Source: Alitta virens (lineage: Eukaryota > Annelida > Polychaeta > Phyllodocida > Nereididae). Taken from it: a stretch of DNA of 64,000 bases. Under the pieces are notes generated by a model that saw nothing but the letters and a program-made list of their open reading frames with translations, ran no database searches and was not told where the DNA came from. The translations under genes and the position numbers were made by a program. Positions 1-64,000 of the stretch are shown in pieces (the stretch's first letter is position 1; each line of letters begins with the position of its first letter). The stretch spans positions 1,267,501 through 1,331,500 of the forward strand of contig OW028583.1 in assembly GCA_932294295.1 (NCBI GenBank), read 5' to 3'.

Positions 1-288
1 AAATTCATTTCAGAGAACTATGTAACTATGGATGCAACTTGGCTGAGGAATTCTGATATACATGAATAAAAATATATATTTCTTTAAAACTAAATTAATT
101 GCAGCAGTCCCATGTATAGATTTACATCATATGTGCATACATGCATCCAATACATGTGAAGTATGCTATTTTACACAATGAAATAAAGTTTTTTCCTTTA
201 ATTTTAAACTTGTGTACATTAAATATGTCCAAAGATTTTTGTGTACATTAAATATGTCCAAAGATTGTAAGCAAAGTTTGTCTTTAAG

Positions 289-675
289 ACGTCATCAGAT
301 GACGTATTTTAGACGTCAGACATTGGTCAACTAACTATGTCTAAAAGACTTCATCTGATGACGTATTTTAGACGTCATATATTGGTCAACTAAATACGTC
401 TAAAATACGTCATCAGATGACGTATTTAAGACGTCATATATTGGTCAACTAAATACGTCTAAAAGACGTCGTCAGATGACGTATTTTAGACGTCATATAT
501 TGGTCAACTAAATACGTCTAAAAGACGTCATCAGATGACGTATTTTAGACGTCATATATTGGTCAACTAAATACGTCTAAAAGACGTCGTCAGATGACGT
601 ATTTTAGACGTCATATATTGGTCAACTAAAGACATCGTCAGATGACGTCTTTTAGACGTCTCGTATAAGACGTCA
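289..675. repeat. Minisatellite of about 61 bp, about six copies, rich in TGACGT/ACGTCA
   Basis: About six tandem units of roughly 60-62 bp share the core TTTTAGACGTCATATATTGG followed by TCAACTAAATACGTCTAAAA and a palindrome GACGTCATCAGATGACGT. The last unit is shortened and degenerate. Every unit carries several ACGTCA or TGACGT half sites of the kind bound by CREB/ATF factors. Binding is inference; the repetition is directly visible. Confidence 0.9.
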
Positions 676-1918
676 TTGAAGTTTGCATATGAGACCAGTA
701 TGGGTTGGTCATGAGACATTTTGCAGAGACGTCAAAATGACGTCAATGAGACCACTTTGCCCACTGTTTTACCACGACTTTTCCGGGACAAATTATCCTT
801 GACCAAATATAACAAATCCATATCACATTATCGAGTTACCAAGCCAATTTGCCAAAGGAGTGCTAACATTGTATTTTCAAGTTTCAGAAAAACTTGAAAT
901 TCATTACAAAATGATAAGGATGGTTTAAGGTCTTCTTGCTTGTTTTAGTTTTGACTTTTCAAGGACCCAAGCACAAATTCCATAACTTTCCAGGACTGGA
1001 AATCAGATTTTAAATTATTATTGCAGGTCCCAGCCAAATCAGGGCCTTGCTAGGTTCACTATATCTCTATAAAATTAATAAACTTCATCTAGAATTTAAT
1101 TTTTCATACCATCAAAAATTGCCAATTTGTTTACACTGCACTGTACTTTTATGGCCAATGAGATGAAAACGAGGTATAAATGAACATCAGTATATAATAT
1201 AGCGTCATTGGTTTGTAATACATTTTACTATTCACTGCCTTCAATTTTCATCCCATTTTTTAAATTTTTACTATGTACAAAAAAGTTTAGGTTTTTTGCT
1301 TGTAGCATGAATTGAAACAATTCCAACCTTAATTTTTCATAAAACGTCTCTGAAATCGCGAATAATTGCAATGAATAATTGGCTAAAATGTAAACAAAGT
1401 CGATGAAGTAAATTCCTCCGATATTTATTAATTTAGCTCAATCTTGACAATGTGGGTTCTTGAATTCGACAGTTAGGAGAATTTTCTTTAATTTGGATAG
1501 CCTTTTTAGTGGTATGAAAACCGTTTGACAATCCAGCTCTAATCACCGAGTTATAAACACTGACCTCCTAACCAGAGCCAATCACTAGCTGACCGTAGCA
1601 TGTCAATGCACGTCTGGTAATGCAAAAGAGCTTCCGCCGTTTGACCAGCTAAGAGACACAAATCCGCAAGATGTTTACGGAGTCTTCCTTGACAGCGCTT
1701 CTTGTAAACTCTGGAAAAAAGGTGCAAAATATTTAGAATTTCTTGATTGCTTCATCATCGCTTTGTTGCCTTTCATTATGTTTAATGATATCTACTGAAA
1801 ATCATCAGTTGTTAAACTGGTGGAAATCAATACATTTTTAATCATCAATTAGTGATTTAAACCAGTTTTCATAGACATGGAAACAAAACTCCAGATGACA
1901 TCAGATGAATCCATAGCT

Positions 1919-2162
1919 TAAGGCTGACTGCAAAAAATTGTTTGTTTCCGATTTTCCGACCGACCCTACTTCACAAGGCCAGACCTGCTTTTTTTTTTAA
2001 GGCATCTGTCAAAAAATGGACAGTTGACACCCAATTTTTAAAATTTTTGAACCTTGATTCTAATGGGGAAAAATAAAATAAAATAAAAACTCCTGACCTA
2101 CCAATCCAACTTTTTAAAAACATTTTAATCAGAAACTGACAATTTGTTTTCAGTCGGCCTAA
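1919..2162. mobile_element. Inverted-repeat element, family B, copy 1
   Basis: A 244-bp element begins TAAGGCTGACTG and ends CAGTCGGCCTAA, giving imperfect terminal inverted repeats. Related elements lie at 13216-13339 and 14590-14789. It has no coding capacity and looks like a miniature non-autonomous DNA transposon (MITE). Confidence 0.75.
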
Positions 2163-2306
2163 CCAATGGGAGGCCTGCACTCACATCACGTCAACTGGAG
2201 CTTAATTTCCGAGTCTATAAAATAGTCTGTAAGTTTGTTGTACTCGTACATTTTTATCTCGATAATATACTGTTTAAACATATTCATGAGTATCATCATA
2301 ACTCAC

Positions 2307-3631
2307 CTGCTTTCAGTGTCAATCCCGACCATATCTTTCTTCTCGAAAGGAGTCATAAGAAGTGGCGGTTTATCGAGACGTTCTTGCGATCTGTCTAACC
2401 TTTTACTTTCTAGCACCCAAAACAGAGATGCTACGAAGTCCTTCAACTTATCTTCTAAGCTGTTGCATTCTTCTACCGAGGGGTAAAACACGACGTGAGA
2501 TAGATTTGCATCTTTGGACGTGTTGGTTCCCGTTTCTTGAGACGTGGGTGCCTTCGATGGCGATTTATTCGGTGACTGAGTCAACGGTGATTTATTTGAC
2601 GCTTTCGAGGGTGATGAATCTGATGACATCAACACTTCTTTAGCGTTAAGCGGATCAGCAAAGTCTTTAGAAGGCGATGGAATGTTCTTGTCATTGTGGT
2701 TCTTATCCGAATGTTCTTTCTTGGAACTTTCGTCTTCTTTATGTTCCTTTTGTTCTTTTTCTTGCCCATCCTTCGTCACTTTCTCCGAACCGCTACTCGT
2801 CGATTCAGATCCGTTCAAACTGTTAATAGGCGATTTATCGCTCTTATCAGAAGCAGGAGAGTCTAGACTTTTTCCATCTTCTGCCCTTACAGGACTACCG
2901 TCAGTATTTAGACCGAATACTAGCAGCCGGGAGTCGAACAAGGTGTTGCTGTAAGTCTGCTTTACTTCGTCATATTTACAAAACAAATCACCGAGATCAT
3001 TTTCATTCGTACATCGCCCGACCCCTATCACTCCCAACACCTTCCTGTGTGCCTGAAACATAAGTCGAAAAATTCTGTAATGATAAAAGATATCATGGAA
3101 TCCACCTTTAACAACTAAACAAGTACCTCCCACCACATTACATTTTATTTAATCCTATCCAACATAAAGAACTTCTACATATTACGCAGCTTTTACACAG
3201 TCAAATTCTTTTTTCATAGTCAAGAAAACAAGTGGATTATTGACAAATTTAGCATTTTGGGTGTAGTAGAACAGCAAATGAAAATTATTGTACCAAAAAA
3301 AGCTGTCTCTTCAGAAAAATTACTTTCTATTTCCTATAGTAACTGAACCCACATACAAACACATTGTCAAAGGTTCTTAAAATTGCCAATTCCAATCATC
3401 TAAAATGCTCACCTGAAAATCCCCCCATTCACTATTTTCCACCGGATAACTGGCTTTGTATCGGACGTGAATCGTTCTCTGTTGACCAGGAATTTGCACC
3501 TCGGTCAGTTTGACGATTTGTTCATAGATTTTTGAGAATGTTCTCTGTCGAAGTTGTGACCCCACGGGTCGAACCACCACCAGGAGGCTCTGATGGTCAG
3601 TCGCCTGCTGGCTGAAGTCAGGAAAACTCAT
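2307..3631 (-). CDS. TRAPPC9: TRAPPC9 (NIBP), first two coding exons, partial
   Basis: Coding exons 3413-3631 and 2307-3052, joined in phase 0; the second ends in phase 2 at a GTGAGT donor, so the gene continues left of what I can assign. The product is a subunit of the TRAPPII tethering and Rab-exchange complex at the Golgi. Residues 1-73 resemble the vertebrate N-terminus (MSFPDF start, [22 protein letters not shown]), followed by [34 protein letters not shown] and [15 protein letters not shown], all family landmarks in the right order. The start is the ATG at 3631-3629, directly after a TTGCAG acceptor, implying a separate 5' UTR exon upstream. Oddity: about 135 residues rich in Ser, Lys, Asp and Pro (roughly residues 122-256, DNA 2505-2908) sit where vertebrates have a short loop; the reading frame stays open throughout. 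Confidence 0.93.
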
Positions 3632-6123
3632 CTGCAATCATAAAAGATTGTGAGGTTATCAATTGCACACCCTTAAAATAACACAAACATGCAGTGTACA
3701 CCCGTCACAGTGTCAGTGAAGTTGCAGTCATCGACCAAGTGGCCGGTTATAAAAACTAGGGTTGTCATTGATATGCTGTATAAAAAAATATTGATATAGA
3801 TTTAAAAAAATTCATGTTTCGATTCTTTGTTTATCCTCTATAATTGTACATTAGTGCCATGATGACCACTTGATTAACAGCCCCGACGCCAAATTGCAAT
3901 CTGATAAATTGGCTTAGTAGTTATCACATTAAAGGTAAACGGTTTCGCAATGACTTTGGGGAGATATATTCCTGTGACTAGCGGTTCCATAATTTCTAAC
4001 TGGAAAGCTGATAATTATATCAATACAAAATTTGCCTGATTTAGCAATATTGCAATATCAAAAGAGGATACAGATATCGATATCGAATGAAAAATTTATA
4101 TCAATGACATCCCTATTAACAAACATTCTAACTGACAAGAATGATATATATATATATATATATATGTACAAACTGTCTGTCAGAAATGTTCACTACCCTC
4201 TGGATTTCATTATCACCGGCAACTTCACTTGGTTGACACCCACGAGTATCCTAGCTGACGGCACACAATGACTTTAAAATCTTCAATATTGATTTGTTGC
4301 TTACAGTGGGTAGCTATAGCACGGACTATTTTTGCAATATCTTTTGATAACACCATTAAAATTTTGCACATCTTTCATAATCAACAAAATGACCCTCAGC
4401 ATCAATTAAGTCACCATTGATCTCATGATCAGAACTATTGATATCCCAACTCCTTAATTTGAACATGATCAGCATGATATACAGTTTTCGTTTGTATTAT
4501 CAGCTGTTTATTATTTACAATCTTGTGAAACTATTACATATCACAAAAAGTAATTGCAAACATATATTTGGAATAAATGGAGTCAAATAATTGCAATGAG
4601 AGTCGATTTGATATCAGATGACAGGTCAGGTACCACCCACTTGTCTGTTTATTTACATCGATGTCTGAATGATTTTTGTGAAACGTCATCGACTTTCGGC
4701 TTCATCCATCTTTTGACTTACATTGCCAGTTCTAGACGGCCTTCAGAATTAGATCAGACGACAGGGAAAGTTGCCAAACGGTGAATTGCATTTGTAAATT
4801 CTCCGCACAGTCCAAAAAGAACGACTGATTCTCGGTTGTCTGTCATTTTTTGTCAAACACGACAAGAATATGGCGGAGACCGAATAGTGACTTCAATAAT
4901 CGACAGGTGGCGCACGTTTCGTTAATGACGACATTAACCACTAGGGGTCCAGAACATTTTTAATTGGCAGTTTCCATAGCCGGTTCGCTGGGGGCGCTGC
5001 GTTTACGCTTAGGCAGTTCCCAGCCAACATAGCCGGGTGCCACAGGCCCACAGCTCAAAGATATGGATACAGCTGGCCGCCAGCTTACAGTTTTGATGAT
5101 GTTGCTGACCATTATTCACTTGGTGCACTTTTAAGTATGATTAAAAAGTAGAAGTGAACTGAAGGGGCAACAAAAAAGAAACAGAAAAAAAAAAAAAAAC
5201 ATCCCAATCCCTCCAACTGAAGTTTGGTCCACAATGACGGTTCAACCTTGACCAATTTTGTTGTCGAAATGAATTTGACTTAATTATGGTTAAATACATG
5301 TCAACACTTCAATGCTTGCTAGGCTCACTAAAATTTCACAAATAGTGTTCTAAGTTCAGTGCATGAAAAAGGGGACTTCAATCTCATAACAATCTTATCT
5401 ATTATCCACTTGTACCAGCTCAAGTGCAAAATTTCTTAGGTAAAAAATGGTACAGAAGAGTTACTTCTTAAACAACTTTCCATTAAGTAATTGGACATTC
5501 AGGTAATTATCTTGTTCCCAGATTCAGTGTGAACAACATACCTACAACAAAGAATTCAAAATAACACCATGAATTTTTTAATATTTTTTCTTTTTATTTC
5601 TTGACATCAATATGTCCATTAAAAAGAGACATACATTTTGAAAGGCATTCATCCAGCATTTTTCACAAACTGGAAACAATTTCTCACTCATTCGTGTAAA
5701 CTTACATTTAAAGAATGAAAACAAAATGACGGAATGCAAAATAGAATATGTGCACTTCATAGTTACGTCAGGATACTTTTATCAACTTTTGTAAGAGTCA
5801 CTCAAGAGACAGCATCCTTCCACTATTTCTATATTACCAATTCAACACTTCCCCTTAATCCACACACCAATCTGCACTAAACCTATATTCAAAACGAATA
5901 GAGAATTTGTAAGCATTCTAATTAAGTATCCAATTATCCAATTATCTCGCATCACAGAATGTTCTTATAAAAATGTGACTAAAATGTCCACTGGTCAGAA
6001 ATGTGTATTACGACAGTCCGAAGACTTTAAATAAGACTTTATTTGCTATAATTTGCATCAATAAATCACTCAAACAAAAGATGATGATGAAATGATGATG
6101 AACTACATCACGTCCCATTCACA
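3632..6123. other. Spacer between TRAPPC9 and RPN2
   Basis: No gene is supported. It must contain the TRAPPC9 5' UTR exon and promoter and the RPN2 3' UTR. The stretch near 4860-5040, which includes AAGAATATGGCGGAGACCG and is GC-richer than its surroundings, is the best guess for the TRAPPC9 5' end. A (TA)n tract lies at about 4146-4165. Confidence 0.5.
6038..6043 (-). terminator. Candidate polyadenylation signal for RPN2
   Basis: AATAAA on the minus strand, about 80 bases beyond the RPN2 stop codon at 6124-6126. Position is typical; transcript evidence is lacking. Confidence 0.55.
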
Positions 6124-16205
<10,082 letters not shown>

Positions 16206-17255
16206 ATCGTTGTCCAGGGAAGCGAGTGAATTTACATCCGGGGCTTCTAGTGAAACGTCAGCTGTTAGTTCCCACTGTCAATCCTAGAGGGCAGGAGAGT
16301 TCAGATAGCCACCGACCTCTGGTGAGGGAAAACTACAGATAAGAAAACCCAAAAGTAATGTAGCACTGGAACCGCAGTCTCCTACACTGTAGTGACTCGT
16401 GCGGAGGAAGGGACCAACTTAAAAGTAATGCTCCCAAAATACAAAAAATCCCAGGGGGGTTCACCATTATAGCCCTGCTGCATATATAGCTACTGAATAT
16501 TTGATTTTAAATAGCTATAAAAAGGCGAAACAAATAAAACCCCCAAAAGCCCCTCACTTGCAACTGGAGAAGCTTGCTCCCCCTCCCCTCAAAAAAAGAA
16601 TTGCACCCCTCCCCTAATTCCCTGTAGATTTTTTTTTTCTTTTTTTTTTTAAACTCAATTTTTCTATATTTCAGTCGATCAATAGACTTGGTAGTTGAAA
16701 ATTTGAACAATGAGTGTATAGTTGGATTTCACTTGATTTATTTCATGACATTACCAGCATGTCTGAAGTGTAAAAATAGAAATAAAAATATATGGTTGTG
16801 TTTACTTATTATATCATACACAAAGATCCTGAGTATCTAAGATGTCATCAGTATATATAATATCACAGTACAGACAAGTTAACAGTGCTGCAGTAGATCT
16901 GACAAAAAATATAAGATATATAAAATATACGCACATATATGTGGTAGGACATTATATAAACGGTTATACAATTAAATGCAATTCTACTCTATAAATTTAA
17001 AGATTATACCAAGATATATTCTACAGAAAAAAATACAAATGTAGAGCTAGCTGGCTCAAACTGAGACAAATATCACTCTTCCATAAAAATTCCTGGTTTT
17101 TAATAGTGCCCATAAAATACAGCGCAATATTAATTTCAATAGTCAATACTCAATGATACTCTAGCATTGTGTTTAGCCTCAAATAAGATTAAGTGACAAA
17201 TGAATGATAATTATAACTAATTAATGGAGGCAGCTATATGGTGAACACTTTTAGT
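16206..17255. other. Spacer between the 22-exon gene and RPN2
   Basis: It must hold the RPN2 promoter (right after 16205 on the minus strand) and the 3' UTR of the upstream minus-strand gene. A minus-strand AATAAA at 16737-16742 is a plausible polyadenylation signal for the latter. No coding segment was found. Confidence 0.55.
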
Positions 17256-20200
17256 TCAGGTGTCTTTCAGTTTCGCATCGGGCGATGCTGGTAAAATGTT
17301 CAATGCTTTTTCCTCCTCCATTTCAACTTCAGTGTGTTCAACATTTCTTTGTCGCACCTTAAAAACAATATCACAATTTTAGAAATATATTGCAAATTTA
17401 AAATTTAGCTGTATAAAAAAAATATTAATTAATGTATATGTGCATTAAAAATTCTTTTGGTAAGCATTTCTGACAGCAGGTTATAATTTGAAATAAATAT
17501 TTTTTTAACAAATTGAACTAAAAAACATGCATGTTTTTTTCTTTAAGAAAATGAAAATATTACTTCTTTTTTTTTAAACCCTTTCACTAACAGTTCGTTA
17601 CAGCTTTTGTCAGTAAAAAAAAAAGTGTTAGTTTTTGGTAAAAATTACCTGATTAAGATAAGAACATTGCTAAGTAATTGTAAACAATTCAAAATTTAGT
17701 TTTCAAATTAAAGGATAACATGTGTATCAGCAATTTCAGTGAAACAATTATTTAAGTCAGGTAATATATTTGTTTAAATATTATTTTTTTGGGAGGTCAC
17801 AAAAAAAATACAGGAATTGTACCTGGTTAAGAGACTCCAATGATGCTGAATTATCGTCGGGAGTTTTTGCTCTTGCCACGACCGCATTCGAAATATCTTT
17901 GTCCACACCCGGCATGGTCATGTCACCAAATACCTATCAAAATAATTTAATGAAACGATCCAAGAGAACACAGCACTACATCTACAGAATTGCATCTCAC
18001 TACATTAATGATAATTTGTATAATACTTTGTATAAATAAAAATGTGCGTACCAAGTTGATAACTGTTTTACAAAAAAATAACTATTTAAAAAAAAAGGAA
18101 TCACTTCTTTATGGAAAAAAAAATTATTGCAAATACTTTAAATTACTCACTTTTGGTTTAAACACATTTTATCGATTTTACCATCGAGCCAAAGGCTCAA
18201 TAACAGGTTAAATTTTTGACAAATCTTTTTACAATTTAATTGATTTAACAGTTTGGCGAAAAATTCATAAGTTTACCATGAGTAATGGGGGGGGGGGGGG
18301 CGGATCATAGTTTTTTATATACCATTTTGACAATGTAAACTCAAAAGTACCTCCACAATGGCTCCATCAGGCATTCGTAAGAAATGGCGATACAGCTCCT
18401 TCAGGCCGTCCAAATGCAAAGTGTGTATGGATACGTGGGTCGTGACCTCGTATTTTCTGGATTTGACCTTGGACCTGACTTCTTCATTTTCCTGTGAAAG
18501 TAGGTCATCTTCCTAAATAAGAATAAATTAATATGACTATCACTAATTCTCGTAGACCTGTCAAGATTTAGTATTTTAATACATTTTATGGAAGGTTTAT
18601 GATAACTTTAAAAAGAACCTAATTTTAAACACCTTTATATTTAAACCCTTACTTCCAACAAACTCGACTTGAACTGCTTTCAAAAACTTGACATGACTAG
18701 GTCAGATTGTCTCGAATTTGCGACCAACTTACATCCTCTTCCCAAATATAGTCATACACAGCAATTTTTCTACGCTCCCCCTCCTCTCCTCTCCACTGTT
18801 CCGCCTTGTTGACGAGATAAGCCAGTTCTTGGTTGGAGATTTCAAGGTCAAACGGAACAAAAAAGAGGTCTTCCTCTCCAAACAAACGCCAATAGATGTC
18901 CAACATGCGGCCATTGTTGTGTAGTCTATTAAATAACAGATATCATCAGTTTAACGAGATGGTAAATTGCTACTTTTTGTCAACAGAGGGGGCTATTAGT
19001 AACTGGGCCCAAAAAAATGTTGATGATGTAGGCATACAATGAGGTCATTGAGTGCATTTCATGACATCACATTTAGATGATGTCATTAAATAAGTGTCAG
19101 GCGCAGTTACTGATAGCTCCCCCTATTGGCAAATAGTTCCCCATTGGAGACTGGTAAATGGTAAAGTGCAATTATTATAACAAAATGTGTACTTTCAATT
19201 ACCTCAAGAAATACATGTAGAGTACTGCGCCAGACGCAAAACACGTGAAAAAGTAAAGAAAGACTGTTATGAAGATTCCTGCCAACCCTGACCCTTGTGT
19301 TCTGTCGTAGTTCCAATAAATCTTGACGTAATCAGCGATGGGAGAGTCCCCGCCCACGTCATTCCATCTCTGAACGAAAAAAAGGCTTGTTAGCGCAAAT
19401 AGAACTTAAAAAAGTGCTTAGTGTTAACAATAACTACCTTTCACTGCAATATAGAGAAGAGAAAAACTGTCTGATTGACTGATTGATTGTTTGGCTGACT
19501 AACTAACTGGCTGACTGGCTAGCTGTTTGATTGATTGTTTGATTGATTGATGATCGATTGATTGATTGATTGATAGATTAAATGGCTGGTTGACTGATTG
19601 TTTGATTTATTAAGTAATTGTCTTTCCAGCTGATTGATTGACTGGTCGACTGAATGCTTAGCTGGTTGATTGATAAATTAAATAAAGTTCTGATTAACTG
19701 ACAGACTGGCTGGTTGATTGATTGGCTGATTGACTGGTTGATTGATTGTCTGACGGACTGACTGATGTATTGATTGATTGGCTGGTTGCTTGACAGATTG
19801 ACTTATCAATTGACTGATTGACTGGCTGTTTGATTGATTGATTGAAAAACGAATCTGGTGTAAACGAGTCCATTTATGGAAAGAAAACGTTTGCCATAGG
19901 CCACTGTATCACTTAACACATTTAGTTTAAGATAAAATTCAATACCTGCAGGGCTGTATCAGCAATTGCTATGAAGAACGGATCCAAAAATGCATTGACA
20001 CCAAGAAGGAGAACAAATTTGCAACCGACACTCGGGAAATATCCAAAAATCTTCTGCACAATCCAGCACAAGAAGACAAAGAGAGCAAAGACCAGGATGT
20101 TCCCAAACACTCCGAGTAGAACAACTAGCGTCTCCTCGGCAACTGTCAACAGGCTGGGTTGGTAGTTTAAGAACACCGTATATGCGGAAAAGTCAAATCT

Positions 20201-23200
20201 GAAATAGAGTTTGACATTGAATAAGGAGAATTTTAACAGTTCGGTGTCTTTATTCAAGTTTTTATTCATTTATTGCCATAATACTGCTAAAGTTCACAAA
20301 CATTAGAAACTAAACTTATTGTAATGGCAGGCCAGACATCAATAGATCATTCTCGTCAAAACTTCCTGTCACTTGGACATCATTTGAACATAGAGGGGTT
20401 ATTTGTACCAGCAAATCAATGGCTAAAATTTAACAGCATTTCACGAGAAGGGGTTTAATTAGGGAGTCTATGGTTAATACTGTACAGTACCTTTCAAACC
20501 ATAAATTTCACAGTTGGTAATGACAGACATATAAGCACATTTCAATTTAATTGACTTGTAACAGACAAATTGAGTAAATATGGTTATTTATTATCATAAA
20601 AACACCTACCTGTTAACTGGTATAGAGGCCCCTTGCAAAAACAACCACTGGGAGACGTAATGAAGATACATTCTCATGAAGAAACAGAGAACGAACAGCA
20701 CGACCATCGCCCAGAATTCCCGACTGCGCCACTGAGACAAGCCCAACTCTGCAAAAAGTTGTCTCATTACGTACTCCATCTTCGTGCTATTGGCGCTGCT
20801 TGGTCTGCCTTTGTCAGAGGAGTCGTCGCTAAAATGTAGGTGAGAAATCGAATATGTCAATAACTGATTGACTGATTGATTGATTAAATGAGTGACTGAT
20901 TGCTTTGTTGAATGATGGACTGATTGGTTGACCCAATAATTGGTTAATTAACTGACTTTTGACTGGTTGATTGATTAACCACTGCTTCAGAAGTTTCTAA
21001 TCAATTCATTTCATTGAGAAACAAATTAAGTTCAAACTGGTTTATTGACTGATTGATCAATGTCAAACAGGTGTTTCAGATGAATTGATCGATTGACTGA
21101 TTGACATATTGATGGATTGAGGAATTGACTGACTGATTGATTGATTCATTCATTGGCCACAGTAACAGGAGTTTCTAAGTTATCAAATAACAAATTGCAG
21201 GCCTCATATATGACTGAAGTCTTTCAGAATGGTTGATTGACTGATTGGTTGATTGATTGATTGACTGATCCAGTCAATTGTTGCCGGTTTGATTGATTCA
21301 TTGATTGATTCATTGATTGGTTACTGCTACAAGAAGTCTTTACAATCTTATCCCTCCAGGTTGACCGGCTGATTGACAGGTTGACCAGCTGATTGACAGG
21401 TTGACCGGCTGATTGACAGGTTGACCGGCTGATTGACAGGTTGACTGACTGACTGGCTGAATGATTGATTGAGTAATTGATTGACCGGTTGACTGGCTGA
21501 TTGATTGATTGACTGGCTGATTGATTGGTTTATTGACGGATTTATTGACAGGTTGTTTGGTTGATTGATTTATTGACAGGTTGTTTGGTTGATTGATTGA
21601 TTGACAGTTTGACCAGCTGATTGATTGACGATTGCTTGATTGACAATCCACAGTAAAATTCATATCAGAAGATACTAACTTGACAGAGAAAGTGTGCGTC
21701 TCCAGTTCATCTAAGTATGAAAGTCTCTTCCGACGTTTTGTTTTCGGAACAGGCGTTTTGGGAATAAGTGCATAAATTTTCTTGTGGTACTCGTCAACAT
21801 TGTTTGTTCTGTATTTCTGTTAAAAGGAGATAATTATATTATTATTATTCAAAGTGCTATGAACCCTTTAAAATTACCGATTATCATGGCAAATTTTACC
21901 TCAATTTCAGTAAACGTCATTGTGTAACTGAACATTCATAATAAGTGCACTCATTTTAAACAATTCCTGAGTGTACTTAAATTTTTCATCAATATTGGCA
22001 TAACATGTGGGCATCACTTTAAAATATGGAACATACTAGCTCCGTTTTTCTTTCTAATAGGGCTGACGTCAATACGATGTCAAATTAGCCTACCTTGTAG
22101 AAAACACCAGGATGGTCTTTGACAGGAAAGAATCCTTCCTTCTTCTCATAAAGAATTTCTTCCTCCTCATACTCATCAGAATCAAAATCTCCGTCCAATT
22201 TCAACTTCTTGTTACTTTGCAAGCTCATAGAGGTCACTGCTGAGCATGGTCGTTGGTTGCCCTTGGTTATGGAAAGCGCTGCACTTGGAGGTCGTTGAAG
22301 GTCATACTACGAAAAGAAACACAAGTAATTGAAATATATATTTTACTCCATTTCAATCCACAGCGTGTAAAGATGATATATCATCATTATTTGCATAATA
22401 TTTTGATAAAAGAACTATCACCTAAACTGTCATCACTTCCAGTACCCTAGTCATTGATGAACATCTTAAATACAACCCCGTATTGAACAAATTAACACAC
22501 TCACCCTGGGGTGGCAGAAAGTCTTGTGGACTGGGTGAGGGGGGCACTTAAATTTAATCGATGAGTGGGGGGGGGGGGGGCACTTCCAATTTAATCAATG
22601 GTTGAGGGGGGCAATGAATCAATGAAAGACACCCAAAGGAGCACCATAGAACTTAGACTAAAAACTGGCGCTGCCCCTGCACTCACCATACTCCCCAATG
22701 AACTCTCATTGAGAATGGCCAGTTTTTTATTCTCCGAGGCATCGACGGGTAGCCCCGGTTTCTTGGTGCTGATCTCACTTCCATTGTTACTCGATCCGAT
22801 TGTCAGGTTTCCAGGGGAACTGTTTGATCCTGAGGCCAAAGCATCCAGGGCGTAGATCCTGTCCTCTTCGCTGTGATTTTAAAAATGCAGAAATTAAAGT
22901 GTTATGTTCTTAAATTGCAATCAATTCATTGGTCACATTTCATATCACAGTCCCATATAATTTGTCTGATTTTCAAAATTCAAAGTTTATTGTGTACAAA
23001 AATGCGCAGGTGTTTTGCTTGTAGCATGAATTGAAACATTTCAGACGTCAATTTTTCATAAAACGACTCTGAAATCGCAAATCAACGAAACTCTTTACTA
23101 CGTTGACATGAATATAATGGTATATATATATGTACGCACAAATGACCTTACTGTTACATTTGTCTGTGATATTTGAATTCTGAAAGTCAGTAGTGGTATT

Positions 23201-26200
23201 AGTACATTTTCTGTCACTGTTTCTGGATTCAGCACCAGTACTTACACATTTCCTTCCAAAGGTTCGTCAGTATTAAAATCAGGATCCGACCCCGCAAGAG
23301 GGGATTCCCCATCCCTGTTTTCCTCTCCTGTGTCGATTCGGTCGGGGAAATTTATAAGTCCAGAAGAAAACTGGAGTTCCACTTCATACTCCTTCTGTCC
23401 TTGCAGATATCTGTCAGAAAATTCAAACATGCTTTAAATATTGATTTTCCATAATAATCATTGTTGATCTCACATGACCTGAGGAATTTTACAGAAAAGA
23501 GGGGGATATACTGCATAGCTCTGCTTGTCCATCTTCACAACTTCAAGTTATCGCTCGCACGAGCCATACCTTGACCCCTTGAGCTGGATTTGTGAAGGAT
23601 TGATTTGCAATTTAGGTGCCCTAATATCCATCTATATTAAAATATTGCAATATTCATTCATGGGCCAATGAATAGACTTGCAGGTGCTGTCCTCTGTTGG
23701 ATAATATCGGTGTTCAAGCCAATCAGACGCCAGCTTATACCATGATGCTACGACACCATATTCCAAATATGGAAAGGCCTTCTCTGATTGTGCAATAAGA
23801 TTCGGTTGCATCCAATCAGAAAACCGATGAATAACCACACAAATTACGACCATTCAGGGCAAAGGTCGCTGTGCCAGCTGCCATGCACGGCGATCTTTGC
23901 TGACAGCTAGCTTGCTGATCTGAAGGTTGTGGGTTCAAGGCCCATGTTAGGCATAAAGGAACTGAGCGGACTGTGCGTCGTCGCAATGCTACTGCTCTCA
24001 AACTGATTAGGAATGGAATCACACAGTGAACATCATCCCCATAGATAGGATCTTACATTTACAGCAAAGAAACCAGATTTCCAGCTAGGCCATAGGCCAT
24101 TTGAGCATGGCGCTCTACCAAGTGACAATTTTTTTTTTTGCTTTTCAACTGCCTGGGCGCCCCATATCAGTCTATTTAGGTGCCCTAATATCCTTGTGCG
24201 CCATGCCCAATTGAAGTCCTAGCTGGAACACTAGAAAACCGAGTAAAAATGCACCTCAAATTTAACGTCTCACACTGTAACCATGAAGAGTCCACTGTAT
24301 GGGTCAGGAAACCTGGGACCTTCAGCATTCAGCAGAGCTGGACAATGTGTTAACTTTAAAACTATTTGCTCTGGCGGTACTGTTCCGCCCATACCTTTTG
24401 TTCACCTTAGCAAGGACTGTTCAGCGCAACTTCTAAATTAAATGTAATCACTCACCTCGGAAGTTTAACCACTTCGAAGTAGAGATTGCAAAGCCAATGA
24501 TCAACTTCACTCGACATAAGTTCCTCAATCATGCTGTGTTTGGTGATGCGGTTATCTGCTTCCCCTCTCAGAAATGGTACTTTGAATCTGAAAGATGAAT
24601 ATATTGTATTCATTAGAGACCAGGTCATTTATTCAAAATTAAAGCGATAGTCTGGAGTGAGTAGCTCCTTGTGTGATGCCAAAGTGACTGAACAGACAAT
24701 AATAATTCTCTTACTATTCAAATCCATGTATTTATCCATTTCAAATAACATCACTAGAAAGTCACTCAAAGTGTTATTTAATTATATCCATCAGATTGAT
24801 GCTACATGAGACCTTCAAGGGTGGTGGACCAGGGGGTAGCCTAGGTGACCCCTCCCCCACCCATATGTTTTGGTCCTAAAAGTGCTCGCTCTTACATTGA
24901 TACAATTTGAAGTTCCCTTCTCACTGCTTGGTGTCCCCCTGAAGGCTGTTCCCCCTCCCTGTCCCCTGAAGGCTGTTCCATTTAAAAAAGAGGGGGGATC
25001 TGAACATTTTTAGACCCCCCCTCCCGATATCTGGTTTTTGACAGACCCCCCTCCCCTCCCTGCCCCCACCCTCGCTTTTTTCTACTGTTTTGAGATATTA
25101 AGAAACTACTGGAAACCCCCCATATCAGTTTTCCCCAGATTCCCCCCTCCCTCACTCCCATATCTGAAAGATCTTCAGGTCCACTCCCCCCCCTTCTTTT
25201 TTAAATGGAATAGCCCTGAAGGCATCAATGAACAACATATATATCTGGCATCTGAACATTAATTCCTCATAAATTTTACTGACCTTCCTTCGACAACATT
25301 GAAAGTCCCATCAGCAATAGGAAAACACCCCCATCCCACGACCCTGTCAGTCGGCACAGTGGCCCCTCGGAGTAAAAACAATTCGAACAGCAACACCATG
25401 CCCGGTCGCACGTCAGGTTTCGATGGAAGAACTGTGAAAACACTCTGGTCCAGCTAAAATAAACAGCATCACTCATTGTTAACGTTATTTCTGTTTGCAT
25501 GCAATATGAGTGACATCCCAGCGTGATGTCAATCGCACGAGATGTGAGACTGGAGGTGCCTTGTCCTCTGTGTCTATGCTGAGGCAAGTAAAAGACACTA
25601 TATTTATGGGTTTAATATATCACATGGGTGGACTCCTCTCTCTAACCACATTAATAAACCCTCATGATGGGCAAGACATAAAGCTACATTTAGACTAAAC
25701 CTTCTCCATGTGCGTATGCGTGCAAGCCAAAAATAGAAACAGTGCCGCTTTAATTAACCATTCAGCAGCTTCAAATCCGCTGTGACTGACTGGTTACACA
25801 ATCAAAATGACATTATGAATATAAATTTTTTATAAACCACAATCTCACACAAAATGTAGAATGACCAGTCAATGCATTGATTTATTAAAGAGCTGTTTGT
25901 GATAACTTGTAACAACGCTGACTCAAAAGGTGCTGAACCTAAAATGAAGTGCTATACAGAAATGTGCTATATTTTTTATATAATTGTTAGTCCTATTAGA
26001 TTTGTTTATGTATTCTTATTAGTATGTCGTACAGAAGCTTCTGCTTGGTTCGTGTATTTTGTCTTGAACAATGTATGTGATTCCGTGAATTGAAACGACA
26101 ATAAATAAAATTTTACTACTGCTACTACTACATTAGTCCGTCAAAATCTACGTTTCTTTTTTCTGTTGTACACGCACATACTCACACACACGCACACTTA

Positions 26201-29200
26201 TATGCAAACAGAGTAATTTTAATGTGGCTATAGAGTTTATATCCATCCATATATTTCATGAGCCTCCAATCAAATGTGTACCCTACTTCGAACAATTCTA
26301 TTTATAATACAAAGATTGGTGTTCTTGTTTAAAATAAGATTTTACCTTGATTTCAGTGTTGTAAAAGTGTCCATCATGGTGTACGGGCAAAGTGGTCCCT
26401 CCCCAGCGCTGACCACGTAATTGGGACCATCTCATCACTTGACCGCCCAGACGGTCATACAAGGTGACCATCAGGATATACCTCCCCTCTGAAACGACCA
26501 TGTATGACAAAATACTAGATTTAGCAGGGTTTTTTAATATAGTTAAATCATAGTATAAATAATATATATACCATAAACACAGGTGTTCTCCTTCGTTATT
26601 TTGAAGATCCACGCTTGTATTTTAATAAAATATTACGTAAATACTGGCATACATTGCTTTCCTCCCCCCCCCCCTTTTTTTAGGCGCCCAACAGTTTCTA
26701 TTGAAGAGCCCTGGGTGGAGAGTATGGTTCAATTGAAACAACTGTATATGAGCTAAAAATCAAAACATAAAGTGCTTTGCGGCAAACCCTCAGCCAATAC
26801 CTCAAAGGCACTTCATAAAGCTTGCAGTGTACATCATGGATGTTAATGCACGTTTGTTACTAATATTATGATGCAGGTTTACCGTATATCATTCTTATAC
26901 AATTACAATAATTATACAAACATCTTAGGGTAAAAAAGACAGATTAACAAACGTAGATACCAGGCAACTTGTCTTTAACGCCTCTTATCGTCTTCAGTTT
27001 AATCTGCACGGGTTGTGGAGTGCGTTCCCAATCCACACGCCACCTTCGCCCCTTACTGCTTCCATAAATGCCATCGCTGACCACCAGGTCACCATACATT
27101 GTCTGAAAGATCAAAATACAGACTATCCCTGTAGACAATACCTTCATAAGGTCATCTTTCAAGCCAGAAAGTCTCAACATTTTAGGGTCGGGCGAACATA
27201 TCGATATATATGCCGTAGTTAATTTTATTATACCAGATTTATTGAGCGCTCTTTTAATAATATCAGAGACTATCAATGAATTGTTATAGTGCATGTTTAA
27301 TAATACACAGGGTTGAATAAATTCAAATAATAAGTCCAATGACTAGATTTATGATCGATTACAAGTCAGTAAAATCCTGTACCTTCACTTCACCTTTCCT
27401 TCGTTCAAGAGTTGATACCAGCTGATTTTCAGCCCGTCTAAAAGTTTTGTGCACCCGGTCAATGAGCAGTCTTTCACGTAGTCGAAGTAATTCCTACAGA
27501 AGCAAAACAAATTTAAGAAATAAAGGAAATAATGAAAAGCACAAATAATAAATCACCATATCAAGCCTCGGTTGCTCAAAAGATTTGCAAAATAAAATAT
27601 GGAAAGACAAAATGATAATTAATTTTATAAAACCCCCACCATCCTTCTCTGAATTATTTGCTTCTTTTCCTTCAGATCCCTCGCAAGCCTCCTTTTGGTC
27701 TCTTCTTCCTCGACAGCAATGTTTTGTTGACGTTGCCTAGCAACAGCTGCTTCCTGTTCCTGGTAGGCAATGTGCTCATCTCTCAGCCTCCTTTCTTCTT
27801 CCTGCAAGATAAAAATATATTTAAGTTAAAACATTGCATGACCTCTATTGTAGGTTTCCACTGTAAATTACACCATCTGTCTCTGCCCTGATAAGTCCCG
27901 GAAAATTCATTATGAATACCTAACTTTTAAGAGCACAATTAACCTCAATTCAATATTGTTGTTCAGCAATTCACTTATATGTGCGTAGCAATATCATAAA
28001 TGTAGGGCCTGTCAGTTTTTGTAGACTGCTCGCTTTGCTCGGATAACAATTATAATATATTGAATTTGAAAGGAATGCTTTCTGCAATTATCTTTTAACT
28101 GTGTAATTTTATTGCAAATACTGTATAACCTCTGCATAATTTGATATACCACGATTTTATACATGTGTATTTAATGAAGATATATATATATATATAATAA
28201 TTAAAAGCAGTCAACTTGTAGACAGCAGAGCCATATTTTCTGAAAACGAGGCTCAATTGAGTCTAAATATAGCACAACAATACCCACCTGAATCTCCTCC
28301 AAGGAAATGTTGCCCACCATGAGAACATCGTCTTGTACGTTGCTATCGAATTCATAAATATACTGTTTAATCTCTTCTTCTTCCAACTGAATCCGCAGTT
28401 CTGATATTTTCTGGTAATTGGGAACATGTTCCGGTCGAGCGAATAAAGACGGGGTGTCGGGCTCTTCTTCAGGGTCCGTTGTGCCGTCTTCCAAACTTTC
28501 TATCAGTTTGTTTAAGTCTGGTAACACTTTGTTTTTCTCTGGTGGACCTGATATATGAAATATTTATCTTGAAGCTCCACTTTCATCAAAATTACTATTT
28601 TCTAAAACTTCAACAAATGATTGAAAATCAACTTATTTGATCAAGGCACACTAAATATGTAAGCTAATGAATCTACCAGGCTTTAATTACAAAAAATAAA
28701 TTATACATTTAAAGAAATCAAGACCAAAAAATAGGAAATACAATGGAAATATCATCATCACCCATTGTTGAGTATTGTGACGTCATCACTTAGTTTGTTT
28801 ACATATCGGATTTTTGATGGCATGAAAAAATAAATCTTAGGTTTATTTATTTTCTAGAGAGATAGTGAATCCAGCAAGGCGCTGGGTGGTAGGTAATCAG
28901 TATTAAGAAGACAATGAAGTGAATGCAATAGATTTTGGTCACTGTCATATTGAGTGACAATCCAGCTTTAAGTACAACTCCTGCATAATACATTCAAATG
29001 AGATTAAGTTCATTACCTTGGCTCATTGAAAATATTTAACAAAACAAATTTTAGCGGAATTGTGAAAATATCAGATATATTTTGCTTAATATCGGGGGCA
29101 TCGACATTTATGCTTCTTGAAATTCCTTCATAGTTATCTTACAATAACTGTTCAAAACTTTCGTAATTTTGTTAAAATCTGCCTGCAGAAACTAATTCAC

Positions 29201-31544
29201 ATGCTCTAAAGCCTCTAATATCAATGTGCGCATTTTGTGATTATTTGTAAATTAAAGCATTTGTTGGTTAATATCTAACAAGACTTACTGTAAGTCAATT
29301 CTTCATCAGGAGCATCGTCAAAGTCTTCTTGGCCAAAATCATGAAAATCTTCATACGTCTTGACGCAAAATAAATGAATAAATTCTTATAAATGAGATCA
29401 ACCTATTTTATATTTCATATTTTCTCATAAACATTTTTTCAATTCAGTAATCATGGTAAATCATAGTTGTTAAGTATATCACTACAAACTAGACTAAATG
29501 TGAAAATTAATATTCTTAAATTCCTAACTGGTTGGTCCAACTTTAAGAATGGGATAGCTGCGCAAAATGTGGCATCATGTATTGTATTGTCTTGTCTTGT
29601 ATGTATTGTATTGTATTGTCTTGTATGTATTGTATTGTATTGTCTTGTATGTATTGTATGTATTGTATTGTATTGTATTGTATTGTATTGCATTGAACTG
29701 TATTGTTTCTTGTGACTATTACTTTTTTCTTTGCCATGTTTCTTCATTGCATTGCATTACATTGTATTGTATTGTATTGTATTATATTGGTATTTTATTC
29801 ATATTCTATTCTATTTGTATTCTATTGGTATTTTATTGCTATTCTATTTTATTAGTGTAATACTGATATTCTATTGATATTCTATTTTATTGCTATTATA
29901 TTGGTATTATATTGGTATTGTATTGGTATTTTATTGATATATTATTTTATTGGTATTGTATTGGTATTATATTGGTATTGTACTGGTATTGCATTGAACT
30001 ATTGGCATTGTATTGACCAGTATTTGTATTTTATTGATATATAATTTCATTGGTATTGATATTGTATTGGCATTATATTGATATATTATGGTATTGGTAT
30101 GGTATTGTATTATATTCTATTTTATTGGTATTATATTGGTATTGTATGGGTATTGTATTGGTTTTCTATTTTATTGGTATCATATTGGTATTCTATTTTA
30201 TCGGTATTATATTGGTATTGTGTTGGTATTCTATTTTTATTGGTATTGCATTGGTATTTTATTGATGTTTTATTATATTGGTATCATATTGGTATCGTAT
30301 TGGTATTGTATTGGTATTCTATTTTATTGGTATTATATTGGTATTGTATTGAACTATTGGCATTGTATTGACCAGTATTTGTATTGTATTGATATATAAT
30401 TTCATTGGTATTGATATTGTATTGGCATTATATTGATATATTATTGTATTGGTATGGTATTGTTTTAGATTGTATTGTATTATATTTGCAGTGTATTGAT
30501 ATTTTATTGATATTCTATTTTATTGGTATTATATTGGTATTGTATTGGTATTGTATTATATTGTATTATATTGCATTGTATTGCATCATATTGGGAATTG
30601 TATCGTATTGTATTGTTTTGCATTGCATTCTACCTTTCCTTGCTGTGTCTCTTCGGTCATCTGTTCTGGAATTTCAATCTCATCCTGTTGGGGTAAAGCT
30701 TCATCTGTGGAAACGGCCTCGGCTGCGATAAAATGAAGCAGTATTTATAAATGTTTAATAGGGTTTATCAACTTTATAATAATTGTTTAATAATATATGA
30801 TAAACAAAATTGTTTATCTATTATATTTTGAAATTGCTGAATTTTGTTTGATAAACAAATTCTACAGATTTGAAAACAGCCGACAAAAATTTTGATCCGG
30901 GCCTGGTTTTGGGCAGCAGAATTGAATAACTTATGCCAATACAGAATATTGACAATTAGAAAAGAAAAAAAGAAAAAGAAAACACGACATTTATTTTGTG
31001 TTTTTTTTTTAATGGGTCTTACCTCCATTTTTCTCACCAAGAGTAGTCTTTTCTTGATTGTCTTTAACCTTTTCTGAAAACAAATTTTTTGCAGTGAGTG
31101 CATGAACCCAAAAAAAAAATATTGTGGTCAATCATTTAAAAAAAAGAAGTAACAAAACCTAAAATTAAACAAAAAATAAATTTTCTTAAAGTTTTTACCT
31201 AAATTGTTGTCACGCATAATACATTTTTTATAATTGTTTAAAGTAAGTACTTTATGAATCAAAGTTTATGCTTGCAGACTAACATAAAGACTTCATTTTT
31301 TAAAAATTAGGAAATCTGAAACAAAACAACACAAATAAATAATTTTTTGTATTTTTAACATATTCTACACCATTAAAAAAAACTTCTACACATCTCTATA
31401 TTTACTGTAAAGCACCTTAGAGTAGAATTTTTTATATTAGTGAATTTGACACTATTATAAATGCTGCTATTAAATAAAAAATAATAAAATACTTCTTGGT
31501 GTTTTAGGTGTTCTTGTCTGCGGCTTCGGTTTAGCTCTTTCCAT
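17256..31544 (-). CDS. Coiled-coil / C2-like / four-pass membrane protein, complete, unrecognised family
   Basis: Twenty-two coding exons: 31493-31544, 31023-31073, 30634-30722, 29289-29358, 28288-28547, 27640-27801, 27383-27493, 26961-27102, 26346-26488, 25284-25453, 24456-24587, 23246-23410, 22687-22870, 22094-22306, 21680-21816, 20610-20828, 19946-20198, 19203-19369, 18733-18925, 18351-18512, 17823-17933, 17256-17357. They total 3288 nt and 1095 aa, with every phase closing; an in-frame TAA precedes the ATG. Order: Lys-rich start (MERAKPKPQTRTPKTPR), acidic region, charged coiled coil (about 115-265, RRLRDEHIAYQEQEAAVARQ), a C2-like beta-rich stretch (about 280-460, GRYILMVTLYDRLGGQVMRW), a Ser/Glu-rich linker, then four hydrophobic segments (about 720-905) and a cytosolic-looking tail with HTLHLDGLKELYRHFLRMPD. 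The architecture recalls ciliary transition-zone or membrane-contact proteins, but that is inference and I cannot name the family. Conservation of the splice model makes it a real gene. Confidence 0.9.
19470..19845. repeat. Degenerate TGATTGATTGACTG microsatellite
   Basis: Irregular 4-bp-based repeat of GATT, GACT and GGCT in the intron before exon 19203-19369 of the 22-exon gene. The same motif fills the intron at 20850-21640. Confidence 0.85.
20850..21640. repeat. Degenerate GATT/GACT microsatellite, about 0.8 kb
   Basis: Same motif as 19470-19845. The part at about 21358-21445 has a 20-bp higher-order unit, GGTTGACCGGCTGATTGACA, in four near-identical copies. The open minus-strand frame rich in NQS is a product of the repeat. 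Confidence 0.85.
25505..25700 (+). mobile_element. SINE copy, degraded
   Basis: Contains TGTGTCTATGCTGAGGCAAG and GGTGGACTCCTCTCTCT, matching the family at 36319-36618. Lies in an intron of the 22-exon gene. Confidence 0.7.
28571..28970. mobile_element. Inverted-repeat element, family A, copy
   Basis: About 400 bp between GAAGCTCCACTTTCATC and ATCCAGCTTTA. It matches, in opposite orientation, the element at 43994-44387 over its whole length (shared TGATCAAGGCACACTAAATA and TTTTTGATGGCATGAAAAA). Non-coding MITE. Confidence 0.82.
29575..30630. repeat. TATTG / TATTGG microsatellite array, about 1 kb
   Basis: TATTG, TATTGG and TATTT units run almost without break up to the donor of exon 30634-30722. 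A longer unit is duplicated: the stretch from about 29995 to 30105 recurs at about 30350-30455. The long open frames of I, L, V and Y residues reflect the repeat. Confidence 0.92.
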
Positions 31545-32443
31545 TTTGTTGCGTTCTTTTGTTTATTCTCCACTGTACTGAAAATATGAATACCGAGACA
31601 TGCAAGTTGCAATAAATATAATATATATAATATTGATTAATTGGAGTGAAGTGCTGAGAGGGATCCATGCAGAGGAGCAACAGGAGATCACAACCAAATA
31701 ATTAAGGCATAAATCTCTTATTTTAAAGTCAAATTATGATAAGCTCTTAAGAAATAAATAAATTAAACTACACTTCAATTTATTATAATATATAATATAG
31801 ATAGTAATTTTTATTTATTTTATGGGAAATATATCAAGGAAAGTGACTTTTAACAAAGGACCCCCTCTCCCTATGTGTCTCAGATCATGCAGATTACTCC
31901 AAAAGCAGATTAGCAATTCAGCAGTGATCCATGAAAAGTTCAACAATCTATAATATGTATCACAAGAAAAGCATTGGCAAATTTCCAATGGGCACTATAA
32001 GATTTTATACTAAGTTAGAACATTACCAAAAGTATTGAATTGCTAGCACAGAACTGGCTTAAAGTTTAAGCATAAATTAAGCATTATATATACATAGTCA
32101 CTATATAGTGTCCATGCTAGTATTTGTTACTCAACTTACCAATTAATTAAGGGAACCTATACACTCTAGATAATTATTTCCACACATCAATCACAGCACG
32201 TGCCCATGGCAACCTGATTACGGAGGCCCCTGGTGGCGTGCAGGTGCGCGTTATCAAAAACTAAACCCAGAAGTTTTTAATAATGAATAAGTGATAAATA
32301 ATTACAAGCAAATGCACTATTTAGCCTTTTTTTACCTGTGACTGACGACTCATGTAGCAAATCTGTCGAAATTTACGAAAATCAACAACAAATTGCTGCC
32401 GCTAGGGGCGCTCAAGTAATCCCGCTAGGGGGACTTTGGTGCG

Positions 32444-32451
32444 TGACGTCA
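32444..32451. promoter_or_regulatory. Perfect CRE palindrome TGACGTCA
   Basis: Full TGACGTCA site in the divergent spacer, next to GGGGGACTTTGGTGCG. CREB/ATF binding is inference from the motif. Confidence 0.5.
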
Positions 32452-32751
32452 TTTCAAGGAATCCCCTTCCCAGGGGCAGGGCATTTCCAACTTAGTTTGG
32501 TCACAGACTGACAGGACTAGACATCATGGGCTGTATGTTAACATGACAGATGATTTATGTCATCATTGCTGATTATGGATTAATGCTTAATTGTGTTTGT
32601 ACACCATGTACATTGTAATACTAACAACGTAACACTATAAAGTCTATATTTTCAATAAACCTAAATATTTTTAATTAATGACTCAGTGCTATTGGCCCTA
32701 CTAAACTTAATCAGCTATCAGCAGCCAGAGGCAGATGTAATGATATGATAA

Positions 32752-32890
32752 GGTTTCAGTCCACGGCATGTTGCACATTTACCCCATGGGTGGGGTCTTT
32801 TACTCGCCTCAGCATGGACACTAATACAATTAATGCATCTCCAATTTAATGTCTCATGTGATCGACATCCATCTGGGATCTGGGACATAT
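32752..32890 (-). mobile_element. SINE fragment, reverse orientation
   Basis: Reverse complement of the family body: GGGTCTTTTACTCGCCTCAG and TAATGTCTCATGTGATCGAC. It lies just upstream of the first KICS2 coding exon. Confidence 0.72.
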
Positions 32891-32970
32891 AGCTCATTAT
32901 ATAAAGAGTGATTATAAGATTGTAAGAAAATTAAAAGATGAATGTTTCTTTCTTCAGGAATAAGAAAAAG

Positions 32971-35900
32971 ATGGAATCCCCAGTTTCCAAAGAACAAGCT
33001 CTTTTGGAGGCTTACTTCCAGTGTCTCTCACACTTCGCATATGACAAGGCCAAGGAATTATGTGTACGCTGAAATTTGATGGATATTTTTCATGCATTGA
33101 GAAATCCGTGTTTAATTTACATCCTAATTCTTTGTGCAATGACAAATATTTTTATGTTTGTTCGGTAAACTGGCTCTGTGAATGATTTTACTATTAATAA
33201 TATTGTGACAGACTTCTTAATTGGATGAGTGTGCAGTACTTTGCTGATAAACGTTGTTCCATAATTGGAATTTATATAGATATGTGATCTTATCAATGTT
33301 TCTGTACAGCCTGTTTTATTTTTATGAGTAGTAGTTTCACTAGATTTAAAAGAATGCAATAGGTAAATTTATGTAAAAAGAAGTAATTTTCAATCTGATT
33401 TGATATTCCAGGACAGAGAAAGGGAGGTCCACAAGACGCACCCAGGGTCCACATGGGTCCAAATGGTGTCATGCTTGTCCCAACTGAGCATCGCGGAGAA
33501 GACTTATTCCTCTTTGCAGTTTTTGGAACAGAAATGGTTCGGAAGAAGAGATGTGAGTAGAGTGTCTTTTCAGTGAAGTTTTAGTAACTGTATGAAAAAA
33601 ATAGCCCTGGTTCTGATAGTTGTATCTCACAGTTCCAAAAGTCATTTTCATGCATAGATATTCTGTATGTACATAGTGACTGAGCACTACCTGTATGTCA
33701 GATGGAAAATAATCATGCATGGCAAACCTTGCCTAAATTTGCTTATTGCATAACTCCTTAACCAAATTTAACATTTAAATTTGAATTGCTTATTTATAAA
33801 TATTTTCGCAAGTCAAAACTAAGCCTAACTGGAATTAGATAAGATTCAAACAGTTTCCATTGAATTCAATGTAAGCGAGGCACACTAAAATCTCAATTGT
33901 TTATTGAAATGTGAAAAAATAAGGACTCCTTCCGTGAACTATGGAGCTGAAACATTTTGCAATATATTTCAATGACTTGTTTTCACTTTTTATTAGTCTC
34001 TTCGAGGAACATACTCGGTGCTCCTGACTGAGATGAAAAAGATTGAAGAATTAGTTCAGAAAACAGACAACGGTGGCGCCTTTGCATCTGATGTTATGTT
34101 GGAGGATCTGATAGGCCATTTGTGTGGTCAGCTGACACAGTTCTTGACGGCCAGGACCAAAACGATCGAATTGTATCCTTTATTTGGAAATATTTGAGTA
34201 AAAGACCTGCTGGCCTTAAAGGTATGTTGTGCATACTATCACAGGCATTTAATTGTTTCTAGTTTAACCCACTGGTCACCCAATTCCCCCTCCGACCGCT
34301 GACTTATGTATTTAGTAAGTATTAACAGTCATCGGTCCAAGGAGACGGGGGGGGGGGGGGGCGAGTTGTGCGACACCAGAGGGCGATTGTGATGCCTGTG
34401 CATAATATAAAGGTATGCTATATTTACAACAAATTTTAATTGTTTGGTTGCAGTTGCTACCTTTTACACTTGCAAATAAATGTAACGCAAAACTGTTGGT
34501 GGCTATCCGCTATGATACCAGGTTATGTTAAGTCTTGTAGTTTCAGAGTGTGAAGATTATTTTCTAGCATTGTATAATTTATCGACATATTTTGTGTTTG
34601 GTGTGAATCCTTAACTGTTAAAGTTATGAACAAATGGTTGCCATGGGAACCCTCGGAACCAACCGTAACATCAGTTGCGAGGACTTGCTGACGGTGATTC
34701 AAGACATCATCCAAAGTTATCAAAAGATGTTTCACCATCCGATTCTAGCACCTCTGAAGCACAGTTTTAGGTGAGTTTGTTTTGGCGGGGTAAATGTGTA
34801 ACATGTTGTAGACTCAAAACATTTTCATCTCATCATTACATCAGCCTCTTGCTTATTGTCTTATAAATTGGACTCCAAACTTTATCATACAGCGGTTTTT
34901 TCCACGGCTTGGCTCTTGCAACTTTACGATAGTTTCTGATGAACAACCAAAATGTTTTGTGGTCAAAAGTATGTGGGGCAATAAATGGCTATTAACCTGC
35001 AACTGGTGGGAGGGTGATCTGAATTTTACACAGATTCCTCGCACCTTAGATATAAACATTTTGAATTGTGAAAATCTCATTTACAGTTGTAATTTAATAA
35101 TTGGAATTATGTATGATTGAGTTACACTATGTACTATTTAGTTTATAATCAGTTTTCTTTTTTTCCACAGTTTATTAACTGACTAAAATGTATTTTAACT
35201 CATCAACGTTTGAGTCCATCACACTGTTTACATCTCTGTTAGACACAATTTAAAAGCTATTGCTGAGGCGACAAGGTTTTATTACCTTGCATACTTTTTA
35301 CCACAAAACTCTTCTGTAGCTAATCAGAAACTTTTGAAAAGTTTCAAGAGCCAAGGCATGAAAAGAACTGCTGTATCATCATAACATCTGCCTCTTGCTT
35401 ATTGTCTTATAAATTGACAAAGCATTAAAGTAATCGCATCGTTATGATACGATGCAATACAATACAAAAGAATGATATATTTTTGTTTTAATAATTCTTT
35501 ATTGTTATACATTTATAATCGATTTCTGAAGTTTATAAACAAGTGTTTGTCAAACAATGTTGTTCTTAGAACAGTTGCAAGATATTCAGTTAACAATCCG
35601 ATGTCAGTGGCTGGTTGTAATTAAAGAGAAATACCTCAGCAAGACTTACATTGTAAACGACAAATTTCAATTCATGATGAGTGTAAAATGCATACATTAA
35701 AATAATTAATAAGTTTGCGAGATGTATATATGGAATGCGATGCTATGGCATATGATGAAATAATTATTATCATAAGTGACATTTGTGTCAATTAGCCTGG
35801 TGCTGTTTTTGTTTTTACATTGTCTTTACTTGGTTTTCCTTGTTTTTAAATTGTGCATATAATGCAGTATGTAAGATGACTCACTCAGTAAACTCCATGA

Positions 35901-38900
35901 GAATGAAATATTTATCTGTTGAAAATTGTAGTTGTCAATTCATTATGTTTCCAAAATATTTCTGTATGGCCGACCACTTCACCATTGATTACTTTAATGG
36001 TCACTGAAGTATGATTTATCTGAATGTCTATGGGATGATTAATATTTATATATTTCAGCTTGGAGTGTGAGATTCTTCAACACTTGCTTTGCGCTCAGAT
36101 AGAAATGTCCAAATGTGCGTTTTTGCCTTCGCTCCTTCATTTAAATGACGCTAATTCCAAGCTCTCTCATTGGACAGCGCTACAGCCAGTCAAGGAGGTA
36201 AATTATTTCTTATTGGAAATTAATTATGTTGGTCAATTCATTTTGCAGGTAGTTCAGTGATAGAGCATGATTCAATCAAACTGACTACATTTCACACATG
36301 AGATTTATTAAAGTGTTGATAGTAGCTGGGTGGTCTAATGGTAAGACGCTCGCCTGCTCCTCTGAAGGACCCGGGTTCAATCCCGTGCTCAGGTACCCTT
36401 CATGAGCAACATCTCAGCTGGATGTCGTTTGGATGAGATGTTAAATTGGTGGTCCCTTGTATTTGTGTCTATACTGAGGCAAGTAAAAGATGCCATCCAT
36501 GGGGTAAATGTGTAACATGGGTGGACTCCTCCTCCTCTCTCTCACCTCATCAATTAACTCTTGATAGCGGCAAGAACTTACCTTAGAGGGCTACACTTTC
36601 CGCATCTATATATCTATCTTGATATGATGTCATGCTGTTGAAAGAAGCTCTGGCCAATTCCTAGGTTGGTTGTTTGCCCAAATAATTGTTGATTTCAGCG
36701 AGGGTCTTAAAAATTAAATGTAGACCAGAAAGTATTGTAGCACGTTTTAATTATTTTTATTTAATTGCCCCCTCCGTACCCACTACTTTACTAATTTCTT
36801 TGATTCTACACTTACGTACGTCACACGGTCAGTTGTGATGTGTTGTGTGGACTCAGCGTGGTCAGTTTGATTGAATAAGGAGTAAGTAACACAACAATAT
36901 TGAGACATATTGGTCAGCATTAGGACTAGCACGAGATACCTTCCTGACCGCACGCCTCTGTCGGCTCTATTCGTATTGTGACGTTTATAATTTAGCTGGA
37001 ATTGTCCGCAATCATATCAGATAATAAATAAGAGCATCATATATCTCGGATCACAATAAGACTAGAAAGCATCAGATACTAAACATAAACATACCCAAGA
37101 CACTGTTCATGAGATACATCCCAGCTGGATCTCGATCGCATGAGATGTTAAAATGTAATACCTTGTACCCGGTAAAAAGCCCCACCCAGGGGTAATGTGT
37201 AACATGGTGTGGACTCCAAGCCATAATATCTCATCTCATCATTCATCTGCCTCTAGCAGCTGGCCAGACCCAGATAGCATTCCAAATCGGACCAGCGTCG
37301 TTTCTATATCGGTCGCCATCGGTAGAACATCGTTACAACATCGCCGACATTGTGCCGACATTGATTCGATTTGGAATGCTATCTGGGGATAACTGGCGGT
37401 AAAATTATCAATCCGATTGATTAGCTAGAATTTATTTTATTTTAGTAAGAATTGCTGTATCCATAATTCCTGTTTTTATAAGTGTTCCATCTTATAATTC
37501 AATGCAATTTAAATTCATTTACCACGTAGTAAATATTTTGACATCTTATTGGCTGTTGTAGACCTTAACAATTGCCCTACCTTCCGACATATTTCTTTTA
37601 TTATATTAATTACCTCTTATTAATTTACTATAATACAGTTGTTGTTCTTAACCTTGAAATGATATTTGGTACCACTTTATTGATTGTATCAACAGGATCC
37701 TGCCGCTCATGAACAAATGGTAAATCATTTAGTGGGCTTTAATAATGTTTTGTAGTGTTATGATTATGTTCCATATTAAATAAATGGTACTGTTTAAATT
37801 CTTATATTGTATATTTGCCATGAGTTATATATTGTGCTGTTGAGAACCTTTTTTTTATTGCTAATGCAATGTTTTATTGGACAGTTTATTATGTATTTCT
37901 GTTTTGTTTTTTGTTAGTTATACGATCACTTATATAGATTTTTTTTTTTCCATATTGAAATGTTGTAATAGATAATTTGATAGACATTTCGTTAATCCGA
38001 AAATCAGCTATATAGAATGTTGGCCATATTGTGTGCGTAGGATTTTCCACAGAGTAATAATACCCAGAGGGGGCAGTGCAATTGAACCAATGTCAGCCTG
38101 TTCAGGTTGTGTTTCACAATATGATAAGCCCGCAGTGACGATTTCATATCAAAACAATGATAGGATTTTTTCATATATATACACTAATGAAAGTCAAATA
38201 ATTAATCATGTACATTTATAAGGAAAACACACAATGAAATTTTTTTTTAATGCCTATGGTCGGTGTTTTACATTGACATTAAGCATGCAGAATTATGACG
38301 TCACCATAACAACAATCACAATGACATCATTTCCGATTGTTATGATTATGACGTAATACAGCAAATGACGCCTATTATCGCCCAAAACCAACCCTGACTT
38401 GGCTTATAAATGTTTGAGTGTCCCCTCTTACTATTTCTACTCTTTGGGATTTTCAAATGTTCGCTGTGGCTTCCAGTTGCTTCTTGCATCAAACAAAAAT
38501 AAAATCCCACTTCGAAACTGCCTCACTATAAATCACTACAAAGACCACCTCACTATAATATATATACTTTCCTTGTAATAAGTATTAACAATATTCAGCT
38601 TGTGTATTTCATTTCAAATACTATAAAATGAAGGCTTCGTCAAATAGATGAATCGGGGTCTGCAAACTTGTTTTAAAACACTTATAGTTTGATGAATAAT
38701 CTGCTACATGTTTATTGTGACAGCAAAGGATTATTTAGTTTTTAGAACAGAGCTAATGGCTTTATAACTGATGTTATTTTTTAAGAAGTAGCCTAATGAT
38801 ATGGTTTACAAACTTCAATTGTTTTAATATTTTGCTCTTTTTTTTTTCAAGAGTAAACGATTGTCATTTGGAGGTTCAAAGAATCCCCCAATTCCGCACT

Positions 38901-41900
38901 TGAAGTCATGGCTCGTCAGATATAAGGGACAATTGGTGTCGAAGTTTAGTTTGTATTTCTACGACGTTCTTAGCAAACAGGCTCCTGCTGCGGAATTTAA
39001 GTCTAATCTAGCAAAAGCGTCGATTGACTTCTATGGAAAGTAAGTGCATTTGTCTATTCATAATACTTTTTTTTTCCAAATTCAAATTTAGTGACCATTT
39101 TCTTAAAATATGAACATAACTATACTTTATACATTGATTCTTCACAAATATGGTAGACGGGCACCATATTGGGTGTATTTGCCTTTACCAAAATACAAAT
39201 TTAAATGTCGATATAATATTTTGGAGATATAGATATGATTTATTTGTCAGTGTTGCATAATAATATCTTGATATAGCATGGTCATATTTATAGATGATGG
39301 ATGCCCGTCATTTAATATGACGTTTATATGCTTCATAAAAGGAACTGCTCATTATATATTGATAAATATATTATATTATATAAATATTTTCAGAATTGTG
39401 AGTTTTCAAAAAAAGACAGACGCTCAGTGCGTCGCTCTCGTATTTGACACAAACGGATTGGAAGGAACAAAGCGTCGTCCTGGTTACCACCACCCCAGCA
39501 AGTATGTGGAGACACCTAGAGGAGGGTTGGAGAGTTATCCCGCTATATTCTCGTACCCCAATGTAAGTTGGTTGAAGAATATTTCAATATCTTTAAAAAT
39601 GGTACTTCAATATCTTTTAAGAAAACATAGGAAAAAGTACAGTATAGCGGACCCAGATTTATGACCATATTTGACGAGTCTCATAAATCTATGTATGACA
39701 TCACAAACAAATGTAGTTATGATGGCGGTTTCATCTTCACGGTAAAGACAGCGTTTATTTTTGCTTTTTCTTGGGGGTTCCAGCCCCCAAACCCCCGCTC
39801 ATCTACACCAAATGTTATTTTAATTGTGCTAGAACTTCAAACTTGTGAAATATTTGATAAAATTTGATTTTTAATGGGCGCTAAATATGGGCATAAATTT
39901 GGGTCCGCTATACTGCACTAAACCCAAACCATACACTGTACAAATGAAGGAGTAAAGAAGTATTCAAGCTAATTTAATACTACAAACCATCACACAAAAA
40001 TTCATTTGATATATATGCAGATTGGGTGCAAATTCTAACTGCACTTAAAGTTATGAGGTTCTGGAGGTATGATTGTCTGTATCATTTAGCAATTAATGTC
40101 AACAATTAATGTCAGTGACTGTCACTACATTGATCACCATAATTTACAAGTCATGGGAATACAGCATAGTTTCATATGTGATGTTCAATATTTGTTAATT
40201 CTGATGAATATATTTTTGGCCTCTCCTGTTAAAAAAAGCTGTGTTGCCATGGCAACATTAAAATTGTATGTGATAGATGATATTGAGTGGGGTACTGATG
40301 GATTATGGATCAACTAGATATTAAAATAATAAATGCTAGACTATGACAATCAATGATAAACAATGATTTACAATGATATACAATTATAAATGATAAACAC
40401 TGTCTGTAAGAGGATTGAGATGAATAACAATTAAAGTGTTATTTAGCGCTAGAATTTTACCAACACAAATACAAGTGATAGATAATGACCGCGTTTGAGT
40501 GTATATGCAATTTATCCGAGGCTTCAGCCGAGGATTAATTGCATATTCACGAAAACAAGGTCATTATCTAACTTATGCCACTTGTTTTGTTTGTAGTTGT
40601 TTGATCACTTGCTTATGACGTTCTCCCCTTAAGACTTTTGTTTGCTTATTATATAAGATGTTCATTTGATTGTTGTGTTTTGTTTCATTGTTTTATTACA
40701 ACTTGTAGCCAGTCAAGTGTGACCATATTCTCCCAGGTATATGCAATTTATCCCCCTGGAATCTTGGCCTCTGATTTGATGAAAAAGGCAAACAGTGGTA
40801 TAACATTTATTACCATAATTTAAGTATATTTTTTATTTCAGGAACACGTAGCAGAGAAGCATTGGCCCAACATCATAAGCATTATAACGGACCCCACAAG
40901 CGGGCTGCACACGGTGGATAAACATGTCTACGTTTGTGATGAGGTGGGTCTCATTTTGCTTTTAACGAGAATAAGATTATTATCATTTAGCATGGTTTTT
41001 AACTGTTTAAGGTACAGGAATCTTCGAGGTTTTGTGGAGGCATGTTTTGTTTTTTAGAACAGTGATAATCCCTCACACCAAAAGTTAAAAAAAAAAACTT
41101 TTAAAAATATTCAAAAAGAAATCCTGGAAGTTTCGTTTGAAAAATTGTTCCACCCACAAATCTCTCTCCACTGAATTCAGCTGAAATATTAAAAACTCCA
41201 GGAAACCTGGTTTGTGATTGACAATTTTAATAAATTATTTGACCGCATATATTTTACAAGGGTCAATCTTAATGTCATGACCTTGTGAAGGCAAGATTGT
41301 CATTTTGAAGTAAGGTCTTCACCATAAAACTAGACGTTGAGTGAAGTCTGGCAACATTGAAAGAAGGTGGGGACCTAGCTCAGTGGTAGCGCTCTGGGTT
41401 TCCAACCACTGGGTCCCGGGTTCAATTCCCGGTCGAGCCTATGTTGGATGGCTGTTTCATCGTCATATCCCTGCCTGTTGAATTAGCCCATCAGGTGCAG
41501 AAATACAGGACATAAAGCCTGGCAATGTTGAAAAATACTTCGAGGTGATTTTTGTTAGCTATGTGTAACAGTTGGTTTGGTTTTGATGTGTGAAATAAGC
41601 TACAAATTTAAAAAATGGAGATGAAAGAAGGGCAGAGCTTTGTATTTGATGACTTTAGTTTTGCTGATAATTGAAATTATTAATTTTTGTCAAGTTTTTA
41701 TCATGTCTATGATTATGATAAAAACTTCCGGTTGATAGTTATTCTCCATGAATTTATTTTTATTTTTTTATTCGATCCAGTGATCTGATAACAAATTGTT
41801 AATGGCCCAGGCAAGTTTATAGGACTGGAACATGGGGAAAGGGGACAACAAATTTTTTCAAGCCATATTTATTAATATTGTACACATTTTATTATATCAG

Positions 41901-44900
41901 TAACTGCCTGATAGCTACATCAAATAATACAGTTCAAATGTATATAAATATATTGCTGTTCTACAAAATTTTAACAAAAACGTTATGCTGTTATCATAAA
42001 AGTATATATTGAAAGACAAATTTGATCTTAATACCATGGTAACAGAATACAAAGTATATATATATCATATTTTGTTGACCATATAGTTTAATGAGTACAA
42101 TCTACTCAAGAGCTATTTGAATTCAAACTTCGGTATCATGTACAATATGTATACCCTGGGGCAATTTCACAGATGTGCTGAATATCATTGACAACTTGAC
42201 TTTATGCCACTAAGAAATAGATAAATAAATGAAATTTGAAAAAATGAGAGATAGATAGGAATTACTTGAGGTTAGGATTGCAATTTTTTTACTTTATAAA
42301 CAACAAAACTTTTAGTTAAATTATTTCTTGATAAAAGAAATGCTTGTTTAAGTTTATATTTTACACTAGGTTTTTTTTCCAATTATGAATTAAAGCTATG
42401 TATTATATATTATATATATGGTTTAGTGCAGTATAGCGGACCCAAATCTATGCCCATATTTAGAGTCCATTAAAAATTAAATTTTATCAAATATTTCACA
42501 AGATTGAAGTTCTAGCACAATTAGAACAACATTTTGTGTAAAGTAGCCTCCTAGAAAAAGCAAAAATAAACTCTGTCTTTACCGTTAATATGAAAACCGC
42601 CATCATAACTAAATTAGTTTGTGACATCATAAAGAAATTTCAAGCACTTTTACGTCATAGGCCTGGCAAAGAGGCTCGTTAAATATGGTCATAAATCTGG
42701 GTCCGCTATACTGCAATTTTTCCATATATATATATATATATATATAGATATTTCATACAATGAAGTTAATTAAATGCAAATATTCTGTTCCCAGAAAGCA
42801 TTTGGGATTACAGTAAGTCTTTATTTTATTTTATTTGCAGTTTTTGCTTAATAGTTTGAGTTAATTTATCAAGCAGTTTGTATTTAATATTGTTAATTGC
42901 AATTGCAGTTTGTTTTGCAATTAATATGCATGGTGTATTTCTAATCGTGTGAATTTGACTCGATAATTATTAATTTTACTTAAATTAATAATTATTATGA
43001 AATCACAATGGAAATGTTACTGATCTCTACATGTACAGTTGGGGCCATATGCATATACAAACATTTTATTGTAACAACAATTCTGTGTTAAAGTTGCACT
43101 GTCTGTCAAATTTGCAATTTTCTAAGACGCTATCAAACTGTTGAAAATTATCTTTATTAATCAAGGCACACTAAATTTGGGTGAATTAATGATTTTATAA
43201 GACATTAATTACTTAAAAATGAATTATACAATGAGAGAAAATCCAGACCAAAACATTGGAAACGCAATGGAAATGACATCGTCACCATTGTTCAGTATTG
43301 TGACGTCATCACTGGGTTTTTGATGGCATGAAAAACTAATATTTATATTATTTATTGTAAATTAAAACTAAATTGTTGTGCTAAAGTGGGTATGTAATGG
43401 TGAAAAATATCATGAGACAAGAAGGCAGTATTGATTTATATCATTATTTTAATGTGCAAATTTGACAGACTGTGCACCTTTAAATTTCCAATTTTACTGC
43501 AATGAAAGAGCTTTGGTATTTTTCAACATCTTTTTAGCCAAATTCTGGTGATTATTTTCTTTTTTTAAATCTAATTTGTTAAAAACTCACCAGAATTTTG
43601 CTAAATATATGTAGAAAAAAAACCAGAGCTCTGGACAAACCATTAGCCATGGAGGTTAGTGTATGTACTTTAATGACCCGCTAGTTTTGGACTTAGTGAA
43701 AGAAAATGCTACATAATACCTTGTGAAAGTGGTCACGCCTCAAATTTGCATTTGATTTAGATGATTCACATGATGTCCTTTATATTAAAACCATTATTGA
43801 GTGGAAATTTACCACAGAATTGTTGTTACAATTAAATGTTTGTATTATAACTCAGCTGTATGTAAATATAAGACCCCAATTGTACAATATACAGTCAAAT
43901 CTGTTCTAACAACCCCCTGTGTAGAACACTAACCTGCTGTAAGCGACCATGTCCAACTCCCCTGGATAGAATTTTCATTGTTTATCCCTTTATTAAAGCT
44001 GGATTGTCACTCAATATGACAGTGGCCAAAATCTATTGCATTCACTTCATTGTCTTCTTAATACTGATTACCTACCATCTGAGGTTTGCTGCGTTCACTA
44101 TCTCTCTATAAAATAAATAAACTTCTCATAGTTTTAATTTTTCATGCCATCAAAAATCCAATTTGCATAAATGATATATGTAAACAAACCAAGTGATGAC
44201 ATTGCAATACTCAACAATGGGTGATGATGCAAATTTACAATGTATTTCCAATGTTTTGGTCTTGATTTCTTTCAATGTATCATTTATTTGTTGTAATTAA
44301 TGCCTAATAGATTCATTAGCTTACACATATTTAATGCGCCTTGATCAAATAAGGTGATTTTCAATCATTTGATGAAGTGGAGCTTTAAACAACCACCGGT
44401 CTTACACAACCTAATAGTGGATTTTCACGGAAGGTTCTCTGTATTTCCACTAGATGGCTATGACAGAATACTGCAATTCTATTGGCTGAAAAGGTTCTCT
44501 GATTGGCTGAAGCAAAGTGTATCCTAGCAGCAGTATTTTTAGTGCATTTTAATGTTTATTTGACATCTTATCATTTAGTTGATTCCTGTTTTTTCCCAGG
44601 GAAAATTATATTTATGGAGTTATTAAGGTATGACCTACTATGTCTGAGAAGCAAAATGAGTAATAAGAGGAGAGGAAAGACTTATGTCTTGCTAAAATCA
44701 GGACTGCTCAGTGAAAAGACTCTATTGATACATTGCTTTGAGTGGTCGCTTAACTCAGGTTTGACTGTAACGCTCATCAATTGTCATAATACACAAACAC
44801 CTCCCTGTTACGACCATAGCTCTATAGGTCAAAATGGCCTTAATAGTGAGGCGGTCTTATTAGTCGAGTTAATTGTAGCATATCTGTAATTAGCTTAATT

Positions 44901-47900
44901 TTGTGGTGTTATATTTATTTAAGTGGTGATCTGTAATTGAGGTGTTTTTATGGAAAGCTTCGACAGTAATAAGAAAAGATACAATTTTATCTTTCTAAGT
45001 CTACCATTTTTATATATTTATTTAGCATTTACTGTTTTGTATAAATCTACTGTAAATAAATTCAGTGAGTGTTCAGTAAGTATATAAAAGCCTTAATTAT
45101 ATAAGCTACAGGGGCAGATCTAGGATTTTTGGAAAGGGGGGGGGTCAGGCATAGGACTTGTACGAGCAGCGAAGGTACGATGTCCTTCTAGGGGGGTCCG
45201 GGGGCATTTTTGCCAGAGAAAAGAGGGGCTCAGGACCCCCTGACCCCCTCTAAACCCACCCCTGAGCTAGTTCTCATAAAAGAGTACAAAATTCTTATAG
45301 TCTTCAAGGCTATGGAGTGCAGTCTCGTTCCATATGGTAAATAATAACATTCAGAGTTTAGATTATGTTACTGTCAACAATGATATTTATAGCCTTACTA
45401 ATTGTCTGTCATATGTTCAATATCGTCATATGTTCAATATCGTCATATGTTCAATATCGTCATATAGTTTTCCTCCACTCGAGTGATCTTGCCAGTTATT
45501 ATATAGTAAACGCTTGGGGCACAAATTGTTCTTGCGTTTGACTTAGGAATACGGTATTGTGTTGTGGCCTACAGCAAAAATTGTCCTAGCGTTTGACTCA
45601 GGAACATAGCCTCGGGTAATAGAAACTCTACATTTATATTATAGCCTTGGGTCATGGAAGTTCACAGAATCTGATGTTATGATATTGGAGTGCTAATTGC
45701 CAAGCTGGTCAGTGTAGCCTTGACCACAGAGCAGGACACTTCATTCAGGATGGTTGCTAAGGATAGTGGCTAAGGATGGGTGCTATAGTGATGGTTACTA
45801 GGGATTGACAATGGATGTCTTCATGTCGATATCATGGTCCATGGACCTCAAGATCTGGAGTCTCAACTTCAGGGAGTATTTTTGTCTTTTTAAACTACAC
45901 TTTGTGTTCTTGTTTGTGATGGAATGACAAACATTTGTTAAAATTTCCAACTCGAGTTTTTGAAAGGTTTATTCTAATCGACTCGGGAGTTTCAAGTTTA
46001 GGCCAACACAGCTGGTTACCAAATATTAGCAATTTGTGCAACGGTGTATACATTTATTCAGTGCCTTACGTACGTTTAAGGTGTATTAGATTTAGAAACA
46101 TATGGATTTTTAATATCTGTGGTATCAAATATTTTGGCCAATGCTAGGTGTGACCCCACAAAGGCCTAGAGCCTGTAGTGGGTCATCCTGGCTTTAAAAA
46201 ATAGAGAAGACCTTTCTGTACCATGATATAATTAGAGAATAATTAATTCAAGATTTGAATGTACACCTTCCATTATTGATACATTAATTTAACCGGTTAT
46301 TATCCGGAGTCACAGACCCAAGCTATATCCTGCTTAATAGATTATATTATGAGTTATATTTTAACTAATAAGTCTGAATTATAGATACAATTTGACATGA
46401 TATCTATATGAGTTATATTTAACTTATATAAGTCAGAATTATTGATACAATTTGAGGGAATATCTCTCTCTTTGTGCACCTCCATTATTCATCAAATATT
46501 CCACTGTGCTGCTAGAAACATAGCCTCAGTATTTGGCACTGTTTTTGTAGACATGCAGTAATCACATAATGAATCTTGAGAGTCAGAATGCAAGTGATCA
46601 TCAGGCGACCAGTCATCCTAATCAAGTGACTTATTAACAATTGCAATTAGTGATCAATGAGTAGTGATTAGTAATCAAACATCAAACTATATGATATATG
46701 GTGATAGTAACCAAACCATATCCACCAATATCCCTGATATACCCAAGTGCCTCATGTAGGTTAAGACACATAATATTGAATCCTTATCAAGTGAGTATTT
46801 AACAATTAACAGTCAATTAGTGATTAAGTGATTAATTAGCCAACCATTAGTTGTATGATATGTGATCAAAGGTTGCCACCTTGTGTGTAGGCCAGCAGAG
46901 TGTGTACTAGTTGGTATGTTCATTGGGTGCTACTTTTCAGTGAGATTTTCCATTTTTTCACATTTCATCTTAAAAATTGGTAGTAAGATGTTACCTGAAC
47001 GTCCATGGAGCCATCCAATATAACCAAAGCATTATTTAATGCAATCAAGTACAATTCTTTTTCCTATTGGGAGTGTGCTTCATTTCTTAGCCAGTCCATT
47101 GTAGACTGATCTATCAGTCCCTACATCAGAGATGTTAGTCAATTGTACCATGTAATTTGTGTGTTAATTGAGTGGCTGTCAGAAGCAGAAGTAATGATGA
47201 GATAAGACTAGGCATGTCAATATATTTAATGATAACCACTCAGTGGGTGTTTTTGAGTGTGACATTGTGTGCCTGGCTGTTCTTCCTCATCCAGGAACTC
47301 TGGCGATATCACTCCTTAGGATCTCTACTGAAACATATCATAGCATCTAGCATATTAATTTCCAGTTAAGTTGATATTTATGTCCATGTAAATGCTACTT
47401 ACATTGCTACAGGCAGAAGTTTTTACTCTATTTCATAGTCATTAATTAGGAAAGTCACATGTTGAATAAGTTAAGGAATATATAATCAGAATGCGAGTGA
47501 TCATCAGGCGACGAGTCGTGCTAATCAAGTGACAAATTAACAATTGCAATTAGCGATCAATGAGTAGTGATTAGTCACCAAGTATCAAACTAGTAGCCTG
47601 AGTTGGAGATGAAAGAAGTCCAGTGGTCTTGAGGATCTCTGTGCTGAAACATATAATAGCAGTAAGTTCCATTAATTTCCATTTAGGTTGATATTGATTT
47701 CTATGATAATGCTACTTACATTGCTACAGGCAGAAATTATCACTCTATTTCATAGTCATTGATAAGGAAAGTTACATGTTGTATTCGGTAAAAGAATTAA
47801 GAAATCTGCTTTAGGTATAGAATGGGAGTGATCATCAGGCGATGAGTCATCCTTATCAAGTGACTAATTAACAATTGCAATTAGCGATTAATAAGTGATG

Positions 47901-49656
47901 ATTAGTAATCAAGCATCAAACTATTACCCAGGAGTTTGATGATATATGTTGATAGAAACACACCCATTATGTACTCAAGACTGCCTCATGTTGGTTTGGA
48001 AGTATGGGCAAAATATCCTTACAAGTGTATTTCTTTTGGGAAATATGGCAGTCAATGCCAGGTGTGACCCCATAAAGGCTAAGAGCCTCTTGTGGGTCAC
48101 CCTTATGAATTAAAACAATACATTATTCTTGTAATTAACATCAGTTTTTTATATGATTAATATTAGCAGAAACTGAGCCAAGCGATGTCAATGTTGTTCA
48201 ACAGAGTACCATCTCATTGGATAGCAGTTATTGGTGATACAACTAAGAAAATGCCACATTTCTTTTGGCATGTGATTTTCATTTAAAGTTGACTCAAGTG
48301 TGTTGAAATTGTAGATTATAATTGCTACATCCTTTTATGAAGAAGTTCAAGGGTTGGTAGTGAGAAAATGCCACACATTTTGGTATGTAATATACAATTT
48401 GACATACTATAGTGAAGAATATAACAAACAGGAATATATTTGATATAGCTGATAGATTCCGAAAGAAACTGTGTCGTATATCAATTATGTTAGACGCCTT
48501 TTTCGCCCTACAATATACATTTTTTCCAATATGCACTTTGAATATGTTCTGTGAATACTCGTCAAGATCAGAAGTATTGACGGATAACTCACGGCCATCA
48601 GTACCCCACTCAATATTGTCTATCATTGCGTCTAGTTCTGCTGAGCCATCTGTAACCTCATCTGATGTAGTGTCCGTCTGATTCCTGTGTCTGTCATAAG
48701 AAATAGAAGAGGGATTATTATTATGAAGCTATACATGAATAATGCACAGTTATATATTAGCTATGTTAAAACAAGACACTTACGACGCCTATGAATGCCG
48801 CCAGATTGTGCATGGTATCGAGCAGATCACGGGTTTGCTGTTTATCTAGGGTTGCACCCTTTTTGGTTGGAATTTAGTCCTGATCATCTACTGTCTATAC
48901 ACGCAAATGTAGAGACAGTCTACCTTTGTATCTCTGGAGCGTTAGAAATTTTCTTGAAATAATTTCTCAGTACCATAGAAATTGGCCCTTGATTTTATTT
49001 CTGCCCAGGTTGTAGTATTTACGGTTCAGTGTGTTGTTTGCCATTTTATAGTATAGAAAACAGTCCGAGATGAGTCTTGATCAAGTCTTTGTGGGAACGA
49101 GATGATGTAGAGAGTGAGTGTTAAGTCTTTTATACCACTCAATATATATCAGTATTAGCATATTGTATTCACATATATCAAATGTCACGTATCATCACAG
49201 ATGAGTATATATATATAATAATAGTTTACTTAATGGTTAACATTATGAATGGGTAGCCGTGTTGTAGTTATCTGTCATTACAGTTTATAACTATATGTAG
49301 CAAAAGTAAGGTGTTAGAAGAGTCATTTCTGGCACAGCAGGTTCAATATGTTCTAACAACATATTAATAGTCTGTAAATCCTCAGAAGTTAAGGACACCT
49401 GTTCTTCCTTCGTAGTACTATTAGTAGTCCTGCATACTGCTGTTGTACATCCTTCTTTAACCAAGTAGTAAAAACACCCCAGATGTACAGTTGCATCGAT
49501 TTCGTCAAACGCTAAAGCGGGTATATAGTACATCATGTTCACAAACTGTTGCAAGGGTAATGAAACTGTCAACTCCTCCTTAAGGACATCATCCTGAACA
49601 AATGAGAATAAGGTTATAACCAAGCTAAGAATACATATCAATAGTAGTATAACTGA

Positions 49657-49695
<39 letters not shown>

Positions 49696-52600
49696 CTTAC
49701 CTTATTATCTGTCAGCTGAATGGTTACACCCCCATTTATGCACATAACACTGAGTGTTAATGCCGTATTAATAGCAAGACTTGTACGGCTACCACCTACA
49801 AGCTCTGGAATTGTGTTAGCAACATTCTCGTACTCCCTTTGCAAATACTTTAGAAATAATGCTGTACCCTTGTAACTCTTCCCAGTATACAACGTTGAGG
49901 GTTAACAAAAGCTTCGTTTTATCGAATCGTGTTGTTTTAGATCTGATAAGAAGTAGATCAGAATCTTTAAGCAAACCTTCGCAACGTAGTATTATACATA
50001 TCTCATTTGTATTAACCATATTGATCAATACATCTGCGTAATCCCTTAATATCTCCATAGTGAGCTATGCAATAGTACTAAAGATGATATCTGATCACTC
50101 ATGGTTAAAACTCCTCTATATATACCTGGGGGGAGTACTACATTAACTATACTAATTAAAAGTAGATCATTATATGCATACCTTGAGGGCAGTACAAACA
50201 TGTTGTTACTAATCACCGGTATTAACTATGCTCATTAAAGTAGATCGTGATATGCATACCTTAGGAGCGGTACTCCTATGGTAGTAATAATCGCTAGTAT
50301 TATAACTATGTACTTATACTGATAAAATGGAATGATATAACACACAGAATGTATTGATGGAGATATATTTATTATAGTATACATAGATATAGCATAGTTC
50401 TTAAGATAATAGATTAATGTGTAATAGTATAATATGTAGTGTTGTAAATCTGGAGTATATATGAATAACTCATCTGTGCAGTATTAACAGTAGAACACGA
50501 CGATTATAATCGTAACAATATATAGTAGAACATGAAGCGTATAATTGCAGTAATATATCTTGATTAATAAGTGATATGTAGATACAATGATCTAGCTATA
50601 TTCTATCATGTACATACTGATACTAAATATAGTAGCTTAAGGTGTTATCAATATAGTTATCGGATCACAGGCTGCCCATCGATTATCACTGTTGTCGAAG
50701 TTGTGGCACGAGGGTCTCGCATATGTGAACTATTGCTAGAATGGGTGTGCAGGGGTCTAGGTGGCAAGGGTTTAGGTGTACAGTGGTGACATGCTTGGAG
50801 GTTCTCTAATGTTGCGTGTGTGGTGTAACAAGCTGCTAAGTCAGTCAAGCCCTTCCATTTGGCTTCCAATTGGGGGAGAAACATCAGAAGCTTGGTAAAT
50901 TCGTATTTTGTCAGCTTAATCCCCCTCTGGGTCGGGTGCTCAGACGTGGTGGACATATTACGGAAGAAACTGTGTCATATGTGTTAACATTACTTACGAC
51001 TCCTATGAACGCAGCAAGATCATTCATTGTGGCCATTAGATCTCGCGCTTGTTGTTTATCTAGCATAGCTCCTTTCTTTGTGGGGATAAGACAATAATCC
51101 TGGTCATCGATGGTGTAAATACGAATGTGTAGAGAGACCTTCCCCCTGTATCTCTGGAGGGACAAGAACTTCCTGGAGCTGATCTCTCTGAACCAGAGGA
51201 ACTGTCCTTTTACCTGGACTTACATCTAGGGACTTGTTTGATTGAAGGACTGCGTTTATTCTGTAAGCCAAAATAAATAAATTAGTAACAATGGTGTTGC
51301 TATAAAATTACATTTAGATGTAGGTAAACTATAAACACAAGTAAGCGCTCACCGTTCCATAATAACATCAGGAGTAATGTTATGCTTTGGTTGGCATGTA
51401 TGAACACTTCTCTCTCCAATCCAGAGTGGTTAATTGTGAGTCGAGCTTTGTCATCTTTGTTCGGATGCTTTTTCATTAACCAAATCCATGACATTGGCAT
51501 GTTGAAAAGCATATTTTTATTTACCATTTAGTTGCGGTACGAATGAACAGAAAATATCACTTAAGATAGATTCAGAATGCAAGTGATCATCAGGCGACGA
51601 GTCATCCTAATCAAGTGACTAATTAACAATTAGCGTCAGCTAGTATTTAAATATCAAACTATTAGCCAGGATTTTGATGATATACGTTGATAGTAACACA
51701 CCCAATATTACTGGAGTACTTCATGTAGGTTTGGAAAATTCTGTAGTCATTTTTTTTTATAGGAAATACATATTCATCTCTGCCAGGTGTGACCCCGTAA
51801 AGGCCAAGAGCCTCTTGTGGGTCATCCTATGAATAAATTAAGGTGTGTGAACAGGGAATACTTAATTATAAAAAAAAAAATACATTCTTGACATTATTGA
51901 TAGCACTATTCCATATGATTGTTATTAGCTAAACGTATCAGATAAAGTACCATATTTCATTGGATAAAATATATTGGGTGACACAACTAAGAAAATGCCA
52001 CTTTGTTATTTTTTTGGCATGTGATTTTCATTGACAGTTGCCTCGAGTCTAGATTGTGGATTCTATTTGATACATTTATGTAAAAAGTTCAATGATATTG
52101 ATATGAATAAGAAAATTTCACGTTTGTGGTATGTGATTTTCATTTTTAGTTAAATCCAGTTTATGAAAATCATTGTAGATTTTAATGGGAAGTTCAAGGG
52201 TTGATAGTGTGATATGAGTAAGCAAAATGCCACTCTTTTTGGTATGTGATTTTCATTTTGAATTTACTGAAGTCTATTTGATCACTCTGAAATCTTAATG
52301 AAAGGGTTGGTTGGTAGACATTGGTGCCACCCAAAAACTTGAGATTATATTTGTTGAAGCTCATTCACTATCTTCCTTGATGAATTGTTTGACATGTTGT
52401 AGAGAGTTTCTGTCAGTAGTCCATCAGTTGTCCCATCTGGTTAGCCTTGTAGGCATTCCTAAAAGTAAATAATTAATTCTTGAAAATGGAGAGTTATGGC
52501 CAATTCACTGGTGTTAGCACATTAATCAAAATCATAATGTCTACCTGAAAAAAAAAACCATGTTAAGCAAGTTATGCAGATTTTCTGTAAGACACCTTAT

Positions 52601-55600
52601 TTTGTCAGGTCAGAGTAAGATGCAGTAATAATTTATATGTGCAGTTATTTCAGTCTGTTTGAATGACCTCTAAGGTTAACATGTTGTTTAACATAATTCA
52701 CACTTTGTCTTGGATGGCACCCATTATGTCAAACTGACAAAGAGCCGAGCTCCTCTTGTATCGCTGAAGCGTGCTCTTCTTAATCTGTCTCCATTCCACA
52801 GCTTAGGAATAGCTCTTGCTGTATATGTGTAACCTTGTACAATTGTTCCAATGAAATGTGGTCTTTGTGTCTTTTGGGGAAAGCAGGAACTTTACAAATT
52901 CTGATATGTTGTTGAAAGTTTGCTCATTGTCTTTAATTAATCTGAAAAGCATAGCCCCCCTCTGCCATATCATAAGTGACATTGAATTATCAAAAATCCC
53001 TGCACATCTTAAGCCTGATGTTAACATTGCTTACCATTACTAATGATCATGTATCTGCATGATCTGACAACTTTATACTTTTTTTAAAACTCTGGCACCA
53101 CCACTGGAATCAGGAGTGACATCCAGCTGCTCTCCTCTAGAACTGTTATAAGCACAATGGGCTTTCAGCTTGTAGTGCTGACATTTGCTGATGTCCTCAA
53201 TGTTTTGTGTGTCATGTAACACTGTTTAACAGATAATATTCTCTGAAAATGCTGAACTTGTATCGTGATAATAGTTTCATGCCTTTCTGTGTTGGATGAA
53301 ATGATGTTATAGACATTTTCCTGAAGAATTGGTGACTTATATCACCCGAATACTTTGTTTTCTTTATGTTATTAGAACATAAATATGAAAAAATATATAA
53401 AAACATTCATTTAACAGATAGAACTTACCTCTTCAGTAACTCTGCAAAGGGCAGGTATTGCCTCATCAAATCCCTCGTCTGTTGCTTATTCAGCATGATG
53501 CCTTTTGTTTTGTCTGCATTAGCAAATAGTCTTGGTCGTCCATTGTGTAATTATGAAGGGACACATGTCACAATCGTAATACCTTGATACTCCCTAACCA
53601 TGTTAACCCCATCCCTTATAGGGACATTAGCCCACTGATCAGCATCGATAATCTGCCTAGCAAAGTAGATCCTGTGTGTGCAAATTATTGGGATTCCACT
53701 GTGTTCCAACATGCTTTCCCCCTGGATATAATACATAAATAACGTTTCTTGGAATGACCAATGAGGATCCTCAGCAATTTCTGACAGTGTAACGTTGTAC
53801 ACTAATGCATAAGTTGTCTGATAACTTGCATTGTGCATGCTGCTAATGTTGAATGAGCAAATAGGTCAATGCCAAGAACTTCTGACTCCCCAATTGTTGT
53901 CGCACATACAATAATATCTCTAACCCTGGGAGGGGAGCTTTTTAAAAGCATTGGGAAATTAACACTGTCGTCAGCCAATGCCTTGGTAAATGGTCATTAG
54001 CATAACATAATTTTGGTTCTTGCAAACAGCACAGGAAATATACCATTGTCAACGCGGTATCCTAAAATAAAGTGTATGTCGTAAGCTTCGGTATTATATA
54101 CAATTTTCTTGGTGTTGTGGAGTAATTAACCATTCACAGACTTCCTCGGTTGTGTTGGAACCACAGTGACTGAGGTGTGAACTCGTTGTTTCTGCCCAAG
54201 TCGCATGTACTGTCTGACATACTAAGAAGTTGGGTGTGTGTCTCTTTAAGTCAAAAGTAAGGTCTGTTGTGGTTGGCATATCATTGGCAAGTTGAGCATA
54301 GCTGAGTATGGCAAACCTCTCATATCTGACATTCAGGTTATTGACATTTATAGCCTTTTTTCACATGTTATAATGTCATTCTGGTAAGTTTCAAAATGAT
54401 GAAATATTCGGCTTCCTTATTCTATAATAGCACAAATGGTCAAGTCATTTACTGTATCCACAACTCTGGAGCACTGCTTGCATTTGTAGAAGCGATCACA
54501 AGTATTTGTGGATTCTCACCTTTGAAGACCCTACTATCATAAACAGTTTTCAGTACAGCATGTACTACAACATTTCGCAACTATGTTCTATGTCTGGTGT
54601 TCTTGTTAAATAGTTGCATAATTTTGTTGACGAATCCTTTGTAATGCTATGATAGTGCTCATCTTTTACGTACAGAAATGTTGTCTTTGCATCATTGACA
54701 AGTTGCACGTGGCTGCTATGATTAACAAGTTGCACTTGGCTGATTAATAATCTAAATTAAGATTTTACAACCTTTCTCCATGCACTGTACAGAAACGGCT
54801 TACATGCTGTCCATAGGAGTGAGTTGAACACAATTTTCTCATTATCAAACTCAATACCTTGTTTCTCTTTGTAAAACTGTGATGGTTTCTGAACTTGCAA
54901 TTATAAAAGCTGTTTACTCACAGTATTCCAGTAGCATTTTGGTGTAAACATGGCAGCCTGCCTCTTTCTATGTTGATAAATCTGCAGAATTTGTGTGTTA
55001 ATCCCCCTGGTATGTCAGCTGTATTTATGGTATTCATATTACCAAGTGCTGTAGCTTGTCCATGTTGAAATATTACATGATACTGCTGAATGCCATGGCA
55101 TTCCTTTAAATACTTCTTGGTGAGTATAATTGGCTACCAGTTGAATGCAATGAAATGCTCAGTTATGCAATACTAATTGCAATCAAGCATATTCAAGGTC
55201 AAGTGTCAATGAAATCGTACCCATTACTGTAAGATGTCACTGAACCACCTGCATGCTTGTTGAACTTATATAATAGTTAATTGCAATCAAGTCATCGTAA
55301 AATTGCAATTGATAGGGGTCCTCAATGAATAGTTCAACAGCAGATGTAGTGTCATACTTTTAAGGCATTGTATCAATTGTTATATACAATTGGTCTATTT
55401 ACATAACTAAATGCAATTGGTGCGTTTTATTTAAATTACAAGGCATGCATTTACCTGTTGCCTTAGGGTGCTCTCATTGACAGATTACTTAAGTTTACTG
55501 ATAGCTTGTGTTACATGGATTTCATTGTAAATATGAATAGGAATGGTAACCATTGAGACTGAATACTGTGTGACACTTGCAATTATTTGAGTGAATGTTG

Positions 55601-57890
55601 ACAGCTTTTTGACATTTAAAATATTTCCACTAATAATGTATAAATTTCTTGTTGAAAAGAATATTAGCTACAAAATCCTGTGAATTTCATTTGCATTATG
55701 TGAGCATGAATTTTGGTTGGATTTTAAAGTAGTTTCTGACTTAGAAATTGAGCTTTCAATATAGTTTGTATTCGGAACAAAATGCAATTAATGACTTGAA
55801 ATATCACTTACGCTATTCGTGATACTTGTTTCCCAAGATGACAATAGAAAAGGACACAAAATTAAGTCCTGTGATTTTCATTCAGAAATTTGCATCATCT
55901 GTAGCCTAATGGTTAAGGCTGTACTGAACTGCATTCTCCTGTTTCTTTGGTTGTTTCATAAATTCAATTCTTTGGTTTTAGTGAAGTGCTACTTTGTAGG
56001 TTTTTTGGAGCATTTTTTTGTGGCCTATTGGTTAAGGCTCAGTCGCGTAAATTTTCTTGGGCTGTTTCCTGTTGTTCTTGGTTTCTTGAATTAATGGGGA
56101 GAAAAAGTGAAAAAGACAATAAGATGACGTCACTACACCATTGTTGCATGGATGACATCACAATGTAGATGATGTCATTAAACAATAATTATCCACTATG
56201 GTGACAGTGACCTCTGGTACTTTTTCTCCCCATTGTTGAATACAGCACCTGGAGGGTAAAAGCTGAAATTACCTAGGGGCAGGAGCTTACATATGGTGCA
56301 GTAGTGCAAAAGAATTTAACCAGATATATGTCACATATTAAGGTCTTTGGTATGATTGACAGCTACCCACGTGCTGTGAATGTGCTCTAGGCATGTGACC
56401 TTGACACTGCCTAATTAACCAATGCACACAACTTCATTTAGGCTATCACTGCACAGAACTTGTTTATGCATTGATGTCATCTTCGTGTGCATTTAATTAC
56501 ATGGGATGTTAAAGAGTTGTTGTTGTGAAGGACAGAACAAAATGTACTAGAAATTTTCACAAGGTGGCACTGTAGCAGTTTTGTCAGATAAGCACACCAG
56601 GTGGCTGGCTATACATATATGATTGTTATAATGCCCTCAGGTATGCATGTGCAGGTTGCATACACATATCATTAAGAGAAAAGACCTCCGAGATTACCAC
56701 AGACTTATTGTCATCCCGTGATAGCTCAGCTGGTAGAGCGGAGGACTGTAGAGGTATACACACTGACATCCTTAGGTCGCTGGTTCAAATCCCGCCCGCG
56801 GGATAATTTTATTCAATTTATTTTTATCCGAATACTTCAAGTTTATTAATTAGAACTGCTATTTTCATGGGTCACACTACATGACGGATTTTAACTGATG
56901 ATTGACAGTTTATGGAGGGCTGATAGAGAACATTTAGGTAACAATACAACACAGTTAGTTTATGATTTACTATGCGGAGAGTAACACTGGTAATTACTCT
57001 TATGGTGCTACTATTACATTTCAGTTTCATAAGCTGGGTTAGGTATCTTAACACACGAAGGTTTGTTTGCATGTGTGCTTGGTTAATTTATTTTGATTTC
57101 TATTCTTTATACCAATTATTTCACTGATTGTGCAATAGATTGGTGCAGAAGAAGTCTATAGTAAAAAGAAATATTAACAAGGTGGCACTAGTGCTGGCAT
57201 TTTCACAAAATCCACCAGGGGGCTTAGCCATGTGTCGCAATGATGCAGGTGCATGCCCTCAGGTGTGCCTGCTTAGGTAGCGCATATCATTAAGAGAAAA
57301 GACCTCAGTGATTACCCAGGACTTATTGTCATCCCGTGATAGCTCAGCTGGTAGAGCGGAGGACTGTAGAGGTATACACACTGACATCCTTAGGTCGCTG
57401 GTTCAAATCCGGCTCGCGGGAGATTTTTAATTTTGCTACTAGCTGGAGAACCTGTAACTTATGTTTCCTCATATCTGTACTCTCACAACTAATCCAAACA
57501 AGAGAAAGTGTAGTTTATCAAACATAACCATTAAATTGTTATGCAGAATATTTGGCTATATTCTCCAATGAAATGTGCTTATCCAATCAGATCTCTTCGT
57601 TCATACCATGTGACTGTCCAATAGTTTGTTATATTGGATTGACAATTTATATATATTGGACAAATAAAAGTTATATTTGACAGAAAAAAAAGATGTATTG
57701 GACCGATAAGTTATATTTAATTCTTTTTTTTTTTCAGAACAAACAAGGCTTTTTATTTGTATTGGAGAATATAACAAATAGTGGATGGAAAGTCATCCAA
57801 TATAGACTATATTGGACATTATAAAGAGTTTTATTAGGACCTATATTCAGAAAGCTATGTTGAACTCAACTAGCACCAGTCCTCTATCTG

Positions 57891-57929
<39 letters not shown>

Positions 57930-57938
57930 GTTTTTCTG

Positions 57939-57971
<33 letters not shown>

Positions 57972-58340
57972 AGCCATTCTTCATCCAATAAAACTCTATG
58001 TTGACCCCTTGCCATCCATTATTTGTATAGTGCCTCATTGTCCTGCTAACGACCAGATGGCTATGTCTTCTGGGTTTCGTTAAATGAAACTAAAACAAGT
58101 CTGCCACCATACCAAATTTCCTGACACATCTCACTGTCATTCGTGTTTTCTTTTTTCCTGCAGAATCTCCAGTGCACTTACTTCTTGTCGAAGATAGAAA
58201 CCCGGATCACTCTAGTCGTGATATTCGAGACCAAAAAGGCCGAAAAGGACAGTGGGGTCAACAACTTCTTGGTGGATTTGACGACGCTTCTCAGGGGAAC
58301 CAAGTTATTTGCGTCATTAAAACCAGGAATTAAGGGATGA
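32971..58340 (+). CDS. KICS2: KICS2 (C12orf66), KICSTOR complex subunit, complete
   Basis: Ten coding exons: 32971-33063, 33412-33552, 33997-34172, 34624-34770, 36059-36197, 37696-37719, 38852-39039, 39394-39562, 40842-40943, 58164-58340. They total 1356 nt and 451 aa (human 445), with all junctions in phase. The product belongs to KICSTOR, which places the GATOR1 complex on lysosomes and restrains mTORC1 when amino acids or glucose are scarce. Family landmarks in order: FAYDKAKE, AEKTYSSL, MFHHPILAPL, FSLYFYDVLS, GYHHPSKYVETPRGG with YPAIFSYP, KHWPNIISIITDPTSGL, ITLVVIFETKKAEKDS and the C-terminus FASLKPGIKG, almost identical to the human end. Exon 6 is a 24-base microexon (DPAAHEQM) and is the least certain part; skipping it also keeps frame. 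The last intron is 17.2 kb and contains the accessory array. Confidence 0.96.
34835..35420. repeat. Composite direct plus inverted repeat in a KICS2 intron
   Basis: A direct repeat of about 30 bp (CCTCTTGCTTATTGTCTTAT) occurs at about 34849-34870 and 35390-35418. Between the copies, arms of about 70 bp at 34904-34975 and 35284-35357 are inverted relative to each other (CTTGGCTCTTG with CAAGAGCCAAGG). Confidence 0.65.
36319..36618 (+). mobile_element. tRNA-derived SINE, longest copy
   Basis: The head GTAGCTGGGTGGTCTAATGG (box A-like) and GGGTTCAATCCCG (box B) resembles a tRNA promoter, but the cloverleaf is not a functional tRNA. The body includes TGTCTATACTGAGGCAAGTA, GGTGGACTCCTCCTC and GATAGCGGCAAGAACTT, and the tail is TATC-like. 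Related copies: 14030, 25505, 32752, 37100, 60930 and 61095. Confidence 0.85.
37100..37265 (+). mobile_element. SINE copy, headless
   Basis: Contains CATCCCAGCTGGATCTCGAT, CATGAGATGTTAAAATG and GGTGTGGACTCCAAGCC, the variant also seen at 60930. Confidence 0.72.
37269..37387. mobile_element. 119-bp foldback element with 21-bp perfect inverted ends
   Basis: The ends at 37269-37289 and 37367-37387 are perfect reverse complements (CCCAGATAGCATTCCAAATC and the matching GATTTGGAATGCTATCTGGG). The centre has ATCG-based short repeats. It abuts the end of the SINE on its left. Confidence 0.88.
39630..39924. mobile_element. Inverted-repeat element, family D, copy 1
   Basis: About 295 bp flanked by inverted ends with the core CAGTATAGCGGACCCA. 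It matches 42420-42723 in opposite orientation (shared TTGTGCTAGAACTTCAA and GTAAAGACAG). It lies 67 bases past the KICS2 exon 8 donor. Confidence 0.88.
40080..40330 (+). other. Sequence shared with the intronic array (IEWGTDG segment)
   Basis: At 40269-40296, about 26 of 28 bases match the minus strand at about 48602-48629, which encodes DNIEWGTDG in the accessory array; here the plus strand reads DDIEWGTDG followed shortly by a stop. Probably a fragment of the same family lying in the preceding KICS2 intron. Confidence 0.5.
41364..41580 (+). mobile_element. tRNA-derived SINE, second family
   Basis: The head GGGGACCTAGCTCAGTGGTA with GGGTTCAATTCCCGG has box A and box B, but its ends do not pair into an acceptor stem. 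The downstream body shows no similarity to the 36319 family. Confidence 0.65.
42420..42723. mobile_element. Inverted-repeat element, family D, copy 2
   Basis: 304 bp from GGTTTAGTGCAGTATAGCGG to CCGCTATACTGCAATTTTTCC, inserted in an AT repeat that hides any target duplication. Opposite in orientation to 39630-39924. Confidence 0.88.
43089..43483. mobile_element. Inverted-repeat element, family A, copy with good ends
   Basis: 395 bp with ends TAAAGTTGCACTGTCTGTCA and TGACAGACTGTGCACCTTTA, nearly perfect inverted repeats. The interior shares AATCAAGGCACACTAAAT, TTGTGACGTCATCACT and TTTTTGATGGCATGAAAAA with 28571-28970. Confidence 0.85.
43994..44387. mobile_element. Inverted-repeat element, family A, reverse copy
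   Basis: About 394 bp from TAAAGCTGGATTGTCACTC to AAGTGGAGCTTTA; near full-length reverse complement of 28571-28970. A partial relative lies at about 1045-1130. Confidence 0.83.
44408..44720. mobile_element. Dispersed repeat, family E, copy 1
   Basis: Matches the minus strand at about 61555-61893 (shared ATTTTCACGG, GACAGAATACTGCAAT and AGCAGCAGTATTTTTAGTGC). The 128-codon open frame from 44503 lies in this repeat and is not supported as a gene. Confidence 0.72.
45107..45262. repeat. G/C-skewed dispersed repeat
   Basis: Starts GGGGCAGATCTAGGATTTTT, passes through GGGGGGGGTCAGG and GGGGGGTCCGGGGGC and ends CCCCTGACCCCCTCTAAACC. No second copy lies in the window, but the layout resembles non-autonomous elements. 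Confidence 0.45.
46150..46185. repeat. Conserved hairpin module, copy 1
   Basis: GTGACCCCACAAAGGCC pairs imperfectly with the following GCCTGTAGTGGGTCA arm across a tight loop. Same module at 48064-48100 and 51789-51825. Confidence 0.7.
46585..46690. repeat. 105-bp block, copy 1 of 4
   Basis: Contains AAGTGATCATCAGGCGACCA, AATCAAGTGACTTATTAAC and CAATTGCAATTAGTGATC. Other copies at 47488-47592, 47819-47925 and 51574-51660. Confidence 0.82.
47488..47592. repeat. 105-bp block, copy 2 of 4
   Basis: GAGTGATCATCAGGCGACGA followed by AACAATTGCAATTAGCGATC, as in the other copies. No hairpin follows this copy. Confidence 0.82.
47819..47925. repeat. 105-bp block, copy 3 of 4
   Basis: Followed at 48064 by the hairpin with the same spacing (about 215-245 bp) as in copy 4, so block plus hairpin were duplicated as one module. 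Confidence 0.82.
48064..48100. repeat. Conserved hairpin module, copy 2
   Basis: Arms GTGACCCCATAAAGGCT and AGCCTCTTGTGGGTCAC around a three-base loop; about 13 of 17 positions pair. Confidence 0.75.
48200..48400. repeat. Two copies of the ATGCCAC...TGTGATTTTCATTT motif
   Basis: Motif AAGAAAATGCCACATTTCTT then GGCATGTGATTTTCATTT near 48245-48284, and a shorter version near 48363-48400. The flank also matches 51950-52060 (ACACAACTAAGAAAATGCCA there), so the whole module is paralogous. Confidence 0.75.
48294..49010 (-). pseudogene. PC4-like gene copy, broken
   Basis: Minus strand. The segment about 48780-49010 parallels the open copy at 50985-51200: KFLTLQRYKGRLSLHLRVYT, then VDDQD followed at once by a stop, then IPTKKGATLDKQQTRDLL. 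The stop lies where a 6-base in-frame deletion removed part of a YCL triplet group present in the other copy; a second stop sits just before the domain (WY*EII). A following exon-like segment (48410-48681) encodes DNIEWGTDG and GKNVYCRAKKASNIIDIRH. The PC4 assignment rests on the pattern of a basic K/RGK beta strand followed by TKKG and an L..QQ helix and is a family-level guess. Confidence 0.55.
49291..50058 (-). pseudogene. Unidentified coding-like segments with a frame change
   Basis: Minus strand. A frame from 50058 (MEILRDYADVLINMVNTNE) loses register near 49890, where the neighbouring frame (YTGKSYKGTALFLKYLQ) takes over. It runs to a GTAAGT donor near 49700 beside an AT repeat, and another segment (VLKEELTVSLPLQQFVNMMY) follows after an acceptor near 49596. 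Composition looks protein-coding in each piece. I do not recognise the protein; it may be part of the array's gene or an independent remnant. Confidence 0.45.
50657..51527 (-). CDS. Candidate PC4-like (p15 coactivator) gene, open copy
   Basis: Minus strand, probably multi-exon. A leading segment (about 51353-51527, KKHPNKDDKARLTINHSG) ends at a GTGAGC donor. The central segment (about 50995-51210) reads GQFLWFREISSRKFLSLQRY, RGKVSLHIRIY, then TKKGAMLDKQQARDLMATM and ends at a GTAAGT donor. A last segment (50657-50956) reads HPTQRGIKLTKYEFTKLLMF. The arrangement (aromatic strand, basic RGKV strand, TKKG turn, helix) resembles the PC4 DNA-binding domain. Exon boundaries are tentative: the gap between the last two segments is very short and the phase could not be closed. 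A paralogue at 48.3-49.0 kb is broken. Confidence 0.45.
51574..51660. repeat. 105-bp block, copy 4 of 4, internally shortened
   Basis: AAGTGATCATCAGGCGACGA and TAATCAAGTGACTAATTAAC match the other copies; the TGCAATTAG part is rearranged. Confidence 0.8.
51789..51825. repeat. Conserved hairpin module, copy 3
   Basis: GTGACCCCGTAAAGGCC and GCCTCTTGTGGGTCA arms as in copies 1 and 2. Confidence 0.75.
51981..52275. repeat. Three copies of the ATGCCAC...TGTGATTTTCATTT motif
   Basis: Copies near 51981-52050, 52101-52155 and 52211-52275 share AAGAAAATGCCAC or a variant and GGTATGTGATTTTCATTTT. On the minus strand they can be read as short repeats beginning MKITYQKEWHF or MKITYHKREIF, so they could be coding tails or 3' regulatory repeats. 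Confidence 0.7.
52803..53640 (-). pseudogene. Second broken PC4-like copy
   Basis: Minus strand. The segment about 53430-53640 contains VREYQGITIVTC, then a stop and frame change, then MDDQDYLL and in another frame KGIMLNKQQTRDLM, in the same order as the open copy at 51 kb. The segment 53240-53340 (SITSFHPTQKGMKLLSRYKF) matches the HPTQRGIKL segment at 50.9 kb. A third piece at 52803-53027 (WQRGAMLFRLIKDNEQTF) looks like another related tail. At least two frame changes and one stop make it a pseudogene. Confidence 0.5.
53640..55130 (-). pseudogene. Decayed coding-like region, unknown protein
   Basis: Minus strand. Several stretches read as protein in changing frames: near 55100-54960 (FQHGQATALGNMNTINTADI), 54900-54770 (SQFYKEKQGIEFDNEKIVFN), 54340-54090 (RYERFAILSYAQLANDMP), 53990-53840 (SPPRVRDIIVCATTIGESEV) and 53830-53650. 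Stops and frame shifts separate them. I cannot name the family. A structural-type protein of an old viral insertion or a second gene of the array are both possible. Confidence 0.4.
56715..56803 (+). tRNA. tRNA-Tyr (GTA) with 16-base intron, degraded copy
   Basis: Intact D arm (GATAGCTCAGCTGGTAGAGC) and anticodon loop CTGTAG with GTA. An intron of about 16 bases (AGGTATACACACTGAC) lies after position 37, as in eukaryotic tRNA-Tyr genes. The T stem (GCTGG against CCCGC) has one mismatch and the acceptor stem has an A7-C66 mismatch; the copy at 57333 has neither. Probably a decaying paralogue. Confidence 0.85.
57333..57421 (+). tRNA. tRNA-Tyr (GTA) with 16-base intron
   Basis: 89 bases including the intron (73 mature). 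Acceptor CCCGTGA pairs with TCGCGGG, the T stem GCTGG with CCGGC around TTCAAAT, and the anticodon stem GAGGA with TCCTT around CTGTAGA. Discriminator A. Box A and box B are intact. It charges tyrosine in cytosolic translation. Same orientation as the host gene KICS2. Confidence 0.95.
57892..57971. repeat. TATC microsatellite
   Basis: (TATC)n with one interruption (TGTTTTTCTG). Confidence 0.95.
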
Positions 58341-58530
58341 TACGACATTTGTAAACCCGGCTGTAAATATTTGTATATTTTGTACAGATTGTGAGACCTG
58401 TGAAGTAACTGCGAAGCACCCGTTCTATTAAAACCAGGAATTAAGGGTTGATATAAACATTTTTCCCAGCTGTAAATGTTCTGTATATTTTGTACAGATT
58501 TGTGAAAGTAACTGCGAAGCATCCGTTACA
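58316..58530 (+). repeat. Tandem duplication of the KICS2 stop region in its 3' UTR
   Basis: Two copies with a 111-bp period starting ATTAAAACCAGGAATTAAGG. The first covers the last codons and stop of KICS2; the second (58427-58530) repeats these codons and the following UTR (TGTATATTTTGTACAGATT, GTAACTGCGAAGCA) with substitutions. Confidence 0.9.
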
Positions 58531-58747
58531 TCAGCTAATTGTTGATTTAATTGAAAGATTGGAAACTGTTTCTAATGCTCTAGCTGTGAAAATTTCAATA
58601 CTTTAGTGTACAGATTTCCCAACTCTAAAATTTAACTTACTATGTAATTTTCTGTAAAACGCAAAACTCTTTTTGTTGTATGATTAATTGCATGGTGATA
58701 CATAATGATTGTTTGGAACTGAATGCTGTTTGCTAGAATCAATATCT

Positions 58748-58753
58748 AATAAA
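58748..58753 (+). terminator. Candidate polyadenylation signal for KICS2
   Basis: AATAAA 408 bases after the stop codon, the first clear hexamer on this strand. Confidence 0.55.
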
Positions 58754-60929
58754 AACTTCATATATTATTATAAAATTACATAATTTTTGGTGTTTTTAAT
58801 TTCCTTTGTCTGTATTTTCACTGAGCCAAAAAGAAACCATAAAATATTAAAGGCTGCGATATGTCGCGTTTATTTTATTTCAATCTTTTTTTTGCCAGAC
58901 AATGACTCAGTGTATGATAAAAATTATGATGATTATTTTTTTGCTAGACAATACTGAGTGTATAATAAAAATTATAATGATTTCTTTTCTTTGGTTTCTA
59001 TTTAAAGAGTTTGCAAACAGCTTTTCAGCAATGCATTCTTTTTTTAAGTTAATTTTTATTTCTTTTGTACCAATGACGTGGTGCAATTGATTTGAAAATC
59101 TTTTTGTCATGAAGCTGACTTTTTCTTCACCTCTGCACTGAAAGTGCATGTGTGGTAGCCAGCTAACAGAGCTTAACAGGCAGATTTAATGATGAGATGA
59201 AAATGAGTGGATGAGACAGATGAAAAAGTTCCGATACAATAATTTGCGAATTTCATCCAATGCATTTATTTATATTATACACAGACATGCCGCGTGAGTC
59301 TCACGCATTTGGTTGCTGTCTCACGCCTCTGGAATTCAGTATTTTCTTCATATTTTAATGTAACTCCCCCAATGAGGACCAGAATAAATCTTTAACATTT
59401 TAATGTAAACTTATTGGAAAGAGCCAAAACTCACCCCTCAAGAACTTAGCATCTCTGTATTATATAATAATTAATATTTCATAAATGTAATAATAAAATA
59501 CAGGGGGTTTGGGGTGAAATCTACTGACCGCTGGCCACAGAGTTGAGGTGGCTGCTAAATCCAGGTGCATTTACATATTATTTTGTTCGAGGGGGGGATT
59601 AGACTGACCACTTAGACCAGGTGACTGCTATAAAGAGGTGACCACTAAGGCAGGTTGCACTGTACATACTAATATACATAATTGGTGAATGAACATCTGA
59701 TATCTCTGAAACACCTATATACATACTATGCATTGTATGATACACTGATTAGCTCATTTATTGCATATAATGCCTTATTGATTATGAGATAATTGGCCCA
59801 TGCAGCTTTGAGTAGTGTTGGCTCAAATCATTTTTGATTTGTCATAAATTGATTGTCCACCGATTTGTTGCCTCTCAGCTCACATGAATCGTCCCGCATC
59901 ACTTAAATCAATGGTAATTGATGCTTTCGTGGTCGTGGTCTGCATCATATGAACAAAGTCACTAATGTAGGAACCACGTTTGCATAGGATTAAATTCTAC
60001 ATTTCATACGTCAACACCATGACAAAACTTAGATATGGCACGTTCTAATGTCACGTGATCTGGTCACATGACCGTTGTCATGACGACGCCATGATGCTGA
60101 TATTCCAAGCAAAAATGATAGCGTCCCAAAGATGCTGTTTATGAACAGTGATTGTCTATGATGGCGTCCTTGACAACCAATCTCTGCCTAGCAACCAAGA
60201 GACCTAACTGCAATGCATAATTTCAGTACATTCCATCTTTGTGTTAAATGACATTTAGGCACTCATATGTAGAAGTAATCTTCAGTAATGTTTTTAATTC
60301 TAACTGACATTTTCATGTGTTTATAAAAAATATACTCTTTGTCAAGTCTGATAAACACAAGCATTTGACATTAGTTCATTTGCTCAGTACTCTAGTAGGT
60401 TTGGAGGCCCCAGGAGACCCATGGGAGGTTGTCATAATTGACCCCCTGAAAAAATTAAAAATGTGTCTTATATATTATTACACTTGGTTTATCTTTTAGC
60501 ACAGTCACTGAAGAATAAAAAAAAGATGATTTTTTAAAGAAGGCCTCAAGCCATTTTTGGCCTTCAAACAGCATTACCCAACTGGAGTAAAACAAAAAAC
60601 GATCTCAATTTGAACTTTTTATGTACACAAAAGTAACACAATCATTAAAATTGTTATATTTATGTAGCATCATTATAGTACTACATAGATGCATAATGCT
60701 GCTAAAATAGCATACTAACAATCAGAAAAAATATTAAACAAATTGATATAAATACATCAATATATTGTGATATGCAGTTTGTTACATCTGGCCCTAATAA
60801 CTGAATTTATATTAACATTAACCAGGCTTTTCTATATTTAAGATCCAGGTTCCTAATTGCTAAAGCCCAATAATTAAAAAAATAAATAACAGTGGGATTA
60901 TGATAATCGGTACAAAAACTCAGATCTTC

Positions 60930-61025
60930 AAATAAAAATCCCACCCATGGAGTGAAAGTGTACCATGGTGTGGACTCCAAGCCTTACCATCTCATCATTA
61001 TGCCTGCCCACTGCTGGTCACATTG
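60930..61025 (+). mobile_element. SINE fragment
   Basis: GGTGTGGACTCCAAGCCTTA and ATCTCATCATTATGCCTGCC match the variant at 37100-37265. Confidence 0.7.
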
Positions 61026-61094
61026 AAATGCAAAGCTTTTAAACGATAATACATCAGGTTTTAATCAATTTCAATGTCTCAATGTTACTGGGTC

Positions 61095-61320
61095 TGAAGC
61101 TTAGTCAGCTTATACGACCAGCTACCAGAGGCAGATGTAATGATGAGATGATAAGGCTGCTTTGAGGCCACAACATGCTACACTTTAACCCCAAGGGTGG
61201 GATATTTCACTTGGCCACCATAGACACCGAGTACAAGGCACCTCCGATTTAACGTCTCATGCGAGCTGCTGGGATGTTGCTGACAAAAAGTGCCCGGGCC
61301 AGGATTTGAACTCTGCACCT
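61095..61320 (-). mobile_element. SINE copy, reverse, with tRNA-like head
   Basis: Reverse complement carries a box B-like GGATTTGAACTCTGCACC, CTCATGCGAGCTGCTGGGAT and GGGTGGGATATTTCACTTGG, as in the longer SINE copies. Confidence 0.75.
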
Positions 61321-61554
61321 TCAACAACCCGGCTGCACTGGGTACATAATTACATACATGGCCAATTGTGCCACATGCTTTTTCCATGTGTTTGGATAAA
61401 AGAAATGGAAAACGCATGGTTTTTGCCTCATTATAATTAGCAAAAAAACCATGCCATGCGTTTATCCTTCTCATGGAAAACGCACGTGATACATTTGGCC
61501 ATGTATTACTGCAGGATTTGCAATAGATACCAAAGGTGAATACAGTCAGAACAG

Positions 61555-61893
61555 TTTATAACGAACTAATGGAGTCTTTTCACTGAGCAGCCCTGAATTC
61601 AACAGGACATAAATCTTTCATGTCTTCTTTTTACTCGTTTTGCTTTTCAGGCATAGTAGATTATAACAATGTGTTTCCATAAATATAATTTTCTCAGGGA
61701 AAAAGCAAAAATCAATTAAAGGATAAGATGTCAAATATACATTAAAATGCACTAAAAATACTGCTGCTAGGAGGCACTTTGTTTCAGCCAATCACAGTCA
61801 AGGGTGGGAACATTTTCAGCCAATAGCATTGCAGTATTCTGTCGTAGCCACCTGGTGGACATCAATTAGCCACCGTGAAAATCCTATTGGGGC
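61555..61893. mobile_element. Dispersed repeat, family E, copy 2
   Basis: Reverse orientation relative to 44408-44720; GCACTAAAAATACTGCTGCT and CACCGTGAAAATCCTATTGG are the matching parts. Confidence 0.7.
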
Positions 61894-62464
61894 TCAGAGA
61901 CTGCTTAGTAATGTTAAATATAGTCTTGTGTAAAAGATGTATGGGATGTTGCGGTCTAGTGGTTTGCCTGCTATCCGCTAGGTTACCCCACCATTGCATC
62001 GAGGAGTTGGGCAGATCATCAGCTATTAATTGCCTCACCCCACCAGGTGCAATGGGTACTTGGCATTAGGCATCCACACTGATGGGAGCTCTAAAGCCCC
62101 TGCGGTTAACCCCCGTGTTCAAGGCTGAATACTCCCAGGGAGTTGAGAAAGACTCTGGATTGGCCTGCCAAGTATGTTATTGTGAAGTCAGTTAAGTAAA
62201 CACTTATAATACACCAATAATGAGCAAAATAATAAGCCACAAATATGGTAATTATAGCAACATGTAATTGTGGCATACTGTAAGTATGATATGCTTGTAA
62301 GATACAGTGTTAATTATCACAGTCATTTTGTTAATACATTAAAATTGTAGCCCTGGCATAAGCAATTAAGCAGAGATTCTATACATGCCCTTATTCAATA
62401 AATGCAGCAATTTCAACTGACCAGGAGATCATGTCTTTTTCTTGTAATGAGAACTTTATCTAAT

Positions 62465-62780
62465 CCGGGCAGTACTAAGTTAATCTGTGTTTCAGTTTAC
62501 TCAAATTAATCTTTGCAGCACTTAGTCGATTCATTCTGGACAGCACTAATTATTCAACCCAGGCAGTACTATATAATCTGTGCAGTAAGGGCAGCACTTT
62601 GAGTAATTTAATCTAGGCAGTACGTAAACATATAATCTGGAAACATTCAATTGATTGAATCTGGGCAGTAATATTTATTTATTTTTATTTTTAATATATT
62701 TATTCATATTTACCCAGACAGTACTACTAATAAATTGGGCAGCATTTGGGGTTTATTTTTGTAAATCTGGGCAGCACTTC
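62465..62780. repeat. Interspersed TCTGGGCAGTA/GGGCAGCACT repeat
   Basis: About ten degenerate copies of AATCTGGGCAGCACT at irregular 25-45 base spacing lie directly beyond the stop of the right-end gene. Two more copies lie at about 63815-63865, on the other side of the exon. Confidence 0.7.
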
Positions 62781-62787
62781 CAGTAAT

Positions 62788-63456
62788 TTAATTAGGGCTG
62801 CACTTCGGACAGCATTTGCAGAAATGTGAGAAATCTGAATGGTGGGCAGTGCTGTCTCTAGTGAATGATGGTTTTTCACTTTTGTCGACTGCGCTTTTAA
62901 TATCTGGCATGCTGCCAGTTGTAGATTTAATCTGCCCCAATTTCTGTTTTCCTAAACCTGCGTTGAAGGAGGATGAAGGATTTCCTGCGATCGCTACGAA
63001 CCCTTGACTCTGAGGGAAATCTGGGGTGATCAAAGACTGAGCTGCATAATCCGTAGATATTGATCTATTTACGATGCCCAATTTAGTAATTTCTCTGCCG
63101 TGTCTGTCAGTCTGTGGTGGTCTGAACGTAACTTCTTTACTTTTCCCGCCAAATTTGGGCATTTCTTTGCTCCTGACGCCATGTTTGTCTTGCAGCGCAT
63201 CTCCACCAGGGGCATTGCTGTAGTTTGCTCCACTTCCACCAGGGGCGCTATAGTCATTAGGAGGGTGACTGGCGGCCAATGCATCTTTCAAGGTGACTCT
63301 TCCGTTTCTCAAAGTCAGGCTTTCCGGACTGACATAGGTCAGTGCTCCCGGGTGGCCCTGTTTTCTTGGATTAACATTGTCGTACCACGTCAGGTAGTAG
63401 TAACCGAGACGTTTTGTCTTCTCCAGTAACTCGCACCTCTTCTTCCAGTACTCAAC
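62788..63456 (-). CDS. 3' terminal exon of an unidentified gene
   Basis: Minus strand, 669 nt from a TTTCTCAG acceptor (phase 0) to TAA, encoding 222 residues. It begins VEYWKKRCELLEKTKRLGYY, a short amphipathic or coiled segment, then LTWYDNVNPRKQGHPGALTY. A Gly/Ala/Pro/Asn-rich part follows (NDYSAPGGSGANYSNAPGGD), then a polar Ser/Lys-rich region and a short Cys-rich tail (FCKCCPKCSPN). Upstream exons lie beyond 63456 and could not be placed. I do not recognise the family; the clean acceptor and long open frame argue for a real exon. Confidence 0.6.
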   Translation of the reverse strand, partial: VEYWKKRCELLEKTKRLGYYYLTWYDNVNPRKQGHPGALTYVSPESLTLRNGRVTLKDALAASHPPNDYSAPGGSGANYSNAPGGDALQDKHGVRSKEMPKFGGKSKEVTFRPPQTDRHGREITKLGIVNRSISTDYAAQSLITPDFPQSQGFVAIAGNPSSSFNAGLGKQKLGQIKSTTGSMPDIKSAVDKSEKPSFTRDSTAHHSDFSHFCKCCPKCSPN

Positions 63457-63639
63457 CTGAGAAAGAAGACAAAGAAAATGCAATGATATTATATTACAAT
63501 AAAAATATAACTGATATATGACCAGTGTTAGGACCATCTATGGCCCAGATTCATCTCATCAGTTGACAAAGTGGAGAGTTAAGGTAAGCCTAAACGCTAA
63601 CCATGAGGACTTCTCATATGCTAACCACATAGGGATGGA

Positions 63640-63777
63640 ATTGTTATTTTTGTCTTGCTGCAGCACATCTCCACCTGGGGCATTGCTGTAGTTTGCTCCA
63701 CTTCCACCAGGTGCGCTGTAGTCGTTAGGAGGGTATGTGGCGGGCAATGCATCTTTGGGGCTGCTCATTCCCTGCAC
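63640..63777 (-). pseudogene. Duplicated fragment of the terminal exon
   Basis: Minus strand about 63760-63640 repeats about 115 bases of the terminal exon (63300-63185): KDALPATYPPNDYSAPGGSG against KDALAASHPPNDYSAPGGSG, continuing through ANYSNAPGGD. A CAG acceptor-like site precedes it but no convincing donor follows, so it could be a relic or an alternative exon. Confidence 0.55.
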
Positions 63778-64000
63778 TGTTTATGAGCCACATTCCAGTC
63801 TCTGTTGTGTCACAATATTAATCTGGGCAGCAATGAATCAATTTAAATCTGGGCAGTTTATAATTAAACTTATTTATAATGACACATGTATATATATAAT
63901 ATATATAATCATCATATAATCATCATCACTTTGTCCCTGAGCAGATACATTGTGACCCTATCATCCTCGTTATGTAACAGTAATGCAGTGCAAGGATTGA

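Follow-up and report, generated by a model that had tools for sequence, protein, structure and literature searches.

Probable Polinton/Maverick insertions carrying PC4 and CARD-like genes in an intron of KICS2 in Alitta virens

The window analysed here is a stretch of 64,000 nucleotides from Alitta virens (contig OW028583.1 of assembly GCA_932294295.1, positions 1,267,501–1,331,500, forward strand), and all coordinates below refer to it. A plus-strand frame at 39.3–39.7 kb matched KICSTOR subunit 2 (1.8e-08), and the host gene is KICS2, as the preliminary description had claimed; its last exon presumably lies at 58.13–58.34 kb, as judged from the C-terminal ending of the protein. The minus-strand coding-like segments and the direct-repeat modules of that description were also found in place. 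Antisense in the KICS2 intron, at 48.4–55 kb, lie fragments of a family-B DNA polymerase of the protein-primed type, a PC4 gene of two exons in three broken copies, and a single CARD-like gene whose frame is disrupted. When the same protein queries were run against the reversed window as a control, no match at E ≤ 0.1 was obtained.

The PC4 copies are located on the minus strand at about 53.56–53.24 kb (copy A), 51.22–50.66 kb (copy B) and 49.07–48.37 kb (copy C). In a profile search, the minus-strand frame at 50911–51219 reached Pfam PF02229 (9.4e-08, 31.9 bits against a cut-off of 25), and the PC4-like domain suggested earlier is thereby confirmed. Exon 1 of copy B (50983–51216), which holds this domain, is open and shows 95% DNA identity over 242 nt to L020, an element copy elsewhere in the genome; it was also recovered in the genome PC4 scan (32.8 bits). 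Its own start is lost, and exon 2 is represented by its second part (50660–50974; 77% over 105 aa, 6e-50), without the first part, which L020 has. Copy A consists of an exon 1 remnant in two joined pieces (53464–53564, 9e-06) and an exon 2 remnant (53236–53364, 2.7e-08). Copy C has an exon 1 with internal stops (48772–49068; 64% over 102 aa, 3.5e-36) and a truncated exon 2 (48369–48677; 53% over 109 aa, 1.9e-33), and among the sampled loci it matched L017 best, at 68% over 627 of its nucleotides. The likeness between copies B and C is only about 68%. One open and two broken copies had been described before; the number of three holds, but the "open" copy is open over exon 1 only. Since copy B has lost its start and part of exon 2, none of the three copies is intact.

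Between two of the PC4 copies lies the CARD-like gene, which the earlier account had left unnamed. Its exon 1 (49695–50064, minus strand) contains an internal frame break (96% and 82% over two stretches, 3.4e-54), and its exon 2 (49294–49593, minus strand) is open (87% over 100 of 100 aa, 1e-58). The gene showed 89% DNA identity to L020 over 855 nt. Against CARD (PF00619, cut-off 23.9), the window piece scored 13.4 bits and a composite sequence from the window 15.9 bits; for the composite, a viral GP3 family (0.0014) outscored CARD (0.013). A second, decayed CARD-like gene at 52.7–53.05 kb was considered and found unsupported (best E 0.11).

The polymerase remnants, also on the minus strand, occupy 54.7–53.8 kb and 51.5–51.35 kb, and those in the former interval are what had been seen as decayed, protein-like neighbouring frames. 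The exonuclease part of a DNA polymerase B, decayed and in more than one frame (53931–54515), was detected by tblastn with a genome-copy polymerase as the query (three joined pieces, E 1.9e-17) and matched P0015, a protein bearing Pfam DNA_pol_B_2 (9.7e-14), at 9e-19. Another piece corresponds to query residues 593–653 (53808–53990, 9.7e-09), and a short one to the N-part (54640–54702; E 0.001 with P0015, 0.008 with the genome-copy polymerase, and a 41-nt DNA match at 80%). A remnant of the exon preceding the polymerase frame was found at 51348–51489 (79% DNA identity over 143 nt, E 2.3e-27). A single-frame translation of the window pieces, with X for stops, led to P0015 (1.2e-7), one protein among 659 candidates. 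A relative of replication protein A, guessed from the letters for the frames at 54.5 kb, was dropped once P0015 showed DNA_pol_B_2. No match was obtained in phages for the one polymerase piece tried, and the frame at 54.92–55.13 kb had no Pfam family and did not significantly match any of the polymerase frames tried.

Two copies of a non-coding module, at 47819–48400 and 51574–52146, are 69% alike, and direct-repeat comparison within the window revealed local repeats of smaller size, including a 107-nt family, at 46583–47939. A whole-genome search with 51760–52290 returned two places, namely itself and 48056–48400 at 69%. Because the whole genome has the main common module at these two places, both in the window, it is a local duplication and not a portion of the element that is dispersed with it.

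A search of the host genome for further copies, which the preliminary description had proposed, yielded multicopy Polintons with the PC4 gene in them. At least 71 matches to P0015 were scored, from 1522 candidates. The polymerase frame of L004 reached DNA_pol_B_2 at 1.7e-41, and the integrase of L012 matched rve above the cut-off (8.7e-14) and Chromo just below it (4e-05, 23.9 bits against 25.1). Inverted ends starting with AG and 6-bp target-site duplications (ATCGAG, CGTCAC) were present in both copies for which the two ends were read; a third copy was read at the left end only, and the single copy measured is 19.1 kb long. An ATPase candidate contains a P-loop and matched FtsK at 0.03, and a diverged ATPase-candidate frame in L018 matched Pox_A32 at 0.0032, both below the cut-off. 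The capsid candidate is a conserved 473-aa frame with a dN/dS of 0.07–0.08; it matched no family or structure, and its predicted model (pLDDT 35) was unusable. No maturation protease was matched among the scanned frames of the genome copies. Elements of this genome were copied recently; the C2 copy and the C12 copy agree at 99.95% over 6226 bases and at 99.97% over 3776.

A PC4 match lay within 16 kb downstream of the polymerase match in 48 of 71 cases, on the opposite strand in all 48, and upstream in none of the 71 (random expectation, 0.27). PC4 is thus standard cargo of the Polintons in this genome. Of 16 pieces retrieved from the downstream side of polymerase matches, twelve have both PC4 and CARD-like exons. 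Among the other four, the CARD-like gene stands alone in L024 and a diverged PC4 gene alone in L018, and L025 and L027 have neither, with a PC4 match just beyond the edge of the fetched L025 piece. The sampled elements have a single PC4 gene apiece, and in them the polymerase faces the PC4 and CARD-like genes from the opposite strand. Between subfamilies, purifying selection acts on the PC4 and CARD-like exons, with a dN/dS of 0.08–0.17 for PC4 exon 2 and both CARD-like exons.

The identity of the two domains was examined in the relatives. PC4 exon 2 scored 13.4–16 bits against PF02229 in six exon-2 frames, missing the cut-off of 25, and gave half-matches to PC4 at 0.0086–0.057; when the profiles of the two PC4 exons were compared with each other, the result was 0.6%. 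Because of these half-matches, the two PC4 stretches in the window composite, and the single PC4 frame of L018, which matched PF02229 over two stretches (44.5 bits), the element protein apparently has two PC4 domains joined by an acidic linker. For the CARD-like exon 1, CARD was the best family, over most of its length, for each of eight sequences scanned individually, at 15.4–22.8 bits; all are below the cut-off of 23.9, and the gene is therefore named CARD-like. Its profile matched the CARD profile at 87.4% (3.7e-06 over 79 columns), against 0.2% for the PC4 control. A profile search of solved structures found no CARD, and the predicted structure (pLDDT 43) was unusable. The 100-aa exon 2 matched no family, and PC4-like folds considered for it had no sequence support. 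At two other loci, canonical CARD frames of about 100 aa adjoin polymerase-like frames, an arrangement that looks new; frames of this type (L040–L042) scored 48.7, 39.7 and 44 bits against PF00619, all above the cut-off.

From sequence comparison, the region is very probably derived from Polinton/Maverick insertions, and the antisense segments at 48.4–55 kb are in all likelihood decayed pieces of them. The presence of the same PC4 gene in multicopy Polintons, together with the polymerase pieces at 54.7–53.8 kb, supports the earlier reading of an old endogenous virus or large DNA transposon with a putative single-stranded-DNA-binding protein as cargo. The locus would be a graveyard of old insertions, rearranged and partly duplicated locally. 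Probably at least two insertions are represented, because the window holds three PC4 copies against one per sampled element, and because copies B and C differ so much while B closely resembles a genome copy. Unlike in the sampled elements, the polymerase pieces and the PC4 and CARD-like genes are on the same strand in the window, so that rearrangement or several insertions must be assumed. Queries with the integrase, capsid candidate and ATPase candidate gave no match in the window at E ≤ 0.1, and no element start was found there with up to three mismatches. Without integrase and element ends, the relic is classed as Polinton-derived and not as a complete Polinton.

The other option in the preliminary description, a PC4 gene expansion specific to the lineage, is not needed. 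The clustering of three PC4 copies inside 6 kb, together with a locally duplicated flanking module, would fit a tandem expansion of a host gene with pseudogene copies and no mobile element. Such an expansion is nevertheless highly improbable, given the polymerase pieces in the window, the PC4 matches that follow 48 of the 71 polymerase matches, without exception on the other strand, and the likeness of copy B to an element copy rather than to copy C; moreover, the best PC4 match of the genome, possibly the host gene, is on another contig. The expansion is already refuted unless the co-location of PC4 with polymerase matches is an assembly fault. It is also very unlikely that the host has taken over the relic and still expresses a working open exon, for instance to serve as a decoy against young Polintons. 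Copy B does have an open exon 1 close to that of L020, and the second CARD-like exon has an open frame of 100 residues, yet copy B lacks its start and part of exon 2, and the frame of CARD-like exon 1 is broken. The Polinton-derived relic represents ordinary decay, with no whole gene and no demonstrable activity.

An animal Polinton with PC4 and CARD-like genes as cargo looks new, and no link of Polintons with either gene was found in the literature searched. Scans of viral contigs with queries for PC4, the CARD-like protein and the polymerase brought up no confirmed relative, and contigs of bacteria and archaea scanned with PC4 exon 2 gave none. Seven proteins submitted to NCBIfam had no family, and seven proteins compared with PHROGs gave weak matches only (best, PC4 exon 1 with a "transcriptional regulator" family, 0.00042).

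As their anatomy suggests, the young relatives would integrate by the chromodomain integrase and copy themselves by a protein-primed polymerase. The PC4 protein would cover the displaced single strand during replication, a role that we consider rather likely. The CARD-like protein may bind to and interfere with a CARD-dependent death or immune pathway of the host, although this is somewhat doubtful. Only tentatively, the polymerase-B elements of this animal may have repeatedly taken up CARDs as decoys (a diverged CARD-like gene in the Polinton family represented in the window, and canonical CARD-only genes of about 100 aa next to a polymerase-like frame in other families, more than 100 copies in all) along with a double-PC4, single-strand-binding replication factor, and would thus multiply without triggering CARD-dependent death or immune signalling. 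Polintons are a link between transposons and double-stranded DNA viruses, and cargo seemingly suited to strand-displacement replication and to interfering with death signalling of the host would point to a virus-like existence inside an animal. The cargo bears on whether animal Polintons behave as viruses and makes this question directly testable. In addition, many of the 150 CARD and 150 PC4 matches scored in the genome scans may be mobile-element genes, which would inflate counts of immune and transcription genes in Alitta virens.

Polintons/Mavericks, grouped together with adintoviruses, are characterized by a protein-primed polymerase B, an integrase often with a chromodomain, inverted ends starting with AG, 6-bp target-site duplications, a packaging ATPase, a double-jelly-roll capsid protein and a maturation protease. 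The genome copies share with them the polymerase B, chromodomain integrase, AG inverted ends, 6-bp duplications, opposed gene blocks and, for the single copy measured, the size of 19.1 kb, and differ in carrying PC4 and CARD-like genes. The element protein resembles PC4/SUB1 (positive cofactor 4) in exon 1, above the PF02229 cut-off, and more weakly in exon 2, whereas it is encoded by a mobile element and apparently has the doubled domain with the acidic linker. The CARD-like protein resembles CARD proteins by best family and profile comparison, but its domain stays below the Pfam cut-off and is followed by a second exon without a family. Herpes- and poxviruses, which are other virus groups, encode CARD or pyrin-only proteins, and the elements would share with them the use of a death fold against host signalling.

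The segments at 46.1–55.1 kb of the window are enclosed by an intron of KICS2, and all of those under suspicion lie on the minus strand. Their assignment to this gene was confirmed by the flanking plus-strand frame at 39.3–39.7 kb, which matched KICSTOR subunit 2 (1.8e-08); the exon at 58.13–58.34 kb, recognized from the ending of the protein, is probably the last one. Two plus-strand tRNA genes (56715–56803 and 57333–57421) are located in the same intron. When one minus-strand frame of 53391–54891, with X at the stops, was used as the query, one database protein, P0015, was obtained among 659 candidates (1.2e-7), and it bears DNA_pol_B_2 (9.7e-14). P0015 matched the window at 54.5–53.9 kb (9e-19) and 54.70–54.64 kb (0.001), and nothing better than 0.29 was found in the rest of it. 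Within 53.6–55.1 kb, for which the preliminary description had proposed a comparison with viral and transposon proteins, the decayed frames at 54.7–53.8 kb are pieces of a polymerase. A remnant of the exon preceding the polymerase frame was detected on the minus strand at 51.49–51.35 kb (79% over 143 nt). In addition, 54634–54876 weakly matched polymerase residues 1032–1105 (4.9e-05) in an order that disagrees with the other pieces, and a protein-like minus-strand frame of 71 aa at 54918–55133 showed no Pfam family and no significant match to the polymerase frames.

Further copies were found in the genome (671 Mb, 23 contigs; the window is C11:1267501-1331500), where P0015 gave at least 71 matches from 1522 candidates, many of them with PC4 alongside. 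The identities were 96–98% for 19 matches, 89% for one and 78–81% for 51. Two copies read at both ends start with AGTAGTTACAGGGCGACTATAAAA, finish in the inverse of AGTAGTTACAGGGCGACTATAAAA, and have a 6-bp direct repeat on either side (ATCGAG in one case, CGTCAC in the other). On contig C2 the element is 19.1 kb long. This copy is almost identical to that on C12, with identities of 99.95% across 6226 bases and 99.97% across 3776, which indicates recent copying. A third copy, read at the left end only (L010 and L005:1-135), is embedded in a repeat array whose unit is 1.8 kb long. As assembled from pieces, one end is followed inward by a 125-aa exon, the polymerase frame (1.7e-41), and frames of 136 and 179 aa; the other is followed, on the opposite strand, by frames of 179, 377, 143, 185, 473, 238, 117 and 136 aa and then by the PC4 and CARD-like genes. 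The 377-aa frame is an integrase with a chromodomain, and the 238-aa frame bears a P-loop. From the polymerase, the integrase, the ends and the target-site duplication, these elements are Polinton/Mavericks. Their capsid and ATPase are represented by candidate frames at most, and no maturation protease was matched among the scanned frames of the copies.

The predicted PC4 domain was recovered at 50911–51219 on the minus strand, which matched Pfam PC4 above the cut-off (9.4e-08). Database searches gave 9 protein relatives for the PC4 pieces (167 candidates) and 5 for the CARD-like pieces (273 candidates), all from the source labelled ena and one in jgi too. The relatives suggest that the PC4 gene has two exons, the first with a PC4 domain above the cut-off and the second with a weaker half-match, and that there is a second gene, the first exon of which resembles a CARD. 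Proteins P0005, P0007 and P0011 are 98.5–99.5% identical to genome copies and P0015 98%; therefore, some source samples contained Alitta virens or a close species.

In the genome scan for PC4, all 150 matches listed (568 candidates), including copy B of the window, exceeded the cut-off. A PC4 match was located within 16 kb downstream of at least 48 of the 71 polymerase matches, always on the opposite strand (48/48) and at a median of 8.2 kb, and upstream of none of the 71 among the matches listed. Random placement gave a mean of 0.27 such pairs and a maximum of 3 in 500 trials. The other 102 listed matches, which are not the nearest downstream match of any polymerase match, include many of the 35 whose frame is 100 aa long, as well as six located on C11 at 28.45–28.76 Mb, mostly about 50 kb apart. 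Sixteen pieces downstream of polymerase matches (eight of 8–10 kb and eight of 3.5 kb) were sampled from the at least 71. PC4 and CARD-like exons occurred together in 12, with CARD-like exon 1 broken or partly matched in three (L017, L019 and L029); L024 had the CARD-like gene only, L025 and L027 had neither, and L018 had only a diverged double PC4 in a single frame. This unbroken 176-aa frame (L018:1983-2510, 1.1e-11) contains two PC4 stretches and lies downstream of the polymerase match. Although the polymerase match adjoining L018 shares 89% identity with P0015, the diverged ATPase candidate near the double PC4 shares only 33% with its counterpart in locus L012; L018 may be a mosaic element or a neighbour from another family.

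When subfamilies were compared by the Nei-Gojobori method, with L012 set against L016 and L020, dN/dS was 0.11 for CARD-like exon 1, 0.08–0.17 for its exon 2, 0.11–0.16 for PC4 exon 2, the PC4 exon counted, and 0.07–0.08 for the 473-aa frame. Of the synonymous distances, two exceeded 1.6 and are uncertain. From these low values, both cargo genes look like proteins maintained by selection.

CARD was the top family for all eight exon-1 sequences of relatives scanned singly, at 15.4–22.8 bits against a cut-off of 23.9; the window piece alone scored 13.4 bits, and in the typed composite of the window gene a different family outscored CARD. A profile of nine CARD-like exon-1 sequences matched that of 13 genome CARDs with 87.4% (E 3.7e-06, 79 columns), as compared with 0.2% for the PC4 control. 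No CARD turned up when solved structures were searched by profile, and structure prediction of the domain gave no usable model. We therefore call the domain CARD-like. The genome search for CARD listed 150 matches, all above the cut-off (272 candidates), among which the CARD-like type of the window was absent. By hand count, 111 of them are in frames of 93 (24), 103 (28) or 108 aa (59), dispersed across contigs with mostly identical scores. Three CARD loci were fetched (L040, L041 and L042; 39.7–48.7 bits). The upstream frames at L040 and L041, 900 and 986 aa long or longer, resemble the Polinton polymerase (6e-09 and 2e-16) and are not recognized by Pfam; no polymerase-like frame was present within the 9 kb of L042.

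Among the sampled loci, L020 is nearest to the relic in the window, both for its CARD-like gene (89% over 855 nt) and for PC4 copy B at 51.22–50.66 kb (95% over 242 nt). Copy C at 49.07–48.37 kb scored highest with L017 (68% over 627 nt), and is only 68% identical to B over 219 nt, so that it is not a recent duplicate of B. Within the window, the relic showed no match to the integrase, the capsid candidate or the ATPase candidate, and no element start. The polymerase and PC4 face each other in the sampled elements but share one strand here, which indicates that the block is rearranged or composite. The repeated modules were indeed multicopy in the window, but the main module (47819–48400 and 51574–52146) is not dispersed, as it occurs only here in the genome.

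In the literature searched, no paper linking Polintons with a CARD domain or with PC4 was found. Protein-primed replication leaves a displaced strand that needs covering. The PC4 protein of the young copies would fit this covering, and their small CARD-like protein would fit interference with host CARD assemblies.
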